Source: an uncultured Eubacteriales bacterium
GTDB taxonomy: Bacteria; Bacillota; Clostridia; Oscillospirales; Oscillospiraceae
Direction of reading: 5' to 3'
Assembly: GCA_949293985.1 (NCBI GenBank)
Contig: CASFFN010000012.1
Span: forward strand, 1-64,000
Length of the DNA: 64,000 nucleotides
Shown here: positions 1 through 64,000 of the stretch, piece after piece
How positions within the stretch are numbered: the first letter of the stretch is position 1
Layout of the letters: each line of letters opens with the position of its first letter
The notes under the pieces: generated by a model
The model's input: only the letters and a program-made list of their open reading frames with translations
What the model was told of the DNA's origin: nothing
Database searches by the model: none
Translations under genes and position numbers: made by a program

Positions 1-117
1 TGGCTCCTTTGTCGTGAATGTTTATGATCATTCTTGACTTTGCCGCCAGTATTTATACTGTCATATGCTGTCGATTACACAGAATTTTCTGCGGTCTCTA
101 GAGTAACAAATTGAAAT

Positions 118-579
118 TTATCTCAAACACATAATATAAATTTGGCAGGGATTCCAGTCATCCCACAAGGTTGGGAATACCTCAAATTCCTGGAAGCCGA
201 GAGAAAGATAAAACTTGTTTGTTCTGTCGTATTCCTCGTATTTTCCCATCTGCACGGTTTTTACCTGCATAAAGGAATAGCCGGCTTCGCTTGCCGCTTT
301 TTTTGCGCGATGGAATAATTCCCGGCCAACGCCATGCCGATGAAATTCCTTCAAAACGCCCATAACATACAGCTCAATCGTGGCATTTCCCGTTTCTTTC
401 AGACATAAAAAGCCAACAGGTCTATCCTTATCATAGGCAGAAAAGAATATCTTATTGGAGCATTCTCTTATGTATTCTTCCCTTGCTTCCGGAATACCGA
501 ACCATTCCGGAAGTGCTTCAAGGACGAACCGTGTCACTTTCTGCTTTTCTTCAGTGTTTGTCAATTGCCGTATCTCCAT
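118..579 (-). CDS. GNAT-family N-acetyltransferase
   Basis: The protein has 153 residues. The start at 579 is chosen because GAGGAG lies about 6 nt upstream; the open frame continues much further back but would run through a tRNA gene. The fold signature is acetyl-CoA-binding motif A of the GNAT superfamily, seen as VLKEFHRHGVGRELFHRAKK, followed by a C-terminal stretch ending near the FYLSLGF segment typical of these enzymes. The family moves an acetyl group from acetyl-CoA to an amine; the substrate cannot be read from the sequence. It stands alone, downstream of tRNA-Leu on the same strand. Family assignment is firm, function open. Confidence 0.85.
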   Translation of the reverse strand: MEIRQLTNTEEKQKVTRFVLEALPEWFGIPEAREEYIRECSNKIFFSAYDKDRPVGFLCLKETGNATIELYVMGVLKEFHRHGVGRELFHRAKKAASEAGYSFMQVKTVQMGKYEEYDRTNKFYLSLGFQEFEVFPTLWDDWNPCQIYIMCLR

Positions 580-787
580 TGTATTCTCCTCACGCAAATT
601 CCAGTCATGATTCATTTGAATAATTCTGTAACAAAAACGAAAAAACTGGACACCTACTTCCATACGCATTGTATCAAATGCTCTTATAGCGTTTGCACTT
701 ATGAATTCAAGCAAAACAAAATTGAAGCCCGACGAAGCGGGTTTAATTTTGAAAGGAGGAGCAGCGGAGCGAGCGCGCTCTGACTTT

Positions 788-827
788 TGAAAAAAGTCGG
801 AGCAAGCGATACAAAGCTTGCTCCGAC
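788..827 (-). terminator. Intrinsic terminator of tRNA-Leu
   Basis: A 12-bp perfect stem (GTCGGAGCAAGC, 796-807, with its complement at 816-827) is followed on the minus strand by a T run. It begins immediately beyond the tRNA 3' end. Confidence 0.85.
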
Positions 828-828
828 A

Positions 829-912
829 TGGTGCGGGTGACAGGATTCGAACCTGCACGGCTATGCCAGAGGAACCTAAATCCACCGAGTCTACCAATTC
901 CACCACACCCGC
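829..912 (-). tRNA. tRNA-Leu (anticodon TAG)
   Basis: The 84-nt minus-strand sequence has a 7-bp acceptor starting GCGGGTG, a D-arm with GGTAGAC, a loop TTTAGGT giving anticodon TAG, a long variable arm (class II tRNA), a GTTCGAATC T-loop and an encoded CCA. It has its own promoter and terminator. Confidence 0.95.
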
Positions 913-928
913 GGATAGTATATCTCGT

Positions 929-957
929 ATTTTACCATGGGGCTCGGGTGTTGTCAA
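929..957 (-). promoter_or_regulatory. Promoter of tRNA-Leu
   Basis: On the minus strand, TTGACA (952-957) and TAAAAT (929-934) are separated by exactly 17 nt. The tRNA begins 17 nt beyond the -10 box. Confidence 0.85.
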
Positions 958-1032
958 TGAAAATGCGTGGCAGGGGGTTGCCAGATAGCCGGAAAGTTCC
1001 CGGGGGCTCCTTTGATTTTTGTGCAAATATAC

Positions 1033-1061
1033 TTGACTTTCTGCCGCGGGGCAAGTAAAAT
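1033..1061 (+). promoter_or_regulatory. Probable promoter of rny
   Basis: TTGACT (1033-1038), a 17-nt spacer and TAAAAT (1056-1061) form a good vegetative promoter. It would give an untranslated leader of about 200 nt before the rny start. Confidence 0.6.
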
Positions 1062-1269
1062 ATATCTGGTATTGTGTGCGCCGACGCGGCAGTTTGCCCC
1101 GGCGTTTCATCTTTTGCCCGGATGTCGGGTATGGGTATCTGTGCGCCCCATGGCGTTCATTTGTGCTGAATCTATCCCGCCTTTTGGCGGTTCATTTGCC
1201 AATTCAACATCATGTGGCCCTGTTGCCCACCTCGGGACACCGATTTCAAAAAGGAGGTGTGCAGAAATT

Positions 1270-2820
1270 ATGGGACCGTTGGAAATTGTTTTCGCCGTCA
1301 TTGGCGTTCTTTTGGTAGGCGTTTTGTGCTTTTTCGGAGGAACTTACTACCGGAAACGGGTAGGAGAACGGGAAATTGGCTCTGCAGAGCAGGAGGCTAC
1401 CCGGATTATCAACGAAGCCATCCGCAGCGGCGAGAGCCGGAAAAAGGAAATGCTCCTGGAAGCCAAGGACGAAATTCATAGATCCCGTACGGAGCACGAA
1501 AAGGAAGTAAAGGAGCGCCGTTCCGAGCTGAGCAAGCAGGAGCGCCGCTTACAGCAGAAGGAAGAATCCCTGGACAAGAAGGCCGACGCTTTCGAGCGGA
1601 AGGAGGCCGAGCTGTCAGGCCGCCTGGCGGAGGTCGCCCAGACCCGGGAGCAGGTGGAGAAAATCAAGGCACAGCACCTGGAAAAGCTGGAGGAGATCTC
1701 CGGCCTGACCCAGGAACAGGCCAAGCAGCTGCTGCTGGACAGTGTGGAGTCTGAGGTTCGCCACGAAACTGCCATGAAGATTAAGGAAATCGAGCAGCAG
1801 CTGAAGGACGAGGCGGACAGCAAGGCAAGGGAGATTCTCTCCACCGCTATCCAGCGCTGCGCCGCCGACCATGTGGCAGAAGCCACCGTGTCCGTGGTGC
1901 CTCTGCCCAACGATGAGATGAAGGGCAGAATCATCGGCCGGGAAGGCCGGAATATCCGCACCCTGGAAACCATCACCGGTGTGGATCTCATCATCGACGA
2001 TACCCCCGAGGCCATTACTGTCTCCAGCTTTGATCCGGTGCGCCGGGAAATTGCCCGGCTGGCCCTGGAAAAGCTGATTGTGGACGGCAGAATCCACCCC
2101 ACCCGCATCGAGGACACGGTGGAAAAGGCCCGGAAGGAAGTGGACCGCACCATCCGGGAGGAGGGCGAGCGGGCCTGCTACGAGACCAATGTGCATAACC
2201 TGAACCCGGAGCTGGTGAAGATTCTGGGCCGTCAGAAGTACCGTACCTCTTACGGTCAGAATGTGCTGAACCACTCCATCGAGGTGTCCCACATCGCCGG
2301 TCTGATGGCGGCGGAGCTGGGAGTGGATGTGGCCCTGGCCAAGCGGGCGGGCCTGCTCCACGACCTGGGTAAGTCAATCGACCACGAGGTGGAGGGCAGC
2401 CATGTGCAGCTGGGCGCGGATTTGGCCCGGAAGTTCAAGGAAAATCCGGTGGTTATCAACGCCATCGAAGCCCATCACGGCGATGTGGAGCCCAAGACGG
2501 TGATTGCCGTCCTGGTGCAGGCCGCGGACGCTGTGTCTGCCGCCCGCCCCGGCGCCCGTCGGGAGAATGTGGAAAATTACATCCGCCGGCTGCAAAAGCT
2601 GGAGGAGCTTACCAGCTCCTACCCCGGTGTGGATAAGGCTTACGCCATCCAGGCTGGTCGGGAAGTGCGGATTATGGTAAAGCCGGAGCAGGTGACGGAG
2701 GACAACATGATTATCCTGGCCCGGGACATTGCCAAGAAGATTGAAGCGGAACTGGAATACCCGGGGCAGATCAAGGTGAATGTCATCCGGGAGACCAAGG
2801 CTGTGGAATACGCGAAATAA
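1270..2820 (+). CDS. rny: Ribonuclease Y
   Basis: This membrane-anchored endoribonuclease starts bulk mRNA decay in many Firmicutes. The ATG at 1270 is preceded by AAGGAGGTG and gives 516 residues, the usual RNase Y length; longer upstream readings add a non-homologous tail. In order there is one N-terminal membrane helix (about residues 4-24), a long charged coiled coil (30-200), a KH domain with [15 protein letters not shown] near residue 219, and an HD metal-binding domain with [10 protein letters not shown] near residue 364. It is monocistronic, between its own promoter and a strong terminator. Confidence 0.97.
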
Positions 2821-2822
2821 GA

Positions 2823-2858
2823 AAAAGGCTGCGGCAATGTGAACTGCCGCAGCCTTTT
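2823..2858 (+). terminator. rny terminator
   Basis: A 14-bp perfect stem (AAAAGGCTGCGGCA with its complement, loop of 8 nt) ends in four T and begins 3 nt after the rny stop. Confidence 0.9.
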
Positions 2859-3480
2859 GGCTCTACCCCAACTATTGACATAGAACCCGCAAAAACGAGG
2901 GGCAAGGTACAAACACCTTGACCCTCAAAGTTCAGGCTCGGAAAACGGCTTAAAATCAGGCTTTTTGACCTCTAAATGTCCACGCAGCAGGACGGACTGT
3001 TTCAGATGAAAGGTATGGATTGTCATGGCACAGTCTTTTTTTCTCGAAAACATATTGAAAATAAGCCGATTTTCTGATACAATATAGATGTATAATTATG
3101 TGAAGAGAGGGCTTGACAATGGATCAGAAAAGGAGGACAATGCTAACAGCCATCCGGCCGGCCATAATTCTGCCCTTTTTCCTGTCAAGAGCAAAGTTGC
3201 ATATTCCTTCAAGGCGTATTCCGCCCGTTCTGAAACGGGCGGGGTGCGCCTGGTTTATTTGTCAGCCTTGTTGCCCTTGCAGCAAGGCGGTGAGGGGGGA
3301 TAACAGTATTGTTTGTTGAAAATAATCCCGATATCCAAACGAAACCCCAGCCGGTATGGATTGCAGTTCCTTGCCGCTGCTATCCGCAAAAAGAAAACCC
3401 ATTATTTGGCGTTTGCGACCATGAAAAAATGCGTTTCGGTCAGGCAAATCAATGGAGCCCGGAATGAAGGAGGAAGTTTT
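2859..3480. other. Non-coding leader region upstream of the surface protein
   Basis: I see no convincing gene here. A promoter-like TTGAAA-N17-TACAAT lies at 3055-3083, and a 9-bp perfect hairpin (CCGCCCGTT, 3221-3229, with its complement at 3234-3242) sits in the leader. A 66-codon frame from 3119 overlaps this hairpin and resembles nothing I know. The leader of about 400 nt before the surface-protein start suggests post-transcriptional control, but this is inference. Confidence 0.4.
3055..3083 (+). promoter_or_regulatory. Candidate promoter for the GLUG surface protein
   Basis: TTGAAA (3055-3060), a 17-nt spacer and TACAAT (3078-3083). It is the best promoter match between the rny terminator and the surface-protein gene. 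Confidence 0.5.
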
Positions 3481-5907
3481 ATGAGGAAAAAATCATTTAA
3501 AAGCGCATTGACGGTATTGTTATCGCTCATGATGATACTTGTTATGTTTCCTGTAAATGCTTTTGCTATGGATGGGGAAGGCACAAAGGAAAATCCCTAC
3601 GAAATCGCAACAGCGGCTGAGCTTTACGAATTTGCGACAAAAGTAAACGCAGGAAATAATACCGCCTGCGCCGTGCTGACAGCGGATATTACCCTCCTAA
3701 TCGACAAGAACTGGACACCAATCGGAAATGACAGTAACCAATACAAAGGCACATTTGACGGCGACGGACACACCATTACAGGACTTAGTGTGGATGATAA
3801 TACTATATACGCTGGATTATTCGGCTTTTTAGGCGAAGGCGGCACAATCAAAAATTTGAGCCTTGCGGACAGCAAAATCACTTGTTCAGGCAATCGTGTT
3901 TATGCCGGCGGTGTGTGCGGTTTTAATGATGGCACCATAGAAAACTGCTACAACACAGGAGATGTCAGCGGCACAGGCACAAGCTCATACGGTTATGTTT
4001 ATGCCGGCGGTGTGTGCGGTTTTAATGATGGCACCATAGAAAACTGCTACAACACAGGAGATGTCAGCGGCACAGGCACAAGCTCAAACGCTTCTGTTTA
4101 TGCCGGCGGCGTGTGCGGTTTGAATGATGGCACCATAGAAAACTGCTACAACACAGGAGATGTCAGCGGCACAGGCACAAGCTCATACGGTTATGTTTAT
4201 GCCGGCGGCGTGTGCGGTTGGAATACTGGCACCATAGAAAACTGCTACAACACAGGAGATGTCAGTGGCACAAGCACAGACGGTTCTGGTTGTGCCGGCG
4301 GCGTGTGCGGTTGGAATACTGGCACCATAGAAAACTGCTACAACACAGGAGAAGTCAGCGGCACAGGCACAAGCTCATACGGTCATGTTTATGCCGGCGG
4401 CGTGTGCGGTTTTAATGATGGCACCATACAAAACTGCTATTTCCTTTTCGGAACAACTGATAACGCCGTAGGTAACAGTACTGGCACTGTTAATAGGGTT
4501 GAAGAAAAAAGTGCGGAAGCGTTCGCCTCCGGCGAGGTGGCGTGGCTGCTGAACGAGCCGCAGACAGAGAAACCATGGGGGCAAGGCTCCAATGGCATGC
4601 CCGTTTTAAAAGGCAATCTTCCCGATGGTGTAACTTCTTATGTGCCTGTCCGCATTACGATTGTTATGTCGGAACAATATCGCTATACGACAGAGGGAAG
4701 CACTGTTGCAGAGTATCCCACCGGGTATGCGTTCTTCTTCAAAGATGGCGATACGAAAACATGGATCAGCAAGGGGACGCAGACCTATGACGCTGACGCC
4801 ACGATCTATGCCGAAACCATGACGCTGGAAAAGATCCCTGCGAAAGCCCCCACCTGCACGGAGGACGGAAACAGCGCGTACTGGTACTCTGCTGCCTTTG
4901 ATAAGTATTTCAAAGATGAGAACGGTGTAAACGAAATCACCGCTGAAAGCACCGTGATTCCGGCCAAAGGCCATGGGGAGTCAGAAGTGAAAGGTGCAAA
5001 GGAAGCGACCTGCACAGAAGATGGCTACACCGGGGATAAAATCTGCAAGGTATGCGGAGAAATCCTGGAAAGAGGAACTGTCATAGAAAAACTTGGCCAT
5101 GTCTGGGGCGAACCGGAGTGGAACTGGTCAGAGGACGGAGCGAGCTGCAAGGTGACCTTTACCTGTCAAAACAATTCGGAACATAAGGAAAGCCCAAATG
5201 TAACCGTTACATCAGAAGTGAAAACGCCTGCCACCTGCACGGAAAGCGGCGTGACTACTTATATGGCGACCTTCGAATTTAACGGTGAAGCATACACAGA
5301 TACAAAAGAAATTGCGGATATTCCGGCAACAGGGCACAATTTGACCAACATACCGGCGATTGCTCCGACCTGCACCGAGGCGGGCAATATCGAGTACTGG
5401 TATTGCGACACCTGCGACAAGTATTTCTGCGATGAAACCGCGACAGATGAAATCGCACTTGCCGATACGGTGCTGGAAGCCACGGGCCACAGCTACGAAA
5501 ACGGCAAATGCACAGCCTGCGGCGAAATTGACCCCGATTTCAAGGCGGTTATCATTCTTTCCTTTACTTCCAACGCCGCTTTTGCACATTTCCTTAAAGT
5601 TCAGGTTGACGGCAAAGACCTTGACGCCTCCGACTACGCCGTAAAAGAAGGAAGTACCATTGTAACCTTGAAAGCGGAATATCTGGAAACCCTGTCTGTC
5701 GGCAAACACACGCTGGCAATCGTTTCCGAAACAGGAACAGCCGAAACAGAGTTTACCATCAAGGCGGCAGCAGTTGCTGACGATACCGCTGTCCCCCAGA
5801 CCGGCGCAGGCAGCAATGTCGCGCTTTGGATTGCGGTTATGCTGGCTGCGGGTACTGCCCTGACCGGCACCGTTCTTTACAGCCGCAAGAGAAAATACAG
5901 CAAATAA
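3481..5907 (+). CDS. Sortase-anchored GLUG-repeat surface protein
   Basis: The start at 3481 follows AAGGAGGAAG and gives 808 residues; a longer frame from 3313 would hide the signal peptide. A secretion signal (about 1-29, ending VNAFA) is followed by a GLUG-type beta-solenoid. Its core is six 31-33-residue tandem repeats with the pattern AGGVCGxNxGTIENCYNTG. Next come Cys-rich modules with repeated TCTEDG and CxxCG motifs, often seen in gut Firmicute surface proteins. The end has VPQTG (near residue 771), a membrane helix and a Lys/Arg tail, the signal for sortase anchoring to the wall. No sortase lies nearby, so a housekeeping enzyme is implied. Ligand unknown; adhesion is inference. Confidence 0.85.
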   Translation: MRKKSFKSALTVLLSLMMILVMFPVNAFAMDGEGTKENPYEIATAAELYEFATKVNAGNNTACAVLTADITLLIDKNWTPIGNDSNQYKGTFDGDGHTITGLSVDDNTIYAGLFGFLGEGGTIKNLSLADSKITCSGNRVYAGGVCGFNDGTIENCYNTGDVSGTGTSSYGYVYAGGVCGFNDGTIENCYNTGDVSGTGTSSNASVYAGGVCGLNDGTIENCYNTGDVSGTGTSSYGYVYAGGVCGWNTGTIENCYNTGDVSGTSTDGSGCAGGVCGWNTGTIENCYNTGEVSGTGTSSYGHVYAGGVCGFNDGTIQNCYFLFGTTDNAVGNSTGTVNRVEEKSAEAFASGEVAWLLNEPQTEKPWGQGSNGMPVLKGNLPDGVTSYVPVRITIVMSEQYRYTTEGSTVAEYPTGYAFFFKDGDTKTWISKGTQTYDADATIYAETMTLEKIPAKAPTCTEDGNSAYWYSAAFDKYFKDENGVNEITAESTVIPAKGHGESEVKGAKEATCTEDGYTGDKICKVCGEILERGTVIEKLGHVWGEPEWNWSEDGASCKVTFTCQNNSEHKESPNVTVTSEVKTPATCTESGVTTYMATFEFNGEAYTDTKEIADIPATGHNLTNIPAIAPTCTEAGNIEYWYCDTCDKYFCDETATDEIALADTVLEATGHSYENGKCTACGEIDPDFKAVIILSFTSNAAFAHFLKVQVDGKDLDASDYAVKEGSTIVTLKAEYLETLSVGKHTLAIVSETGTAETEFTIKAAAVADDTAVPQTGAGSNVALWIAVMLAAGTALTGTVLYSRKRKYSK
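3901..4440 (+). repeat. 99-bp tandem repeats inside the surface protein
   Basis: Units begin at 3901, 4000, 4099, 4198, 4291 and 4390. The spacing is 99 bp except for one 93-bp unit, and the last copy is partial. The units are almost identical at the DNA level, so copy number may vary between strains. Confidence 0.95.
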
Positions 5908-5916
5908 TCAATGATG

Positions 5917-5950
5917 AAATCGTCCTGTGAAAACTTCACAGGACGATTTT
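5917..5950 (+). terminator. Terminator of the surface-protein gene
   Basis: A 15-bp perfect stem (AAATCGTCCTGTGAA with its complement, short loop) ends in a T run 10 nt after the stop. Confidence 0.9.
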
Positions 5951-6066
5951 CAGCTTGTCAAAAAACTACAAAAAGGCCCTCATATCTGGTATAATACAGA
6001 TATGGGGGTGTTTTCATGGAACAATGGAGAAAAGACGCCCGGCGAGAAGCGGCGCAACCGGGCATG

Positions 6067-6095
6067 AAAAAAGCACCTCAAACGAGGTGCTTTTT
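6067..6095 (-). terminator. Terminator of the His/Arg/Gly tRNA cluster
   Basis: The hairpin AAAAAAGCACCT / AGGTGCTTTTT has T runs on both strands. It lies 2 nt past the 3' end of tRNA-His, so it ends the minus-strand tRNA transcript. It would also stop anything read from the extended -10 sequence TGGTATAAT at 5987-5995. Confidence 0.75.
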
Positions 6096-6096
6096 A

Positions 6097-6174
6097 TGGG
6101 GTGGATGATGGGACTTGAACCCACGATCTTCAGAGCCACAATCTGACGCCTTAGCCAACTAGGCCACACCCACC
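6097..6174 (-). tRNA. tRNA-His (anticodon GTG)
   Basis: The minus-strand cloverleaf has anticodon loop TTGTGGC, giving GTG. The 5' end shows the extra G at position -1 opposite C73 that marks tRNA-His (G plus GTGGGTG pairing with CATCCAC). CCA is encoded. Confidence 0.95.
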
Positions 6175-6195
6175 ATATGCGGTTTGCTCGCTGAA

Positions 6196-6216
6196 TGGCA
6201 CGCCAGGAGGGACTCG
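6196..6216. repeat. Detached copy of the tRNA-Arg 3' end
   Basis: These 21 bp repeat exactly the 3' end of tRNA-Arg (6311-6331), including the encoded CCA, and then diverge. Between the two copies lie about 95 bp of GC-rich spacer. This is the form left by integration at a tRNA 3' end or by partial tRNA duplication. Confidence 0.8.
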
Positions 6217-6310
6217 CTCAATCAAGGAGCGGCTCCGCCGAGCCGTCGCCGGCAACGCGCATCCGCGTTGCATTTGATTTTCGAGTCCGCCTAAAGCGGC
6301 GCAATGAAAG

Positions 6311-6387
6311 TGGCACGCCAGGAGGGACTCGAACCCCCGACCTACTGCTTAGAAGGCAGTTGCTCTATCCAGCTGAGCTACTGGCGC
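6311..6387 (-). tRNA. tRNA-Arg (anticodon TCT)
   Basis: The minus-strand cloverleaf has acceptor GCGCCAG / CTGGCGT, anticodon loop CTTCTAA giving TCT, a T-loop with GTTCGAGTC, and encoded CCA. Confidence 0.95.
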
Positions 6388-6394
6388 ATTTCTA

Positions 6395-6468
6395 TGGAGC
6401 GGGTGACGGGAATCGGACCCGCGTATCCAGCTTGGAAGGCTGGTGTTCTACCATTGAACTACACCCGC
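6395..6468 (-). tRNA. tRNA-Gly (anticodon TCC)
   Basis: The minus-strand cloverleaf has acceptor GCGGGTG, anticodon loop CTTCCAA giving TCC, a T-arm with GGTCCGATTCC, and encoded CCA. It is first in the Gly-Arg-His transcript. Confidence 0.95.
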
Positions 6469-6502
6469 AGAACCTGCGGCCAACTGGTTATTCAGCCATA
6501 GG

Positions 6503-6531
6503 ATTTTAGCATAGAAAAGCCCGTCTGTCAA
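6503..6531 (-). promoter_or_regulatory. Promoter of the Gly-Arg-His tRNA cluster
   Basis: On the minus strand TTGACA (6526-6531) and TAAAAT (6503-6508) are 17 nt apart. The -35 box overlaps the last codons of the HAD gene by a few bases. Confidence 0.85.
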
Positions 6532-7376
6532 GGGTTTATTCCCGGAATTTCCGGAATTTTTTCGTAAATCACCTGGGCCACCGCCCCTTCCCCGCAGGGG
6601 CACACATTGGGGAACCGGTCCGCCACCACCCCGTCGGCAGGGCAGAAGGCATAATCCGCCCCGTTCAACATGGGAAGGTCGTTTTCCGCGTCTCCCACGC
6701 ACACCAAAATCTCCCGGCCCAGATTTCTTTGCAGCTGCCGGGCGGAGGCGATTTTGGACACCCCTTTGGCGTGGATGTCAATAATCCGGGAGGCCGCCCG
6801 GAATACCTCGATTTTGTCCCCGTAGGTCTCCCGGAGCCAGTCTACAGCCTGGGAGAAGTAGGCCTCCTCCTCCGCAGTGGCATCAAACAAATCCGCCACG
6901 CAGTAGGCTCTGGGGCTGCCAAAGAGGGATACTTTCAGGAACGGCTCCCGGTTGTCCTCCAGCACCAACTGGCGGTGGGCAGCGCCCACCTGGCGGTAAA
7001 AGTCCAGAAACACCGGGTTGTCCCAGTAGGTGTAGTGACCGCCGATGCCCTGTTCCTCGATATTCAGCTCCGGGAACTTCCGGCGCAGGGCCTGAAAAAA
7101 CGCCCCTCTGTCCAGGGGAATCTCCCGCAGCTGGCTGAGCTTCTCTCCGTCATAGGCGGCGCTGCCGTTGTACAGCAGCCATGGGGCGTTGTGGGGAATG
7201 GTGTGCAGATATGGGGCGAACATGGGAACGCTTCTGCCGGTGTTCACCGTAAAGGCACCGTCCTCCGCCATGAAATAGCGGATGGCCGCAAGATTCGCTT
7301 CCGGGATGGAGGAGTCGGGGGCGGTAATGGTGCGGTCAAAATCCACCGTGAGCAAAACTTTGGAAAATAAGCCCAT
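6528..7376 (-). CDS. HAD-superfamily hydrolase, Cof/IIB type
   Basis: The 282-residue protein opens with the HAD motif I, seen as LTVDFDRTIT (nucleophile and acid/base Asp). Motif II is FTVNTGRS, and the C-terminal motif is CVGDAENDLPML, which holds the acidic Mg2+ ligands. The cap is of the IIB type, as in Cof-like phosphatases that act on sugar phosphates or cofactors; the substrate cannot be told. It is the last gene of the minus-strand operon, 3 nt after rluD, so it is probably co-translated with it. Confidence 0.88.
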   Translation of the reverse strand: MGLFSKVLLTVDFDRTITAPDSSIPEANLAAIRYFMAEDGAFTVNTGRSVPMFAPYLHTIPHNAPWLLYNGSAAYDGEKLSQLREIPLDRGAFFQALRRKFPELNIEEQGIGGHYTYWDNPVFLDFYRQVGAAHRQLVLEDNREPFLKVSLFGSPRAYCVADLFDATAEEEAYFSQAVDWLRETYGDKIEVFRAASRIIDIHAKGVSKIASARQLQRNLGREILVCVGDAENDLPMLNGADYAFCPADGVVADRFPNVCPCGEGAVAQVIYEKIPEIPGINP

Positions 7377-7379
7377 AGC

Positions 7380-8285
7380 TTAGGAAATCCTTTCTAATTT
7401 GTCTAAAACCTGCAAAAAGTAGTCGGGCAGCGGCGCCACCACCACAATGGGCCTGCCGTCTCTGGGGTGGGAAAAGGACAGAATCCCGGCGTGGAGGCAC
7501 TGGCTGGACTGGCCCAGCTCCGGCTTCTTGTGTCCGTAGACCATGTCCCCCAGAATGGGGTGGCCGATGTAGGCCATATGCACCCGAATCTGGTGGGTAC
7601 GGCCGGTTTCCAGGCGGCACCGCACATGGGTGTAGCCCCGGTACCGCGTCACCACCTCCCAGTGGGTGACGGCGGCTTTGGAATTGCGCTGGGTGACGCA
7701 CATCTTTTTCCGGTCTGTGGGATGGCGGCCGATGGGAGCGTCCACCGTGCCGGAGTCCTCCTTGAGGCTCCCGCAGACGATGCACTCGTAAGTTCTGGCC
7801 ATGGAGTGATCCTTCAGCTGGGAGGCCAGCACCGTGTGGGCCAGGTCGTTTTTCGCGACGGCCAGAAGGCCGGAGGTGTCCTTGTCAATCCGGTGGACGA
7901 TTCCCGGCCGGAGCTTGCCGTTGATGCCGGAGAGGGTGTCCCCCTTGGCGTAGAGCAGGCCGTTCACCAAAGTATCCTCCGTGTGCCCCGGGGCGGGGTG
8001 CACCACCAGCCCCTTGGGCTTGTTGATGACCAGCACATCCTCGTCCTCGTAGACGATGTCCAGGGGGATTTCCTTGGGGGCGATGTCCACCGGCTCCGGC
8101 TCCGGGATGGCAAGGCGCACCTCGTCCCCGGGCCGCACCTTGTCGTTTTTCTTTCCGGGTTTTCCCCGGAGGGTGACGCAGCCGTCTTCCAGGAGCCGCT
8201 GGGCGGCGGAGCGGGTCAGCCCCTCCACCTGCCGGGACAAAAAGGCGTCCAGCCGCTCACCGGGCAAATCTCCGTATAAAATCAT
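7380..8285 (-). CDS. rluD: Ribosomal large subunit pseudouridine synthase, RluD family
   Basis: The 301-residue protein has an N-terminal S4 RNA-binding domain (about residues 1-60) and the RluA/C/D catalytic core. The signature HRIDKDTSGLL contains the catalytic Asp. The enzyme isomerises uridines in 23S rRNA; members of this family differ in target, and the RluD position is assumed from length and architecture. The start overlaps the end of lspA by 4 nt (ATGA type). lspA followed by rluD is a very common order in Firmicutes. Confidence 0.92.
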   Translation of the reverse strand: MILYGDLPGERLDAFLSRQVEGLTRSAAQRLLEDGCVTLRGKPGKKNDKVRPGDEVRLAIPEPEPVDIAPKEIPLDIVYEDEDVLVINKPKGLVVHPAPGHTEDTLVNGLLYAKGDTLSGINGKLRPGIVHRIDKDTSGLLAVAKNDLAHTVLASQLKDHSMARTYECIVCGSLKEDSGTVDAPIGRHPTDRKKMCVTQRNSKAAVTHWEVVTRYRGYTHVRCRLETGRTHQIRVHMAYIGHPILGDMVYGHKKPELGQSSQCLHAGILSFSHPRDGRPIVVVAPLPDYFLQVLDKLERIS

Positions 8286-8755
8286 ACTTTTTCCTTCCAG
8301 AATTCCCGGTTAAAGAACATCAAATGGACAATCAGGGCGATGCAGCCGCAGGTGATGCAGCAGTCCGCCAGGTTGAATACCGGGAAATTGATAAATTCCA
8401 CTTCGATCATGTCCACCACATACCCCAGGCGAATCCGGTCGATGATGTTTCCCAGACCCCCGGCATACACCACGGCAATGCACCACCGGTCAAAGGTGGT
8501 AAAGGGCCAACGCTTTTTGGAGAACTCCCAGATGATCCCCAGGGTGAACAGCAAAAAAATCCCAAGAAACAGCCACTGCATTCCGGAGAGCATGGACCAG
8601 GCGGCGCCGGTATTCTGGGTGTAGGTCAGATGGAAAATCCCATCCAGCACCGGGATTTCTCCGTATAAGGGGATGTTGTTCACCACCCACAGCTTACTCA
8701 GTTGATCCAGAACCGTGGCAATGACGACAAAAATACCCATAAACAAATAGGTCAT
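8282..8755 (-). CDS. lspA: Lipoprotein signal peptidase (signal peptidase II)
   Basis: The start at 8755 is preferred because GGAGGA lies just upstream, inside the longer open frame that would begin at 8776. The protein has 157 residues and four membrane helices. The catalytic Asp motifs are GNIIDRIRLGYVVDM and FNLADCCI. It cleaves the signal peptide of lipid-modified prolipoproteins in the membrane. Lipoproteins in this window (30,137 and 63,882) would be substrates. Confidence 0.95.
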   Translation of the reverse strand: MTYLFMGIFVVIATVLDQLSKLWVVNNIPLYGEIPVLDGIFHLTYTQNTGAAWSMLSGMQWLFLGIFLLFTLGIIWEFSKKRWPFTTFDRWCIAVVYAGGLGNIIDRIRLGYVVDMIEVEFINFPVFNLADCCITCGCIALIVHLMFFNREFWKEKV

Positions 8756-8782
8756 GGAAAATCCTCCAGATTTCAAAATTCT

Positions 8783-9913
8783 CTAACGCAGGGTTTTCAG
8801 AAACCCTTCCAGACGGTTCAGGCCCTCTTCCAGAGCGGTCTGGCTGCAGCAGCAGGAGATCCGCACATGGCCCTTGTCCTCAAAGCAGCTGCCCGGCACC
8901 AGGGCCACCCCGGCCTCCTGAATCAGCCGGGTGCAAAATTCCTCATCGGAAAGACCAAAGGGGGCAATCTCCGGGTAGATGTAAAAGGCACCCTCCGGCT
9001 TGGGGTAGGAAAGTCCCATCTCATCCAGCCGCTGACAGACATACGCCCGCCGCCGGGTGTAGCTTTCCACCATGTCCGACACATCCGTATGGAGGGCCGT
9101 AACGGCGGCTTTTTGCAAAAAGGTGGGCATGGCAGCCACCAGGGCGGCATGAAGGAGCAGCAGCCGCTCCATAGCCTGCTCCGGCCCCATAAGATACCCC
9201 AGCCGCCAGCCGGTCATGGCATAGGGCTTGGAGAAGCTGCGGCACAGAAGAAGCTGCTCTCTCAACTCCTTCCAGGGGGCAAGTTCCGGCACGGGGCCTT
9301 GGGACAGCTGATTGTATACGCCGTCCCATACGACCCAGACGGGCTTGCCCGCCACCAGGGAAGCCACCGCCTCCAAAGATTCCCGGGTGTAGACAGCGCC
9401 TGTGGGGTTGTTGGGGGAGTTGAGGATAATGGCCCTGGTTTTTTCCGTGATACAGGCAGAAAGCCGCTCCCGGGTCAGCTGGAAGCCGTCCTCCCGGGTG
9501 GGCATGGCCACCATTACCGCCCCGGCGGCGGTGAGGATGGAGCGATACAGGGGATAAGCCGGGGTGGGGACGATCACCTCGTCTCCCGGGTTCACCACCC
9601 CCATAAGGGCCACATACAGCGCCTCCGTTGCCCCGGCAGTGACAATCACCTGATTGGGGGTGCAGTCATACCCCAGGCCGGTTTCGTACCTGGAAATCTC
9701 CCGGCAAAGCTCCGGCAGCCCCCGGTTGGGGGCGTAGTGGGTGAAGTTTTCCTCCAGTGCTGCCTTGGCGGCGGCCTTGATAGGCTCCGGGGTGGGGAAG
9801 TCCGGCTCTCCCAGAGCCAGGGAGATGCACCCGGGGGTCTGGGCCGCCAGGGCGGTAAAGCGGCGGATGCCGCTGAGCGTCATAGCAGATAAATTTTCAT
9901 TCAGGGGAAGCAT
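8783..9913 (-). CDS. patA: PLP aminotransferase, probable N-acetyl-diaminopimelate aminotransferase
   Basis: The 376-residue fold-type I aminotransferase shows LALGEPDFPTP near the N-terminus, NSPNNPTGAVYTRE, and the PLP-lysine motif SFSKPYAMTGWRLGYLMG. The start overlaps the stop of the upstream deacetylase by 1 nt. Family membership is certain. The specific role, giving N-acetyl-LL-diaminopimelate in the acetylase branch of lysine synthesis, is inferred from its position between the deacetylase gene and lspA and from divergent dapH. An aspartate aminotransferase is the alternative. Confidence 0.75.
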   Translation of the reverse strand: MLPLNENLSAMTLSGIRRFTALAAQTPGCISLALGEPDFPTPEPIKAAAKAALEENFTHYAPNRGLPELCREISRYETGLGYDCTPNQVIVTAGATEALYVALMGVVNPGDEVIVPTPAYPLYRSILTAAGAVMVAMPTREDGFQLTRERLSACITEKTRAIILNSPNNPTGAVYTRESLEAVASLVAGKPVWVVWDGVYNQLSQGPVPELAPWKELREQLLLCRSFSKPYAMTGWRLGYLMGPEQAMERLLLLHAALVAAMPTFLQKAAVTALHTDVSDMVESYTRRRAYVCQRLDEMGLSYPKPEGAFYIYPEIAPFGLSDEEFCTRLIQEAGVALVPGSCFEDKGHVRISCCCSQTALEEGLNRLEGFLKTLR

Positions 9914-10998
9914 CAGAATTTTTCCGCCAGTTCCTGGAAGAAATCGGCGCCTTTCACAAGAATTTCCTCCGGGAAGTCAAACCGGTCGGAGTGGAGCGCC
10001 TCCGTGTTCCCGGTACCCAGGAAGAAGAACATCCCCGGCAGGGTTTTCTGATACCAGGAGAAGTCCTCGGTAATCATGCTGGGTTCCGGCAGCTCCCGGA
10101 AGTCCACCAGGCCCCGCACCTTATTGTAGAGCTTGGTGGGGTTCATGACGGCGGGGTAGCCGTCGTTCATGTAGATGGACACGGTGCAGCCGGAGCTGCG
10201 CTCCACCTCCTTGCCGATGGACACCAGTCCCGCCCGGAGGGAGTAGAATACATCGTCCTGGAAAGCCCGGAGGCTCCCCTCCAGGCGGGTGTGGCCGGAG
10301 ATGGCGTTGCACACGGTGCCGCTTTCCAGCTTGCCGAATTTCAGCAGCCGGAAGATATGCTTGGGCAGAGCCCCTTCCATGGCGCAGGCCTTCCGGTAGA
10401 AGTCCACACCGGCTGCCATGGCGTCGATGCCCTCGGCGGCCTTGGCGATGTGGGCGGAGCGGCCGGTGATGTCCACCTTCACCTCGCAGGAGCGGCTCAT
10501 CATCTCCTGGCACCGGCTGGCAATCACCCCGGCTTCCAGATTGGGCCACAGGTGCAGGCCGAAAATGGCCTCCACATGATACTGCTTGAAAATACCGGTG
10601 CCGCAGATGTCCCGGGCGCCGCCGGTGGTCTCCTCCGCCGGCTGGAAGACCAGCAGCACATTGTGATTCAGGGTTTCCTTTCGGCTCAGCCGCCGGGCCA
10701 GCTCCAGCAAAATAGCCATGTGGCCGTCGTGACCGCAGGCGTGCATCCGGCCCGGGTGGCGGGAGGCAAAGGGCAGCCCCGTACTCTCCCCGATGGGCAG
10801 GGCGTCGGCGTCAGAGCGGAAGGCGATGGCCTTGTCCCGCCCGAAGTCAAACCAGGCGCAGACGGAGCCGGGGATGGGAGAGAACACCCGGCAGTTCAGC
10901 CCGGACAGCTTGCTTGTGATGTATGCCACGGTTTCCGGCAAAAGCCGGTCCAGCTCGGGAATCTGGTGCAGCGCCCGTCTATCCTCGAAAATTTCCAT
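9913..10998 (-). CDS. dapL: M20 amidohydrolase, probable N-acetyldiaminopimelate deacetylase
   Basis: The start at 10998 has AGGAGG 9 nt upstream and gives 361 residues; an open frame reaching 11151 would cross the promoter. Metal-binding motifs of the M20D family are visible as HACGHDGHMAILLELARRL and PAEETTGGARDI. Hippurate or indole-acetyl-amino-acid hydrolases are the other members, but the neighbouring aminotransferase and divergent dapH point to removal of acetate from N-acetyl-diaminopimelate. It is the first gene of the operon that runs to 6,528. Confidence 0.75.
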   Translation of the reverse strand: MEIFEDRRALHQIPELDRLLPETVAYITSKLSGLNCRVFSPIPGSVCAWFDFGRDKAIAFRSDADALPIGESTGLPFASRHPGRMHACGHDGHMAILLELARRLSRKETLNHNVLLVFQPAEETTGGARDICGTGIFKQYHVEAIFGLHLWPNLEAGVIASRCQEMMSRSCEVKVDITGRSAHIAKAAEGIDAMAAGVDFYRKACAMEGALPKHIFRLLKFGKLESGTVCNAISGHTRLEGSLRAFQDDVFYSLRAGLVSIGKEVERSSGCTVSIYMNDGYPAVMNPTKLYNKVRGLVDFRELPEPSMITEDFSWYQKTLPGMFFFLGTGNTEALHSDRFDFPEEILVKGADFFQELAEKF

Positions 10999-11047
10999 AG
11001 GGATTGCCTCCTGTAAGCATTTGCTTTTTCTACTTTTTCTAAAGGGA

Positions 11048-11076
11048 ATTATAAAGCATTTCCCCGGCTGTGTCAA
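11048..11076 (-). promoter_or_regulatory. Promoter of the deacetylase-to-HAD operon
   Basis: On the minus strand TTGACA (11071-11076), 17 nt and TATAAT (11048-11053) form a full consensus promoter. It lies in the 143-bp gap shared with divergent dapH. Confidence 0.9.
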
Positions 11077-11141
11077 TTTCCGCCTTGTGTTTTCCCGGTT
11101 TTCGTGGTAGCATAGTGAAAAAACCAAGGAGGACTGCTGCC

Positions 11142-11840
11142 ATGGATGCACAGCAAATCATTGAATATATCCGCACCGCCCCCAAAAAGACCCCGGTGAA
11201 GGTGTATGTCTGGGAGAAGACCCCCGTGGAATTCCCCGGCTGCCGGGAATTTCCCGCCGGGGATGGGTGTAAAATCGTTTTCGGCGACTGGAAGGATGTG
11301 GCTCCGGTCCTGCGGGAACGGGCGGCGGACATCGCCCATACGGAGATTGAAAACAACTGCCGCAACTCCGCCATTCCCATGCTGAACCTTTTGGACATCC
11401 CCGCCCGGATTGAGCCTGGCGCTGTCATCCGGGAGCGGGTAAGCATCGGCAAAAACGCGGTGATCATGATGGGAGCCATTCTTAACATCGGCGCCTCGGT
11501 AGGCGAGGGCACCATGATTGACATGGGCGCCGTGCTGGGCGGCCGGGCCACCGTGGGCAATCACTGCCATGTGGGAGCCGGCGCGGTGTTGGCGGGGGTC
11601 ATCGAGCCTGCCTCCGCTACCCCGGTGATTGTGGAGGACGATGTGCTTATCGGCGCCAACGCCGTGGTGATTGAGGGCTGCCGCATCGGCAAGGGCGCCG
11701 TGGTGGCGGCAGGGGCCGTGGTGGTGTCGGATGTACCGGCGGGTACGGTGGTAGCCGGGTGCCCCGCCCGGGTCATCAAGGTCAAGGATGAAAAGACCGC
11801 CGGGAAAACCGCGCTGGAAGAGGCTCTGCGGGAGCTGTAA
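11142..11840 (+). CDS. dapH: Tetrahydrodipicolinate N-acetyltransferase
   Basis: The 232-residue protein has the DapH-type N-terminal domain ([18 protein letters not shown]) followed by a left-handed beta-helix of hexapeptide repeats such as [17 protein letters not shown]. It acetylates tetrahydrodipicolinate, opening the acetylated route to diaminopimelate. The start at 11142 follows AAGGAGG. It is divergent from the deacetylase/aminotransferase operon and the three gene products would form consecutive steps. Confidence 0.93.
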
Positions 11841-11924
11841 ACCGCCGCACATTTTTTGCCCCCGGGAATAACATGGGATGAGCGGCAAATCAGCCGCGAA
11901 TATCCAACCGGGAGGTTATTTTCT

Positions 11925-12047
11925 ATGTGTAACAACAATATGTGCGGCAACAACTTCTGCTGGATCATCCTTCTGCTTCTGCTGTGCTGCGGCTGCGGCA
12001 ACAACGGTCTGGCCAATGCCAACAACGGCGGCTGCGGCTGCTGCTAA
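11925..12047 (+). CDS. Small Cys/Asn/Gly-rich membrane peptide
   Basis: The ATG at 11925 follows GGGAGG and gives 40 residues. Asn/Cys-rich ends (MCNNNMCGNN at the start, NNGGCGCC at the end) flank a single hydrophobic helix (FCWIILLLLLCCGC). A terminator follows at once, so this is a compact gene of its own. Similar short peptides occur in Clostridia and some resemble small sporulation membrane peptides in layout. I do not know its function. Confidence 0.65.
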   Translation: MCNNNMCGNNFCWIILLLLLCCGCGNNGLANANNGGCGCC

Positions 12048-12078
12048 AAAATGCGCCCCGGAAGGGGCGTATTTTTTT
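12048..12078 (+). terminator. Terminator of the small Cys-rich gene
   Basis: The hairpin ATGCGCCCC GGAA GGGGCGTAT is followed by seven T. Confidence 0.9.
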
Positions 12079-12343
12079 GGCCCCAGGGGGCGTGACTGAG
12101 GGATTACAGCAGGTACTTTCCTGAAGTGCAAACCCCTGTGGAAACCTGCCACACTGGAGAATCCCCCCGGTTTGGCTATCGCCAAACCACCCCCCTTTGG
12201 CAAGGGGGGCTTTGGTCTATGCATCCACACAACCCGGTAACGATACCGGGCACTGGAGGGGCAGTAACGATTTGCAGAAGACTTCCGTGCGAAATTGACA
12301 CCGGGGGCACCCCGGCGAAACAATAAATTCAAAATTAGACCCC
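12079..12343. other. Intergenic region with a palindromic repeat-like block
   Basis: No gene is seen. GGTTTGGC TATC GCCAAACC (12169-12188) is a perfect 8-bp hairpin. It is followed by CCCCCCTTTGGCAAGGGGGG, itself an inverted repeat. Such C/G-rich dyads are typical of dispersed palindromic repeats in this bacterial group; I see only this one copy here. Confidence 0.45.
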
Positions 12344-12372
12344 TTGACTTTTTTGGCACTTGGGTGTATAGT
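12344..12372 (+). promoter_or_regulatory. Promoter of the hrcA heat-shock operon
   Basis: TTGACT (12344-12349), a 17-nt spacer and TATAGT (12367-12372). The start site would lie inside the CIRCE element. Confidence 0.92.
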
Positions 12373-12376
12373 GTGC

Positions 12377-12403
12377 TTAGCACTCAAGGATAAGGAGTGC
12401 TAA
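12377..12403 (+). promoter_or_regulatory. CIRCE operator (HrcA binding site)
   Basis: This is an exact match to the consensus: TTAGCACTC, 9 nt, GAGTGCTAA. It lies just downstream of the -10 box and 18 nt before hrcA. HrcA bound here represses the operon; the GroEL system normally keeps HrcA active, so heat shock relieves repression. Confidence 0.98.
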
Positions 12404-12421
12404 AGCGAAAGGAGGAGAAAC

Positions 12422-13501
12422 ATGGAGCTGACAGAGCGAAAGAAAAAGGTCTTGCGGTCTGTGGTGGATTTGTATATCCGCACCGCCGAGCCGGTAGGCT
12501 CCAAGGCGCTGACTGAGCTGCCGGATATGAAGTACTCCTCCGCGACCATCCGCAACGAAATGGCGGAGCTTACCGCCATGGGCTATCTGGAACAGCCCCA
12601 CACCAGCGCGGGGCGGATCCCCTCCCCCGCCGGTTACCGGCTGTATGTGGATGAGCTGATGGCGGACTACCGCCTGAGCATGGATGAAACCCGCTCCATC
12701 AGGAGTGCCATCGAAGAGAAGATGCAGCATGTGGATAAAATGATGGAAAAGGTAGCAAAATTGGTAAGCCAGGCTACGGATCTTCCGGCCATTTCCATGG
12801 CATCCCGGCAAAAGGGCGTCACGGTGCAGCGGTTCGATGTGATTCTGGCAGGCCAGGGAAGCATTATCCTGGTGCTGCTCCTGTCCAACGAGCAGGTGGT
12901 GAACAAACTCATCAAGCTGCCGGTGAATGTGACCGAGGGGGATTTGAAAATCCTGGGGGCCGTCCTCAACGCCACCTTGACAGGCCTTATGGCCGAGGCT
13001 TTCACCCCGGAGCTTTTGCAGCGGGTGATGAACGCCGCCGGAGCCGCCTCCAGTCTGGTACCTATTGTAATGGAGTTTACCACCCACACCCTGTCCCAGC
13101 AGGCCGGCACCAATGTGGCGGTGGCGGGGCAGCTAAGGCTTCTGGATCAGCCGGAGTACCGGGATGTGGGCAAGGCCCAGAAGGTGCTGACCACCCTGGA
13201 TGAGGAAGCCCTTTCCAATCTTCCGGCGGTGATGCAGAACGCCCACGGCACCCAGGTGCTGGTAGGGCCGGAGAATGTGGCCCAGGAGCTGAAGGACACC
13301 AGCGTGGTGGTAACGAAATTTGACATTGGCGACGGGATGCAGGGCATGATCGGTGTGGTCGGCCCCACCCGTATGGATTATGCAAAGGTGACGGCAAGAC
13401 TGAGCTACTTCGCCGAGAGCCTTTCCAAGATGTTCGCAAAACCGGAGCAGCCCCAGCTGCCCCAGGGCCAGGAGCCCCAAACAGAAACTCAGGAGGCGTA
13501 A
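12422..13501 (+). CDS. hrcA: Heat-inducible transcription repressor HrcA
   Basis: The 359-residue protein has an N-terminal winged helix (LTERKKKVLRSVVDLYI, then YSSATIRNEMAELTAMGYL and HTSAGRIPS), a GAF-like core and a C-terminal domain ending in a low-complexity Gln/Pro tail. It represses its own operon through the CIRCE site directly upstream. The start follows AAAGGAGGAG. It is the first gene of hrcA-grpE-dnaK-dnaJ. Confidence 0.97.
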   Translation: MELTERKKKVLRSVVDLYIRTAEPVGSKALTELPDMKYSSATIRNEMAELTAMGYLEQPHTSAGRIPSPAGYRLYVDELMADYRLSMDETRSIRSAIEEKMQHVDKMMEKVAKLVSQATDLPAISMASRQKGVTVQRFDVILAGQGSIILVLLLSNEQVVNKLIKLPVNVTEGDLKILGAVLNATLTGLMAEAFTPELLQRVMNAAGAASSLVPIVMEFTTHTLSQQAGTNVAVAGQLRLLDQPEYRDVGKAQKVLTTLDEEALSNLPAVMQNAHGTQVLVGPENVAQELKDTSVVVTKFDIGDGMQGMIGVVGPTRMDYAKVTARLSYFAESLSKMFAKPEQPQLPQGQEPQTETQEA

Positions 13502-13504
13502 CGC

Positions 13505-14029
13505 GTGGCTAAGAAGTGTAAGAAAGAAGAACAGGAAGTGCAGGAAGAGAAGCAGGAAGTAGAGGTGCAGGAAGCCCAGGAGGCTGCCCCGGCAGAGGTC
13601 AATCCTTTCGAGGAGAAGTACAACGCCGAGCACGACAGCTACCTGCGGCTGGCTGCAGACTACGACAACTTCCGCAAGCGCACCACCCGTGAAAAGGAGC
13701 AGTCCTATTCCAACGGCCGAGCCGATGCGGTGGCAAAGCTGCTGCCTGTATACGATAACCTGGAGCGGGCGCTGAACCAGCCCACCCAGGACGAGGCTTA
13801 TAAAAAGGGCGTGGAAATGACCATGACCCAGCTGGTGAAGATTTTTACCGAGCTGGGAGTGGAGATTTTCGGAGAGCCGGGAGAAACCTTTGATCCCAAC
13901 CTCCACAACGCCGTGATGCATACCGAGCAGGAGAACGCCCCGGAGAACACCATCACCCAGGTGTTCCAGAAGGGCTTCCGCCTGGGAGATAAAATCGTAC
14001 GATTCGCCATGGTTCAGGTGGCAAACTAA
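13505..14029 (+). CDS. grpE: Nucleotide exchange factor GrpE
   Basis: The protein has 174 residues from a GTG start 3 nt after hrcA; AGGAGG lies inside the end of hrcA. An acidic, low-complexity N-terminus leads into a long helix and the GrpE core (YLRLAADYDNFRKRT; the C-terminal beta domain ends near GFRLGDKIVRFAMVQV). It releases ADP from DnaK. A 160-bp inverted-repeat element begins directly after its stop codon. Confidence 0.97.
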   Translation: MAKKCKKEEQEVQEEKQEVEVQEAQEAAPAEVNPFEEKYNAEHDSYLRLAADYDNFRKRTTREKEQSYSNGRADAVAKLLPVYDNLERALNQPTQDEAYKKGVEMTMTQLVKIFTELGVEIFGEPGETFDPNLHNAVMHTEQENAPENTITQVFQKGFRLGDKIVRFAMVQVAN

Positions 14030-14189
14030 GGAAACTCTGTATAAATCGTCTGCAGCTGGATAGCGGATCTTTTTCCCCATCCATGCAGAATGAAAAACAG
14101 GAAATACAAGAAGTATTCCGCTGTTTCCATTCTTTTGTCTGACGAAAAATCTCTCGCTACCAGCTCTTGCCTATTTATTCAGAGCTTCC
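14030..14189. mobile_element. MITE-like inverted-repeat element, copy A
   Basis: It has 21-bp imperfect terminal inverted repeats, GGAAACTCTGTATAAATCGTC on the left and GGAAGCTCTGAATAAATAGGC as the complement of the right; 17 of 21 positions agree. The core around 14075-14140 (ending in TTCTTTTGTCTGA) recurs almost unchanged at 23,605-23,680. It has no coding capacity. It starts at the base after the grpE stop codon. Confidence 0.8.
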
Positions 14190-14233
14190 CTGAACTTGTA
14201 TAAACTTTTCATTCATATAGGAGGAACGAAATT

Positions 14234-16048
14234 ATGAGCAAGATTATTGGTATCGATCTGGGAACCACCAATTCCTGTGTCGCCGTGCTGGAAGGCGGCG
14301 AACCCGTTGTCATCGCCAACGCCGAGGGCGGCCGTACCACCCCTTCCGTGGTGGCATTTTCCAAGACCGGTGAGCGTATGGTAGGCCAGGTGGCAAAGCG
14401 TCAGGCTGTGACCAACGCCGACCGGACTGTGTCTTCCATCAAGCGTCACATGGGTGAGAACTACCATGTGAACATTGACGGCAAGGGCTACACCCCCCAG
14501 GAGATCAGCGCTATGGTGCTGCAGAAGCTGAAGGCCGACGCCGAGGCTTACCTGGGCCAGCCGGTTACCGAGGCGGTTATCACCGTCCCCGCTTACTTCT
14601 CCGACTCTCAGCGGCAGGCCACCAAGGACGCCGGTAAGATTGCCGGTCTGGATGTAAAGCGTATCATCAACGAGCCTACCGCCGCTGCCCTGGCCTACGG
14701 CCTGGACAAGGAAAGTGAGCAGAAGATCATGGTGTACGACCTGGGCGGCGGCACCTTCGATGTGTCCATCCTGGAAATCGGCGACGGCATTGTGGAAGTG
14801 CTGGCTACCGCCGGTGACACCCACCTGGGCGGCGATGACTTCGACCAGAGAATCATGGATTACCTGGTTTCCGAGTTCAAGAAGACCGAGGGCGTGGACC
14901 TGAGCCGCGATAAGGTTGCTATGCAGCGCCTGAAGGAGGCTGCGGAGAAGGCCAAGATTGAGCTGTCCGGCATGACCTCCACCACCGTAAACCTGCCTTA
15001 TATCACCGCCGACGCTACCGGCCCCAAGCACCTGGATGTGACCATCAGCCGTGCCAAGTTCAATGAACTGACCGCCGACCTGGTGGAGCGGACCATGAAG
15101 CCTGTCCGTCAGGCCCTGTCCGATGCAGGCCTGAAGCCCAGCGACCTGAACAAGGTGCTGCTGGTAGGCGGCTCCACCCGTATCCCTGCCGTGCAGGAGG
15201 CCGTGAAGGGCATCACCGGCAAGGAAGGCTTCAAGGGCATCAACCCCGACGAGTGCGTTGCCGTGGGCGCTGCCATTCAGGGCGGCGTGCTCACCGGCGA
15301 TGTGAAGGACGTGGTGCTGCTGGACGTGACGCCTCTGTCCCTGGGCATTGAGACCATGGGCGGCGTGTTCACTCGCCTCATCGACCGGAACACCACCATC
15401 CCCACCCGGAAGAGCCAGATTTTCTCCACCGCCGCTGACGGCCAGACCTCCGTTGAGGTCCATGTGCTCCAGGGCGAGCGGGAGATGGCCGCTTACAACA
15501 AGACCCTGGGCCGCTTCCAGCTGACGGGCATTGCCCCCGCTCCCCGCGGCGTGCCCCAGATTGAGGTTACCTTCGACATCGACGCCAACGGCATTGTGAA
15601 GGTATCCGCCAAGGACCTGGGCACCGGCAAGGAGCAGCAGATTGCCATTACCGCTTCCACCAACCTGAGTCAGGAGGACATCGACAAGGCTGTCCGGGAG
15701 GCTGAGCAGTACGCCGCCGAGGATAAGGCCCGGAAGGAAGAAGTGGACGCCCACAACGCTGCCGACCAGGTGGCTTACCAGACGGAAAAGACCCTGGGCG
15801 AGCTGGGCGACAAGATTTCCGCCGAGGAAAAGGCCAGCATCCAGGCAGCGGTTGACAAGCTGAAGGAAGTGAACAAGGGCACCGATGTGGCTGCCATCAA
15901 GGAAGCCACCGAGGAGGTTCAGAAGGCCTTCTACGCCGTGTCCGAGAAGCTCTACAAGAATGCGGCTCCCCAGCAGGAGGGCGGTAATCCCAACCCCAAC
16001 CCCGGCGATGACGGCGTGGTGGATGCGGACTACGAAACCGTAGACTGA
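14234..16048 (+). CDS. dnaK: Chaperone DnaK (Hsp70)
   Basis: The 604-residue protein begins with the Hsp70 ATPase signature [13 protein letters not shown]. It contains [17 protein letters not shown] and [13 protein letters not shown], the substrate-binding domain and an acidic tail ending [13 protein letters not shown]. It folds and protects proteins with DnaJ and GrpE. The start follows ATAGGAGGAACG. The gap from grpE is unusually wide (204 bp) because of the inserted MITE. Confidence 0.98.
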
Positions 16049-16119
16049 TTGGAAAAACAGCCCCTGGGGGCGGCAGCAACGCCGCCCCCATTTTGAGCGT
16101 ATTGCGTGAGGTATAACAT

Positions 16120-17274
16120 ATGGCGGAAGAAAAGCGTGACTATTATCAGGTGCTGGGGGTGGACAAAAACGCCAGCGCCGAGGAGATTAAAAAAGCCTAC
16201 CGGAAAAACGCCATGAAGTATCACCCGGACCGGAACCCCGGGGATAAGCAGGCGGAGGAGAAGTTCAAGGAGATTGGCGAGGCCTACGAGGTGCTGTCCG
16301 ACAGCGAAAAGCGGGCCCGGTACGACCAGTTCGGCTTCGCCGGTGTGGACCCCAACTACGGCGGCGGTGCCGGTGGCGGAAGCGGCTTTGGCGGCTTCGG
16401 CGGCTTTGGCGGCTTCGGGGACTTCGGGGATATTTTCGGAGAATTTTTCGGCGGCGGCAGAAGCAGGGCCAATGCCCAGACCGCGCCCCGCCGGGGGGAA
16501 AATGTAGGTGCCCGGCTGGACCTGACCTTTGAGGAAGCGGCCTTCGGCGTGGAGAAGGAAATCACCGTCCAGAGAATCGAAAACTGCGCCGCCTGTAAGG
16601 GCACCGGCTCTGCCGACGGCGTGGTAGAGACCTGTGTCAACTGCCACGGCACCGGTCAGGTGCGCACCACCCAGAACTTTATGGGTATGGCGGTCCAGTC
16701 CACTGCCACCTGTCCCACCTGCGGCGGCAGGGGCAAGATCATCAAGACCCCCTGCGCCACCTGTCGGGGCAAGGGGAAGGTGCGCCGGAACCAGAAAATC
16801 AAGGTCAAGGTTCCTGCCGGTATCGACCAGGGCCAGGCCATTCGGGTGGCCGGGGAAGGCTGCGTAGGCAGCAACGGCGGCCCCAACGGGGATGTGCTGG
16901 TGGAAATCACCATCAAGCGCCACCCCATTTTCCAGCGGGACGGCATGGACGTGTACTGCGAGGTGCCCATCACCTTCACCCAGGCAGCCCTGGGGGCAGA
17001 AATCCAGGTGCCCACCCTGGACGGCAAGACCACCTTCACCATCCCGGAGGGCACCCAGACGGGACGGCAGTTCGTAATCTCCGGCAAGGGTATCCCCCAG
17101 GTGAACAATCCCAGAAGAAGAGGCGACCACCGCTTCGTGGTGACGGTGGAGACCCCCACCCGCCTCAGCCGGGAGCAGAAGGAGCTGCTGCGGAAGCTGG
17201 AGGACTCCATGGACGGAAAGAGCAGCCCCAAGCGGAAGAAATTTTTCGACAATTTGAAAGAATTTTTCGGTTAA
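16120..17274 (+). CDS. dnaJ: Chaperone DnaJ (Hsp40)
   Basis: The 384-residue protein has a J-domain ([20 protein letters not shown], with HPD in YHPDRNPG) and a Gly/Phe-rich linker. Four CxxCxGxG zinc motifs follow ([32 protein letters not shown]), and then the C-terminal peptide-binding domains. It stimulates DnaK ATP hydrolysis and delivers substrates. It is the last gene of the heat-shock operon, followed by strong terminators. Confidence 0.98.
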
Positions 17275-17280
17275 GGAAAA

Positions 17281-17309
17281 GCGGCGCGGAGAAAAATCCG
17301 CGCCGCTTT
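17281..17309 (+). terminator. Terminator of the heat-shock operon
   Basis: The stem GCGGCGCGGA / TCCGCGCCGC encloses a 5-nt A-rich loop and is followed by TTTA, 6 nt past the dnaJ stop. Confidence 0.85.
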
Positions 17310-17348
17310 AGACTGTCAAAAAAGTCCAACGGACTTTTTTGACAGTCT
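17310..17348. terminator. Long bidirectional hairpin between dnaJ and the epimerase gene
   Basis: An 18-bp perfect inverted repeat (AGACTGTCAAAAAAGTCC with its complement, 3-nt loop) contains A and T runs on both arms. A further hairpin (GCGGGTGCC / GGCACCCGC, 17351-17374) follows. Together they insulate two convergent genes. Confidence 0.7.
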
Positions 17349-17384
17349 AAGCGGGTGCCCTTTTCGGCACCCGCTTTTGCGGCG

Positions 17385-18260
17385 TTATACGCTGGTAAAG
17401 GTGGTTTTCAGACAGGTTTCGTAGGATTCCCCCGGCTGCAAAACGGCGGCGGCGGGTTTTTCCTCCCACACATTTCCCCCATCCGCGGGGCTGGGGGTGG
17501 ACTGCCAGGGCTCGATGCACACAAACCGGGGTTCTCCCGGCGCACTCCAAAGCAGCACATAGGGGAAGCCGGAGATGTCACAGGTCACGCTTCTGCCTGT
17601 GTCCTTCTCCACCAGGGACAGCTCTTTGGAGTGAAGACCCACCATCATGTGGCTGTCGTTGGCAAACAGCGCCCGGTTTACAGGGATGGTGGTGATATTC
17701 TTTCCCAGGTAATAGGTGTGGTCGGAGAGAAGCCCCTCACTGGTTGTGGCGATGCACACCGGGGACTCGGCCTGGGAAAAGCGCAGCTCGTAATCCGTGT
17801 GTCCCGGGGTCATGGGGATCCGGAAGGCCGGGTGATAGCCGATGCCGAAGGCCATGACCTCCGGATCGTGATTCTCCACCCGGAGGGTATGGCGGAGGGT
17901 TCTGCCCTCCAGGGTAAATTCCGATACCAACCGGAACCGGTAGGGCCATCGGGCCAGGGTGGTTTCGTTTTCCCGCAGCTCCAGGACGATTTTGTCCTCC
18001 GTATGGGAAACCAGGGTATGGGTCAGCTCCCGGGCAAAGCCGTGGCTTTTGGCGGCAAATTCCTGCCCCTTGGCGATGAAGCGGTTCCCCGGCACCTTGC
18101 CGGTGTGGGGGAACAGGATGGGGGCGTGGTATTTCCACACCGCCGGGTCGCCCTGCCACATATACTCGGCGCCGTCGGAAATCTCCCGGACGCTGAACAC
18201 CTGGGCTCCCTGGTCGGAAACCGTCACCTGCAAAATGCCGTTGGAAATGGTATATTCCAT
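17385..18260 (-). CDS. Aldose 1-epimerase family protein
   Basis: The 291-residue protein matches the GalM-like superfamily: ISNGILQVTVSDQGAQVFSV at the N-terminus, a His-containing FGIGYHPAFRIP motif near the middle, and a C-terminal Glu in FVCIEPWQ. The family interconverts alpha and beta sugar anomers; short LacX-type members like this often have unknown sugars. It is 10 nt downstream of uppP on the same strand, so the two are probably co-transcribed. Confidence 0.85.
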   Translation of the reverse strand: MEYTISNGILQVTVSDQGAQVFSVREISDGAEYMWQGDPAVWKYHAPILFPHTGKVPGNRFIAKGQEFAAKSHGFARELTHTLVSHTEDKIVLELRENETTLARWPYRFRLVSEFTLEGRTLRHTLRVENHDPEVMAFGIGYHPAFRIPMTPGHTDYELRFSQAESPVCIATTSEGLLSDHTYYLGKNITTIPVNRALFANDSHMMVGLHSKELSLVEKDTGRSVTCDISGFPYVLLWSAPGEPRFVCIEPWQSTPSPADGGNVWEEKPAAAVLQPGESYETCLKTTFTSV

Positions 18261-18270
18261 AATGTCCTCC

Positions 18271-19110
18271 TTAAATCAGTGTAAAAAGAAAGTAGATAAG
18301 TACCACGACGCCCAGGATAATCCGGTAGATGCCGAACACCCGGAAGCTGTGATTGCGCACATAGTCCATCAGGGCCTTGATGACCAGAAGGCTTACCAGG
18401 AAGCTCACCAGACACCCCACCAGCAGCACCCCGATCTCCAGGCCGGTGACCGAGACCCCGGACAGCAGGAACTTCACCAGCTTCAGGCCGCTGGCGCCCA
18501 CCATGGTGGGGATGGCCAGGAAGAAGGAGAATTCCGCGCCGGCGCTGCGGCCTACGCCCAGCAAAATGGCGCCCAGGATGGTGGAGCCGGACCGGGAGGT
18601 GCCGGGAATCAGGCTCAGGCACTGGAAAGCGCCGATGAGCAGAGCCGTCTTATAGTCGATGGCATGGACGCTTTTGATTCTGGGGGCAATCCGTCCGTTC
18701 CCCTGCTCTAAGTACAGGAAGGCCACGCCGTAGACGATCAGGGCGATGGCCACCACCACATAATTGTAAAGGTGGGCTTCCATCCAGTCGTCCAGCAGCA
18801 GCCCCAGCACAGCGGAAGGGAGGACCGCCACAATCACCTTGAACCACAGCTGCCAGGTGTTGCTCCGGGCCTTCTGGCTCTTTTTGGGGGAAAAGGGGTT
18901 GAGCTTGTGGAAAAACAGCAGCACCACCGCCAGGATGGCCCCCAGCTGGATTACCACCTGGAACATCTGGTAAAATTCCTCGCTGACCTTCAGCTTTACC
19001 AGCTGGTCCAGCAAAATCATATGTCCGGTGGAGGAGATGGGGAGCCACTCCGTAATGCCCTCCACAATACCAAAGAGCACCGCCTTCAAAAGCTCTAAAA
19101 TCACATCCAT
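18271..19110 (-). CDS. uppP: Undecaprenyl-diphosphatase (BacA family)
   Basis: The 279-residue polytopic membrane protein carries both family motifs, EGITEWLPISSTGHMILLDQ near the N-terminus and PGTSRSGSTI. It dephosphorylates undecaprenyl diphosphate to recycle the lipid carrier of wall synthesis and gives bacitracin tolerance. It is transcribed divergently from the two-component system at 19,326. Confidence 0.96.
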   Translation of the reverse strand: MDVILELLKAVLFGIVEGITEWLPISSTGHMILLDQLVKLKVSEEFYQMFQVVIQLGAILAVVLLFFHKLNPFSPKKSQKARSNTWQLWFKVIVAVLPSAVLGLLLDDWMEAHLYNYVVVAIALIVYGVAFLYLEQGNGRIAPRIKSVHAIDYKTALLIGAFQCLSLIPGTSRSGSTILGAILLGVGRSAGAEFSFFLAIPTMVGASGLKLVKFLLSGVSVTGLEIGVLLVGCLVSFLVSLLVIKALMDYVRNHSFRVFGIYRIILGVVVLIYFLFTLI

Positions 19111-19161
19111 AGAAAACCTCCTTGCTTTGCCGGGGACAGCCTCCCCTTATATGGTATTGTT

Positions 19162-19190
19162 ATCATACTCTTTGTATCCCGTTTTTGCAA
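19162..19190 (-). promoter_or_regulatory. Promoter of uppP
   Basis: On the minus strand TTGCAA (19185-19190), 17 nt and TATGAT (19162-19167). Confidence 0.7.
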
Positions 19191-19325
19191 GCACAACTTG
19201 CTCCGTAACAAATTGGGGCAAAAGTCTTTACAAATTGTTCACCCCACAGGGACTTTTTGCAGTATAATAGGATTATCGCAAATTATGCCCCTTTTTGGGG
19301 CAGGAAACACAGGGAGGTTACCGAC

Positions 19326-20012
19326 ATGGCTGTGTCTGTTTTGGTTGTAGAGGATGAAAAGAATATTCAGGAGCTTTTGCAGCTGTATCTGGAAAAGGAG
19401 GGCTACGCCGTGACCGTGGCCTCCGACGGCGGGCAGGGTCTTGCCAAGTTCCACGCCATCCACCCGGATTTGGTTCTTCTGGATGTGATGATGCCGGTGA
19501 TGGACGGCTGGAGCGTGTGCAAGGCCATCCGGGCGGAGTCCCAGACCCCGGTGATCATGCTTACCGCCAAGAGCGAGACGGACGACAAGGTGGCGGGCCT
19601 GAAGGCCGGCGCCGACGACTATATTACCAAGCCCTTTGAAATGCAGGAGGTGCTGGCCCGGATCGAGGCGGTGCTACGCCGCTCCGAGCGGGGCGGGAAC
19701 GAACCCGCGCCCCGGCGGCTCACCTTCGACAAACTCATCATTGACATGGACGCCTTTGAGCTGACGGTGGACGGCAAGAAGGTGGATACGCCCCCCAAGG
19801 AGATGGAGCTTTTGTTCTTCCTGGCCTCCTCCCCCAACTGGGTCTACACCCGGAACCAGCTGCTGGACGAGGTGTGGGGCTTTGACTACTTCGGCGACTC
19901 CCGGACGGTGGATGTGCATGTGAAGCGGCTGCGGGAGAAGCTGGAGGGCGTCTCCGACCAGTGGTGCCTGAAAACCGTCTGGGGCGTGGGCTATAAGTTT
20001 GAGGTTCGATGA
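19326..20012 (+). CDS. Response regulator, OmpR/PhoB family
   Basis: The ATG at 19326 follows GGGAGG and gives 228 residues. The receiver domain shows VVEDEKN, the phospho-acceptor Asp in LVLLDVMMPVMDG (about residue 52) and the Lys switch ITKPFEMQE. The winged-helix DNA-binding domain ends in SRTVDVHVKRLREKLE. It regulates transcription when phosphorylated by the overlapping kinase gene. A TATAAT lies 58 nt upstream at 19263-19268. Target genes are unknown; the downstream HtrA-like gene is a candidate. Confidence 0.95.
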   Translation: MAVSVLVVEDEKNIQELLQLYLEKEGYAVTVASDGGQGLAKFHAIHPDLVLLDVMMPVMDGWSVCKAIRAESQTPVIMLTAKSETDDKVAGLKAGADDYITKPFEMQEVLARIEAVLRRSERGGNEPAPRRLTFDKLIIDMDAFELTVDGKKVDTPPKEMELLFFLASSPNWVYTRNQLLDEVWGFDYFGDSRTVDVHVKRLREKLEGVSDQWCLKTVWGVGYKFEVR

Positions 20013-21436
20013 AAACCACATTCAGCCGGGCCTTTTACCCGGCGGCCATTGTGCTGCTGCTGGCGCTTTTGCTGGTAGGCGTCGCCTTGCAGATTCTGGT
20101 CAGCGGCTACATGAAGGAGCAGACCTACGCGGATCTCAAATCCGACGCCGACACCATCGCCAATTTGGCCTCCGCCTACGCCACCCTGGAGGATATGGAC
20201 GGCCGGGATTTCCTTTTGAACCTGTCGGTGGCAGCCTCCGTATCCGACGCGGACGCGGTTATCTGCGACAGTCAGGGGCGGCTGCTCCTTTGCTCCGACG
20301 CGCCTCTGGGGTGCAACCATCAGGGCATGGTCATCAGCCGGGACTATTTGCAGCGGGTGCTTTCCAGCAAGTATGAAATCAGCTCCGGCAACATTGAGGG
20401 GCTGTACGACGAACCCCGGTATGTGGTAAGCGTTCCCATTTACTCCGGCTCCGGGGAGAACCTGGGCATTGTGATGGTGTCCGCCCCCATGTCCGCCAAC
20501 ATGGACTTTTTGCAGCAGATTACGGAGATTTATCTGGTGGTTTCCCTGCTGGTGGTGCTGGTATCGGGGCTGATTATGTCCTACCTGGCCCGGAAGCAGA
20601 GCAACCCCCTGCGGGAGATGGCCAAGGCCGCCAATGACTTCGGCCACGGCGACCTGGCGGCCCGGGTGTCGGTGGATGAGCGCTCCCCCCTGGAAATCCA
20701 GGAGCTGGCCCTGGCCTTCAACAATATGGCCGCTTCCCTCCAGAAAAGCGAGTACCGGCGGCAGGAATTTGTCACCAATGTGTCCCATGAGCTGAAGACC
20801 CCCATGACCACCATCGGGGGCTACATCGACGGTATGCTGGACGGCACCATCCCCCAGGAGCGGCAGCGCCACTATATGCAGCTGGTCTCCGATGAGACCA
20901 AGCGGCTCAGCCGCCTGGTGCGCAGTATGCTGGACATCTCCCGGCTTCAGGACCAGGGCGGCTACTCCGACGACAAGCTTCTCCGTTTCGACATATGCGA
21001 GTGCGCCGGGCGGGTGCTTATCACCTTCGAGCAGAAAATCAACGCCAAAGATATTCAGGTGGAGGTGAATATGCCGGAGCATCCGGTGTACACCCGGGCC
21101 TGTCCCGACGCCATTACCCAGGTGATTTACAACCTGGTGGATAACGGAGTGAAATTCTGCCCGGAAAAGGGAACTTTACGCCTGCGGGTCCGGGAGGACG
21201 GCTCCAAGGTCTATGTGTCCGTGGCCAACGACGGACCCACCATCCCGGCGGAGGAGCTGCCGCTGGTATTTGAACGCTTCCACAAGCTGGATAAGTCCCG
21301 CTCCGAGAACCGGGACGGCTGGGGACTGGGCCTTTATATTGTCAAGACCATCATCCTCTACCACAAGGAGAACATCTCCGTATCCAGCAAGGACAATGTG
21401 ACCACCTTCACCTTTACCCTGCCTCTGGTGAATTGA
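20009..21436 (+). CDS. Two-component sensor histidine kinase
   Basis: The 475-residue protein starts inside the regulator's stop codon (ATGA overlap). It has a membrane helix at the N-terminus, an extracytoplasmic sensor of about 140 residues and a second helix (YLVVSLLVVLVSGLIM). Then come a HAMP segment, the H-box FVTNVSHELKTPMTTIGGYI (His near residue 260), the N-box VIYNLVDNGVKF and the G-box GWGLGLYIVK. It senses an unknown outside signal and phosphorylates the regulator. Confidence 0.95.
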   Translation: MKTTFSRAFYPAAIVLLLALLLVGVALQILVSGYMKEQTYADLKSDADTIANLASAYATLEDMDGRDFLLNLSVAASVSDADAVICDSQGRLLLCSDAPLGCNHQGMVISRDYLQRVLSSKYEISSGNIEGLYDEPRYVVSVPIYSGSGENLGIVMVSAPMSANMDFLQQITEIYLVVSLLVVLVSGLIMSYLARKQSNPLREMAKAANDFGHGDLAARVSVDERSPLEIQELALAFNNMAASLQKSEYRRQEFVTNVSHELKTPMTTIGGYIDGMLDGTIPQERQRHYMQLVSDETKRLSRLVRSMLDISRLQDQGGYSDDKLLRFDICECAGRVLITFEQKINAKDIQVEVNMPEHPVYTRACPDAITQVIYNLVDNGVKFCPEKGTLRLRVREDGSKVYVSVANDGPTIPAEELPLVFERFHKLDKSRSENRDGWGLGLYIVKTIILYHKENISVSSKDNVTTFTFTLPLVN

Positions 21437-21466
21437 GGCAGCGGCTTTTCTCAGCGAGGTTTTTCT

Positions 21467-22675
21467 ATGCAGGACAATCCGGAAAAAACCGAATACAGCA
21501 GCTTTTACCAAACCGGCCCTACCCAGCCGGAGAAGAGCAATGCCGGCCCCATGTCCCTGGTGCTGATGCTGGCGATTCTTTTTGGGGGACTGCTGATTGT
21601 GATGGAGATGATGGATTTTTCCATTCTGCCGGAGGCCAGGGTTTCCCAGCCTGTGGACGCCGCCTCTTTGCAGATTTTCCTCAACGCCAATGAGCCGGAG
21701 ATTGCCGCCCGCCAGGACAACGACGCCGTTTCCATGTATACCATGCCGGCGGCCGGGGAGGACGGCTCCCAGGGGATCTCCATGAAGGAGATTTACGCCG
21801 GCAACATCGACAGCGTGGTGAGCGTCACCAGCCGGTGCCTGTATGGCGATGCCTCCGGCATGGGAATCGTGCTCACCGAGGACGGGTATGTGGTTACCAA
21901 CGCCCATGTTATCGCCGATTCCCTGGACATCACCGTAGCCCTGACAGATGGCAGAAGCTTTCCGGCAACGGTGGTGGGCAGCGATTATCTGACGGATCTG
22001 GCGGTGCTTTATATCCCCGCCGAGGACTTGTCCCCTGCCAGGCTGGGGGACTCCTCCGCCGTGCGGGAGGGGGAGACGGTCGCCGCGCTGGGAAGCTCTC
22101 TGGAGCTGTCCGGGACTGTGAGAGGCAGCGTGTCCGCTGCCAGCCGGGAGGTTACCTTTGGGGGGCGCGCCATCACCATGATTCAGACGGATCTGACCCT
22201 CCCGGAGGGCAGCGCCGGCAGCCCCCTGCTCAACAGCTGCGGTCAGGTGGTGGGCATCAACGCCCTGCAAACCGATACCGACAGTACAGACGCAGACCCG
22301 GGCTGCTTCGCCATCCCCAGCGTCACCGTCAAGGAGGTGGCGGAGGAGCTGATTTCCAAGGGCTATGTGTCCGGCAGACCTTCCCTGGGCTTTTCCGTCC
22401 ATACCCTTTCCGCCCTGGAGCGGCGGTTCTTCCGGCTGCCCAAGGGGGTCTATATCACCCAGGTGGATACGGATTCCCCCGCCTATCAGGTGGGCATCCG
22501 CCCGGGAGACACCCTGTTGCAGGTAAACGACCAGGCCATCACCAACACCCAGGAGCTGGTGAGCCTGCTGTATACCCTTACCCCGGGAGACCGGGCGGAG
22601 GTGGTATTCTACCGCAGCGGCTGGCGGTATACCGCCGACATTCTCGTCATTGAAAATCGGAAAAGAGGTAACTGA
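21467..22675 (+). CDS. HtrA-like membrane protein with PDZ domain, nucleophile Ser replaced
   Basis: The 402-residue protein has a cytoplasmic N-terminus, one membrane helix (about residues 28-50), an extracytoplasmic trypsin-like domain and a C-terminal PDZ domain (GVYITQVDTDSPAYQVGIRP). The catalytic His (VVTNAHVI) and Asp (YLTDLAVL) are present. At the active-site loop the family has GNSGGPLL, but this protein reads GSAGSPLL, placing Ala at the nucleophile position. It is therefore probably a non-proteolytic sensor or chaperone. It follows the two-component genes by 30 nt and is likely in the same operon. Confidence 0.85.
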   Translation: MQDNPEKTEYSSFYQTGPTQPEKSNAGPMSLVLMLAILFGGLLIVMEMMDFSILPEARVSQPVDAASLQIFLNANEPEIAARQDNDAVSMYTMPAAGEDGSQGISMKEIYAGNIDSVVSVTSRCLYGDASGMGIVLTEDGYVVTNAHVIADSLDITVALTDGRSFPATVVGSDYLTDLAVLYIPAEDLSPARLGDSSAVREGETVAALGSSLELSGTVRGSVSAASREVTFGGRAITMIQTDLTLPEGSAGSPLLNSCGQVVGINALQTDTDSTDADPGCFAIPSVTVKEVAEELISKGYVSGRPSLGFSVHTLSALERRFFRLPKGVYITQVDTDSPAYQVGIRPGDTLLQVNDQAITNTQELVSLLYTLTPGDRAEVVFYRSGWRYTADILVIENRKRGN

Positions 22676-22678
22676 ATT

Positions 22679-23413
22679 TTGGAAGCTGTTTTTCGTCAAA
22701 CCCATACCCTGACGGACATTCACGTGGACTGCTTCGGCAGGCTGAAAGCCTCCGTGCTTTTGTATCTGGCCCAGGAGGCGGCGGGGGGACACTGCATTGC
22801 CCTGCACACCGACTGGCAGACACTGAAAGAGCGGAATATGTTCTGGGCCATTATCCGCCACCGGGTGCAGATTACCCGGATGCCCATGAAGGGGGAGACC
22901 ATCACCGTGGAGACCTGGCCTCTGCCCACCACCCGCTCCGCTTTTCCCCGGTCCACCGTGGCCTATGATGAAAAGGGGCAGGAGGTGTTTCGCACCATCG
23001 GCCTTTGGGTGCTGATGGATACCCGCTCCCGGAAGATGATTCTCCCGGCCAAAAGCGGCGTGATGGTTCCCGGCACCATCCGGGGCGGTGAGCTGGCAGT
23101 CCCCGGCTCCCTGGTGCCCCATGGCGGGGAAGGCCGGGCAGAGCGTACCGTGGGCTACACGGACCTGGACATCAACGGCCACATGAACAACACCCGGTAC
23201 ATGGACTGGGTGGACGATCTGATTCCCAGCGCCTTCCACCGGGACCACCCCCTGAAGGAATTTACGGTGTGCTACCTGAACGAGGCCAAGGAGGGGCAGA
23301 AGCTGACCCTCAACTGGAGCTTGGAGGAAGGCCCTCTGTTCCGGATGGACGCCCACCGGGATGTGCCCGGAGGCGGACAGGAGCGGGTATTCTCCGCTCA
23401 GCTGATTTTCTGA
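22679..23413 (+). CDS. Acyl-ACP thioesterase
   Basis: The protein has 244 residues from a TTG start 3 nt after the HtrA-like gene, with AGAGGT upstream. It has two hot-dog domains. The FatA/FatB-type catalytic segment is YTDLDINGHMNNTRYMDWVD, with the conserved Asn and His. It hydrolyses acyl-ACP to free fatty acid. It is the last gene of the regulator-kinase-HtrA unit; a link between envelope sensing and lipid supply is possible but not shown. Confidence 0.9.
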   Translation: MEAVFRQTHTLTDIHVDCFGRLKASVLLYLAQEAAGGHCIALHTDWQTLKERNMFWAIIRHRVQITRMPMKGETITVETWPLPTTRSAFPRSTVAYDEKGQEVFRTIGLWVLMDTRSRKMILPAKSGVMVPGTIRGGELAVPGSLVPHGGEGRAERTVGYTDLDINGHMNNTRYMDWVDDLIPSAFHRDHPLKEFTVCYLNEAKEGQKLTLNWSLEEGPLFRMDAHRDVPGGGQERVFSAQLIF

Positions 23414-23496
23414 GGCTCCCTGATTGCACGGACAGTATAAAACATCCCCTCCGCGCGAAATGAACTGAACCAGTAAAAATGGACAATAGACAAAAT

Positions 23497-23532
23497 CCCC
23501 CTTTATGTAGGATAATAACTACATAGAGGGGG
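23497..23532 (+). repeat. Hairpin at the start of the IS3-type remnant
   Basis: CCCCCTTTATGTAG and CTACATAGAGGGGG form a 14-nt near-perfect inverted repeat (13 of 14 pairs) ending 7 nt before the remnant's ATG. Confidence 0.6.
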
Positions 23533-23539
23533 ATTCATC

Positions 23540-24068
23540 ATGACGAAAAGGGAATATACAAATCTAAGGAACCTCTGAATCAACCGTCTGCGGCTGGAAA
23601 GCTTATCTTTTTCCCCATCCATGCAGAATGAAAAACAGGAAATACATACAGTATTCCGCTGTTTTCCATTCTTTTGTCTGAGGAGCTTCCCTAAAGATTT
23701 TTCTGCCGGAAATCAAAGCAATGATAGCGGAGGGAAAGAGCCATAATGAAAAAATGAGAGTCGCTGCGGAGTTGCAGCTCCACAGCGACCAGGGCTTTCA
23801 ATATACCTCACACGGATATTTTAAGCTAACGCAATCTTACGGGATAACGCCGTCAATGTCAAGGAAGGGAAATCCTTATGACAACGCAATGGCAGAAAAA
23901 TTTTTCTCCATTCTGAAAACAGAGTGCATCTATCGACATACGCCTTGCATAGATGGAACGGCGAGGAGTATCGTGACTGCTGGGAATGTTTGGGTGAGCA
24001 TCACATGGACGCCGGAGAGAATTACTGCCTTAGACCTATTCACAGGTTTGAAGTTGAAGAAATCGTAG
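23540..24068 (+). pseudogene. Internally deleted IS3-family transposase with inserted MITE
   Basis: The ATG at 23540 starts MTKREYTNL, which stops at once where the MITE (23568-23690) is inserted. After the MITE an orfA-like segment (EIKAMIAEGKSH) continues, then the frame jumps straight to the C-terminal part of an orfB integrase core. That part reads LHSDQGFQYTS, then SMSRKGNPYDNAMAEKFFSILK with the last catalytic Glu-bearing region. The middle of both proteins is missing, so it cannot be active. After about 23940 the sequence changes to something unrelated. Confidence 0.8.
23568..23690. mobile_element. MITE-like inverted-repeat element, copy B
   Basis: It starts GGAACCTCTGAATCAACCGTC and ends AGGAGCTTCC. 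The stretch from about 23605 to 23680 is nearly identical to copy A in the grpE-dnaK gap. Part of the right arm is deleted compared with copy A. It interrupts the IS3-type remnant. Confidence 0.75.
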
Positions 24069-24148
24069 AAGAACTGGAAGAAAATAGTCCCGAGTGGGAC
24101 AAAGCAGTGGAAATCACCGACTATGAAGTAAAGAACTGGGAACCATAA
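23924..24148 (+). pseudogene. Chimeric open frame at the end of the IS remnant
   Basis: A 74-codon frame starts inside the transposase remnant and continues into an acidic segment (EVEEIVEELEENSPEW) ending at 24148. From about residue 8 on (LHRWNGEEYRDCWECLG) it no longer matches an IS3 transposase. I do not recognise the second part; it looks like the 3' end of a gene whose start was replaced by the IS remnant. Expression is doubtful. Confidence 0.35.
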
Positions 24149-24255
24149 AATAACTTAAGTGTCGGTGAGAAAAGAACCGGGGAGCTACTGCCCCCCGGAG
24201 AATCCCTCTCAAACTTATACAAAACAGAAGTCGGAAAATAAAAATGTAGTTGCTA

Positions 24256-24284
24256 TTGACAGCCGATATGATGTACGCTATAAT
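24256..24284 (+). promoter_or_regulatory. Promoter/operator of toxin-antitoxin copy 1
   Basis: TTGACA (24256-24261), 17 nt and TATAAT (24279-24284) match the consensus. The -10 box is flanked on both sides by GTACGC, giving a direct repeat that is a likely operator for the antitoxin. Confidence 0.85.
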
Positions 24285-24306
24285 GTACGCGTAGGAGGTG
24301 ATTGAA

Positions 24307-24537
24307 GTGCTGAATACCAACATTACAAACTTCCGCAAAAATATCTTCGGTATGCTGGAGCAGACCATAAAGTACAATGAGCCTGTCAACATCAGCACCA
24401 AGGATGGCAACGCCGTTGTTATCAGCGAGGCTGATTACAACAGCCTGGTGGAAAGCCTTTACCTGCGGACGGAAATCGTCGAGGGTCTGGATACCCCCCT
24501 CAGCGAGTGCCTGCCGGAAAGCGAGGTTTCCTGGTAG
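24307..24537 (+). CDS. Antitoxin, Phd/YefM family (copy 1, intact)
   Basis: A GTG start 7 nt after AGGAGGTG gives 76 residues. The N-terminal DNA-binding part (NITNFRKNIFGMLEQTIKYN) and the segment VNISTKDGNAVVISEADYNSL are typical of YefM-like antitoxins. The C-terminal tail that would wrap the toxin (TEIVEGLDTPLSECLPESEV) is complete. It neutralises the adjacent toxin and represses the operon. It lies outside the ICE, to the left of the att repeat. Confidence 0.9.
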   Translation: MLNTNITNFRKNIFGMLEQTIKYNEPVNISTKDGNAVVISEADYNSLVESLYLRTEIVEGLDTPLSECLPESEVSW

Positions 24538-24800
24538 TGTATTCCATCGTTTACACCAAAGCTGCTGCGGCTGCGATTCCAAAGCTAAAGGCGGCGAAGC
24601 AGGACCAGAAAGCAAAGGCCTTAATTGATATTCTCCGGGATAATCCTTATCAGACGCCTCCGCCTTATGAAAAACTGGTGGGAGATCTTCAAGGAGCTTA
24701 CTCCCGACGAATTAACATTAAGCACCGTCTGGTCTATCAAGTCCTGGAGGCTGAGAAAACAGTTAAAATTCTAAGTCTTTGGACACATTACGAGTTTTAA
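24537..24800 (+). CDS. Toxin, Txe/YoeB family (copy 1)
   Basis: A GTG start overlapping the antitoxin stop (TAGTG) gives 87 residues; an alternative ATG at 24507 would overlap the antitoxin further. The YoeB-type core is YEKLVGDLQGAYSRRINIKH and the end is LWTHYEF. These contain the Glu, Arg and C-terminal His expected of this ribosome-dependent mRNA endonuclease. The pair is nearly identical to the copy at 59,087-59,587. Confidence 0.9.
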   Translation: MYSIVYTKAAAAAIPKLKAAKQDQKAKALIDILRDNPYQTPPPYEKLVGDLQGAYSRRINIKHRLVYQVLEAEKTVKILSLWTHYEF

Positions 24801-24849
24801 TCTGCCCAGGCGCAAAAAACCGGGGAGCTGCTGCTTCCCGGAAATTCTC

Positions 24850-24970
24850 TTGACGAACTATGAATAATTTATTATTTTATAGTTTTTGCAGAGGTCGATG
24901 ACCTGTAAATCAGAGCGCTGCCAACTGTCCTGACCTCTTCGGCAATTGAAATCCTCTTGAAAATGGGTGT
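24850..24970 (+). ncRNA. Shortened copy of the right-end structured RNA
   Basis: A weakened promoter (TTGACG, 17 nt, TATTTT, 24850-24878) is followed by TGCAGAGGTCGATGACC, then directly by the 3' part (AGAGCGCTGCCAACTGTCC). The full copy at 59,672-60,251 has about 0.45 kb between these parts. The closing stem survives, AGAGGTC pairing with GACCTCT. It is probably a deletion derivative; function unlikely. Confidence 0.5.
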
Positions 24971-25014
24971 AGACCTTCCCGGACACAGAGGTGTCTGTGT
25001 ATCCGGGAAGGTCT
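24971..25014. repeat. Conserved hairpin next to the left att site
   Basis: The long stem AGACCTTCCCGGACACAGA pairs with TCTGTG-TA-TCCGGGAAGGTCT. The equivalent hairpin beside tRNA-Glu (60,210-60,252) differs in sequence but keeps pairing through two compensatory changes, so the fold is selected. Confidence 0.75.
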
Positions 25015-25019
25015 ATTCA

Positions 25020-25047
25020 TGGTGACCCGTACGGGAATCGAACCCAT
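25020..25047. repeat. Left attachment repeat (tRNA-Glu 3' fragment)
   Basis: These 28 bp are identical to the 3' end of tRNA-Glu (60,258-60,285), from the encoded CCA through GAATCGAACCCAT. After that they diverge. The integrase gene starts its stop codon 37 bp to the right. The two copies delimit a 35,238-bp element. Homology to the right end continues leftwards beyond this repeat, which a single insertion would not give. Confidence 0.93.
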
Positions 25048-25083
25048 ATGATTTGAGCGGGAAACCCATTGCATTACAATAGG

Positions 25084-26148
25084 TTATTCTTTCTCATCGC
25101 CATTTTCGTTGCCATTTATGCCTTTTTGAGGGTCAAAAAAGCTCTTAAATTGGCTGGACTGCTCAGCGATATCTTGCTCTGAGAGTTTGGTGTAAATGCG
25201 GCGCATCGTGTAGATATTTGACCATCCTCCTATTCGCATGGTCATCTCCTCCGATAGCCCCAGGTGATAAGCTAAACTCGCAAAGGATCTTCTCAGACCG
25301 TGGACGCCAACTTCCGGAAGGTGCAAGGCTCTACAGAGCTTGTTAATCTGAGAGTAGAGTGTGGTCGGGGAAGTTGTCACAACCAATCCGGATTTTCGTG
25401 ATTCCAGCATCAATGCTGTCCTTAAAGGGGGGATAATCGGAATGGTTCGCCGTGATGAGCGGTTTTTGTTCTCTTCCTTCCGCACCAGCTGATTGCCTTC
25501 GCCGATTACTGCTGCTCCACGAATATGTATTATATCCCGTTCCAGGCTGATGTCCTCCCAGTGCAGAGCAAGAATTTCAGAGCGGCGCAGACTTGACAAG
25601 GCCAGGAGCGCCGGGATTTCAAAAGTTTTCCCTTTAATTGCTTCTACAAAAATAGGAATCTGCTCCGGAGTAAGGAATGCCCCATCTTTTTCGACTACTT
25701 GTGGTAGGCGCACAGACACACTATGTTCCGTTTCCTCTGAAATGACAGAGGAAAGCAGGCCCCATGCGTTCTTTAGCGTTTTCGCTGAGCACTGTTTTGC
25801 TTCGGCGTTGACAATTTTTTGCCATTGTGCGGCAGATATATCAGATATTCTGGTTTTCATAACCGCAGAAAAGCGGGTCCTCTGGATGGCCCGGTAGCCG
25901 TGGATTGTCGATGGCGATAAAATGTTTTCACGATTTGCGATATAATCATCTATCGCATCGGCAACAGTTTTGGAACAGCGCTTATTATATTCCCGCTGTC
26001 TTGCCAGTTTGATACCTGCTTTAACCGCCATAGCTTCAGCTACGGCTTCCTTCTCCGTCTGACGGGTAATGGATACATCCTGACTGCCTATTCTCACACG
26101 GCAGTACCAAGACCCTGATGGTAACCGCCGAGCCTTTGGTATTTTCAT
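25084..26148 (-). CDS. int: Tyrosine recombinase (ICE integrase)
   Basis: The 354-residue protein has an N-terminal arm-binding domain (SGSWYCRVRIGSQDVSITRQ), a SAM-like core-binding domain and the catalytic domain. Active-site residues are visible: Arg in LSSLRRSEILALHWEDI, then HGLRRSFASLAY, GGW and the Tyr in RRIYTKLSEQ. It joins the circular element to the tRNA-Glu 3' end. It sits directly inside the left att site and points outward, as ICE integrases usually do. No excisionase is obvious. Confidence 0.95.
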   Translation of the reverse strand: MKIPKARRLPSGSWYCRVRIGSQDVSITRQTEKEAVAEAMAVKAGIKLARQREYNKRCSKTVADAIDDYIANRENILSPSTIHGYRAIQRTRFSAVMKTRISDISAAQWQKIVNAEAKQCSAKTLKNAWGLLSSVISEETEHSVSVRLPQVVEKDGAFLTPEQIPIFVEAIKGKTFEIPALLALSSLRRSEILALHWEDISLERDIIHIRGAAVIGEGNQLVRKEENKNRSSRRTIPIIPPLRTALMLESRKSGLVVTTSPTTLYSQINKLCRALHLPEVGVHGLRRSFASLAYHLGLSEEMTMRIGGWSNIYTMRRIYTKLSEQDIAEQSSQFKSFFDPQKGINGNENGDEKE

Positions 26149-26211
26149 TCAATCTGCCTCCTAATATGTTTGTGAGTATTATCCTTAAAATTACAAAAAA
26201 AGTCAATAATT

Positions 26212-26242
26212 GCAGCTCTCCACCCTGGGGAGCTGCTTTTTT
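26212..26242 (+). terminator. Terminator-like hairpin in the parA leader
   Basis: GCAGCTCTCC and GGGGAGCTGC enclose a short loop and are followed by six T. It lies 34 nt before parA and may attenuate it or stop read-in from outside. Confidence 0.6.
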
Positions 26243-26275
26243 ATAAAGAAAACACCAATTTGAGGAGGAAAAATT

Positions 26276-27046
26276 ATGACAACTATTGCTATTGCCAACC
26301 AAAAGGGCGGCGTTGGCAAAACCACCACTACTGTGAACCTGGCCGCAGGACTGGTGAGCCTGGGAAAGCGGGTGCTGTGCCTGGACTTTGACCCGCAGTG
26401 CCACCTGGCAAAGTACCTGGGCCATACCCATGACAACGGCGTAACCATCACGGACTTCATCGCTGCCAAGGCCAGCTACATGGAGATGCCCTCCACGGAG
26501 GGGCTTATCCGGCACGGTGTTGCCGGAATCGACTTTATCCCGGCCTCCCTCCGGCTGAGCCGGGCGGAAACCATGCTGGCCCAGGCCATGTTCCGGGAGC
26601 GGGTACTGCGGGACATACTGGAGATAATCGTCCCGGAAAAATACGACTATCTGCTCATCGACTGCAACCCCAGCATGGGTGTGCTGCTGACCAACGCTCT
26701 GGTAGCAGCGGACCGGGTACTGATTCCCGTCCAGACAGAAGAATTCAGTCTGGACGGCCTGGAGGACATGGTAGACCTGATTCAGATGGTCAAGAAAAAT
26801 ATCAACCCCAGGCTGGAAATTATTGGACTGCTGCCCACGCTCACCACCCGGACGAAGGGCAGCGCCGAGGTCATCCGCTGGCTCCAGGACGGCTACCCTG
26901 CCCTGGTGCTGAAAACGGAAATTGGCCGATATGCCGACGCTCCCAAGTCGGTAGCGGCCCGGAAGCCGGTTATTGGTTCCAAGAGCAAATTGGGAGAACA
27001 GTACATGGCAGCAACCAGAGAGCTGCTGACAAGATTGGAGGGTTAA
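26276..27046 (+). CDS. parA: ParA/Soj-type partition ATPase
   Basis: The 256-residue protein starts with the deviant Walker A IANQKGGVGKTTTTVNLA, followed by LCLDFDPQCHLAKYLG and LLIDCNPSMGVLLTNALVAA. It is a DNA-binding ATPase that moves ParB-bound DNA. The start follows GAGGAGG. It opens a parA-unknown-parB operon, suggesting that the ICE can persist as a circle after excision. Confidence 0.95.
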   Translation: MTTIAIANQKGGVGKTTTTVNLAAGLVSLGKRVLCLDFDPQCHLAKYLGHTHDNGVTITDFIAAKASYMEMPSTEGLIRHGVAGIDFIPASLRLSRAETMLAQAMFRERVLRDILEIIVPEKYDYLLIDCNPSMGVLLTNALVAADRVLIPVQTEEFSLDGLEDMVDLIQMVKKNINPRLEIIGLLPTLTTRTKGSAEVIRWLQDGYPALVLKTEIGRYADAPKSVAARKPVIGSKSKLGEQYMAATRELLTRLEG

Positions 27047-27048
27047 TC

Positions 27049-27588
27049 ATGTATAACAGAATGGAAGAAGATATTAAAACAATTAGAAAACGGCAACTGG
27101 AGATTAAATTGTCCGATGCTGATACATTACGGCTTATCAAGAAAGCAGGCGAAGTCAATCTGACCGTTTCCGAACTGCTGGAAAACTTCATTGCCGACCT
27201 GGTATGTGGAACCTTCACCAACGGTTCCGACGAGCGGATGTTTGCCGAGGAGTGGTTTAACCGCTGCTGGTTTGCGATGTTTTCAGAGAATACGCTACTG
27301 AGCCATCTTCTGGAGACGGAGGTAGATCTAAAAAAATTCATTGCTGCCTATGAGGAAAACGAGAACTATAAAGCGCACCCGGAGGACTACAGGGAGTTGA
27401 TGGAGGATGAGCCTGAGGACACATTCTGGTTTGAGGACGAATTGAAATGGTACCTGGAAGGGTGGACGCCGACCGGAGAGCCGGACATGAACAAAGAGAT
27501 AGAAAGAATCCGGGACTATTTAAGCGAAATTCAAATGCTGACTTCGGAAAACGAAAACAAAGACCCGGAATTTGATCTTGAGATGTGA
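27049..27588 (+). CDS. Unknown protein between parA and parB
   Basis: The 179-residue protein begins 2 nt after parA. The N-terminus (IKTIRKRQLEIKLSDADTLR, then AGEVNLTVSELLENFIADLV) looks like a ribbon-helix-helix or similar small DNA-binding motif. The rest is strongly acidic, with many Glu and Trp, and ends DPEFDLEM; the protein at 39,678 ends similarly (DMDLEM). I do not recognise the family. Its position suggests an accessory role in partition or ICE regulation. Confidence 0.7.
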   Translation: MYNRMEEDIKTIRKRQLEIKLSDADTLRLIKKAGEVNLTVSELLENFIADLVCGTFTNGSDERMFAEEWFNRCWFAMFSENTLLSHLLETEVDLKKFIAAYEENENYKAHPEDYRELMEDEPEDTFWFEDELKWYLEGWTPTGEPDMNKEIERIRDYLSEIQMLTSENENKDPEFDLEM

Positions 27589-27600
27589 ATAGTTGGAGGG

Positions 27601-28536
27601 ATGAAAGTGGAACGAGAGCGTATTCGTGGAGAGAATGAATGGGCCGAGATGTTTACCCCTGCCCCATCGGTGCAGCTGGTCCAGGTTCCCCTGGCACAGC
27701 TGGTCCCCTGGGAACAGGCAGACGGCAGTCCCCAGCCCTTTAAGCCCTACACCCCGGAGAAACTGGGAGAACTGGCAGACAGCATCCGGCAGCACGGTGT
27801 CCTGGAGGCCATTCGGGTGCGGCCCAGGAATGGAAAGTTTCAAATTCTGGCCGGACACAACCGGAGCCAGGCCGCAAAGCTGGCCGGACTGACCACCATT
27901 CCCGCTATCGTAGAGGATGTGGACGACGACCAGGCCGCTTTGATTCTGGTGGATTCCAACCTTCAGCACCGGGAAAAGCTGCTGCCCAGTGAAAAAGCAT
28001 ATGCATATAAACTGCAACTGGAAGCCATGAAACGGCAGGCTGGACGGCCACAAAAAAATTCGTGCCAAGTTGGCACGAATTTCCGAAGTGACGAGTTACT
28101 GGCCGAATCATCCCAAGACAGCGCCCGGCAGATTCAGCGTTACATCCGCTTAACCTACCTGAATCCCCTGCTGCTGGAGCTGGTGGACCAGGAGAAAATC
28201 GGCATGACCCCCGGCGTGGAGCTGTCTTATCTGTCTGACAGTACCCAGGACAAACTCCTGGAGGTAATGGCAGTCAACGGAATCCTGAAGATTTCCGGGA
28301 AGCAGGCCAAAGACCTCCGGGAAGCCGGTTCCCCGGAGAAGGAAGAAATTGCTCAAATCCTGGGGCTGACCGGGAAGCAGCCGAAACCTGCAACAATCAA
28401 AATTCAGCCGGATCTGAGCCGGTATCCGGCCCATGTGGTACAGCGGCTCCGGAAAGACAAAGCGTATCTGGACGGATTGCAGGCGGCTTTGGAAGCCTTT
28501 ACAGACCAGTACCTGACAGAGAAAGCCGAAATTTAG
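27601..28536 (+). CDS. parB: ParB-family partition protein 1
   Basis: The 311-residue protein has the ParB N-terminal CTP-binding domain (IRQHGVLEAIRVRPRNGKFQ, LAGHNRSQAAKLAG). The central helix-turn-helix region includes SARQIQRYIRLTYLNPLLLE. Around residue 152 the linker NSCQVGTNF is encoded by a 27-bp palindrome that recurs elsewhere in the element. ParB proteins load at parS and spread. It is the third gene of the parA operon; a second ParB lies at 37,753. Confidence 0.93.
   Translation: MKVERERIRGENEWAEMFTPAPSVQLVQVPLAQLVPWEQADGSPQPFKPYTPEKLGELADSIRQHGVLEAIRVRPRNGKFQILAGHNRSQAAKLAGLTTIPAIVEDVDDDQAALILVDSNLQHREKLLPSEKAYAYKLQLEAMKRQAGRPQKNSCQVGTNFRSDELLAESSQDSARQIQRYIRLTYLNPLLLELVDQEKIGMTPGVELSYLSDSTQDKLLEVMAVNGILKISGKQAKDLREAGSPEKEEIAQILGLTGKQPKPATIKIQPDLSRYPAHVVQRLRKDKAYLDGLQAALEAFTDQYLTEKAEI
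28056..28082. repeat. parS-like palindrome 1, inside parB1
   Basis: Two perfect 13-bp arms (AAATTCGTGCCAA and its complement) flank a central G. Identical or related sites occur at 37,655, 37,702 and 45,680. A ParB binding site is the most likely meaning. Confidence 0.7.
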
Positions 28537-28667
28537 ACGGCTTGCATATCCCGACAGGATATGCTAAGATAATCCTGGCCGCAAGGCCCGGAAGGGACAC
28601 CACAACGGCGGACGGATGCCTCCCCCTCACTTATCCCCATGGATTAAGGAAAAAGGGGGTGGTGATA

Positions 28668-28760
28668 ATGGTTACTTATGAAAGCCTCTTTGCCTTTGCA
28701 ATGGTTATCATTGAAACCATTACACTTGCCGTGCTTCTTTTGAAGAATCACGACAAGTGA
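28668..28760 (+). CDS. Holin-like type I toxin peptide
   Basis: The 30-residue peptide MVTYESLFAFAMVII... has a single hydrophobic segment and ends LLKNHDK. This is the pattern of the small putative holin-like toxins (MVTYE.L..F) common in Clostridia. The ribosome site GGGGGTGGTG precedes the ATG. A convergent antisense RNA lies directly downstream, which supports a type I toxin-antitoxin module. It would insert in the membrane and, in excess, depolarise it; this is known for relatives, not shown here. Confidence 0.8.
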   Translation: MVTYESLFAFAMVIIETITLAVLLLKNHDK

Positions 28761-28779
28761 ATGTGATTTCTTTGCTGAA

Positions 28780-28877
28780 AAGCAAAAAGAAATTACTCCG
28801 TCCCATTCGCTTCCCCAAGCTGTGACGGAGTAATTTCCTAAACCGAGGGGGAGGCACCGTTCGTCGGTGTCCCTTCT
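28780..28877 (-). ncRNA. Antisense RNA of the holin-like toxin (candidate antitoxin)
   Basis: A strong minus-strand promoter is followed by about 95 nt and then a 13-bp perfect hairpin (AAATTACTCCGTC with its complement, 28,790-28,836) ending in a T run on the minus strand. The RNA faces the 3' untranslated region of the toxin mRNA, so both can pair over the hairpin region, as in known type I modules of Gram-positives. Confidence 0.7.
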
Positions 28878-28883
28878 GGTTAT

Positions 28884-28912
28884 AGTATAACCCATCCGGC
28901 CTGCTTTTGCAA
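28884..28912 (-). promoter_or_regulatory. Promoter of the antisense RNA
   Basis: On the minus strand TTGCAA (28907-28912), exactly 17 nt, and TATACT (28884-28889). Confidence 0.8.
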
Positions 28913-28970
28913 GCCGGTTTTTTGTTTTCTTTGACACCGCCCCAAAATCCTGATAGAATGGAGGAAATAA

Positions 28971-29435
28971 ATGAAACGAAATACCCTTTCATGGCTTGCA
29001 CTCGTGCCCAGTATTGTTACTCTTGCCGCAGTCTACTCTATCCTGGCATGGGGAGAGGGCCAGAACATCGCAGCGGTGCTTGCCGGAGCCGCTTCCATCG
29101 TCACCACGGTAGTTGTGGTTTCTATTTTTGCCATGCAGCTTGTCCGGGACAGCAGAACAATCGACACCATTGCAAAAGAAACAAAGGAAACCCTTTACAC
29201 AGTAACCCAGATGAAAACAGCAATGGATAAGTTCCGGGAAAAAATCGCTCTGATTGAACACCAAACAAAAACACAGCAGCGCTGTATGGAAGATTCTGAA
29301 ACTGAAAAAAGAATTTTGGAAGAAAACGCTCAGCTGCACCGGGATTACTTACAAGCTGTGGCCGAGATAGTGCAGCTCATGCAGAAAAATCAGGAGCTGC
29401 AAGCCCAGCTGAATCAAGAGAAAAAAACAACATAG
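28971..29435 (+). CDS. Unknown membrane protein with coiled coil
   Basis: The 154-residue protein has two N-terminal membrane helices (about residues 7-27 and 36-58). A cytoplasmic coiled coil rich in Glu, Gln and Lys (ETEKRILEENAQLHRDYLQA) follows. The start follows GGAGGAAATAA. I do not recognise a family. It is the first of three envelope-related genes between the type I toxin and the pilus locus. Confidence 0.7.
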   Translation: MKRNTLSWLALVPSIVTLAAVYSILAWGEGQNIAAVLAGAASIVTTVVVVSIFAMQLVRDSRTIDTIAKETKETLYTVTQMKTAMDKFREKIALIEHQTKTQQRCMEDSETEKRILEENAQLHRDYLQAVAEIVQLMQKNQELQAQLNQEKKTT

Positions 29436-29460
29436 ATTTGCCAGATTAGGGGTTGAAAAT

Positions 29461-30117
29461 ATGATAAAAGACATAGTAGAATCCGGCTGGCTTTTATTTC
29501 TCGTAGCTCTTTTAGCTCTTGAGGTAGCAACCATGGAGATATATATAGCGACATATACCAAACGCAGAGATGAAGATATGGAGAGGTCAAGTCCACCACC
29601 GGAAACATATGTTATCCCCAATTCCTATTTTGCATTTACAGGTTTAGATATTTCTGAAGTTGTAGAATCCTGCCTGGAATTGGGTGATGATTATTGCACT
29701 TCCGTTCAGGAAACGCCGGATGGAATGCAGCTGGTATTAACGGCAGAACAACTGGATAACCAAATACAGCATAATGATGATTTCGTTGATGGTCTGGCGA
29801 AAGTATTTGAATCTTCCAACAGCCAGTATCAATGTATTGGGGATGAATACTATCAGACGCTGACGCTCTACTTTGATGAAAACCTTTCGAGCGTTACCCA
29901 AGATGAAACAATTCTGGGAATTGTATCCAGCTATGGTATGAATTATATGCTCCAGAACAAGACCACCGACTGGAATGTGAAAGTTGAGATTTTCAACTGC
30001 CATACAGGAAAGCTCGTTGCATCAGCCAATATGCCAGATGAGGAAATTACTTATGGAGCGAAAGAGTGGCAAAAAAGCTACTGGAATCAAAGGAGAAAAC
30101 GGACATTGACGGAATAG
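29461..30117 (+). CDS. Unknown membrane-anchored protein
   Basis: The 218-residue protein has one membrane helix (about residues 8-30) followed by a soluble domain of about 180 residues with mixed alpha/beta character and many acidic residues. It begins 23 nt after the previous gene. GC content is visibly lower than in its neighbours, suggesting separate acquisition. No family is recognised. Confidence 0.65.
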   Translation: MIKDIVESGWLLFLVALLALEVATMEIYIATYTKRRDEDMERSSPPPETYVIPNSYFAFTGLDISEVVESCLELGDDYCTSVQETPDGMQLVLTAEQLDNQIQHNDDFVDGLAKVFESSNSQYQCIGDEYYQTLTLYFDENLSSVTQDETILGIVSSYGMNYMLQNKTTDWNVKVEIFNCHTGKLVASANMPDEEITYGAKEWQKSYWNQRRKRTLTE

Positions 30118-30136
30118 ACTTAAGGAGGAAAACAAC

Positions 30137-31054
30137 ATGAAGAAGATTATCAGTTTGATTCTGGCCCTGGTACTTATGACTGGTATGCTGGCGGCCTGCG
30201 CTCCCAGTAATACGGATGGGACGGAAGCTGCTGTCCAGACTTCTGCGCCGGAGGCGAGTACCCAGGATACGGAGGCCACGGAGCCTACCGATGGTACGGA
30301 AGAAACCACCGAGCCGGTGGACACCGGCGATCCGACGGAGCCGGAGCAGGAAACCACAGAAGGCACGGAGCCTACCCAGGCTGAAACCACGAAGCCCACC
30401 GAGAAGCCCACGGAGCCGACCCAGCCTTCTACTACCAAGCCTACCGAGCCGCCTCACACCCACAGCTACACTTCCACCAAGGTAGCTGCCACCTGTACCA
30501 ACAAGGGCTACACCCTCCACAAGTGTAGCTGCGGCAGCTCCTACACCTCGGATGAGACGGCTGCACTGGGTCACAGCTGGGGCAACTGGACGGTAGTCAC
30601 CCAGCCCACTACCCAGCAGGAGGGGAAGCAGACCCGTACCTGCGGCCGGTGCGGAGCCACCGAGAGCCAGTCCATTCCCAAGGTGGAAGCTCCCGCCCTG
30701 GAATGGTCTGACCTGGATCTGAACCGGGCTATGGCAGTAGGCAACCAGTACGCCGCCAGCAAATACGGATGTGTCCCGGACACCAGCCTCAATGTGGACA
30801 CTCCATATGTTGGGTATGACTTTCCTACTCCTCTAAGTAGGAGAGAGATTGTTTCTTCTGCCAACGACCCCCATAATGTGGACTATGGAAAATCTTATCA
30901 GCAGATTATTGAGGATGAGATGAAAGGAAATGTGGATTTGTGGGTACAGAGTTTTATCGGTTCAGGGAGAGGCGAGAATGTGGAAGGAGCCTTTGTAAAC
31001 TGCTGGTGTGTAATCCAAAATAATCAGCTTTGGTTCTATGTGTTTTACCAATAA
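30137..31054 (+). CDS. Lipoprotein with Thr/Glu/Pro stalk and Cys-rich modules
   Basis: The 305-residue protein begins with a lipoprotein signal (LMTGMLAAC, Cys at about residue 21). A stalk of Thr, Glu and Pro follows (about 25-110). Two small Cys/His modules come next (HTHSYTSTKVAATCTNKGYT, CSCGSS, CGRCGATESQ), of the same kind as in the surface protein at 3,481. A C-terminal domain of about 110 residues is unrecognised. It would sit on the outer face of the membrane with the stalk crossing the wall. A terminator follows, separating it from the pilus genes. Confidence 0.8.
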   Translation: MKKIISLILALVLMTGMLAACAPSNTDGTEAAVQTSAPEASTQDTEATEPTDGTEETTEPVDTGDPTEPEQETTEGTEPTQAETTKPTEKPTEPTQPSTTKPTEPPHTHSYTSTKVAATCTNKGYTLHKCSCGSSYTSDETAALGHSWGNWTVVTQPTTQQEGKQTRTCGRCGATESQSIPKVEAPALEWSDLDLNRAMAVGNQYAASKYGCVPDTSLNVDTPYVGYDFPTPLSRREIVSSANDPHNVDYGKSYQQIIEDEMKGNVDLWVQSFIGSGRGENVEGAFVNCWCVIQNNQLWFYVFYQ

Positions 31055-31070
31055 TATGCTTTGGCATATT

Positions 31071-31098
31071 GCCCCGACTTCAAAAGTCGGGGCTTTTT
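31071..31098 (+). terminator. Terminator after the lipoprotein gene
   Basis: The 10-bp stem GCCCCGACTT / AAGTCGGGGC with a 3-nt loop is followed by five T. Confidence 0.92.
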
Positions 31099-31131
31099 AA
31101 TATGCAAAAATCTTGAGAAAGGATGATGAAC

Positions 31132-34100
31132 ATGAAACACCGCTTGATGCAGGTACTTTCCCTGGTGCTGGCGTTGGTGCTGCTCTTTGGATGCATCCCC
31201 ACCGCTTTTGCGGAAACCCCGGAAATCCCTGTAGAAACGGAACCGCCCTACACAGGGGCGGAAACAGACACGGGACAGGTTCCTCCGGTTACAGAGGAAA
31301 CCACGCCCCCCACGGAGCCGGAGGAAACCGAACCTCCGGCAGAAACAACGGCTCCCACAGAGCCGCAGGAGCCTCTGGCAACGGAAGCCCCCTCCGAAAA
31401 TACGGAGCCGACAGTGCCGGAAGAAAGCACTCCGACAGATGAGGAGGAAGTCCCCGGCTATGAGCTGGAAGTGGGAGATGTGTTGGTTCCCACCACCGTG
31501 GGAAATTCCCAGATAGTTCCCATGACCCTGCCGCCAGATACGGATCTGACTATTGTAAAAAAGGATTATTACACGCCTTTCCCCAATGGTGTGACATTCT
31601 ATTTTTACTCAGATAACCAGCCATATCCTCTGGGACGGTACACCGCCGCCTCTGCAACCATCTTCCACCTGTCAGATGGGCGGGTGGGCTATTGTATGCA
31701 CCCCATGCTGTCAGGCGGCGGTGACTATGAAGCCACCGACCCCGGAGATAGCTACATTGGGGATGACGGCTGGCCAACAGCCATTTATAGCTCCAGTTCC
31801 GGATGGCTGAGCTGGGATTTTGACAGAATCAGCAAGCGAGGAACCTGGCTGGTTATGGCATACGGCGCTCCCAACAACGGAGACACCTCAGACGCCGGCA
31901 TCAAGGCAACTGCCCTGTGCGTCTGGGACATGATTACCGGCCACCGGAATCTGGACGGAACACCCCGGAATGGTGGAGCACCTTTCTATGATGCCCTTAC
32001 CGATTCTGCCATTAAAGCCAAGTATGATGAGCTGCTGGACAAGCTGGCCAATCACGGAAAAATCCCCAGCTTTACTGTTGGCCTCCGTTCTCAGTTGGGC
32101 CCCTCCAGCACCATCACCCTGAAAAAGGACGCCAATACCGGCCTCTACACCGGCTCCGCAACCGACAAGAACGGCGTTTTGGCAAACTTCCATTTCATAT
32201 CCAACATTCAGGGGCTGACCTTCACCAGAAGCGGCAACACCCTGAAGGTGACGGCCACGGAAGCCGCTGCCAAGAAGCTGAATCAGCTGGTGGTGCAGTC
32301 CCGTGGATACGAGTTGGGGGAGGGAACCAAAGCCTGTACCGTTTACCAGGACAAATACAATCCTGGCACCAAGCAGAAACTCATTGCCCTGGACGGTCCT
32401 GTGGACCCGGTTCCCTGTCTGTTCCGTCTGGCCGTTGAGGTGGAGGGCCAGATCCAGGTGAAGAAAACCACCAACACCGGACAGAACCTCTCCGGATGGA
32501 AGTTTGAAATCGTGGACAAAGCCACGAACAAGGTGGTAAAAACCGTTACCACCGATTCCAAGGGCCTGGCCACAGCCACCAATCTTCCTGCCGGGGAGTA
32601 CATCGTCCGGGAAGTGGGAGGCGGTGACGCCTACTGGCAGCTGGACACCTCCGGTCACACGGTAACGGTGGTTGCCGGTCAGACCGCAACTGTCACCGTC
32701 AACAATGTCCACCGGGGCAGAATCGTGGTACAGAAGAATGCCGTCAACGGCAGTCCGGAAGGCTGGAAGTTTGAAATCTGGCAGGGCAACACCCTGGTGG
32801 AAACCCTTACTACCGGCGGGGATGGCCGGGCAGTCAGTAAGTACCTGCTTCCCGGAAACTACAAGGTTAAGGAACTCCATGACCGGGACGGAACCTACTG
32901 GGAATACGATGTAAAGGTGGAGCAGAACGCCACCGTCACAGCAGGTCACGACACCACCGTGACCTATACCAATACCCAGTATGGTCTGCTTCAGATTGTC
33001 AAAACCATGGCGGACGGCACCTCCCCCGCCGGATGGGTGTTCCGGGTAACGGATTCCACCGGTCAGGAGGTCCCCGGCTCTCCCTTTACCACAGGTGAGG
33101 ACGGCGTGATTCTCTCCGGCAAGCTGGCTCCCGGAACCTATACGGTGGAGGAAATCATCCCGGAGGATTCCCTGTACTTCTGCGAAAGCGAGAATCCTCA
33201 GACGGTGGTGGTGACTGCCGGTCAGACTGCCGAGGTACAATTCACCAATGCCCTCCGGCCCGGTAAAATCACCGTCCAGAAGGTTGACACCCTGGGCAAT
33301 CCCCTGTCCGGTGCAGTATTCCTCCTGGAATGGAGTACGGATGGGAAGATTTGGAATCCCATTGTCTATTCTGAAACCATCCAGGCCGGTGGATGCAGCA
33401 ATCCCAATGTGGTGGACGGCTGCATTACCACAGGAGCCGACGGCCTGGCCAGCTGGGAGAATCTCCACCCCGGTCTTTATTACCGGGTAACGGAAGTGAA
33501 AGCCCCGGGCGGCTATCAGCTGCTGACGGAGCCGGTCTTTACCGGAAAGCTCCCCATTGAGGACCTCACCATTTCCCTTCGGGTGGTAAACGCTCCCATC
33601 TTCACCCTGCCCCAGACTGGCGGCATGGGTTTTGACGGCTTTACCGCCGGTATCATTCTCTCTCTGAGTGCCTGTCTGGGCGCTCTCTTTTTTATGCTCT
33701 CTGCCGGGAAGAAGCCCCGGCTTTTTTCATATCAAAAACAAGAAAGGAAAGGTTACAAAATGAAGAAGTTTTTTGCCCTGATGATGACCCTGGTGCTGCT
33801 TCTCAGCGGTATCCCCACGGCCTTGGCAGCAGATGCGGCTGACGCCACCATTGACACGGACGCCTCCTTCTCTCTGACGATTTTTAAGTATGATTGGACC
33901 AACGCTGTCAAGGACGGTGTCTGGAACGAGGATTCCTTCATCTCCACCGGCTGGCGTGAAAGCTATGTGGAAGATGTGCTGGGCAATGCTGTCCGGCAGG
34001 GCGATGCCGATGGCAGCACCGGCAACGACCTGGGCAACGGCCAGAACGCCAACGGCTATGCTCTGAAAGGCGTGGAATTTACCACTCTGAAGGTAGCCGA

Positions 34101-35907
34101 CATTGTTACCTTTACGGAATCCGCCAATGACCAGCACCCCGACTACAACCTGACCCAGGTACTGTACGGCTTCCACAAGGTAAAGGCCGCTGACCTGCTG
34201 GCCGCCATTGGCCTTAATGACGGTGCGGGCCGTTACACCAATGCGGACAACACCGACAAGCTCAGCAAGGACAATTATTATTACACCTCTGAAACCCTGA
34301 ACAAGGCCCTGGCTTCCGCCCTGGCCGCCAACGCCACCGCCGTCAAGGACGCTCTGGAAACCTACATGGCCGCACAGGATGGTGCCATTGTCATGGCCAA
34401 GACCGATGAGAACGGCAAGACCATTCAGCGGAACCTGCCTGTGGGTCTGTATCTGTGCGTGGAAACCGCCGTTCCCGAAATGGTGACTTCCACCACCAAT
34501 CCCTTCTTTGTCAGCCTGCCCATGACCACCGTTTCCGGAGACGACAACTCCTCCTCTCCCGAGGGCGGCCACGCCTGGAATTACGATGTGGTGGTTTACC
34601 CCAAGAACGAAACCGGCATCCCCACCCTGGAAAAGACCGTCCGGGAAGCCAAGAAGGACACCGGCAAGAATGAAGGAACCAGCACCATTACCGACGGCTT
34701 TGCCCACACCGCTACCGGCTCCTCCGGTGATGTGATGGAGTACCAGGTGATTTCCACCCTGCCCACCATCACCTCTCAGGCCACCGCTCTGACGGTATAC
34801 AACTTCTATGACACCCTTTGTGAGGGTCTGAGCTACAACAAGTCCCTGCGGGATGTGAAGATTGAATTCTTCACGGACAAGGACTGCACCGACAAGGTTG
34901 CCTCCTGGGATATGGACAGCGGCAAGTTTACCGTCACCTACTCCAGCGATGACCGGCACATGACTGTGGATGTGACTGCCGCAGGTCTGGCTGAAATCAA
35001 CGGCGATACGGAAAATGTCAACGGCCAGCTCTATGCCGGTTACTCCAACTACACCCTCCGGCTCACCTACACGGCCGCCATCGATTCTGACGCCTCCGTG
35101 GTGTTCGGTGACAACGGCAACGACAACCAGGTGGTTCTCACCTGGAAGCGCACTTCCACCGAATACTATGACACCCTGATTGATGACTGCCATGTGTTTA
35201 CCTTCGGCATTGACCTGACCAAGCTGTTTTCCGATGTGGATTCTGAGACCGCTGAGGAGCAGAGGATGTTCGACCATGTGAAGTTCAAGATCTGGAACGA
35301 AACCGACGGCTACTGGGTGACTGCCACCCGGAACGAGGAAGAAGGTGTCTACTATGTCACCGGTCATGTGACCGATGAAACCGACGCCACCATCTTCCAC
35401 CCTGTAACCATGGGTGAGGCTCTGGGCCAGATTATGGTTAAGGGCTGTGAGGATGACGAGTACATCATCACGGAGGTAGAAACCGCCAACGGCTACACCC
35501 TCCTGAAGGACGATATTCATGTGGTGATTTCCACCCAGATTGACAACAGCCGTCCCTGTGACATTTACTCCCGGGATGTGCTGGGTGTTCTCCAGAACGA
35601 CCCCCGCTATGCCTTTGACGGCGGTCTGGATTTGCGTCTGGCCAACATTCCCCAGAAGCAGCTGGCCCACGACTATCTGACCGCTTCCGCAACGGTGGAC
35701 GGCAATGCCGTGACCATGCTGGAGGACAACGGCTCTGCCAATGCAGAAGCGCCTCTCACCGTGGTGAACACCCCCGGCTTTGACCTGCCCCAGACCGGCG
35801 GTTACGGCACCATGATTTTCACCGTCACCGGTATTGTGGTGATGGCGCTTGCCGCCGGAGTAACCCTCTGGCTCCTCTTTGGCAAGCGCAAGAAGGAAAA
35901 CGCCTGA
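31132..35907 (+). CDS. Fused reading frame: pilus tip adhesin plus backbone pilin
   Basis: One frame without a stop covers two complete sortase substrates. The start at 31132 is preferred (GAAAGG 10 nt upstream). Part 1 (residues 1-876) has a signal peptide, a Pro/Thr/Glu stalk and a thioester-like domain (GRVGYCMHPML near residue 186). Four CnaB/SpaA domains follow (such as GWKFEIVDKATNKVV), with the E-box TEVKAPGGYQLL, then LPQTGG, a membrane helix and a basic tail. Instead of a stop, the frame continues through KKPRLFSYQKQERKGYK into the signal peptide of part 2. Whether this is made as one chain is unknown. Confidence 0.8.
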   Translation: MKHRLMQVLSLVLALVLLFGCIPTAFAETPEIPVETEPPYTGAETDTGQVPPVTEETTPPTEPEETEPPAETTAPTEPQEPLATEAPSENTEPTVPEESTPTDEEEVPGYELEVGDVLVPTTVGNSQIVPMTLPPDTDLTIVKKDYYTPFPNGVTFYFYSDNQPYPLGRYTAASATIFHLSDGRVGYCMHPMLSGGGDYEATDPGDSYIGDDGWPTAIYSSSSGWLSWDFDRISKRGTWLVMAYGAPNNGDTSDAGIKATALCVWDMITGHRNLDGTPRNGGAPFYDALTDSAIKAKYDELLDKLANHGKIPSFTVGLRSQLGPSSTITLKKDANTGLYTGSATDKNGVLANFHFISNIQGLTFTRSGNTLKVTATEAAAKKLNQLVVQSRGYELGEGTKACTVYQDKYNPGTKQKLIALDGPVDPVPCLFRLAVEVEGQIQVKKTTNTGQNLSGWKFEIVDKATNKVVKTVTTDSKGLATATNLPAGEYIVREVGGGDAYWQLDTSGHTVTVVAGQTATVTVNNVHRGRIVVQKNAVNGSPEGWKFEIWQGNTLVETLTTGGDGRAVSKYLLPGNYKVKELHDRDGTYWEYDVKVEQNATVTAGHDTTVTYTNTQYGLLQIVKTMADGTSPAGWVFRVTDSTGQEVPGSPFTTGEDGVILSGKLAPGTYTVEEIIPEDSLYFCESENPQTVVVTAGQTAEVQFTNALRPGKITVQKVDTLGNPLSGAVFLLEWSTDGKIWNPIVYSETIQAGGCSNPNVVDGCITTGADGLASWENLHPGLYYRVTEVKAPGGYQLLTEPVFTGKLPIEDLTISLRVVNAPIFTLPQTGGMGFDGFTAGIILSLSACLGALFFMLSAGKKPRLFSYQKQERKGYKMKKFFALMMTLVLLLSGIPTALAADAADATIDTDASFSLTIFKYDWTNAVKDGVWNEDSFISTGWRESYVEDVLGNAVRQGDADGSTGNDLGNGQNANGYALKGVEFTTLKVADIVTFTESANDQHPDYNLTQVLYGFHKVKAADLLAAIGLNDGAGRYTNADNTDKLSKDNYYYTSETLNKALASALAANATAVKDALETYMAAQDGAIVMAKTDENGKTIQRNLPVGLYLCVETAVPEMVTSTTNPFFVSLPMTTVSGDDNSSSPEGGHAWNYDVVVYPKNETGIPTLEKTVREAKKDTGKNEGTSTITDGFAHTATGSSGDVMEYQVISTLPTITSQATALTVYNFYDTLCEGLSYNKSLRDVKIEFFTDKDCTDKVASWDMDSGKFTVTYSSDDRHMTVDVTAAGLAEINGDTENVNGQLYAGYSNYTLRLTYTAAIDSDASVVFGDNGNDNQVVLTWKRTSTEYYDTLIDDCHVFTFGIDLTKLFSDVDSETAEEQRMFDHVKFKIWNETDGYWVTATRNEEEGVYYVTGHVTDETDATIFHPVTMGEALGQIMVKGCEDDEYIITEVETANGYTLLKDDIHVVISTQIDNSRPCDIYSRDVLGVLQNDPRYAFDGGLDLRLANIPQKQLAHDYLTASATVDGNAVTMLEDNGSANAEAPLTVVNTPGFDLPQTGGYGTMIFTVTGIVVMALAAGVTLWLLFGKRKKENA
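33703..33727 (+). terminator. Intrinsic terminator lying inside the fused pilin frame
   Basis: GCCGGG, loop, CCCGGC and six T form a normal terminator 33 nt before the second pilin ATG. It marks the expected gene border and may let only part of the transcripts reach the second pilin. Confidence 0.65.
33760..35907 (+). CDS. Backbone pilin (second module of the fused frame)
   Basis: The ATG at 33760 has its own ribosome site (GAAAGGAAAGG) and starts a clear signal peptide, MKKFFALMMTLVLLLSGIP, so it can be translated independently as 715 residues. The class C pilin motif WNYDVVVYPKN supplies the Lys used for polymerisation. An E-box (ITEVETANGYTLL) stabilises the internal isopeptide bond, and LPQTGG near residue 677, a membrane helix and GKRKKENA complete the sorting signal. 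This is a typical shaft pilin polymerised by class C sortase. Confidence 0.88.
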   Translation: MKKFFALMMTLVLLLSGIPTALAADAADATIDTDASFSLTIFKYDWTNAVKDGVWNEDSFISTGWRESYVEDVLGNAVRQGDADGSTGNDLGNGQNANGYALKGVEFTTLKVADIVTFTESANDQHPDYNLTQVLYGFHKVKAADLLAAIGLNDGAGRYTNADNTDKLSKDNYYYTSETLNKALASALAANATAVKDALETYMAAQDGAIVMAKTDENGKTIQRNLPVGLYLCVETAVPEMVTSTTNPFFVSLPMTTVSGDDNSSSPEGGHAWNYDVVVYPKNETGIPTLEKTVREAKKDTGKNEGTSTITDGFAHTATGSSGDVMEYQVISTLPTITSQATALTVYNFYDTLCEGLSYNKSLRDVKIEFFTDKDCTDKVASWDMDSGKFTVTYSSDDRHMTVDVTAAGLAEINGDTENVNGQLYAGYSNYTLRLTYTAAIDSDASVVFGDNGNDNQVVLTWKRTSTEYYDTLIDDCHVFTFGIDLTKLFSDVDSETAEEQRMFDHVKFKIWNETDGYWVTATRNEEEGVYYVTGHVTDETDATIFHPVTMGEALGQIMVKGCEDDEYIITEVETANGYTLLKDDIHVVISTQIDNSRPCDIYSRDVLGVLQNDPRYAFDGGLDLRLANIPQKQLAHDYLTASATVDGNAVTMLEDNGSANAEAPLTVVNTPGFDLPQTGGYGTMIFTVTGIVVMALAAGVTLWLLFGKRKKENA

Positions 35908-35962
35908 CCTCAGCAAGTCCCGGGGAGAATCCCTCCCCGGGACACCATAGAAGGAGATTCCC

Positions 35963-36826
35963 GTGAAGAAGAAAGTTGCGTTAGGTGCAGCGGTAGTCAC
36001 CTTTTTTCTTGCCCTCTTAATCACCCTGTATCCGCTTATCAGCACCGCTTACAACCGGCAGCACCAGTCCCAGATTCACCTTCAGCACCAGGAGCAAGTG
36101 GAACAGGCAGATAACCAGGCTTTGGAAGCTGCATGGGAGCTGGCAGAGGTTTACAACGCCGCTTTGGTGCCGGGGGTGCAGGATCTGGAGCGGTTCACCC
36201 CGGAGCAGCTGGAAGCAGCTGCAAAAGGGTACAAAGACCTCCTGGACATTGCCGGGGACGGCATTATGTGCTATGTCACCATCCCCAAGCTGAAAACTTG
36301 TCTGCCGGTATACCACGGCACCTCCGACACCGTTCTGGAGCTGGGCCTGGGGCATTTACTGGGAACCAGCCTGCCCATCGGCGGCAGCAGCACCCACAGT
36401 GTTATCACCGGCCACAGCGGCCTGGCTTCCCAGCGGCTGCTGTCCGACCTGGACCAACTGGAACCGGGCGATGTGTTTTATATCGAGGTGCTGGACAAGA
36501 CCCTGGCCTATGAGGTTGACCAAGTGAAGACCGTTTTGCCCTATGAAACGGAAGATTTGCGGATTGTCCCGGAGCGGGACTACTGCACCCTGGTGACCTG
36601 CACCCCTTTCGGAGTGAATACCCACCGGCTCCTGGTAAGAGGAACCCGGATACCCTATGAGGAACCCTCCCCCGATGCAGAAACCGCTCCCACAGAGCCT
36701 GTAACCTCTACCTGGGAGCAGGAATACCGCAACGGTATTCTCATTGGCCTGGGCATTGTGGGGCTTCTGGCAATCATTACTGTAATTATTTGGCGTATTT
36801 GGAGGTGCAAGCATGAAAAATCGTAA
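35963..36826 (+). CDS. srtC: Class C sortase 1
   Basis: The 287-residue protein has membrane helices at both ends, as usual for pilus sortases. The catalytic His is in VITGHSGLA and the Cys in TLVTCTPFGVNTHRLLVRG, which also carries the Arg. It links pilin subunits through LPQTG and the pilin-motif Lys. It follows the pilin frame after 55 nt that contain an 11-bp hairpin (35,914-35,942). Its 3' end overlaps the next sortase gene by 14 nt. Confidence 0.93.
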   Translation: MKKKVALGAAVVTFFLALLITLYPLISTAYNRQHQSQIHLQHQEQVEQADNQALEAAWELAEVYNAALVPGVQDLERFTPEQLEAAAKGYKDLLDIAGDGIMCYVTIPKLKTCLPVYHGTSDTVLELGLGHLLGTSLPIGGSSTHSVITGHSGLASQRLLSDLDQLEPGDVFYIEVLDKTLAYEVDQVKTVLPYETEDLRIVPERDYCTLVTCTPFGVNTHRLLVRGTRIPYEEPSPDAETAPTEPVTSTWEQEYRNGILIGLGIVGLLAIITVIIWRIWRCKHEKS

Positions 36827-37544
36827 GCTGCTCTTTATTGCGTTGTTTGTCCTGTTTTTAATAGGGCTGGCAATCTTCTTGTATCCTGTGATTCAACAAG
36901 CCCGGATTGACAAACAAAGCAGACAAGCCATCCAGCAATTTATGGCTGACCGTCCCGAGGAAACGCCTATGCGGCCTCAGCAGAATATTGAAGAAATCAT
37001 CCACCAGCTTCCCTATGCTGACCTGTGGCAGGATGCCAAGATGTATAACCTGCACATCCTTTCCTCCCAGCGAGAGACCCTGAACAACTCCCTGGCCTAT
37101 ATCCATCCCCAGCTGACCCTGGCAGATTACGGACTGGATTCAGAGGTTTTTGCAGTACTCACTATCCCAAAACTGGACCTGGAAATGCCTATCTACCTGG
37201 GCGCAAGCAGCAGCAACCTTTCCAAGGGAGCCGCTATACTGGGCCAGACCAGTTTGCCCATAGGTCGAGGGAATTCCAACTGTGTCATCGCAGGACACCG
37301 AGGCTGGAATGGGGCAGATTTCTTCCGATACATTACAGAACTGGAACCTGGGGACGAGGTTATCATCACAAACCTTTGGGAAACCATCCGCTATACCGTT
37401 ACGGAAACCAAAATCATCGAACCCACGGATGTGGAGAGTATCTATGTCCAGCCTGTGCGGGACATGGTGACCCTTATGACCTGTCACCCCTTTGCCAGCG
37501 GCGGCAGGTATCGCTACCTGGTCTATTGCGACCGGGAAAACTGA
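36813..37544 (+). CDS. srtC: Class C sortase 2
   Basis: The 243-residue protein has an N-terminal membrane helix and the sortase core. It has His in VIAGHRGWN, Cys in VTLMTCHPFASGGRYRYLVY, and the Arg in the same segment. It lacks the C-terminal helix of sortase 1. Two sortases beside two LPQTG substrates is the standard layout of Gram-positive pilus loci; one may polymerise the shaft and the other attach the tip. Which does which is not known. Confidence 0.92.
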   Translation: MKNRKLLFIALFVLFLIGLAIFLYPVIQQARIDKQSRQAIQQFMADRPEETPMRPQQNIEEIIHQLPYADLWQDAKMYNLHILSSQRETLNNSLAYIHPQLTLADYGLDSEVFAVLTIPKLDLEMPIYLGASSSNLSKGAAILGQTSLPIGRGNSNCVIAGHRGWNGADFFRYITELEPGDEVIITNLWETIRYTVTETKIIEPTDVESIYVQPVRDMVTLMTCHPFASGGRYRYLVYCDREN

Positions 37545-37570
37545 GCAGAGGATTCTCCTCTGCTCTATAT

Positions 37571-37653
37571 GAGGCAGCGTTCTGGGAACAGCGGCAGCCC
37601 CGCAATGCGGGGATTTATCCGCCGGGATGGTTCGATTCCATTCTGCCTCTCCA
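37571..37653 (+). other. tRNA-like sequence
   Basis: The 83 nt show an exact tRNA acceptor/T half: a 7-bp acceptor GAGGCAG / CTGCCTC, a 5-bp T-stem, T-loop TTCGATT, one discriminator base and CCA. The D-arm is reduced to GTTC TGG GAAC. The anticodon region is a long rod, CCCCGC AAT GCGGGG, lacking U33. It is therefore not a normal tRNA. It ends 1 nt before the first of two parS-like palindromes. Confidence 0.55.
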
Positions 37654-37654
37654 A

Positions 37655-37679
37655 AATTCGGGCCAAGTTGGCCCGAATT
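37655..37679. repeat. parS-like palindrome 2
   Basis: AATTCGGGCCAA, central G, and the exact complement. It differs from the main version by one symmetric base pair change (GTGCC to GGGCC), which keeps the dyad. It lies in the parB2 leader. Confidence 0.7.
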
Positions 37680-37701
37680 AAACCCCGAAAAATGGCCATA
37701 A

Positions 37702-37728
37702 AAATTCGTGCCAAGTTGGCACGAATTT
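37702..37728. repeat. parS-like palindrome 3
   Basis: The same 27-bp perfect palindrome as in parB1, here non-coding. Its centre lies 48 bp from that of palindrome 2 and 38 bp before the parB2 start. The position fits a partition site and an autoregulatory operator. Confidence 0.72.
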
Positions 37729-37752
37729 CAAAGAAGAAAGGAAGTGAGTAAA

Positions 37753-38685
37753 ATGGGCGTAAATTTAGAGGAGGTTTTCCGAAAAGCGGAGGCCTTACGG
37801 AACAAGGAAGCCACCCGGAAGCAACAAGCGGAAAGGGAAATTCCCATCGGGCTGCTGGACGACCACCCCATGTTTGGGAAGGGCCAGCCCTTCCGGAAAC
37901 CGGCCCAGGAGCGGATCGACCAGATAGCGGAAAGCATCCGGCGAAATGGGATTTTGAACGCTCTGCTGGTGCGCCGGATGGGAGAGCGGTATCAGATTCT
38001 GGCCGGTCACACCCGGAAAGCGGCGGCGGCAAAAATCGGCTACAAAGAACTGCCTTGTGTGGTTATGGATGTGGACGATGACGAAGCCGAGAATATCTTT
38101 GTTACCGAAAACCTCACGCAGCGGCCCGGTCTGCTGCCCAGCGAGAAAGCCTGGGCATACAGGACCAAGCTGGAAGCTATGAAACGGCAGGGCGCACGAA
38201 CAGATTTAACTTTATCGCAAGTTGCGACAAAGTCGGATACCGCCGCCGAAATCGGCAAGGAACAGGGCGAAAGCCGTGATAAAGTATTCCGATATATCCG
38301 TTTAACCTACCTGAATCCCCTGCTGTTGGACCTGGTGGACGATGGGAAGCTGGGGCTGACCATTGCCGTGGAGTTGTCCTATCTGGACGAGCTGGCGCAA
38401 TCCATGCTGGCGGATTATTTGGAGGAACACCCCAAAAAATCCGTCAGCAAAAACATCGCCTCCCAGCTCCGGGTTCTGGCGGCAAGCGGAACCGTTACCG
38501 CCTGGGACATCGAGCAGCTGTTCCAGGAACCGGAGCAGCAGCGAGCGCCACGGGTGCTGAAGCTCCAGCTGAAGCCCATCCGCAAATTCTTCCCAGCCTC
38601 TGCCAGTCTGGAACAGATGACCGCCATCATTACAGCAGCCCTGGAGAAGTATTACCGAGAGGAGGAGAACAATGGCAACCAGTAA
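37753..38685 (+). CDS. parB: ParB-family partition protein 2
   Basis: The ATG at 37753 follows AAAGGAAGTG and gives 310 residues; the open frame upstream passes through the palindromes. The ParB nuclease-like/CTP-binding domain shows IRRNGILNALLVRRMGERYQ and LAGHTRKAAAAKIG; RYIRLTYLNPLLLDLVDDGK is shared with parB1. At residue 152, exactly as in parB1, the linker is encoded by a near-palindrome with the same CAAGTTG core. It begins a second block: TOPRIM protein, small proteins, ArdC. Confidence 0.92.
   Translation: MGVNLEEVFRKAEALRNKEATRKQQAEREIPIGLLDDHPMFGKGQPFRKPAQERIDQIAESIRRNGILNALLVRRMGERYQILAGHTRKAAAAKIGYKELPCVVMDVDDDEAENIFVTENLTQRPGLLPSEKAWAYRTKLEAMKRQGARTDLTLSQVATKSDTAAEIGKEQGESRDKVFRYIRLTYLNPLLLDLVDDGKLGLTIAVELSYLDELAQSMLADYLEEHPKKSVSKNIASQLRVLAASGTVTAWDIEQLFQEPEQQRAPRVLKLQLKPIRKFFPASASLEQMTAIITAALEKYYREEENNGNQ
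38209..38233. repeat. Near-palindrome inside parB2
   Basis: ACTTTATCGCAA and TTGCGACAAAGT flank a central G; 11 of 12 pairs match. It has the same CAAGTTG centre and the same place in the gene as palindrome 1 in parB1, but different outer bases. Confidence 0.6.
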
Positions 38686-39661
38686 AAGTGGGAAAAACTA
38701 CTACACCAAAGAGCAGTACCAGTACGCCAAATATCAGGCGTCCGCTTTAGAGTATGCCCTGAGTAAAGGTTACAAGCTCATCCCCAAGGGGCAATACTAC
38801 ACCATGCCGGAGCATGACAGCATGGTGTTCGCTCCCAACGGGATGTGGTACTGGAACAGTCGTGGGCTGAAGGGCAAAGCCCTGGACTTTATGCTCCACT
38901 TTGAAGAAAAGAACCTGGTGGACGCAATTCTGGAGCTGGCAGGAGATAAGGAACCATCACAGCTTACTGCGGCAATTACTCACGCCCCCTCCAAAAGGCC
39001 CAAGAAGCCCCCCACTCCTCTACCACCAAAGCACGCCTCCACAACGGAGCGCATATTTCACTATCTCTGCAAGGAACGGAAGCTGGATAAAAATGTTGTC
39101 ATACAGCTCATAGTTAAAGGCTTACTTTATGAAGGAATAAAAATCCAGGACGGAAAAGAATTTCACAATGCTGTATTCGTTTACAACAATCCGTCCGGAC
39201 AGTTTGTAGGTGCATTTCTTCGGGGATTAAATCCCCGCTTACCGTACAAACATGATTTGTATGGCTCCTGCAAAGACTATGGCTGGCTGATTCCCCACCC
39301 CAGCCGGGAGCCGGAAGCATTGTATGTCTTTGAAGCCTGCATCGACGCCGCCTCCCACCTGACCCTTTCCCCCTGGGAAAAAGCGGACCGGCTCTCCCTG
39401 GAGGGGCTGGCCCCAAAGCCTCTGCTGAATTATCTTGTCAACCACCCGCAAGTCAAGCGGGTGGTTCTTTGTTTGGACAATGACCTGGCCGGTCAGACTG
39501 CCACCCAGCGGCTGGCGCAGCGCCTGGAAGGCGTGGAGGTGATGGTGCAAATTCCTCCCAATGGCAAGGACTGGAACGAATACCTGAAAAACGGAGGAAC
39601 CAAACTTCCGCAGCCGGAGGTTTTTCTTCCTCTGAGTAGCACCCCGGAAATGGAACTTTGA
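38672..39661 (+). CDS. TOPRIM-domain primase-like protein
   Basis: The 329-residue protein overlaps parB2 by 14 nt. The N-terminal part (FAPNGMWYWNSRGLKGKALD) resembles the zinc-finger-like domain of mobile-element primases, without an obvious Cys cluster. The TOPRIM domain follows, with Glu in YVFEACIDAASHLTL and Asp in RVVLCLDNDLAGQTATQRLA. Such proteins prime or process DNA during conjugative transfer or replication. This is the DUF3991/TOPRIM type common in Clostridial ICEs. Confidence 0.85.
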   Translation: MATSKSGKNYYTKEQYQYAKYQASALEYALSKGYKLIPKGQYYTMPEHDSMVFAPNGMWYWNSRGLKGKALDFMLHFEEKNLVDAILELAGDKEPSQLTAAITHAPSKRPKKPPTPLPPKHASTTERIFHYLCKERKLDKNVVIQLIVKGLLYEGIKIQDGKEFHNAVFVYNNPSGQFVGAFLRGLNPRLPYKHDLYGSCKDYGWLIPHPSREPEALYVFEACIDAASHLTLSPWEKADRLSLEGLAPKPLLNYLVNHPQVKRVVLCLDNDLAGQTATQRLAQRLEGVEVMVQIPPNGKDWNEYLKNGGTKLPQPEVFLPLSSTPEMEL

Positions 39662-39677
39662 AAGGAGCAACAATACA

Positions 39678-40049
39678 ATGGCAGACCTGAATTACAACCT
39701 CTATGAAAAAATGTCAGATGAGCAGGACTCCTACCGGCAATGGCTGCTCTCTCAGCCCCCGGAGGACATCTTGAACCACGCTTATGAGTACGCCATGCGG
39801 GAGGACATCCTCATGGCCATGGAAAACTTGGAACTGACAGACGCCCAGGCACAGGCATTGCTTGGTTCCCCTACACCTTTGTCCGATGTGTACCACGAAT
39901 TTACCATAACCGACAACGGCGAAATAAATCATCTCCGGGACTGCATTGAAAACCGTGCAAACTATATTTGCAAGGCTCTGGCGGAGCAACGCAACGCCGA
40001 AACCGAAAAGTCCCCTTTACCCCAGGAAGATATGGACCTTGAAATGTGA
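39678..40049 (+). CDS. Small acidic ICE protein, DUF3848-like
   Basis: The 123-residue protein starts after GAAAGGAGC. It contains YEYAMREDILMAMENLELTD and a Leu/Asp-rich middle; the tail ends DMDLEM. Layout and neighbours (TOPRIM upstream, ArdC downstream) suit the DUF3848 family of Firmicute mobile elements; that link is from memory and uncertain. No function is known. Confidence 0.65.
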   Translation: MADLNYNLYEKMSDEQDSYRQWLLSQPPEDILNHAYEYAMREDILMAMENLELTDAQAQALLGSPTPLSDVYHEFTITDNGEINHLRDCIENRANYICKALAEQRNAETEKSPLPQEDMDLEM

Positions 40050-40079
40050 ATAGACGCTATACCTTGAAAGGAGGCAGCC

Positions 40080-40394
40080 ATGGATTATTTAGAATGGTTC
40101 CCGGTCAGGCTGGCGCAGCTGCGGTGTCAGAAAGGCGTTTCTGCCCGGGAAATGAGCCTGGACATAGGGCAAAGCGAAAGCTATATCAACAAAATCGAGA
40201 ATGGGAAAGCTCTCCCCTCCATGGGAGGATTTTTCCTGATTTGCCAATATTTTAGAATCGAGCCAAAGGATTTTTTCAACGCCCAGCTCCTCTCTCCTAC
40301 CGAAGCAGAACAGCTTGTGACCACGCTGGGAAGATTAAAGCCCCATCAGATAAAGCACCTGCTCCAGCTGGCAATCGACCTGCTGGAAGATTAA
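40080..40394 (+). CDS. XRE-family helix-turn-helix regulator
   Basis: The 104-residue protein has an N-terminal Cro/CI-type HTH (LAQLRCQKGVSAREMSLDIG, then QSESYINKIENGKALPSMGG) and a helical C-terminus. The ATG follows AAAGGAGGCAGCC. It probably controls the ICE gene block in which it lies; its operator is not apparent. Confidence 0.88.
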   Translation: MDYLEWFPVRLAQLRCQKGVSAREMSLDIGQSESYINKIENGKALPSMGGFFLICQYFRIEPKDFFNAQLLSPTEAEQLVTTLGRLKPHQIKHLLQLAIDLLED

Positions 40395-40413
40395 CCGAAA
40401 GGAGGCAGTAATC

Positions 40414-40509
40414 ATGCCTGAGGATGTAACCATTTTTATTGACGAGGAAACTTTAACAATGGAGGAATGGGAGGAATTGAGAAATGCCGAGACCGAAGAA
40501 CAAGGATGA
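40414..40509 (+). CDS. Very small acidic protein overlapping ardC
   Basis: A 31-residue frame, MPEDVTIFIDEETLTMEEWE..., starts with a strong ribosome site (AAAGGAGGCAG) 7 nt upstream. It ends inside the next gene, which begins at 40484. Its placement suggests translational coupling to ardC. No family is recognised. Confidence 0.55.
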   Translation: MPEDVTIFIDEETLTMEEWEELRNAETEEQG

Positions 40510-42337
40510 ATACCGGGCCGAGCTGGCAGAAACCTTTGCCCATATCCTGGAGGAGCAGGGGCTGAATTGGAAAAAGGAATGGCACAGTCAGGGCATAAAC
40601 GCCCCCTACAATGCCGTCACCAAAGCCCACTACCGGGGCATCAATGCCTTTTGGCTGTCCCTGGTATCCATGGCCCAGGGCTACACCGACCCACGGTGGG
40701 TCACTATGGTGCAGATTATGGACAATGATGGGAAATACCACCCCAAGGAATCCTGGCACCTGAAGAAAGGCGCCAAGGCTGCCTATGTGGAATACTGGTA
40801 TCCCTATGACCTGAAGGAGAAAAAGGCAATCACCTGGAAGCAGCACAAAGACGCTCTGAAGGACGGCAGAACCGAAGCTGAATTCAAGCTATCCTCCCGA
40901 TACTATGCCGTGTTTAACGCACAGAATGTAGAAGGGATGCCGCCGCTGGAGGTAAAGCAAGTCCAGCCTGTCCCCATCGACCAGCTGGTTAAAACTCTCA
41001 GTCAGAACATGGGGGTTCCGGTTTTCACCGACGGTGGGGATCGGGCCTATTACTCCCCCGGCAAGGACGAGATTCACCTGCCCAAGCCGGAATCCTTCTT
41101 CTCTGAGTATGCGTTCAATTCAACCGCCTTGCATGAGCTGGCTCACTCCACCGGTCACGCCAGCCGGTTGAATCGGGACCTTTCCGGAGGCTTTGGAAGC
41201 CAGGCATACGCCTATGAGGAGCTGGTAGCCGAGATGTGTTCTGCGTTCATGTCGGCGGATCTGGCTGCGGAGGCTATGCCGGAACACATCGAAAACCATA
41301 AAGCCTATGTCCAGTCCTGGATACAGGCCATCCGGGAAAAACCGGAAACCCTGGTCAAAGCCATCAAGGACGCTCAGGAGGCCGCCGCATACATGGACAG
41401 CCAGGCCGAGCTGATACCCGAAGAAGAAAACAGAAAGGTTGTGGAATCTGCAATGGACATCCCTGAAGATAAGATTATAACACCCGGTAAGGAAGTAAAT
41501 GGCCCGGAGCTTCCTCCTGCCAAGGCAGCAGCAAAGGAGAATGAACCCATCTTTGACTTTGAGGGAGACGGCTTCTCCATTTATCAAGTAGGTGATCTGG
41601 ACGAACAAAGGGTTCGCTTCATGGGGATGGACTGGCTAAAAAGGCATGACATCCCCGTAGACCGGAAGAATTACGACCTGGTCTATACTGCCCCTCTGGA
41701 AGAGGATACCGACCTGGAGGACCTTTACCGCCGTTTCAATGCAGAAATCCCAGAGGATTTCCGTGGAGCCTCCATGAATGTCAGCGATGTGGTGGTCATC
41801 AAACGGGCCGGGGAAATCACCTGTCATTTCTGCGACACCATTGGCTTCCAGGAGGTCCCCGGTTTCTTGCCGGGAACGGAAGCTGAAAAGGAGCGAACGG
41901 AACCCGAGCAGAACGGGCTGACAGTCCTGGTGGTAGAGCCGGGGAAGATTCCCTATGCAAAACAAATCCCCGACACACTCCAATCCCTGCAGCAAGAAGT
42001 AGGCGGCTACATTCAAGCAGTCTACCCCTTCAGGGACCCCGTCTGTGTCATCTGCAATGAGGAAGCCAAACTGGAAGGCCTGCCTCTGAACCGTTCCCTT
42101 CAGGACGAGCAGGGGCAGATTTATGACATCGTTGCAGGCACCTTCCTGGTGGCAGGTTTGGGCGAAGAAAACTTTACATCCCTCTCCCCTGAACTGCTGG
42201 ACAAGTACAGCCGTCACTTTGCAATGCCCGAAATGTTTGCCTCTTTGGGTGGAAAAATCATCTCTATGCCTATGCAGGAGCCTCAAGGCTCATCCGGACC
42301 TTCAGCAGAATCGGAGGTGATGGAAATAAGCGAATGA
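40484..42337 (+). CDS. ArdC-type antirestriction protein with metallopeptidase and extra domains
   Basis: The 617-residue protein starts with the ArdC N-terminal single-strand-DNA-binding domain (NAPYNAVTKAHYRGINAFWL). A zincin-like peptidase domain follows, with HELAHSTGH near residue 217 and a downstream Glu in YEELVAEMCSAFM. The C-terminal half carries a YodL/DUF4316-like segment (FMGMDWLKRHDIPVDRKNYD) and a DUF3846-like segment (LPLNRSLQDEQGQIYDIVAG). ArdC proteins protect incoming DNA from restriction during conjugation. Fusion with the last two domains is a mobile-element trait. Confidence 0.85.
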   Translation: MPRPKNKDEYRAELAETFAHILEEQGLNWKKEWHSQGINAPYNAVTKAHYRGINAFWLSLVSMAQGYTDPRWVTMVQIMDNDGKYHPKESWHLKKGAKAAYVEYWYPYDLKEKKAITWKQHKDALKDGRTEAEFKLSSRYYAVFNAQNVEGMPPLEVKQVQPVPIDQLVKTLSQNMGVPVFTDGGDRAYYSPGKDEIHLPKPESFFSEYAFNSTALHELAHSTGHASRLNRDLSGGFGSQAYAYEELVAEMCSAFMSADLAAEAMPEHIENHKAYVQSWIQAIREKPETLVKAIKDAQEAAAYMDSQAELIPEEENRKVVESAMDIPEDKIITPGKEVNGPELPPAKAAAKENEPIFDFEGDGFSIYQVGDLDEQRVRFMGMDWLKRHDIPVDRKNYDLVYTAPLEEDTDLEDLYRRFNAEIPEDFRGASMNVSDVVVIKRAGEITCHFCDTIGFQEVPGFLPGTEAEKERTEPEQNGLTVLVVEPGKIPYAKQIPDTLQSLQQEVGGYIQAVYPFRDPVCVICNEEAKLEGLPLNRSLQDEQGQIYDIVAGTFLVAGLGEENFTSLSPELLDKYSRHFAMPEMFASLGGKIISMPMQEPQGSSGPSAESEVMEISE

Positions 42338-42412
42338 ATCCGGAGTTGACCGCAGGGCTGCCACGAAATACGAAACCGAGCCGGGGCGGTTCCCTGGCAG
42401 AAAGGAAAAAAC

Positions 42413-43609
42413 ATGAAATTGACGCTTGGGGAAGCAAGAAAGATGATGAAAGAGTGGGGAGGTAATCTCGACCTGAGGTGGACGCAGATTACCCAACTGC
42501 CGAAGGGCCTGACTGTGAAAGGCAATCTCAACCTGCGGGGAACGCAGATCGCTCAGCTGCCGAAGGGGCTGACTGTGAAAGGCAAGCTCAACCTGCGGGG
42601 AACGCCGATTGCCCAGCTGCCGGAGGGCCTAACCGTGGGCGGCGACCTCGACTTGTGGGAAACGCCAATCACTCGGCTGCCGGAGGGCCTAACCGTGGGC
42701 GGCAGTCTCTTACTGGATAACACGCCAATTACTCAGCTGCCGGAGGGACTGATAGTGGGCGGCGGTCTCTTCCTGTCGAGAACACCAATCGCTCAGCTGC
42801 CGGAGGGTCTGACCGTAGGCGGCGATCTCGACCTGGGGTGGACGCAGATTACCCAACTGCCGGAGGGTCTGACCGTAGGCGGCGACCTCGACTTGTGGGG
42901 GACACAAATTACCCAGTTGCCGAAGGGCCTGACTGTGAAAGGCAATCTCAACCTGCGGGGAACGCCGATTGCCCAGCTGCCGAAGGGTCTGACCGTGGGC
43001 CGCGACCTGTTCCTGGATGATACGCCAATTACTCAGCTGCCGGAGGGCCTAACCGTGGGCGGCAGTCTCGACCTGCAAGGTACACCAATTACTCAGCTGC
43101 CGAAGGGTCTGACTGTGGGCGGCAGTCTTAACCTGCGGGAAACGCCAATCACCCGGCTGCCGGAGGGACTAACCGTGGGCGGCGACCTCGACTTGTGGGG
43201 GACACAAATTACCCAGCTGCCGGAGGGTCTGACCGTGGGCGGCAGTCTCGACCTGGGGTGGACGCAAATTACCCAACTGCCGAAGGGCCTGACTGTGAAA
43301 GGCAATCTCAACCTGCGGGGAACGCCGATTGCCCAGCTGCCGGAGGGACTAACCGTGGGCGGCGACCTCGACTTGTGGGGGACACAAATTACCCAACTGC
43401 CGGAGGGTCTGACTGTGAGCGGCAGCCTTAACCTGCGAGGTACACCGATCGCTCAGCTGCCGGAGGACCTGACCGTGGGCGGCTGGAAAATGAAGCGTAC
43501 CGATGCTATGGCGTTTGGTGTCCGCAAAGAAGAAGTAATCCCCCCGGAGCAACACGAAAAGGAGGTTGCTGCACCGGCAGCAGAAACGCCGGAACCTGAG
43601 CTTGACTGA
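42413..43609 (+). CDS. Leucine-rich tandem-repeat protein
   Basis: The 398-residue protein consists of about 17 copies of a 20-residue unit, pattern LTVGGDLDLWGTQITQLPEG, between short unique ends. The first 14 residues and a tail of about 45 residues (charged, ending TPEPELD) lack repeats. The repeat looks like a bacterial leucine-rich or related solenoid and would form an elongated binding surface. There is no signal peptide or membrane helix, so it acts in the cytosol. Function unknown; protein-protein contact is inferred. Confidence 0.8.
   Translation: MKLTLGEARKMMKEWGGNLDLRWTQITQLPKGLTVKGNLNLRGTQIAQLPKGLTVKGKLNLRGTPIAQLPEGLTVGGDLDLWETPITRLPEGLTVGGSLLLDNTPITQLPEGLIVGGGLFLSRTPIAQLPEGLTVGGDLDLGWTQITQLPEGLTVGGDLDLWGTQITQLPKGLTVKGNLNLRGTPIAQLPKGLTVGRDLFLDDTPITQLPEGLTVGGSLDLQGTPITQLPKGLTVGGSLNLRETPITRLPEGLTVGGDLDLWGTQITQLPEGLTVGGSLDLGWTQITQLPKGLTVKGNLNLRGTPIAQLPEGLTVGGDLDLWGTQITQLPEGLTVSGSLNLRGTPIAQLPEDLTVGGWKMKRTDAMAFGVRKEEVIPPEQHEKEVAAPAAETPEPELD
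42475..43490 (+). repeat. 60-bp coding tandem repeats (about 17 units)
   Basis: Every unit is exactly 60 bp with no length variation, and several pairs are identical over most of the unit. The order of subtypes (VKGNLNLRG, VGGDLDLWG, VGGSLDLGW) is itself partly repeated, so the array grew by unequal recombination of blocks larger than one unit. Confidence 0.95.
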
Positions 43610-44019
43610 TTTCCCGGCAAAAGTTCGGATTTTTCCCGGTCAGTTTTGGCGGCAAATCCTTAACCTGGGGGGTTAAGAAGGGCAACACGCCTTAACCCCC
43701 CTACTTAAGCACCGGGAAAAGCCAAAATCGGGGCGAAAATCCGGGTCAACAGCCGCCATTTTCTCCCTCTAAGTACCGGGTTAAGGGGCTGTAAGACCCT
43801 TAACCCCCAAAAAATCACGGAAGTGATTTTTGAGGGCAGGATAAGGCGTGTTCGCACACGCAAAAAACAGCTTGAAAGCACAGCTTTCAACATTTCATTT
43901 TTTCTTAGAGCCGCAAGGGTTTCTCCCTTGCGGCCTTTGTGTTATGTCACCCTTTTCCCTTGTGTTCACCGCCCCTTTTTTTGTGTTCACATTGTGTTAC
44001 AAGCTCAGGAGGTGAGAAT
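43610..44019. other. Non-coding region with dyads, candidate oriT
   Basis: No gene is seen. It holds CTTAACC / GGTTAAG (43660s), GGTTAAGGG / CCCTTAACC (43780s), AAAATCAC / GTGATTTT (43810s) and the hairpin GCCGCAAGGG / CCCTTGCGGC (43910s). Near the right end TTGTGTTCAC occurs twice, with two further TTGTGTTA copies. Its place directly before the relaxosome genes makes it the likeliest origin of transfer; the nick site is not identified. Confidence 0.5.
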
Positions 44020-44463
44020 TTGAGCAAAAGTGTAAAAAAAGTTCCGAAAACAGCCCAGTACATTCCCTTCCGATGTTCGGAGGAAATGGCCGCTGCCATC
44101 GGAAGAATTGCCGACAGCGAGGGGAAAACCCGGAGCGAGGTTATCCGCAGTCTGTGCGAAAAGGGCCTGGTAGCCGGTGGTTACACCTCCGGTGTTCAGG
44201 AAATAAACGCCACGGTGAAGGAAGCCCTCATCGAGGTTTTGCAGCCCTCCGTAGAGCGGTTGGCCGCCATCTCCGCTAAGGCCGCCCACATCGCTGCCGC
44301 AGCATTTTTCATGGAGCTTTACAATAACCGTCAGCTTTCGGAGGAGCCGGAGGTCATAGATGCTGTGGCAGCAAAGGCACGGCGGCTGGGCGTTGAGTAC
44401 CTGAAACTGAAAAAAGACCAGGACCTGGATGACTGGTTGCAACAGGCCATTGGTCGCATTTAA
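44020..44463 (+). CDS. Ribbon-helix-helix mobilisation accessory protein
   Basis: A TTG start 7 nt after AGGAGGTG gives 147 residues. The N-terminal RHH-like segment is YIPFRCSEEMAAAIGRIADS, then GKTRSEVIRSLCEKGL. A helical C-terminal half follows. Such proteins bind oriT and help the relaxase, like MobC-type factors. It begins right after the dyad-rich region and 14 nt before the relaxase gene. TTGTGTTCAC repeats just upstream may be its binding sites. Confidence 0.8.
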   Translation: MSKSVKKVPKTAQYIPFRCSEEMAAAIGRIADSEGKTRSEVIRSLCEKGLVAGGYTSGVQEINATVKEALIEVLQPSVERLAAISAKAAHIAAAAFFMELYNNRQLSEEPEVIDAVAAKARRLGVEYLKLKKDQDLDDWLQQAIGRI

Positions 44464-44477
44464 GTAGGTAACGCACA

Positions 44478-46001
44478 ATGATTTTTTACAAGCAGCGTTT
44501 TCTTTCGCCGCAAGAAGAAGATGTAACCGGACGGAATGTGGCCCACCTGAATTACATCGCCACCCGGCCCGGCACAGTTTATAACCCGGGCTGCGGCTTC
44601 GGTCTCTGGGGGCAGCTGGAACCGGCAAAAGCTCCCGGGAATATCCAGGACCTGGAACAGGTCAAGAATCTGGTCCGGCAGGAGAGCAACCGGGGCCGGA
44701 TTTTATACCGGGCCATCGTGTCCCTGGGAGAGCCGGACGCCGGAGAGCTGGGATACTATGACCGGGCAAAATGGGAGCCGCTGATTGCCAGCCAGATCTC
44801 CACCATCGCCAGGGAAATGCACATTGACCCCGGAAACATCCGGTGGGTGGCCTCCATGCATTGCAAGGCCGGACACCCCCACACCCACATTCTTTTCTGG
44901 GATGGTGGGAACGAACCCCGGCAGGCTGTCATGCCAAAGCGTGCATTTAAACGGGCCACAGAGAGAATCCGGGCAGGGTTTGGCTACCAGGTTTATGGGG
45001 AGCAGATCCGGGAGCTTCAGGATTCCCAGAAGCAAATGCTGAAGGAAATCCGGCAGGAGCTGTGTGCCCTCTGCCCCGAGGCCAATCCCACGGCAGCCCC
45101 TCCGGACAAGATGTGGACCTCCCAGGAGGTCAAGCTCCTATCCCTGGCCATCTCCAATCTGGCAAGGGATGCTCCCAAGTCCGGCAGCCTCAAATACCAG
45201 TATCTGCCTCCGGCTTACAAGGAGAAGGTCAACCAGGTTATTCAGCAGGCTTTACAGCTCCCGGAAATTCAAAAGCTCCTGGACGATTATCTATCTGCGG
45301 CAGACCGGGTAAGCCACCTGTATGGAAACAGTAAAAATACCGTCCAGAAGAACCGGGAAAAAGCCCTGGAGAAAGTCCGCAGCGGACTGGGAAACGAAAT
45401 CATGGCAGGCGTCCGGGAAATTCTCCGGGACCTGCAAACCCAGGCAGAAGCTGCCCCGCCGGAGCTGCAAGCTCTGGCAAAGGATGCCGTTGCCAATGCC
45501 ATTGCCGGAGATGCGCAATATGCCAGCTTCATCGCCGGACTGCCCAAAAACCGGCAGCCCCAGCTTTGGAACCGGGAAGATTACCGGGGTATGGAAGGTC
45601 ATGTGGTTTCCACCGTAATGAGTGACGCCAGAATCCGGGCGCAGCTGAAAGGCTATGCCAAAACCGTTGCCCAGGACGAAAATTCGTGCCAAGTTGGCAC
45701 GCATTTTCAAGGCGGCAATGCAGCGGCGGAAAAGGAGGTGATAGCAGATTTCCGCAAGGCGGTCCGGCAGGCTTTTTTACAGCAGGTACAGGCGGACACC
45801 GGCTGGGAGGAAGAATGTGCCCACACCCACACCATGGGTATTCTGGTACGGCTGTTCGCTTCCCTCTCCCAGCAGAGAGGACAGCAGAGCGCAAGAGCTG
45901 CCCAGCTGTCCAAAAAGCACGACCTGTCCCGGGAGGCTATGGCGGACTACCGGGAAAAGCGGCGGCAGGGTTCCAATCAACCCAATAATCTGGAACTTTG
46001 A
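44478..46001 (+). CDS. Conjugative relaxase, MobP type
   Basis: The 507-residue protein has an early catalytic region (LNYIATRPGT near residue 23, Tyr candidate). The His triad for metal binding is GHPHTHILFW near residue 132. The C-terminal half is a long helical domain. It nicks oriT and leads the strand into the recipient. Around residue 402 the segment NSCQVGTHF is encoded by the parS-like palindrome and equals the linker of parB1. Confidence 0.9.
   Translation: MIFYKQRFLSPQEEDVTGRNVAHLNYIATRPGTVYNPGCGFGLWGQLEPAKAPGNIQDLEQVKNLVRQESNRGRILYRAIVSLGEPDAGELGYYDRAKWEPLIASQISTIAREMHIDPGNIRWVASMHCKAGHPHTHILFWDGGNEPRQAVMPKRAFKRATERIRAGFGYQVYGEQIRELQDSQKQMLKEIRQELCALCPEANPTAAPPDKMWTSQEVKLLSLAISNLARDAPKSGSLKYQYLPPAYKEKVNQVIQQALQLPEIQKLLDDYLSAADRVSHLYGNSKNTVQKNREKALEKVRSGLGNEIMAGVREILRDLQTQAEAAPPELQALAKDAVANAIAGDAQYASFIAGLPKNRQPQLWNREDYRGMEGHVVSTVMSDARIRAQLKGYAKTVAQDENSCQVGTHFQGGNAAAEKEVIADFRKAVRQAFLQQVQADTGWEEECAHTHTMGILVRLFASLSQQRGQQSARAAQLSKKHDLSREAMADYREKRRQGSNQPNNLEL
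45680..45706. repeat. parS-like palindrome 4, inside the relaxase gene
   Basis: It is the same 27-bp sequence as in parB1 with one change in the right arm (GCATTT for GAATTT), and it is in the same reading frame. Confidence 0.68.
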
Positions 46002-46015
46002 AAGAGGTGATTTAT

Positions 46016-46402
46016 TTGAAAAGACGCATCCTTGCGGCGGTGATTGTTTTTCTTCTGGCAATCCCCTTGTGTTTGCTGGGAGGTGTAAATCTACACAGCC
46101 TGCTGTCCGGCGGCGCCTTTGTCTGGGAGCTGCCGGACATCGTTCCGCTTCTGGCAATCCGCCAGGTGCAGCTTCTCTCCCTGCTTCTTCTGGGGGCGGT
46201 TTTCCTGTTCATCCTTGCGGCTATGGCCAGCAGCTCCGCAGTGAAAACCGAAAACGCTACCCGGCAAATCGTGCCCGGGCTGAATACCCCTGTGGCCGCC
46301 GGGCATGGCGAGTTTGGTACTGCCCGATTCATCAGCTCCCGGGAGGCGAGGAAATGCTGGAAGGTTATTCCGCTAAAGAAGCTATTAAAGGAAATGAGGT
46401 GA
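46016..46402 (+). CDS. N-terminal membrane part of a split coupling protein
   Basis: A TTG start 6 nt after AGAGGTGA gives 128 residues. Two membrane helices (about residues 4-24 and 49-72) are followed by GHGEFGTARFISSREARKCW. This matches the HGxARWA-type segment that in one-piece VirD4/TraG proteins lies between the membrane helices and the ATPase. The ATPase part is the next gene, 4 nt downstream in another frame with its own ribosome site. Confidence 0.75.
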   Translation: MKRRILAAVIVFLLAIPLCLLGGVNLHSLLSGGAFVWELPDIVPLLAIRQVQLLSLLLLGAVFLFILAAMASSSAVKTENATRQIVPGLNTPVAAGHGEFGTARFISSREARKCWKVIPLKKLLKEMR

Positions 46403-46406
46403 TGTT

Positions 46407-47870
46407 ATGAGAAAAATACAAGGCGGCGTACTGCTGGGCTACCCCGACAGGAAATGCCGCCGTGCCTATGTGCAGACTGAGGATTCCCACACTCTGGTAA
46501 TTGGAACAACCCGGTGCGGCAAATCCCGCTGCAATGTTCTGCCAACCATTTGCCTTCAGGCGTTGGCAGGGGAGAGCGTTATCGCCGTAGACCCAAAAGC
46601 GGAGCTTTGGGGTTATACCAAGAATTTCCTGGAATCCAGAGAGTACGAGGTGATAGCCGTGGATTTCAGAACCCCCCAAAGGTCTGCCAGATACAACTTC
46701 CTTCAGCCGGTGGTGGATGCGGTTCTGTTGGGCAATCTCCCTTTGGCGGTGCAGAGAGCCAGAGATATATCCTCCATGCTGGTGCCGGAGGGAGCTAACA
46801 GCCATACAGACCCTATCTGGACAGACGGACAAAGGGCCGCACTAACCATGTCCATCCTGGCTGTGTGCATTGAATGCAAGCATCCCTTACAGCACAATCT
46901 GTCCAACGCAAAGGCTTTCATGGAGAAGATGTGCGCTCCCACCGGGCCTCACGGGAGGCTGCCTCTGGAGGCGTATCTGCAAGGGCTTCCCAAGAATAGC
47001 CCTCTGCACATGGCTATGGGCATTGCCCGAATTGCACCGGAGAAAATGCGAGGCAGTTTCTATACCTCTGCTCTGACCACTCTGGAATTGTTCTCAGACC
47101 CCTACATCCACAGCATGACCTCTGTAACAGACTTTGACTATGGTATGACCGGAGATAAAAAACGGGCAATCTTTTTGATTCTTCCGGATGAGCGCAGCAC
47201 CTACTATCCCCTTGCCGCCCTGTTTGTTTATGAGCAGTACCAGGCTCTGGTGCAGGCAGCAGACAAGCGAGGAGGCCGACTTCCCATCCGGGTTAATTTC
47301 AACTGTGACGAGTTTGGCAACTTCGTAAAAATCCCGGACTTTGACAAGTTCATCACGGTTGGTGGAGGACGGGGAATGCGGTTCAATCTGTATGTTCAGG
47401 ACACTTCCCAGATTTATGAAAAGTATGGGAAACTGCCTGGGCAGACCATTCTTTCCAACTGTGAGAACTGGATTTATTTGCAGTCCTACAATCAGGACAC
47501 CCTGGAGGAGCTGTCCAAGCGCCTGGGAAACTACACCATCCGTTCCCCCAACACTTCTTCCTCCACCGGCGGCAATTCCTCCGGTGGATACGGCCTCACC
47601 GGTCGGCGGCTGCTGATGCCGGAGGAGATCGCCAAAATAGGCAGACCGTACCAACTGGTGTCCGGACGGAACGGGCGTCACAAAATCATGTTCGCCCCGG
47701 ACATTTCTCAAACCCCCTTCAACCGGCTTCTGGGAATGGGGGACCCGGAGCATAACCGGCAGCTGCTGGAGCGGCAGTTAAAAACCGCCAGGGAGCTGCC
47801 TCAGAAAATAAGTTACTGGGATTTACCCGATAAATATGTGGCTATTTGCCAAGGAGGACTTAAAGTATGA
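46407..47870 (+). CDS. VirD4/TraG-type coupling ATPase
   Basis: The 487-residue protein has Walker A GTTRCGKS (residues 33-40), VIAVDPKAELWGYT, and Walker B-like VNFNCDEFGNFVKIPDF. The C-terminal part (LPGQTILSNCENWIYLQ) is typical of VirD4-type proteins. It has no membrane helices of its own; the preceding small gene supplies them. It couples the relaxase-DNA complex to the type IV secretion channel. Confidence 0.93.
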   Translation: MRKIQGGVLLGYPDRKCRRAYVQTEDSHTLVIGTTRCGKSRCNVLPTICLQALAGESVIAVDPKAELWGYTKNFLESREYEVIAVDFRTPQRSARYNFLQPVVDAVLLGNLPLAVQRARDISSMLVPEGANSHTDPIWTDGQRAALTMSILAVCIECKHPLQHNLSNAKAFMEKMCAPTGPHGRLPLEAYLQGLPKNSPLHMAMGIARIAPEKMRGSFYTSALTTLELFSDPYIHSMTSVTDFDYGMTGDKKRAIFLILPDERSTYYPLAALFVYEQYQALVQAADKRGGRLPIRVNFNCDEFGNFVKIPDFDKFITVGGGRGMRFNLYVQDTSQIYEKYGKLPGQTILSNCENWIYLQSYNQDTLEELSKRLGNYTIRSPNTSSSTGGNSSGGYGLTGRRLLMPEEIAKIGRPYQLVSGRNGRHKIMFAPDISQTPFNRLLGMGDPEHNRQLLERQLKTARELPQKISYWDLPDKYVAICQGGLKV

Positions 47871-48229
47871 AAACCATAAAACGCATCCAAAACTTTTTCC
47901 GCAAAGTCTGGGGAACCCTCTGCCTCATTCCTGTGCTGGCCCTCACCGCCTATGCAGACGACCCCACTACCCCCGGCGGGGACTTTGCAAATTCCGACTT
48001 TGCCACCGGAACCAAACGGCTTCTGGATGATGTCGGCGGATGGCTCATCGGTATCGGCATTGCCGTAGCCGGTATTTCCGCTGTGGTCTACCTCATTCGC
48101 AGATCCATGGCGGATGAGGCAGATGGTAAGATGTTCCAGAAGCGTGTAGTTACCGCTATCATCTGCGGCGTGGCCGTCAGCTTGGTTGGTGGTATTATCA
48201 CCTTGATTTCCAGCTATTACACCGCATAA
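47867..48229 (+). CDS. VirB2-like small membrane protein
   Basis: The 120-residue protein has a signal-like N-terminus (LCLIPVLALTAYA) and two membrane helices (LIGIGIAVAGISAVVYLI and VVTAIICGVAVSLVGGII) joined by a charged loop, the VirB2/TrbC layout. It overlaps the ATPase by 4 nt. It probably forms part of the transfer channel. Confidence 0.75.
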   Translation: MKTIKRIQNFFRKVWGTLCLIPVLALTAYADDPTTPGGDFANSDFATGTKRLLDDVGGWLIGIGIAVAGISAVVYLIRRSMADEADGKMFQKRVVTAIICGVAVSLVGGIITLISSYYTA

Positions 48230-48247
48230 AGGGAGGTCGGGGGGCAA

Positions 48248-49357
48248 ATGCTTTACAACGCTTTCAAAAAGCTGCTGGCAAGTCTGGTAGCTGAAATCTA
48301 CTCCTGGGTACAAGCCTCCTCTACTAACCTAATCGGTGTTTCCCTCCAGCTGGAACAGGTAAACTTTTTTGGGAATCCCATCACTACCTCCATGATTACC
48401 AGCATTTACAACTATATCTATGGGGCCGTTCTTATTTTGGTAGTACTGAAGCTCCTCAGTAAAGGCTTCAATGTCTACATATTGTGGCGAGATGGGGATT
48501 CCGAGCAAAGCCCACGCACCCTATTGATGGGGATAGCGATTGCCCTGGCAGCAAGCATAGCTTTTCCAACCCTGTACTCCATTGGCGTCAAAGCCACAAC
48601 CGAGATAGGGGACGGCATTATGCAGCAAATCAGCGATTCCTGGCTGGGCAATAGTGCCATCGATTCCGGTGCAGCAACGACAAGGGCAGAACACGCATGG
48701 TACACCTACCTGGACCAGTTTGACGAGAACAAAAACCTGGTAATTGATGAAGGGGAATTGGAGGCTGTTCTGAACTGGAGTAACGCAGCAATGGCGGACG
48801 ATTCTGCCCCTGATTACGCAGAAAAAGGAATACTGGGACTGGTTGTTGCAGCTATGAATTTACTGCATCAGCAGATTTCCCTGGAATCTCTCAAAGAGAT
48901 TTATATTACCGCAGCGAACAACCGTTTCTCTGTATCCAGTCTGACGCTTTACAATCTGGGGGCCATCATTGCGCTGCTGATATACGGCGTCATGTATATG
49001 CTCATGTATGTAAAGCTCATCGGCCGGAGCATTGAAATGCTTTTCCTGCGCTTAGGATTTCCCATTGCCGCCATAGGATACATCGATTCAGACGGAGGCG
49101 TCATGCACTCCTACATACAGCTGATTTTCCGTCAATTTATCACAAGTATTTTACAGGTAGTAGCCATGTATCTGAGCTATTATTCTCTGGCCAACGGAAA
49201 TGCATTCTTTGGTATTGCGATTGGTCTGGCTGCGTTCCGGGCACCGGTTCTGTTGGGTCAGCTGCTGACACCCCAGCGGCAGGGGGCTACCATAGGACAG
49301 CGGCTGAACCAGGGGCTGCACACAGCATCCCTGGTAAAATCCCTTTTCAGGAGGTAA
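48248..49357 (+). CDS. VirB6/TrbL-like polytopic channel protein
   Basis: The 369-residue protein has six or more predicted membrane helices and a large soluble loop (about residues 125-210, with DENKNLVIDEGELEAV, an EF-hand-like DxNxxxxxxE run). The C-terminus includes YIQLIFRQFITSILQVVAMY. Size and position between VirB2-like and VirB3-like genes fit VirB6. The calcium-binding-like stretch is an observation; binding is not shown. Confidence 0.8.
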   Translation: MLYNAFKKLLASLVAEIYSWVQASSTNLIGVSLQLEQVNFFGNPITTSMITSIYNYIYGAVLILVVLKLLSKGFNVYILWRDGDSEQSPRTLLMGIAIALAASIAFPTLYSIGVKATTEIGDGIMQQISDSWLGNSAIDSGAATTRAEHAWYTYLDQFDENKNLVIDEGELEAVLNWSNAAMADDSAPDYAEKGILGLVVAAMNLLHQQISLESLKEIYITAANNRFSVSSLTLYNLGAIIALLIYGVMYMLMYVKLIGRSIEMLFLRLGFPIAAIGYIDSDGGVMHSYIQLIFRQFITSILQVVAMYLSYYSLANGNAFFGIAIGLAAFRAPVLLGQLLTPQRQGATIGQRLNQGLHTASLVKSLFRR

Positions 49358-49360
49358 GGT

Positions 49361-49570
49361 ATGGAGGAGGTTAGACAGCTTATCACCTGGCTTTTATGGA
49401 TTCTTCCCGTAGCGACGGCAATCAACATTGTTTACTGCATCATCGCAATGAATGTCGACCAGGACATGGTGCAGAGCTATAAAAAGCGAATCCGCAATGC
49501 TGTGTTTTTCTTGATAATCGCAGAGACCGCCATGGGCCTGGTCAATGTGATTGCAGGCTATTATTCATAG
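49361..49570 (+). CDS. Small two-helix membrane protein of the transfer operon
   Basis: The 69-residue protein has two hydrophobic helices (LITWLLWILPVATAINIVYC, and NAVFFLIIAETAMGLVNVI) around a short basic loop. It starts 3 nt after the VirB6-like gene with AGGAGGTAAG upstream. No family is identified; co-translation points to a channel component. Confidence 0.75.
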   Translation: MEEVRQLITWLLWILPVATAINIVYCIIAMNVDQDMVQSYKKRIRNAVFFLIIAETAMGLVNVIAGYYS

Positions 49571-49580
49571 GAGGTAAATC

Positions 49581-49916
49581 ATGCACAAATTGGAAATTCC
49601 CGAAAACATACCCCTGAAATGGGAGCTGTTTAAGGGCTTCGGGGCAGCAGAGCTGTTCAAAACCTGTGTGCTTGCCGTACCGGTTTGCATAGTGGCCTGG
49701 CTGTATGCTCAGCTCAGCAGCTCCCCTATGCGGATTTTGACAGCACTCATCATTGCCCTGGGAGGCATTGTTCTGGCCACCGGCCTTTTCGTGAAGCAAT
49801 CCTACAATCTCTCTATTTACGATTACATCCGGTACGCCGTAGATTTCAACCGCACCCAAAGGCATTATGACAACATAGCATTGGAGGTGTTTTTCATTGA
49901 AAAAGAAGAAAACTGA
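49581..49916 (+). CDS. PrgI/VirB3-like protein
   Basis: The 111-residue protein shows the PrgI-type beginning EIPENIPLKWELFKGFGAAE. Two membrane helices and a C-terminal YDYIRYAVDFNRTQ segment follow. In Gram-positive conjugation systems this family precedes the VirB4 ATPase, and here it overlaps it by 20 nt. Confidence 0.85.
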   Translation: MHKLEIPENIPLKWELFKGFGAAELFKTCVLAVPVCIVAWLYAQLSSSPMRILTALIIALGGIVLATGLFVKQSYNLSIYDYIRYAVDFNRTQRHYDNIALEVFFIEKEEN

Positions 49917-52293
49917 AGCAGCTTCAGCCTCTGCACAACAGTTTCTGAATATCGAAAGCATTTCAGATGGCTTGATTTTCTCCAAAGACCGCTGGGTCTT
50001 TGGTTTTCTCTCCATTCATGGCGCAGACAACAAACTGGTTGACGATACTGAGCGGGAATCGGTTATGCGCAGAACCGCAGCAGTACTGGAACGGGAGCAG
50101 GAGATTATGCAGATTATCTCCGTGCCCCGAACCGTGGATGTTGCCGACATGGTAAGCCAGCTCCGGCAGATGGAATTGGAAGCGGAACAGGAAACCTTGA
50201 AAATGCTGCTGGAGGGAGAAATTTCCGCCATGCAGCAGCTTATGGATGACGGTGCCAAGGAATCCTTCATCATTCTGAAGCTCTGGGAGCGGGCAGCTCC
50301 CGGGGCCGACACCAAGCTCATCCGGCGTCTGCAAAACATGGCCAACGAGCTTGCGTCCTGCAAAGTAACTGCCCGGCGGCTGGATTCCTCCCAAGTCCTT
50401 TGGCTCTGCAAGCTCTACACCAATCTGGAGCTTTACATCCCGCAGCAGGAAGCGCCCACGGATATTCCCATTATCGCCGGAGAAAAAAGAAGGTTCAGCT
50501 CCCGGACAGCAGCAAACCAGGAGGCACAAATGCTTAACAGCATTGCGCCCAGCGGTGGCTTCCATTTTGGAATAAACCGCTTTCAGATTGGCAATGTCCT
50601 GGCCCGCTGCTACGGTGCGGTCAAGTACCCATCCGAAGTGTCGTATGGCTGGCTGGTGCCTTTGGTCAGCTGTCTGGATGCCATTACCTGCGTTACCTAT
50701 TACCCCGGCAAATCCGCTGACCTGGGCGATGCTTTGTCCAAAGCCATCCGCCGGTCCAGCGTTTCCGCCCTGGATTCCAGGGATGCCCGAGAGCAAAAGC
50801 AAATGCTGCGCCGGGTAGAAGGTGCCGATAAAATGCTGGATGATATGGATGCCCGGAACATGGCCATCGGCCATATCAGCCTTGTGGTCATGCCCTTTAC
50901 CGATGACGAGGAGCAGTTCCAGAAAATTTGTGATAAGGTACTGGGCCTATGCGGCGGCGGCCACCTGAAGATGAAGGGGCTGGGGAACTTACAGAAGGAT
51001 GCCTTTAAGCACCTCTCCCCTTTCTACACGAATCAGGCCAGGGTGGACAATATGCTTAAGCAAATTATCCCCCTGAATACCATGGTTGGCGGCGAACCGA
51101 TGACCGTTACCCTGCTCCGGGACGACGGAGGCATTTATTTTGGGAGAACCACTGAGGGCGCACCCATTTCCGTCAACCTGTTTTTCCGGGGAAACGACCG
51201 AACCAACTCCAACCTGGTTACCCTGGGAACCGCCGGGAGCGGCAAGTCCACCGCCATGAAGCACCTGCTGGAATCCATGTATATGATGGGTGTCAAGGTT
51301 CTGATTATTGACCCGGAACGGGAGTACCGGGACCTGTGCCGGAATCTGGGTGGGGCCTGGCTGGATGTGGGCGGCGGCTTTGCGAAAATCAATCCCCTGG
51401 ATATTCGGGCAACGCCGGATGACGCCCCAGAGGATGATGATAAGCTGTATGCCGACTGTCCCAATGCCATGGCCATGCACATGAAAACCCTGTTGGTGAG
51501 GATTCGATTGCAAATTCCCTCGTTGACCGACCTGCAATGTGCTTTGCTTCAGGACAGTTTGATTCAGCTTTATAGTCTGAAGGGAATCTCCTTTGAAACG
51601 CCCTGGGACGAGCTGAAGCAGAAAGAGTTTCCCGTGATGAAAGACTGGTATGAACTGCTTTTGGCATTACAGGAAACCGATGAACGCTACCAGGACCTGG
51701 CAACCCTGCTGCAATCCATGGCCGTCGGAGCCGATTCCTTCCTTTGGAACGGGCAGACAAACATTCAAACGGATGCCCAAATTGTCTGCTTTGACACGAA
51801 CCGGCTCCAAAACTTCTCCCAGGAAACCCAGGCTGCCTGCTACTTCAATGTCCTGTCCCTTTGCTGGGACTACATCTCCGCAAACCGTTCTGAGCCGATT
51901 ATCCTGTTCCTGGATGAAGGCCACATTGCCCTGGACCCCCGGCTTCCGGAGGTAGGCTTGTATCTGCGGAATCTGGCAAAGCGAATCCGTAAATATGAAG
52001 GCGGTCTTTGGTTCTGCTCTCAGTCCTCTGCGGATATGCTCCACGACTCCATCCGTATGTCCGGGCAGGCAATCGTGGACAACGCAGCCTACAAGATTCT
52101 GTTTCATTGTGACGCCAAAAACCTTCAGGACACCGTTGACTTGTTCCAGCTCACCCCGGCAGAAGCCAAGCTGCTTTCAAACCTGGAACGGAAAAACGCC
52201 TTGAGCGTGATTGGCAGCACCCACCACATCCGCACCATTTTTGAGATTCCCCAGTACAAACTGGATTTGATGGGGCAAGGTGGTGGCAGATGA
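49897..52293 (+). CDS. VirB4/TraE-type conjugation ATPase
   Basis: The 798-residue protein has Walker A TLGTAGSGKSTAMKHLLESM (near residue 445), KVLIIDPEREYRDLC, Walker B PIILFLDEGHIAL and a C-terminal FCSQSSADMLHDSIRMSGQ. It powers assembly of, and transport through, the type IV secretion channel. It is the largest transfer gene and the best marker that this is a conjugative, not only mobilisable, element. Confidence 0.95.
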   Translation: MKKKKTEAASASAQQFLNIESISDGLIFSKDRWVFGFLSIHGADNKLVDDTERESVMRRTAAVLEREQEIMQIISVPRTVDVADMVSQLRQMELEAEQETLKMLLEGEISAMQQLMDDGAKESFIILKLWERAAPGADTKLIRRLQNMANELASCKVTARRLDSSQVLWLCKLYTNLELYIPQQEAPTDIPIIAGEKRRFSSRTAANQEAQMLNSIAPSGGFHFGINRFQIGNVLARCYGAVKYPSEVSYGWLVPLVSCLDAITCVTYYPGKSADLGDALSKAIRRSSVSALDSRDAREQKQMLRRVEGADKMLDDMDARNMAIGHISLVVMPFTDDEEQFQKICDKVLGLCGGGHLKMKGLGNLQKDAFKHLSPFYTNQARVDNMLKQIIPLNTMVGGEPMTVTLLRDDGGIYFGRTTEGAPISVNLFFRGNDRTNSNLVTLGTAGSGKSTAMKHLLESMYMMGVKVLIIDPEREYRDLCRNLGGAWLDVGGGFAKINPLDIRATPDDAPEDDDKLYADCPNAMAMHMKTLLVRIRLQIPSLTDLQCALLQDSLIQLYSLKGISFETPWDELKQKEFPVMKDWYELLLALQETDERYQDLATLLQSMAVGADSFLWNGQTNIQTDAQIVCFDTNRLQNFSQETQAACYFNVLSLCWDYISANRSEPIILFLDEGHIALDPRLPEVGLYLRNLAKRIRKYEGGLWFCSQSSADMLHDSIRMSGQAIVDNAAYKILFHCDAKNLQDTVDLFQLTPAEAKLLSNLERKNALSVIGSTHHIRTIFEIPQYKLDLMGQGGGR

Positions 52294-53438
52294 ATGTTCA
52301 GCAAAAATTGACCGTTCTTGCCACTATTGTTAGCGTGGTATTGCTTCTGGGAGGTGCCCAAGTCATTCTCCTTTCAACGGAGAACGATACGGCTCTTGCC
52401 GCAACGCCTGCCGGACAGCTCCGCTCCTCCGCTCTGGAAGAATATAAAAACGCAGACCAGACCGGCGAAAAGTATCAATCCCACTGGGGAACAGAAGGTG
52501 GAGACTGGAGCCTGGATTTTCTTTATTACTGCGCCGCCTCCGCTAACCTGGTAGGTGAGGACAAGCCGCTGGGAGAATTTACACGGGATTACAACGAGGT
52601 CCTCTCCCGGCTCAAAAGCCAGGAGGCAGCTATTTACAGTGCAGCAGAGGCAATGCCCCAACCTGGAGACCTGGTGTTTTTTTATAAAACTACCACCGGT
52701 CATTGTGCCGAAGATGTTTCCGGGGAGCCGGAAAACCTTTGCCGGGTTGGAATTGTGGTTTCCTTCATGGAGAAGGAGTTGGCTGTGCTGTCCGGAAATG
52801 ACCAGGGCAGGGTACGGCTGCGTACTTACAATGACCTGTGCGGAACTACCAATCCGGACGAAGCTGTTTGGTGTTTTGTCCGGCTGCCCACTGGAACTGA
52901 GAAACTGACGGATTTTGTATGCCGTTGGGAAGGTTTTGCCAAATATCCCATCTGGGACTATGCACAGTGGTCTGTTGGTTACGGAACCCGCTGTCCGGAT
53001 GACAAGCTGGAATACTACAAAGCCAATGGAATTACCATTGAGGAAGCTAAGGAACTTTTAGCTCAGTACATCGATAGCTCCGTACAGAGCGTCGAAAGCT
53101 ACTGCAAGCGGGAGGGGCTGAATCTGACCTACTACCAGAGGGATGCCCTGGCCAGTCTAACCTATAACATAGGCGCTGGCTGGATGTCCAACGGTTATGA
53201 ATCCCTGGAGCGGGTGATTGCAAATCCCTATGACCCCGACGAGCTGGTAGAAACCTTTGCCGGGATCTGCCATGCCGGAGGAAAAATCCTGCCTGCTCTG
53301 GTAGAGCGGCGAATCTGCGAAGCCTGGCTGTTTCTCACAGGTGAATATGTGAAGAATGTCTCCGATACAGATTATGACTATGCTATTCGGGGAGGCCAGG
53401 TATATGTTTATCAATCACAAATGGAGGATAACCCATGA
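52290..53438 (+). CDS. Wall-degrading transfer protein: degenerate CHAP plus GH24 lysozyme
   Basis: The 382-residue protein overlaps virB4 by 4 nt. It has an N-terminal membrane helix (about 7-28) and an NlpC/P60 or CHAP-like domain (DWSLDFLYYCAASANLVG). There the usual catalytic His before VGIV is Arg (CRVGIVVSF). A T4-type GH24 lysozyme domain follows, with the Glu-8-Asp/Cys-5-Thr spacing seen in WEGFAKYPIWDYAQWSVGYG and the T after it, and YQRDALASLTYNIG. It opens peptidoglycan for the channel, a VirB1-like role. Confidence 0.85.
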   Translation: MNVQQKLTVLATIVSVVLLLGGAQVILLSTENDTALAATPAGQLRSSALEEYKNADQTGEKYQSHWGTEGGDWSLDFLYYCAASANLVGEDKPLGEFTRDYNEVLSRLKSQEAAIYSAAEAMPQPGDLVFFYKTTTGHCAEDVSGEPENLCRVGIVVSFMEKELAVLSGNDQGRVRLRTYNDLCGTTNPDEAVWCFVRLPTGTEKLTDFVCRWEGFAKYPIWDYAQWSVGYGTRCPDDKLEYYKANGITIEEAKELLAQYIDSSVQSVESYCKREGLNLTYYQRDALASLTYNIGAGWMSNGYESLERVIANPYDPDELVETFAGICHAGGKILPALVERRICEAWLFLTGEYVKNVSDTDYDYAIRGGQVYVYQSQMEDNP

Positions 53439-54370
53439 TGACCCTTTGGATTACAGAATCCATACCGCCCGCAGATGGGCAGCGGCAGTCCCCTGCTGCT
53501 GTCCCCTCCCTGACGGCGATTGCCATGGAACAGCTGGAAAACAAAAGCCTGGACAACATTGTCCTGGACTGCCGGAAAAGCTGCCCCTGGTCCCTGGAAC
53601 ACATCCTGGCCGCTGCCGACCTGCTCCGGGAAGCCGGGGTTCCCCTGGTCGTGGTAAAAGGCAACCTTCCGGAAGGGGGAGAAATCCCTTGCTATGAATC
53701 CCTGGAGGAAGCGGCTTCTAATTTACAGCCTGCTGCGACTGTACCGGCTGCACCGGAAAAAGCAAAGGAAACGGACAAACCACACGCTCCCCTGCCTCAT
53801 GTGACGCCGACCCGTCCTATCTCCGTTGCCGTGCTGGGGAGCCAATCCCGCATTGGCTGTACCACCCAGGCCATCCAGCTATGGTACTTTTTTACTGCCA
53901 TTGGCTACCGGGCAGCGATTGTGGCAAACGCCGCCTGGTTGGACGAACTGGCAGCTCTGGAAAATTCCCCCTATGACGATATGGTGAAAATCCGGGGTGT
54001 TGTTTTTGTTTCCGAAAATGCCGACACCGGTGATTACAACTGTATCATCCGGGACTGGGGCGTAATCGATGAGGTGAGCAAAGAGGCCGCCGCAGACGCA
54101 GACCTTTGTGTTTTGGTGGTAGGCTGCAAGCGCTGGGAGCTGGTGCAGACTACCAACGCCATCGTGGATGCAGGGGGCATGGCTGACCTTATAATGATTG
54201 CTTTTGGTGCAAATCAGGTGGCCCAGCAGGACATCGAGAAAATTCTACTGAAGGCATCCACTCCCAGGCAGACCGCATTGACACGCTATACCCCGGAACC
54301 CTTCCGGCCCGGCCTGCTGGATATTTTCAAGCCGCTGCTGGAAGCCCTTTATGACAAAGGAGGTATTTGA
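53435..54370 (+). CDS. P-loop-like ATPase with degenerate Walker A
   Basis: The 311-residue protein starts within the lysozyme stop codon. After an N-terminal domain of about 130 residues comes a ParA/MinD-like domain: AVLGSQSRIGCTTQAIQLWY at the Walker A position, and NCIIRDWGVIDE where ParA has its Walker B. The Walker Lys is replaced (GCTT instead of GKTT). It is always possible that it is a structural, non-hydrolysing member. Its place in the transfer operon suggests an accessory role in channel assembly. Confidence 0.6.
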   Translation: MMTLWITESIPPADGQRQSPAAVPSLTAIAMEQLENKSLDNIVLDCRKSCPWSLEHILAAADLLREAGVPLVVVKGNLPEGGEIPCYESLEEAASNLQPAATVPAAPEKAKETDKPHAPLPHVTPTRPISVAVLGSQSRIGCTTQAIQLWYFFTAIGYRAAIVANAAWLDELAALENSPYDDMVKIRGVVFVSENADTGDYNCIIRDWGVIDEVSKEAAADADLCVLVVGCKRWELVQTTNAIVDAGGMADLIMIAFGANQVAQQDIEKILLKASTPRQTALTRYTPEPFRPGLLDIFKPLLEALYDKGGI

Positions 54371-54372
54371 TT

Positions 54373-55620
54373 ATGAGAAAAACTTCGTCCATCTGCCGGG
54401 GCAGCTTGCTTCGGCTGGCCCTGGAAAAGAAAAAGCCCCTCACCGGGGACCAGGAGATTGACAAGCGGAACGGAGAGATTGACAAGGCCCGGAAGCGGCT
54501 GCTTCTTTATATCGGTGTGCCCCTTGTCACCATCGTCCTGGTGCTTGTTTTGATTGCTCTGCTTACCGGCAAGCAGATCTCCCCCTCTGAAGGGGAGCTG
54601 GCCCTGTCTGTTCCTGCTGACCGGGTGCTTTGTGACTATGTAAGTCCCGGAGATGTTGTCCGGTTTTACGACCAGGACGGCCCTGTCCCGGCTCTGCGCT
54701 ATGTTCGGATAGGTGCGGTGTCCCAGGACAGTCTGCTGCTTCTGGTCACCCAGGAGCAGCTGGAGGTGTATCTGGCTCTGGATGGAAATTACACCTTTGT
54801 GCCGGTCATCTCCGGCAAAGCTGCCGCTGAGCGGGCCGTCCAGCAGCAGCGCCAATGGAATAACCCCACTGTTTCTTTGTCTTTCGGTAAAAAGGAACTA
54901 TCTCTGTCTGTTGGCCAAAGTTACCAGGTGGAATACGCCATGGGGCTGGAACCGGCTGACGCCACCCGGCCTCAACTGGTTTGGGAATCCTCTGACCCCT
55001 CTGTACTGTCTGTTGACCAGAACGGCCTGGTAACTGCCCTGAAAACCGGAAAGGCAACGCTCACTTTGTCCGGAGGGGAAGCCTCTGTCAGCTGCGCTGT
55101 CACCGTCACAGTCCCGGCGGAATCCCTTGCCTTTGACCAGGAATCCTACCAGGTGGCTATGGGAAAGACCCTGGTCCTGCCCCTCACGGCTCTGCCGGAA
55201 GGAGCCAACGAAAGCTATTCCTGGGAAAGCTCTGACACCGCCATCGCTACTGTGGGGGCTGATGGGACCGTCACAGGCGTTGCTCCCGGAACTGTCACGA
55301 TTACTGTGACCGGAGTAAACGCCACGGCCAGCTGCACCGTTACCGTCACGGTTCCGGCTCAGAAGGTGGTTCTGTCCCACTCCGAGCTGAATCTGAAGGT
55401 TGGCAGCACCCAGCTGCTGGCAGCTGTGGTCATGCCGGAGAACGCCACAGACAAGCAGGTCACCTGGGAAAGCTCTGATACAGCCATCGTTACCGTGGGC
55501 GCAGATGGAACCGTTACCGCCGTCGCTCCCGGCTCTGCTACTGTCACAGTACGCTGCGGCGAGGTAACGGCCAGCTGCACGGTAACAGTTACCGCCCCGG
55601 AAACGCCGGAAAAGAAGTAA
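54373..55620 (+). CDS. Membrane-anchored Big_2 (Ig-like) domain protein
   Basis: The ATG at 54373 is 9 nt after GGAGG and gives 415 residues. A cytoplasmic N-terminus leads to one membrane helix (LLLYIGVPLVTIVLVLVLIA). A SAF/CpaB-like segment follows (VPADRVLCDYVSPGDVVRFY). Then come three bacterial Ig-like (Big_2) domains with the repeated VTWESSDTAIVTVGADGTVT pattern. The outside part probably contacts the wall or the mating partner. It is the last gene of the transfer operon, closed by a terminator. Confidence 0.82.
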   Translation: MRKTSSICRGSLLRLALEKKKPLTGDQEIDKRNGEIDKARKRLLLYIGVPLVTIVLVLVLIALLTGKQISPSEGELALSVPADRVLCDYVSPGDVVRFYDQDGPVPALRYVRIGAVSQDSLLLLVTQEQLEVYLALDGNYTFVPVISGKAAAERAVQQQRQWNNPTVSLSFGKKELSLSVGQSYQVEYAMGLEPADATRPQLVWESSDPSVLSVDQNGLVTALKTGKATLTLSGGEASVSCAVTVTVPAESLAFDQESYQVAMGKTLVLPLTALPEGANESYSWESSDTAIATVGADGTVTGVAPGTVTITVTGVNATASCTVTVTVPAQKVVLSHSELNLKVGSTQLLAAVVMPENATDKQVTWESSDTAIVTVGADGTVTAVAPGSATVTVRCGEVTASCTVTVTAPETPEKK

Positions 55621-55657
55621 GAAGCTCAAAAAAACACCCGAATACAGCCAATAGCGG

Positions 55658-55692
55658 AATCCGGGACGATGGAAGTATCGTCCCGGATTTTT
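55658..55692 (+). terminator. Terminator of the transfer operon
   Basis: A 13-bp perfect stem (AATCCGGGACGAT with its complement, 6-nt loop) is followed by a T run. Confidence 0.93.
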
Positions 55693-55761
55693 CTATTCGC
55701 TCCAGCCGGTAATTTTTTCAAAAAAATATGCGCCAGAACGGCGCAAGAAAGGACTGACAAC

Positions 55762-56589
55762 ATGAAACGGCAAATTGCAATTCCCAACTCTCTGATTTTC
55801 AGCCATGCTCTGACCCCCTCTGCCAAGCGGGTGGCCCTGGCTCTGCTGAGCTATCACTGGGAGCGTCATGGCGGCAAAATCACCAAGACTGTGCGTTTTA
55901 TTGCCCAGCGGGCAAAAGTCAGTCCTACCACCGCCTGTGCCGCTCTGGCGCAGCTTCAGGAGGCCGGGTATATCACCATCCAGAAGAACTACCGGTATCT
56001 GGAGGCAGCCGAACGGGTGGTTTACAGCGCCTTTACTTACCGCTGGACCACCAAAAAGGAAGCCTATACCCTCATCCCCTACACCACCGCACGGCGGCTC
56101 CTGGCCTCCTCTGCCACCCATGCTGCTGTTACCGTGGTGCTGTACCTTGTTTGCCGTCAAGGGCAGCAGAACAGCCATGCCTGGCCCTCTCTGCGGCAGG
56201 CAGTCCGGGACATCGATCTGGCCAAGTCTACGATTTGCATTGCCGTACTGAGCGTGGCAGGAGAATTTCTGGATAAGAAACATTGTGAAAACCGTCGGGG
56301 CAGCTACAGTCACAACTGCTACTTTGTCATCGTCCGCCTCACAAGAGCAGGTTTTGAGGGGGGTAGTGGTATTATTTCTGGAACGCTCCCTTATAACAAT
56401 ATAACGGTAGGTTCTTTATTAAGAGCAGAAGAAATAGAAGGTGTGCCGGAATTCGTGATTTTGCATGAAACGGACGCTTCCTGTGTCTTTGAGACAGAAA
56501 CAGTTTTTGGGCCAGATAGGGATATTATGCCCTTTTGGCTCCCCGTTCCAGCCAGGCCAGAGGGAAGCCAGGGCGATTCTTGTCCATGA
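55762..56589 (+). CDS. Helix-turn-helix protein, RepA-like or GntR-like
   Basis: The ATG at 55762 follows AGAAAGGA and gives 275 residues. The winged-helix segment FIAQRAKVSPTTACAALAQL with EAGYITIQ is repeated later in a second HTH-like stretch (LRQAVRDIDLAKSTICIAVL). Two-HTH layouts of this kind occur in plasmid and ICE replication initiators and regulators. A replication role for the excised circle is possible but not shown. Confidence 0.65.
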   Translation: MKRQIAIPNSLIFSHALTPSAKRVALALLSYHWERHGGKITKTVRFIAQRAKVSPTTACAALAQLQEAGYITIQKNYRYLEAAERVVYSAFTYRWTTKKEAYTLIPYTTARRLLASSATHAAVTVVLYLVCRQGQQNSHAWPSLRQAVRDIDLAKSTICIAVLSVAGEFLDKKHCENRRGSYSHNCYFVIVRLTRAGFEGGSGIISGTLPYNNITVGSLLRAEEIEGVPEFVILHETDASCVFETETVFGPDRDIMPFWLPVPARPEGSQGDSCP

Positions 56590-56795
56590 AATAAAAACAA
56601 AAAACAAAAAATAAATATGAATCATCTTAGCAAGGTGTAGCAGAGGCTTCCGGTACCGCCAGGCTACCCCTGCGGGGCGGCAGCCCTGCGGCCACCAGGT
56701 AGGAGTTGTCCATCAGAGCTTGTCCACGCCCTTGCGGTGTGGGCAAGCCTGTGGTCAACTCCGGAAACATAGGAAAAAATGAAAGGAGCAAAAAG
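56590..56795. other. Structured GC-rich spacer
   Basis: No gene is seen. After an A-rich stretch, GGAGTTG (56,701) pairs with CAACTCC (56,756). Inside it GCTTGTCCACGCC pairs with GGTGTGGGCAAGC (11 of 13). A GC-rich dyad (CTGCGGGGCGGCAG area) precedes them. It may be an attenuator or a replication-related site for the gene at 56,796. Confidence 0.4.
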
Positions 56796-57158
56796 ATGAA
56801 GCGAAACCATCATAACATTGAGGTGTTGCTTAAGGAGCCAATTCGGCGTATTTCCCATGAATACGGAGCGGACTGGGAGAAAGAAAACGCTCAGGCCAAG
56901 GCCGCTCTCCGGGATACCCTGAACCTGGCAAGAAAAATCCTTCCCCGCTGCCGTAAAATCTTCATTGGCCGAAACGACTTTACCCTTCACGATTGTGATG
57001 GTTTTTATGTAGAACAGCTTTTGTTTCTCAACCATTTCCTGGCATCCGGGGACTACATCCAGGCTTGTGAACAGCTGGTTGATGTGCTACACTACTTCCA
57101 TATCGAGGACAGGCGGATTCTATATCAGCTAATCCGGCTTTTGGAGGATTATTTATGA
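56796..57158 (+). CDS. Unknown helical protein
   Basis: The ATG at 56796 follows GAAAGGAG and gives 120 residues. It is largely helical, with NAQAKAALRDTLNLARKILP and RILYQLIRLLEDYL at the end. No family is recognised. It overlaps the next gene by 4 nt. Confidence 0.65.
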   Translation: MKRNHHNIEVLLKEPIRRISHEYGADWEKENAQAKAALRDTLNLARKILPRCRKIFIGRNDFTLHDCDGFYVEQLLFLNHFLASGDYIQACEQLVDVLHYFHIEDRRILYQLIRLLEDYL

Positions 57159-57643
57159 GCATCGTTATTCGTGAACTTCCATGTTTCGACCCACAGAAAG
57201 AAAACCTACCCAGGCGCAGCAGCTTCATTGGAGCATTGTCCTGGCTCCGGGCCATCCAGAAGTGTTTAGGGGATTCCTTTGTGTTTGCCTTAGATGAAGC
57301 TCTCATGTGCGACGGCAGCTTCCAGGGCCGCAGCGAGGAGTTTCTCGTGTGGGGTTACGGAGGGGATTCTGCATCCAGGTTCAATGGTGTGGTGCTTCTG
57401 GGTAGCCAGGTTGACCCCCTGGACATCCAGGAAAGAAACGGTTTGCGTTACACCTGCTTCCAGCGGACCCTTGCAGATGCCCTTGCCAACGAAAGTATTT
57501 TGGATATGCAGGGTATTACCGAAGCTCTCAGCAAGTATTACTACACAAACGGAAACAGCTTTAACGGACTTTTCATAGCTCCAAAATATCAGGAACGGTT
57601 CAAGAGGCTGGCGAATGATGCAATTAAATATTATGAAGATTAA
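57155..57643 (+). CDS. Unknown ICE protein
   Basis: The 162-residue protein starts in the stop codon of the previous gene, so the two are translationally coupled. It is soluble, with mixed alpha/beta sequence (FLVWGYGGDSASRFNGVVLL, then YYTNGNSFNGLFIAPKYQER). No family is recognised. ICE cargo or regulation is likely from its place at the right end. Confidence 0.6.
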   Translation: MSIVIRELPCFDPQKENLPRRSSFIGALSWLRAIQKCLGDSFVFALDEALMCDGSFQGRSEEFLVWGYGGDSASRFNGVVLLGSQVDPLDIQERNGLRYTCFQRTLADALANESILDMQGITEALSKYYYTNGNSFNGLFIAPKYQERFKRLANDAIKYYED

Positions 57644-57695
57644 AGAACCGGTAGGAAAAGCCAACCGGTTCTGATACTACAAAGGAGGTTACATT

Positions 57696-57929
57696 ATGTC
57701 TGAAAATTTTGAAGAAATGCGTAAGGAGCTTCTCCGACAAGGCCGGGAGGAAGGCAAGCGCCTGGCTCTGATTGACCACGCCTTAATTTTAATGCGTGTG
57801 CAGCACATGAACCCGGAGCAGGTCCTGGAGCTGTTCCAGGTGCCAAAGAAGCAGCGCCCCGGCCTACTGAAAACCCTTCAGGCTTGTGTGAAACAGAAAC
57901 CTGAAAAATTCTATAACGAAAACACCTAA
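57696..57929 (+). CDS. Small basic helical protein
   Basis: The 77-residue protein has a strong ribosome site (AAAGGAGG). It is rich in Arg, Lys and Glu (MRKELLRQGREEGKRLALID), with a possible HTH-like end (MNPEQVLELFQVPKKQRPGL). Such short proteins of the RpnC/PD-(D/E)xK C-terminal type are often remnants or regulators; the identity is open. Confidence 0.6.
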   Translation: MSENFEEMRKELLRQGREEGKRLALIDHALILMRVQHMNPEQVLELFQVPKKQRPGLLKTLQACVKQKPEKFYNENT

Positions 57930-57964
57930 TGTCACAGTAAAATGCATGTCCTTCTATAATTAAT

Positions 57965-57997
57965 TCGGGGGACTTCCATTTCTTGGAAATCTCCCTG
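57965..57997 (+). terminator. Hairpin ending the right-end gene group
   Basis: GGGGGACTTCCA and TGGAAATCTCCC pair with few mismatches between convergent genes. The T run is weak, so the terminator call is tentative. Confidence 0.5.
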
Positions 57998-58055
57998 ATT
58001 TATGAATATGTCTATAATTGAAAAGAGCTATTCGAAAAGGACTTTTATCCATTTT

Positions 58056-58664
58056 TTATAGCCCATAATTTCGATGTAAAGCTTTTCTAATGTTCTCTAC
58101 AATTTCTTTGGTTGTTTTGCTTTCAACATAAACCAAATGTCTTCTGTCCCACTTATAGCCAAATGCTTTAAGTATAGTTTTGGCCTGATCTTCGGTTATG
58201 TTTAGTGTTTGGGCAAGATCTAAGGCATGCCAACTGCTATTTTTAGTTAATACATCTATTACATCGGTAGGATATTGGTAACGAAACTTTCGTCTTAACC
58301 ATGACACTACATTAATAGTTGCTCCGCCAATTCCTATAATTGTTGCAGTCTGGTCTAGATATGGATAAATTAGCGTCCATAATTCTTGAAATAATCCGCA
58401 ATCAGAAGCAGCATGATCAAAAGAGAATCCAATAACAGTATTATCATGTAGCTCCAGATCCGATATTTTCTTTTTCTCGTTTATTACTTTTTCATGACCA
58501 TTGTCATCATATGTATGTGCCCAGATTTGAAAATCACCATAGGGGTTATAAATCAATCCTGTATTAATTAATTCATCCAAAATGGTTTTCATCGTAAGAG
58601 TGTCGTCAATATTTAATAACTGGGGCCCATCTGCCAATTCAAATAAAAGCTTAATTTTTCCCAT
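58056..58664 (-). CDS. Ubiquitin-fold-like cargo protein with membrane segment
   Basis: The 202-residue protein is encoded opposite to its neighbours in clearly AT-rich DNA, a sign of separate acquisition. The first 80 residues have the spacing of a beta-grasp (ubiquitin/YukD-like) domain, from KIKLLFELADGPQLLNID to SDLELHDNTVIGFSF. A hydrophobic stretch (TATIIGIGGATINVVSWL) follows near 110. The C-terminal 70 residues look like a small winged helix (SSWHALDLAQTLNITEDQAK). The fold call is by eye only. It lies at the cargo position near the right att site. Confidence 0.5.
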   Translation of the reverse strand: MGKIKLLFELADGPQLLNIDDTLTMKTILDELINTGLIYNPYGDFQIWAHTYDDNGHEKVINEKKKISDLELHDNTVIGFSFDHAASDCGLFQELWTLIYPYLDQTATIIGIGGATINVVSWLRRKFRYQYPTDVIDVLTKNSSWHALDLAQTLNITEDQAKTILKAFGYKWDRRHLVYVESKTTKEIVENIRKALHRNYGL

Positions 58665-59035
58665 TGGTATTTATCCTTTCTCTTACATATGTTTTTAGCA
58701 GTAAAGTATAATCCTCCGGCAAATAATTGGTTACTAATTATAACAAATTTTTCTTAATTATACAAGATAAGCCGCTCTTTATCTGCTTTTGAAGCCACTG
58801 CCACTAATCTCTTCAGAGTCTTCTTGGAATCTGTAAGTTGGAATTTCGAACAAACTCCCTTTTTAAGTATTTTATCAGCTGTCTATATATTTGTCGATAG
58901 TAAATACTTCAATTCCACAAAATATTTCTTCTAATTTCCATGTATAATATAAAAGCACGCAAAGCACAGTTCGAGACTTATCATTTATTACCCATACTAA
59001 AAATATGGAGCCGCTGTATCCCATTAACAAGCCTA
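58665..59035. other. AT-rich non-coding gap
   Basis: No credible gene is seen. It contains the start region of the minus-strand cargo gene and ends where sequence similarity to the left toxin-antitoxin copy begins (about 59,034). Confidence 0.6.
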
Positions 59036-59064
59036 TTGACAGCTGGAGCGAAGTACGCTATAAT
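59036..59064 (+). promoter_or_regulatory. Promoter/operator of toxin-antitoxin copy 2
   Basis: TTGACA (59036-59041), 17 nt and TATAAT (59059-59064), with GTACGC on both sides of the -10 box as in copy 1. Confidence 0.85.
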
Positions 59065-59086
59065 GTACGCACAGGAGGTGATTAAA

Positions 59087-59266
59087 GTGCTGAATACCAA
59101 TATCACTAACTTCCGCAAAAACATCTACGGTATGCTGGAGCAGACGATAAAGTACAATGAGCCTGTCAACATCAGCACCAAGGATGGCAACGCCGTTGTT
59201 ATCAGCGAGGCTGATTACAACAGCCTGGTGGAAAGCCTTTACCTGAGTGCGGACGGAAATCGTTGA
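59087..59266 (+). pseudogene. Frameshifted YefM-type antitoxin (copy 2)
   Basis: It is identical to copy 1 over almost all of the first 55 codons. A 4-bp insertion at 59,246-59,249 then shifts the frame. The product ends after LYLSADGNR, 59 residues, and lacks the C-terminal toxin-binding tail. The lost tail is still readable in the shifted frame up to the original stop, so the change is recent. Confidence 0.88.
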
Positions 59267-59320
59267 GGGCCTGAATACCCCCCTCAGCGAATGCCTGCCG
59301 GAAAGTGAGGTCTCCTGGTA

Positions 59321-59587
59321 GTGTTGTATTCCATCGTTTACACCAAAGCTGCTGCGGCGGCGATTCCAAAGCTGAAGGCAGCAAAACTGGACCAGAAAGC
59401 AAAAGCCCTGATTGATATTCTCCGGGATAATCCCTATCAGACGCCACCACCTTATGAAAAGCTGGTAGGCGATCTTCAAGGAGCTTACTCCCGCCGAATT
59501 AACATTAAGCACCGTCTGGTCTACCAAGTATTGGAGGCCGAGAAAGCAGTTAAAATTCTAAGTCTTTGGACACATTACGAATTTTAA
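59321..59587 (+). CDS. Toxin, Txe/YoeB family (copy 2)
   Basis: A GTG start gives 88 residues, nearly identical to copy 1 (Gln/Leu, Thr/Ala differences and one extra N-terminal residue). The catalytic core YSRRINIKHRLVYQV and the end LWTHYEF are kept. Its own antitoxin is broken and now ends 54 nt upstream, so translational coupling is lost too. Neutralisation would have to come from the intact copy at 24,307. Confidence 0.88.
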   Translation: MLYSIVYTKAAAAAIPKLKAAKLDQKAKALIDILRDNPYQTPPPYEKLVGDLQGAYSRRINIKHRLVYQVLEAEKAVKILSLWTHYEF

Positions 59588-59636
59588 GCTGCTCAGGCAC
59601 AAAAAACCGGGGAGCTGCTGCTCCCCGGAGAATCCC

Positions 59637-59665
59637 TTGACAAACTATGAATAATTTATTATTAT
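59637..59665 (+). promoter_or_regulatory. Promoter of the right-end structured RNA
   Basis: TTGACA (59637-59642), exactly 17 nt and TATTAT (59660-59665). There is no open frame of note behind it, so it points to a non-coding transcript. Confidence 0.8.
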
Positions 59666-59671
59666 AGTTTT

Positions 59672-60251
59672 TGCAGAGGTCGATGACCCGTAAAAAGGTT
59701 CAAACCTCTCAGTTGGAGCTGAGAGGTTTGAAAACGGCTTCTGTTTGCAACTTGACAAATTCATCTCTTCTTCCAAAAGACAAATCCTTAGCCACAAACA
59801 TCATACCAAATTCGGATGATGTTGTCAAGAGGATTTGTCTGAGATGACATAGCCGAAATTTCTCATCGCCTGGTTATGGATGGGGCTGATTCATGGTGTA
59901 TCCCCTATGAACCATCCCGTAGGAAGCATCCCGAAGGAGAGTGATTGCACACGCTCTGGATAAGCGTCACAGGGTCATTGACCGTGCATTCCTGCCTCCG
60001 TGCACGCCAGGGTGGGCGTCCAACTCGTACGGACGAGGAGCAGAACTGAGCGCTGCCGTGTTGGCAGACCTCTTAGGAGGCCAGCTCAAAGCTGCGAGGA
60101 ATTGACCATAGCTGGTGATAAGCCGCCATGACGAGGAAAATAATAACCTCAGAGCGCTGCCAACTGTCCTGACCTTTTCGGCACTTGAAATCCTCTTGTA
60201 GATGGGTGTAGACCTTCCCGAATACAGAGGCTCTCTGTATTCGGGAAAGTC
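59672..60251 (+). ncRNA. Candidate large structured RNA at the ICE right end
   Basis: About 580 nt without coding capacity follow a consensus promoter and are full of stems. There is a 14-bp perfect hairpin (59,699-59,732) and coaxial stems TCATCTC/GAGATGA and AGACAAATCC/GGATTTGTCT around 59,761-59,847. Further stems are ACGCT/AGCGT, CGTGCA/TGCACG, CTCGT/ACGAG and CTGCC/GGCAG, with a closing stem AGAGGTC (59,675) / GACCTTT (60,171). It ends in a 20-bp hairpin before tRNA-Glu. Size and place recall the large phage/mobile-element RNAs ROOL and GOLLD; identity is untested. Confidence 0.6.
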
Positions 60252-60252
60252 T
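60210..60252. repeat. Long hairpin beside tRNA-Glu
   Basis: A 20-bp stem with one mismatch and a 3-nt loop, AGACCTTCCCGAATACAGAG against its complement. Compared with the copy at 24,971 two base pairs have changed on both sides. It ends 5 nt before the tRNA-Glu CCA. Confidence 0.8.
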
Positions 60253-60257
60253 ATTCA

Positions 60258-60285
60258 TGGTGACCCGTACGGGAATCGAACCCAT
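60258..60285. repeat. Right attachment repeat (3' end of tRNA-Glu)
   Basis: 28 bp identical to 25,020-25,047. As the tRNA is on the minus strand, integration at its 3' end leaves the intact gene here and the loose fragment at the far left. Confidence 0.93.
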
Positions 60286-60332
60286 GTTACCGCCGTGAAA
60301 GGGCGGTGTCTTAACCGCTTGACCAACGGGCC
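60258..60332 (-). tRNA. tRNA-Glu (anticodon TTC), ICE integration target
   Basis: The minus-strand cloverleaf has acceptor GGCCCGT / ACGGGTC, anticodon loop with CTTTCAC giving TTC, T-loop GTTCGATTC and encoded CCA. It follows tRNA-Met with no gap. Its 3' end was rebuilt by the element. Confidence 0.95.
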
Positions 60333-60408
60333 TGGTAGCGGCAATCTGACTTGAACAGATGACATACCGGGTATGAACCGGGTACTCTACCAACTGAGTT
60401 ATGCCGCC
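60333..60408 (-). tRNA. tRNA-Met (anticodon CAT)
   Basis: The minus-strand cloverleaf has acceptor GGCGGCA, anticodon loop TTCATAC giving CAT, T-loop GTTCAAGTC and encoded CCA. The acceptor G1 pairs normally, so it is read as elongator Met; a tRNA-Ile2 with modified CAT cannot be excluded. Confidence 0.92.
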
Positions 60409-60448
60409 ATGTGGTCCGGCGTTAAGATACCGCCGAAACAGCTACCTT

Positions 60449-60477
60449 ATTATAGCCGTATGGCTTTCGTTTGTCAA
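60449..60477 (-). promoter_or_regulatory. Promoter of the Met-Glu tRNA pair
   Basis: On the minus strand TTGACA (60472-60477), 17 nt and TATAAT (60449-60454): full consensus. Confidence 0.93.
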
Positions 60478-60521
60478 GGGTATTTTTTAATTTTTTGCCG
60501 TTTTCCCGCAAATCGTCCGGC

Positions 60522-60555
60522 AAACCCGGCTCCCATCCTGTTGGGAGCCGGGTTT
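60522..60555 (-). terminator. rpoD terminator
   Basis: The 14-bp stem AAACCCGGCTCCCA with its complement lies 9 nt beyond the rpoD stop on the minus strand; a short T run follows. Confidence 0.8.
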
Positions 60556-60564
60556 GGGCCCCAT

Positions 60565-61713
60565 TTAGCAGTAAAAATCCTTAATCTTCTTGGCCCGGCT
60601 GGGATGGCGCAGCTTCCGGATGGCCTTGTTTTCAATCTGGCGAATCCGCTCCCGAGTGACCCCGAACAGCTGCCCCACCTCTTCTAAGGTGTGGGTTCTG
60701 CCGTCATACATACCAAAGCGCATCCGCAGCACATCCGCTTCCCGCTCCGTCAGGGTGTCCAGAATCTCCTTGAGCGCCTCGGCAAGAAGCGCGTTGGAGG
60801 TGGCGTCGGCAGGGCCGGGGGTGTGGTCGTCCGGCACGAAGGAGCCGATGGAGGTATCTTCCTCGTCACCCACCGGGGTATCCAGGCTCAGGGTGTCGGC
60901 GGCGGTACGGTTGGCTTCGATAATCTTCTCCACGGGAAGGCCCAGCTCGGCGGCAATCTCCTCCATGGTAGGCTCCCGGCCCAGCTCCTGCACCAGCTTC
61001 CGGTTGCACCGGGTGGCCTTGTTAATCACCTCTACCATATGCACCGGCACCCGGATGGTCCGGGCCTGGTCGGCGATGGCCCGGGTAATGGCCTGCCGAA
61101 TCCACCAGGTAGCATATGTAGAGAACTTGTTTCCCTTTGTCCAGTCAAACTTGTCCACCGCCCGAATCAGGCCGGTGTTCCCTTCCTGAATCAAATCCAG
61201 AATGTGCAGTCCCCGGCCGGAGTACTTCTTGGCGATGGACACCACCAGCCGCAGGTTGGCCTCGGTGAGTTTATTTTTGGCGTACTGGTCTCCTTCGGAC
61301 ACCCGCTTGGCCAAATCCACCTCTTCTTCCGCCGTCAGGAGCTTAATCTGGCCGATTTCCTTCAGGTACATCCGCACCGGGTCGTCCAGATTGTACTCCG
61401 CCGCCAGCCCCACCGGGTCCACCAGCTCCTCATCCTCCACGGTGCTCAGGTCAATATCGTCCTCCAGGGCGTCGGCAAAGGGCAGCCCCTCGTCCGGGTC
61501 CAGCTCCATCTCCGCGCCGATGATCTGGATGTTCATGGCCTCGATCCGGTCGTAAATCTCCTCGATCCGCTCCGGGTTCAAATCCATCTTTTCCAGATAG
61601 CCGTTCAGCTCGCTGGAACGGAGGATGCCCTCCTTCTTGCCCTTGGTAATCAGGTTTTGCAGGGCGTTTTGCAAATCTTCGGTGATTTTGGAAGGCTTCT
61701 TGGCAGTACTCAT
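60565..61713 (-). CDS. rpoD: Primary sigma factor RpoD/SigA
   Basis: The 382-residue protein has region 1.2 ([18 protein letters not shown]) and region 2 ([59 protein letters not shown]). Regions 3 and 4 follow ([36 protein letters not shown]). It directs RNA polymerase to the TTGACA/TATAAT promoters seen throughout the window. It stands alone here, without dnaG upstream, which is less usual for Firmicutes. Confidence 0.97.
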
Positions 61714-61760
61714 TACATCAGCTCCTCTTTTTCTGGGGAAAAACTTTTCTTAGCTGTTAG

Positions 61761-61789
61761 ACTATACCCTGATTTTTTATTTTCGGCAA
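61761..61789 (-). promoter_or_regulatory. Promoter of rpoD
   Basis: On the minus strand TTGCCG (61784-61789), 17 nt and TATAGT (61761-61766). Confidence 0.7.
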
Positions 61790-61883
61790 GGGTTTTTTTG
61801 AAATTTTTCAAAAAAACAGGGCTTTGCGGTTTTTTTGTCCGGTTCGTCAGACAGTATTCCCCCAAATTCCCGAAAACATACGG

Positions 61884-61912
61884 TTTACTTTTCCGGAAAA
61901 ATTCGGTATAAT
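61884..61912 (+). promoter_or_regulatory. Promoter of lepA
   Basis: TTTACT (61884-61889), 17 nt and TATAAT (61907-61912), 66 nt before the lepA start. Confidence 0.8.
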
Positions 61913-61977
61913 TGGGAAAATGCCATGCTATGCGCTGGGGCTTTTCCAGCGGAAGATTCACTGAAAGGGGGAGCCCT

Positions 61978-63786
61978 ATGACCGAGCTTTCCAAAATCCG
62001 CAATTTCTCCATCATCGCCCACATCGACCACGGCAAATCCACCCTGGCAGACCGTCTGCTGGAGGCGTGCGGCGCCGTCGACCAGCGGGAAATGGAAAAC
62101 CAAATTCTGGATTCCATGGATTTGGAGCGGGAGCGGGGCATTACCATCAAAGCCACCGCCGTCCAGCTTTCTTACCAGGCCGACGATGGGCAGGTCTATG
62201 CCCTGAACCTCATCGACACCCCGGGCCATGTGGACTTTAACTATGAGGTATCCCGTTCCCTGGCGGCCTGCGAAGGCGCGGTGCTGGTGGTGGACGCCTC
62301 CCAGGGCGTGGAAGCCCAGACCCTGGCCAACACCTTCCTGGCTACCGACGCCGGGCTGGAGGTGCTGCCGGTAATCAATAAAATCGACCTGCCCTCCGCA
62401 AGGCCGGAGGAGGTAAAGGCGGAGATTGAGGACATTATCTGCATCCCCGCCGAGGACGCCCCGGAGATTTCCGCCAAGAATGGCATCAACATCCATTCCG
62501 TGCTGGAGATGATTGTAAACCAGGTTCCTGCTCCCAAGGGTGACCGGAACGCCCCTCTCCAGGCCCTGATTTTTGACAGCCAGTACGACTCCTACCGGGG
62601 CGTGATTGTCTACACCCGGATTAAAGAGGGTACCGTCCGGGCGGGTATGGACATCCGCATGATGGCCACCGGCGCTGTATATAAGGTAGTGGAAGTCGGC
62701 ACCATGAATCCCCTGGGTCTGACCCCCCGGGAGGCTCTGGGCGCCGGAGAGGTGGGCTACATCACCGCCTCTATTAAAAATGTATCCGACACCCAGGTGG
62801 GCGACACCATCACCTCCCTGGAAAATCCGGCGGCGGAGCCTCTGCCCGGCTACCGGAAGGTGCAGCCCATGGTCTACTCCGGCATTTATCCGGCGGATGG
62901 AGCCAAGTACCAGGATTTGCGGGAGGCGCTGGAAAAGCTGAAGCTGAACGACGCCTCCATGTCCTATGAGCTGGAGTCCTCCGTCGCTCTGGGCTTTGGC
63001 TTCCGGTGCGGCTTTTTGGGGCTGCTGCACATGGAGATTATCCAGGAGCGGCTGGAGCGGGAGTACAACCTGGACCTCATCACCACCGCCCCCAACGTGG
63101 TCTACCGGGTCACCAAGACCAACGGCGAGGTGCTGATGGTGGACAACCCCCTGGACTATCCCGACCCGGCGGATATCCAGCTGGCGGAGGAGCCTTATGT
63201 AAAGGTGAACCTGATGGCGCCCCAGGAGTATGTGGGCAACATCATGGAGCTGGCCACCTCCCGCCGGGGTGAGTTCAAGGACATGGTGTATCTGGACGCC
63301 CACCGGGTGGAGCTGCACTACGAAATGCCCTTAAACGAAATCATTTATGACTTTTTCGACGCCCTCAAGTCCCGGACCCGGGGTTACGGCAGTCTGGATT
63401 ATGAGCTCATCGGCTACCGGCCCAGCCGGCTGGTGAAGCTGGACATTCTCTTGAACGGCGATGTGGTGGACGCCCTGAGCTTCATCCTCTTCGCGGACAA
63501 CGCCTACCCCAGAGCCCGGAAAATCTGCGAAAAGCTGAAAGAGAACATTCCCAGAGCCCAGTTTGAAATCCCCATCCAGGCCGCCATCGGCGGCAAGATT
63601 ATCGCCCGGGAGACCATCAAGGCCCTGCGGAAGGATGTGCTGGCCAAGTGCTACGGCGGCGACATCACCCGGAAGAAGAAGCTGCTGGAAAAGCAGAAGG
63701 AGGGCAAGAAGCGGATGCGCACCTTTGGCACCGTGTCCGTCCCCTCCGAGGCTTTCATGGCGGTGCTGAAGCTGGATGAGGATTAA
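61978..63786 (+). CDS. lepA: Elongation factor 4 (LepA)
   Basis: The ATG at 61978 follows AAAGGGGGAG and gives 602 residues, the usual length. The GTPase domain shows [37 protein letters not shown] and [10 protein letters not shown]. The LepA-specific C-terminal domain ends in [20 protein letters not shown]. It acts on translating ribosomes and can move tRNAs backward. Confidence 0.97.
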
Positions 63787-63862
63787 GGAAACTCCGAAAA
63801 TCGTCCGCGGCCGGATAGCAAATCTCTTGCTGCCAGCTTTTGCCGATGGATTCAGAGTTTCT
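63787..63862. mobile_element. MITE-like inverted-repeat element, copy C (short form)
   Basis: The ends GGAAACTCCGAAAATCGTC and, as complement of the right end, AGAAACTCTGAATCCATCGGC belong to the same family as copies A and B. The central block present in A and B is missing, so only the two arms face each other. It starts at the base after the lepA stop codon, as copy A does after grpE. Confidence 0.7.
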
Positions 63863-63881
63863 GTAAGAAAGAAGGTATTTT

Positions 63882-64000
63882 ATGCCCGCCAAAATAAGGG
63901 GACTTGCTGCCCTGGTACTGGCGGTGCTCCTCTGCGGCTGCACCCCCCAGCAAAATTCTCCCACCACCCAGCCCACCACGGAGACCACCCGGCCTTCCGT
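63882..64000 (+). CDS. Lipoprotein, 5' part only
   Basis: The ATG at 63882 follows AAAGAAGG. The first 40 residues give a lipoprotein signal with LLCGC (Cys at about residue 21), then a Gln/Thr/Pro stalk (TTQPTTETTRPS). The gene runs off the window, so its function cannot be read. Confidence 0.75.
   Translation, partial: MPAKIRGLAALVLAVLLCGCTPQQNSPTTQPTTETTRPS

Follow-up and report, generated by a model that had tools for sequence, protein, structure and literature searches.

Background

Sortase-assembled pili raise a basic question, namely how a cell makes few tips and many shaft subunits and no shafts without tips. Two exported or membrane proteins can be encoded by one bacterial ORF, as for the fbcH cytochrome b/c1, where signal peptidase cuts at an internal signal. 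Control of pilus genes by a translated leader has been described for the pil1 locus of Streptococcus gallolyticus. There, leader-peptide translation that reaches a hairpin prevents termination and raises pil1 transcription, which is lower when the leader start is removed and locked high when the hairpin is removed, and the terminator needs 6 T (PMC3894217). In Salmonella, mgtQ is an intergenic 8-codon ORF between mgtC and mgtB (PMC8092293). A literature search in which subscription journals were little covered found no description of a tip/shaft junction such as the one presented here, with pil1 and mgtQ the nearest precedents.

The window, which is the whole stretch of 64,000 nucleotides that was analysed, contains a pilus locus in which the tip and shaft genes form one frame. 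The main interest of this fusion is that it exposed a recurrent and apparently translated terminator in related loci.

A tip adhesin and a major pilin in a single frame

A single ORF extends from the ATG at 31132 to the stop codon at 35907 (1591 codons; an upstream ATG at 31123 gives 1594 aa) and encodes a tip-like LPXTG adhesin that is joined through a 20-codon linker to a SpaH/EbpB-type major pilin (Table 1). The adhesin has LPQTGG and an anchor helix at its C-terminal end and no stop codon, in agreement with the earlier note, and the join peptide between tip and pilin is SAGKKPRLFSYQ. The pilin matched NF033902 at 134.5 bits against a cut-off of 95. Sorting signals were found on both proteins, with LPQTG at 33607 in the tip and 35785 in the pilin each followed by a hydrophobic helix, and the major pilin, the LPXTG signals and the class C sortases appear to make this a sortase-assembled pilus operon of the SpaH/EbpB type. 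The earlier note was also borne out in placing a terminator-like structure inside the join (hairpin and T6 at 33703-33727, in frame) and in giving the pilin a candidate start of its own, an ATG behind GAAAGGAAAGG. No sigma-70-like site was found by a promoter scan of the + strand from 33269 to the pilin ATG.

Table 1. Features of the pilus locus, numbered from the first letter of the window.
Feature	Position	Strand	Remarks
Terminator-like hairpin and T run	31071..31093	+	just 5' of tip gene
Tip-like adhesin	31132..33699	+	signal peptide, thioester-domain-like head without Gln, SpaA/prealbumin domains (4 stretches)
LPQTGG sorting motif of tip	33607..33624	+	
Linker SAGKKPRLFSYQKQERKGYK	33700..33759	+	tip/pilin frame; apparently derived mini-ORF region, now predicted basic tail of tip sorting signal
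Hairpin GCCGGGAAGAAGCCCCGGC	33703..33721	+	6 bp stem, within coding frame; putative counterpart of junction element GCCAGGGATNNNCCCTGGC
T6 tract (TTTTTT)	33722..33727	+	TATTTT in G099, TTTTATG in G045
Ribosome-site-like GAAAGGAAAGG	33742..33752	+	ahead of pilin ATG; sequence
Major pilin, SpaH/EbpB family (NF033902)	33760..35907	+	own ATG 33760, YPKN pilin motif, LPQTG anchor
Class C sortase	35963..36826	+	NF033745, above cut-off
Second class C sortase	36813..37544	+	NF033745, above cut-off

Hydrophobic 19-mer peaks were located at residues 838-856, corresponding to the anchor helix, and 880-898, corresponding to the pilin signal peptide, with this second stretch ending in TALAADA. The 23-residue loop between them includes nine K/R and one D/E. 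The frame is uninterrupted through what would be two mature proteins with predicted cleavage signals between them, and LPQTGG, helix, basic loop and second signal peptide follow in an order suitable for a polyprotein cut by sortase and signal peptidase, as had been proposed from the sequence earlier and still appears plausible. Such a chain would have its tip outside, cross the membrane with the anchor helix, keep the basic loop inside and cross again with the pilin signal peptide, which puts the pilin outside. Signal peptidase could cleave it at ALA/A and sortase at LPQT/G, with extra pilin probably coming from an internal start at the pilin's own ATG.

Between the pilin and the first sortase gene there is a further hairpin, rich in G+C but lacking a long T run, in the window (35910-35945, identified by eye) and in loci L048, L054, L056, L117 and L121. 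The ParA- and ParB-like genes at 26276-28536, 5' of the pilus cluster, hint at a plasmid or integrative element, going by a reading of their translations only. The Vescimonas fastidiosa plasmid pMM35_02 (NZ_AP023417.1, L107) has a related cluster in the order tip-pilin-sortase-sortase, close to a VirD4-like gene, and the cluster can therefore sit on plasmids. No relative was found in viral contigs.

Occurrence of the fused frame in other genomes

A protein search of 136 genus genomes identified 33 that matched the junction protein at E <= 1e-20, including the window's own (G000). The fused frame was also open in Candidatus Faecousia excrementigallinarum (G045, DVFK01000067.1; 94% identical over the query) and Candidatus F. 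excrementipullorum (G099, DVGG01000050.1; 97% identical). A DNA search of 394 genomes of the order returned a full-length match only for the window itself and short matches elsewhere, and G045 and G099 were not among the matches listed. The fused frame was present at 3 of the 32 Faecousia junctions examined, all from one clade, and a scan of all loci collected at that stage found no fusion outside these three genomes. The fusion is real and rare, and was found in a single clade. Recurrent fusion across many species was suggested by open-frame lengths and rejected on reading the junctions, and the other apparent fusions proved to be short overlaps or noise of the script.

As the same frame is found in two further assembled genomes, a local sequencing error is unlikely. 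An assembly or sequencing error in the window, including the indel at the join that the earlier note had set against its own reading, is extremely improbable; the window's assembly does consist of 66 contigs, yet the other two assemblies have the same open frame with different linker substitutions. Loss of the stop through a homopolymer slip, where one T fewer in the T6 tract gives a stop overlapping the pilin ATG, was rejected since each of the three fused genomes has a different T run and an open frame.

A terminator-like element at related tip/pilin junctions

A hairpin is present at most of the non-fused junctions, where a terminator-like element of GCCAGGGATNNNCCCTGGC and a T run lies 3' of the tip stop. 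Thirty-eight distinct junctions were classified as fused (3), with the exact 5' element (24), with a variant of it (2), with a 4-nt ATGA overlap (5), with a short gap (2) or with a long gap lacking the element (2; L003 and L076). Six of these junctions (L060, L061, L064, L068, L076 and L108) are outside the genus and the other 32 make up the Faecousia set, in which 26 have the element (24 exact and the variants L040 and L171), a proportion that describes the examined loci and not the genus because these were fetched mostly by similarity to the window. L003, L033 and L056 do without the element, and L032 was left out as no tip was found.

The 15 distinct zero-mismatch sites of GCCAGGGATNNNCCCTGGC listed for the 136 genus genomes all belonged to pilus loci, where they coincided with the end of the tip gene or followed it immediately. 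They were placed by hand comparison with locus coordinates, and one of them has zero mismatches on the opposite strand only. The pattern written backwards, as a control, matched at 2 sites with no more than 1 mismatch. Spread of the element to other genera was considered and rejected, as model R1 gave a single match at E <= 0.01 in 400 family genomes and this was after a transport-like gene with no pilus.

The window hairpin folds at -12.4 kcal/mol compared with a shuffle mean of -7.3 (z -2.1). A scan of the window identified 19 terminator-like sites against 9.6 in shuffles, and the match at 33703-33727 is therefore weak evidence when taken alone; the counterpart in relatives is stronger evidence for the window hairpin than its own scan match. 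An RNA model built from 28 non-fused junctions (28 of the 30 used for the mini-ORF comparison below, with L015 and L039 left out) scored the window hairpin at 13 bits (E = 1 in 64 kb), equal to the score of a chance site at 42379-42398, and had no match at E <= 10 in loci L109, L110, L045 and L046. Stem covariation was not above shuffles (165, 142 and 41 of 500 shuffles reached the observed values) and no known RNA family came near its gathering score in the six loci searched.

A short ORF through the junction element

After the tip stop, a short ORF (M...YHARDxPWLF...) reads through the terminator-like element. It was compared at 30 element-bearing non-fused junctions, a set which includes L011, L017, L018, L044 and L128 (absent from the 38 junctions as their pilin was unrecognised by the filter), merges L042 with L043 and leaves out L003 and L076, which have no ARD-like anchor. 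A start codon in the ARD frame was located within -4 to +8 nt of the tip stop at 23 of the 30 junctions, 16 of them ATG, compared with 2 of 30 in each of the other two frames. The spacing between tip stop and element covers all three phases, yet the start tracks the ARD frame. This frame is open past the hairpin at 30/30 junctions in one count and 28/30 in another, the other frames at 22/30 and 22/30, and a ribosome-site-like stretch, loosely defined, is found 5' of 19 of 25 mini-ORF starts. Codons for A (30/30), R (29/30), D (28/30) and P (28/30) are kept, a tally that is biased upward because the ARD-like anchor was used to collect the junctions. Variants at these four codons are mainly synonymous (AGA, CGG, GAC, CCT, CCG, GCA), and the x codon has 12 forms. 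Three mini-ORF peptides had no match at E <= 1 in NCBIfam and Pfam.

Two other explanations of the element were weighed against these patterns. One, which follows the earlier note's suggestion on the ratio of tip to shaft, is that the element acts as a plain partial terminator and so sets this ratio at the transcript level, with the mini-ORF incidental. It would suit the fixed place of hairpin and T run in most loci, but we regard it as very doubtful given that starts beside the tip stop keep so closely to the ARD frame and that L013, L015 and L017 retain the ARD..P codons despite a broken original stem. A plain terminator between tip and shaft would also lower the shaft, opposite to the usual need of a pilus, unless translation relieves it. 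The hairpin could instead be the site of an RNA-binding protein or antiterminator, with the peptide conserved as a by-product of its nucleotides. This would agree with the loop letters AT of the hairpin, which are conserved beyond pairing needs, but is rather unlikely since changes at the R, D and P codons are for the most part synonymous and the start codon, at any distance from the tip stop, stays in the element frame.

In L009, L014 and L034 the stop codon of the mini-ORF overlaps the start of the pilin, and in two lineages (L041 and L042/L043) the mini-ORF continues in frame into the pilin; leader-pilin joining therefore seems to represent more than one event on the tree. The pilin of L041, L042 and L043 may have its N terminus extended ahead of the signal peptide. 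The window has no separate leader ORF, as its linker is continuous with tip and pilin.

Origin of the fusion and proposed mechanism

A FastTree tree of the tip C-terminal part and the pilin (37 rows, 578 columns, midpoint root; L056 not in it) recovered the fused clade with a support of 1.0, grouped with mini-ORF loci at 0.96 inside a larger mini-ORF group. In L003 a single frame takes in the tip stop, a hairpin whose codons read SGEKPGHF and the pilin, with one TAG between. When the linker and element were aligned by eye from position and sequence, the element codons GCC AGG GAT CAG CCC TGG CTT TTT TCA corresponded to GCC GGG AAG AAG CCC CGG CTT TTT TCA in the window, which places ARDQPWLFS beside AGKKPRLFS with a stem A-T pair changed to G-C and one stem pair lost. 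The window join looks like a derived form of the recurrent junction element. The earlier suggestion of a lost stop was correct in that the tip stop is absent, and only the fused clade lacks it among the loci scanned, but this is not simply a lost stop, as the junction from which it seems to derive has a mini-ORF through the terminator-like element at 26 of the 32 Faecousia junctions examined.

We lean towards a reading, at slightly better than an even chance, in which the join is a derived form of a translated transcription attenuator between the tip and the pilin/sortase genes that was fixed by an in-frame deletion. In the ancestral layout the tip gene would end and the mini-ORF begin at most a few bases away from the tip stop, in many cases downstream of a ribosome-site-like stretch in the codons of the tip's basic tail, and the ARDxPWLF codons would form the terminator hairpin and T run. 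A ribosome passing from the tip into the mini-ORF would block formation of the hairpin, so that transcription of the shaft and sortase genes would depend on ongoing translation of the tip message. The attenuator function is suggested by analogy with the Streptococcus gallolyticus pil1 leader: related loci have an ORF with a start that overlaps the putative terminator and the window retains a hairpin with a T run. From this pil1-like anatomy and the lack of a sigma-70-like site before the pilin we infer that translation of the tip is what permits the shaft and sortase genes to be transcribed. In the window clade, an in-frame deletion would have removed the mini-ORF start together with the stop and the original basic tail of the tip, leaving a frame of tip, hairpin and pilin in which the ARDQPW codons became AGKKPR as a new basic tail. 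Passage of the ribosome over the hairpin would then be obligatory in the fused clade.

Divergence within the fused clade

Between G000 and G099, 2 of 60 linker positions differ, both synonymous, and between G000 and G045 5 of 60 differ, 4 of them non-synonymous, with no indel in either comparison; on these substitutions the linker peptide shows no visible constraint. For the tip C half and the pilin, dS among the three fused genomes is about 0.15-0.24 and dN/dS is about 0.08-0.11 for the pilin and about 0.17-0.19 for the tip C half; both stay under purifying selection. The tip N half (window 31132-32330 compared with L109) has a dS of about 1.2 between G000 and G045 against 0.22 in the C half, and the adhesin head seems to have been exchanged or to be fast evolving. 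The tips of L046, L048, L050, L052, L053 and L125 contain the motif pair YC ... ATQxxxW, which we take to be the thioester-type motif of the adhesin head, and at this site the fused clade reads ATALCVWD with the Gln lost (window tip region 31132-32460). In G099 (L110, about 8200-9900) the N-terminal half of the tip and several upstream genes are missing, a ParA-like gene is truncated and a small membrane gene abuts the remaining tip; either a true deletion or a misjoin could explain this. With the Gln lost in the fused tips and the N half lost in G099, the fusion could therefore sit in a decaying adhesin.

A neutral accident, where an in-frame deletion of the tip stop led to tolerated read-through with the pilin made from its own ATG and no role for terminator or linker, is a minor but serious possibility. 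The fused clade is single and young on the dS values above, the G000-G045 linker changes are mostly non-synonymous and the T tract is broken in two of the three fused genomes, as expected if termination no longer matters and also as expected under decay. Of the 180 one-step changes in the linker 14 make a stop, and by a rough reckoning from this a neutral 60-nt linker could easily stay open for the age of the clade. Against an accident, the three-way frame joins a recurrent element that relatives also appear to translate, and the hairpin codons shifted to Lys/Lys/Arg exactly where the basic tail was missing.

Significance and comparison with described systems

A recurrent mini-ORF that reads through a terminator lying between the tip gene and the shaft genes would be a simple and testable answer to the question of tip and shaft supply, from a little-studied gut genus, and the fused version can be viewed as a natural experiment in which the same bases would serve as sorting signal, terminator and linker. 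More tentatively, and with the chances weighted against it, Faecousia pili may have a tip-first checkpoint in the form of an intergenic terminator that is opened by ribosomes, with ARDxPWLF as its conserved nascent peptide; in the window this would be hard-wired as a tip-shaft polyprotein with a terminator-encoded sorting-signal tail.

Unlike the product of the fused frame, the fbcH polyprotein is not a sortase substrate, and fbcH is not known to have a terminator in its join. The locus resembles SpaH/EbpB pili (NF033902) in its major pilin, LPXTG anchors, class C sortases and a tip with SpaA domains, and differs from them in having the tip and major pilin in one frame. The junction element is like mgtQ as a small ORF between two operon genes with overlapping stem-loops, where mgtQ controls the downstream gene; mgtQ differs in that it frees the mgtB ribosome site, which is an effect on translation and not on a terminator, and the genes are unrelated (PMC8092293). 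The likeness to pil1 lies in a short ORF, a hairpin and T-run terminator (6 T in pil1) and pilus genes downstream (PMC3894217). The pil1 leader precedes its entire operon and is subject to phase variation through GCAGA repeats (PMC3894217), whereas the junction element is located between tip and pilin with no repeat seen and, in its window version, is fused to both genes.

Follow-up and report, generated by a model that had tools for sequence, protein, structure and literature searches.

A Candidate Locus of Paired Sense and Antisense RNAs Beside the tRNA Target of an Integrative Conjugative Element

Introduction

What kind of locus occupies a non-coding interval at the very end of an integrative element, next to the tRNA gene used as integration target? 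The question is raised by positions 59637-60258 of a 64,000-nt stretch of DNA from an uncultured Eubacteriales bacterium (contig CASFFN010000012.1, referred to here as the window), an interval flanked by a YefM/YoeB-type toxin-antitoxin pair and by the 3' end of tRNA-Glu. A first-pass annotation made from the sequence alone had proposed a single large and strongly folded non-coding RNA, comparable in size and setting to the ROOL and GOLLD RNAs, and it overlooked a promoter and a terminator on the minus strand. As described below, the locus may encode a pair of sense and antisense RNAs outside Rfam 15, with the predicted anatomy of the known counter-transcribed kind.

The Element and Its Integration Site

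The location beside a tRNA-Glu att site was confirmed, as the 29 nt of the tRNA 3' end are repeated at 25019-25047, adjoining the integrase gene (Table 1). The genes found between the att repeats are those of an integrative conjugative element and encode ParA, ParB, a SpaA pilin and sortases, a MobP3 relaxase, VirD4 of the CD1115 family, TrbL and TraG. The surface protein encoded in the region 31123-37544, which also holds two sortases, has 1594 aa, is of the SpaA/Gram-positive pilin type and carries an LPXTG anchor. Direct repeats of the motif AATGRCRAYRA spaced ~12 bp apart, likely arm-type sites of this integrase family, occur where integrase genes end and on the attR side of an element at tRNA-Ser (25094-25116 of the window, L140:783-816 and L141:11236-11258). 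Another genome of the set, G314, encodes a protein 92% identical to one of the element's, yet it lacks the RNA locus and its tRNA-Glu site is empty.

A relic of a related element lies to the left of position 25019 and holds the same toxin-antitoxin pair together with a shortened copy of the interval. The relic (23721-25019) contains a fragment of an IS3-type transposase, and its toxin-antitoxin pair is ~90% identical. The shortened copy reported by the first-pass annotation does exist, at 24850-25019, and the segment corresponding to 59691-60151 is missing from it; the antisense RNA and the conserved core described below are therefore absent there.

Table 1. Features of the RNA locus and its surroundings in the window (positions of the 64,000-nt stretch).
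Feature	Position	Strand	Remarks
Shortened copy of the locus, at the end of the tandem relic	24850..25019	+	P+ weaker (9/12)
att core repeat, 29 nt of tRNA-Glu 3' end	25019..25047	+	
Tyrosine integrase of the element	25084..26148	-	Two arm-type repeats at 25094-25104 and 25106-25116
YoeB/ParE-like toxin	59321..59587	+	Directly upstream of the RNA locus; antitoxin in ORF 58940-59266
Second minus-strand terminator	59607..59628	-	Between the RNA locus and the toxin-antitoxin genes
Promoter P+, TTGACA-17-TATTAT	59637..59665	+	11/12 consensus match
Putative sense RNA, ~0.58 kb	59672..60253	+	Predicted from P+
Putative antisense small RNA, ~105 nt, two hairpins	59690..59795	-	Predicted from promoter and terminator
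Intrinsic terminator of the putative antisense RNA	59692..59732	-	14-bp stem 59732-59699, then CCTTTTT
Promoter P-, TTGACA-17-TATGAT, extended -10	59800..59828	-	11/12
Conserved core, AGGGTGGGCGTCCAACnCGTACGGACGAGGA ... GCTGCGAGgAATTGAC ... GTGATAAGCCrCC	60009..60127	+	Candidate RNA or DNA function
att-proximal hairpin	60209..60253	-	Better fit: 3' hairpin of the tRNA-Glu transcript
tRNA-Glu(ttc)	60258..60332	-	Integration target; att core formed by its 3' end
Promoter of the tRNA-Met/tRNA-Glu transcript	60449..60477	-	12/12

Predicted Transcription Units

On the plus strand, the consensus promoter of the first-pass annotation was recovered (P+, Table 1) and the interval indeed contains no likely protein-coding ORF: the longest have 58 aa (plus strand) and 54 aa. 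Nor are the indels that separate the homologues divisible by three in length, and those of 16, 4, 1 and 2 nt in the core alignment argue against coding. A type I toxin peptide was considered and rejected, as the ORFs are of 58 aa or shorter, none is a hydrophobic candidate and the frame is not kept between homologues. A search of 59500-60500 turned up no intrinsic terminator on the plus strand that would define the 3' end of the putative sense RNA. Downstream of the locus there is no rep-like gene, the next feature being the oppositely oriented tRNA-Glu.

On the minus strand, P- and an intrinsic terminator delimit a putative small RNA that would be antisense to roughly nucleotides 20-125 of the P+ transcript. 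Folded as minus strand, 59689-59800 has an MFE of -43.3 (z -5.4), and the 5' hairpin of the small RNA reaches -21.5 kcal/mol (z -3.9) on this strand vs -6.9 (z -0.7) on the plus strand; stability on the minus strand only is evidence for the strand of the small RNA. When 1.4 Mb were scanned in a simple way for promoters and terminators in convergent arrangement, 30 matches appeared, some of which were the RNA locus itself; the convergent layout alone is therefore not very rare.

Folding of the Interval

The large, strongly folded RNA of the first-pass annotation was not borne out. Folding of the whole interval is well above that of shuffled sequence on the plus (z -7.1) and on the minus strand (z -7.8), and these near-equal values pick no strand. 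In sliding windows the excess was confined to three local palindromes (59699-59732, 59778-59840 and 60209-60253); windows inside 59850-60200 gave z of about 0 to -1.6 on both strands, the middle 340 nt behaving as shuffled sequence. The proposed long-range pairing that would close the 5' and 3' ends was rejected, with a probability of 0.02 in the long copy and chance level in the homologues of genome G847 described below; the claim that this closing stem is kept in the shortened copy holds for that copy (pairing probability 0.96-0.99) and fails for the long one. The hairpins other than the terminal one are accounted for by the putative antisense RNA, the two palindromes concerned marking its promoter and terminator. 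The case illustrates a pitfall, since terminators and promoters of neighbouring or opposing transcripts can alone produce the folding score of a whole region.

The terminal hairpin requires separate consideration. The 20-bp palindrome at 60209-60253 is present as annotated, and of the two compensatory changes attributed to the shortened copy the first, from A-T to G-C, is clean, whereas a 2-nt bulge is needed for the other to pair. Among five copies of the hairpin, 11 of the 21 pairs are altered on both sides, and the proportion of paired cells is 96% on the minus (tRNA) strand vs 89% on the plus strand because C.A mismatches of the plus strand are G.U pairs on the minus strand. In related species of the genus tRNA-Glu is immediately followed by a terminator hairpin, which often has a T-run and differs in sequence. 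Given this matching position and the better pairing on the minus strand, the palindrome is best read as the 3' hairpin of the tRNA transcript, probably brought along by the element; a second role at the end of the plus-strand RNA is possible. As a separate observation, the tRNA-Glu loci of the genus (L168-L187) show that almost every species has rebuilt the hairpin after this tRNA with a sequence of its own.

Recurrence and Conservation in the Genus

BLAST searches with the locus returned nothing credible from 794 genomes of the family and order. Among 136 genomes of the genus one further carrier was found, G847, which holds three copies of a 31-nt block (AGGGTGGGCGTCCAACnCGTACGGACGAGGA); 30 of its 31 nt are common to the window and the G847 copies, and further blocks follow. 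The G847 copies belong to units of up to about 585 nt that abut the 3' ends of tRNA-Val(cac), tRNA-Val(gac) and tRNA-Arg(ccg). In G000 and G314 the same tRNA-Val(cac) has a native terminator downstream in place of the RNA unit. The idea of a conserved and apparently non-coding locus beside tRNA genes on mobile DNA is thus supported by the three homologues; what did not survive is that of a single large ornate RNA. The evidence from homologues comprises two genomes and about two independent lineages.

In two of the G847 copies (C4 and C108) the order of features is that of the window, namely P+, minus-strand terminator, antisense body, P-, core, hairpin and tRNA, and this layout is kept although most of the sequence has diverged. 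The spacings are similar in the window locus, C4 and C108, with 34, 28 and 28 nt from P+ to the terminator and 68, 58 and 57 nt from the terminator to P-. P+ of C4 and C108 (TTGACA-17-TAAAAT, 11/12) occupies the same relative place, P- scores 11/12 in all three G847 copies, with an extended -10 in C4 and C108, and the minus-strand terminator of these two has 14 bp and a T6 tail, its stem sequences being different and its pairing kept. The third copy (C104) begins inside the unit and retains P-, the core and the hairpin.

The core is 97-99% identical among the G847 copies and the flanks are clearly less so (Fisher p 1.6e-4 to 2.7e-3). In the window, a nhmmer profile derived solely from the G847 copies matched 60009-60127 (E 9.8e-10) and nothing else. 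When the same copies were used for a covariance model, it chose a different structure and scored the window weakly, the sequence-only nhmmer search performing better. Neither strand of the core gave a significant consensus structure (z -0.75 and -0.56; two lineages). In the window copy, the 3' part of the core lies between the two units of an imperfect direct repeat of 30 nt with 70% identity (60048-60077 and 60152-60181; GAGCGCTGCC...GACCTnTTnGG).

A search of the genus with model R1 gave no further credible member, and weak matches in G658, G177, G023, G122, G850 and G809 were dismissed as chance or coding sequence. Within the sensitivity of the searches, collections of plasmids, phages and viral contigs yielded no homologues; three pattern matches in viral contigs look like chance. 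No relative of the integrase was found in G847, a genome that is 82% complete.

Comparison With Known RNA Systems

ROOL and GOLLD are large non-coding RNAs of phages and prophages, often located near tRNA islands and of unknown function (PMC12286853). The size, mobile-element context and tRNA neighbourhood of the present locus resemble the published cases; it lies near tRNA genes at four loci, although here on an integrative conjugative element, the phage and viral collections being without a match. The covariance-model search that the first-pass annotation had called for returned no match to Rfam 15 at the gathering score and thus no catalogued RNA family, and the ROOL and GOLLD models gave no match even at E up to 10 over 59500-60450, or up to E 5 in one homologue (L207). 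The locus is therefore not a ROOL or GOLLD RNA on this evidence, and the bulk of the interval without folding excess, the lack of a significant consensus structure in the core and of an ornate fold, and the putative antisense RNA that overlaps the locus point the same way. A giant ornate RNA of this type is thus a highly improbable identification.

Counter-transcribed RNAs of plasmids offer a closer parallel. RNAI and RNAII of ColE1 have 108 and about 555 nt and overlap at the 5' end of the sense RNA. They represent an arrangement in which an antisense RNA longer than 100 nt overlaps a non-coding sense RNA (PMC9458437). The RNAs predicted here, of about 105 and 582 nt, are to be compared with those lengths, and the likeness, which concerns the sequence level only, lies in a non-coding sense RNA of ~0.5 kb whose 5' part is covered by an antisense RNA of ~100 nt transcribed convergently. 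The differences are that the present locus has no sequence or Rfam match to ColE1, resides on an integrated element in a Clostridia-type host and has a primer role that is putative. Among the counter-transcribed RNAs of pT181, pSK41 and pIP501 in Gram-positive bacteria are antisense RNAs of 83-87 nt, with two stem-loops in pSK41, and an alternative layout within this group places the antisense promoter midway in a leader of ~320 nt (PMC5703833). A short antisense RNA opposing a long leader is common to these systems and, as predicted, to the locus; however, the plasmid leaders enter a rep gene and carry an attenuator or a ribosome-site hairpin, whereas here neither such a gene nor a plus-strand terminator precedes the tRNA. 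With no sequence or model match, rep gene or attenuator, the locus belongs to neither the ColE1 nor the pT181 family.

Type I toxin-antitoxin loci on mobile DNA, too, pair a longer RNA with an antisense RNA that covers its 5' part, the mRNA leader. The locus differs from them in that its putative sense RNA is without a conserved small hydrophobic ORF.

Proposed Function and Alternatives

We propose that the integrative element carries, at the end next to the tRNA, a control locus made up of a sense and an antisense RNA, a reading to which we give about an even chance. Anatomy, recurrence and conservation support it; from these we infer transcription, pairing, regulation and the role of the core. 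P+ would drive a long RNA of about 0.45-0.6 kb and P- an RNA of about 90-105 nt stopped by the intrinsic terminator. As in counter-transcribed systems, the short RNA would pair with the nascent long RNA, to which it has full complementarity within the first ~120 nt, and limit its completion. The effector would be the conserved core of the 3' half, acting for instance as a primer or as a regulator of the circular form after excision. The process controlled may be priming of circle replication, incompatibility, or transcription across attP after excision, as in the excised circle transcription from P+ would cross attP, run antisense to int and continue in the direction of parA.

An RNA at this locus is likely. 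The core might instead be a DNA site, an accessory arm of attP for the integrase, Xis or a host factor, the promoters being incidental or serving the small RNA only. Its distance of 130-250 bp from the att core and its conservation at element ends beside four tRNA genes would suit such a role, the dyad CGTCC-N9-GGACG may bind a protein, and a 12-nt match (TTTCTCATCGCC) is common to the integrase-side arm (25090) and position 59859. However, the arm motif AATGRCRAYRA, plain where integrase genes end and, in a paralogous element of the same genome, on the attR side, is absent at up to one mismatch from the window locus and the G847 unit (in the locus, one occurrence at two mismatches vs 2.0 expected), and the conserved positions of two promoters and a terminator would need another reason, which makes a DNA site an unlikely explanation. 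It could also be that only the minus-strand RNA of ~105 nt matters, as a trans-acting small RNA, the plus transcript being weak or incidental. The clearest signals (extended -10, terminator and minus-specific hairpin) do belong to the small RNA, but both subfamilies retain P+ at 11/12 and the small RNA does not include the most strongly conserved block, so we judge this quite improbable. Least favoured among the three is ordinary intergenic sequence composed of a tRNA terminator, other terminators and chance promoters: the att-proximal hairpin is by position the tRNA 3' hairpin, and two minus-strand terminators shield the toxin-antitoxin genes, but conservation of the core across divergent copies at four tRNA genes already renders it very unlikely.

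The sense/antisense control reading can be extended to a new family in which the long RNA, with its near-invariant core, would act directly as primer or circle regulator and be restrained by its own antisense RNA. An integrative conjugative element would then use RNA to control copy number or incompatibility as plasmids do, and no Rep protein gene would be linked to the locus. We offer this version tentatively and regard it as rather doubtful. If both RNAs are made, integrative elements of gut-type Clostridia would carry an antisense-controlled non-coding RNA at their tRNA end; such a locus would resemble those of plasmid copy control, yet with no rep gene attached, and copy-number limits, exclusion of relatives and excision sensing by these elements would become testable.

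A link of the RNA locus to the toxin gene was considered and rejected, since relatives of the toxin occur without the RNA. In both subfamilies the genes directly upstream of the RNA locus are those of a toxin-antitoxin system (58940-59587 in the window and L210:435-1252), YefM/YoeB-like in the window and, by eye, RelB/YafQ-like in G847.
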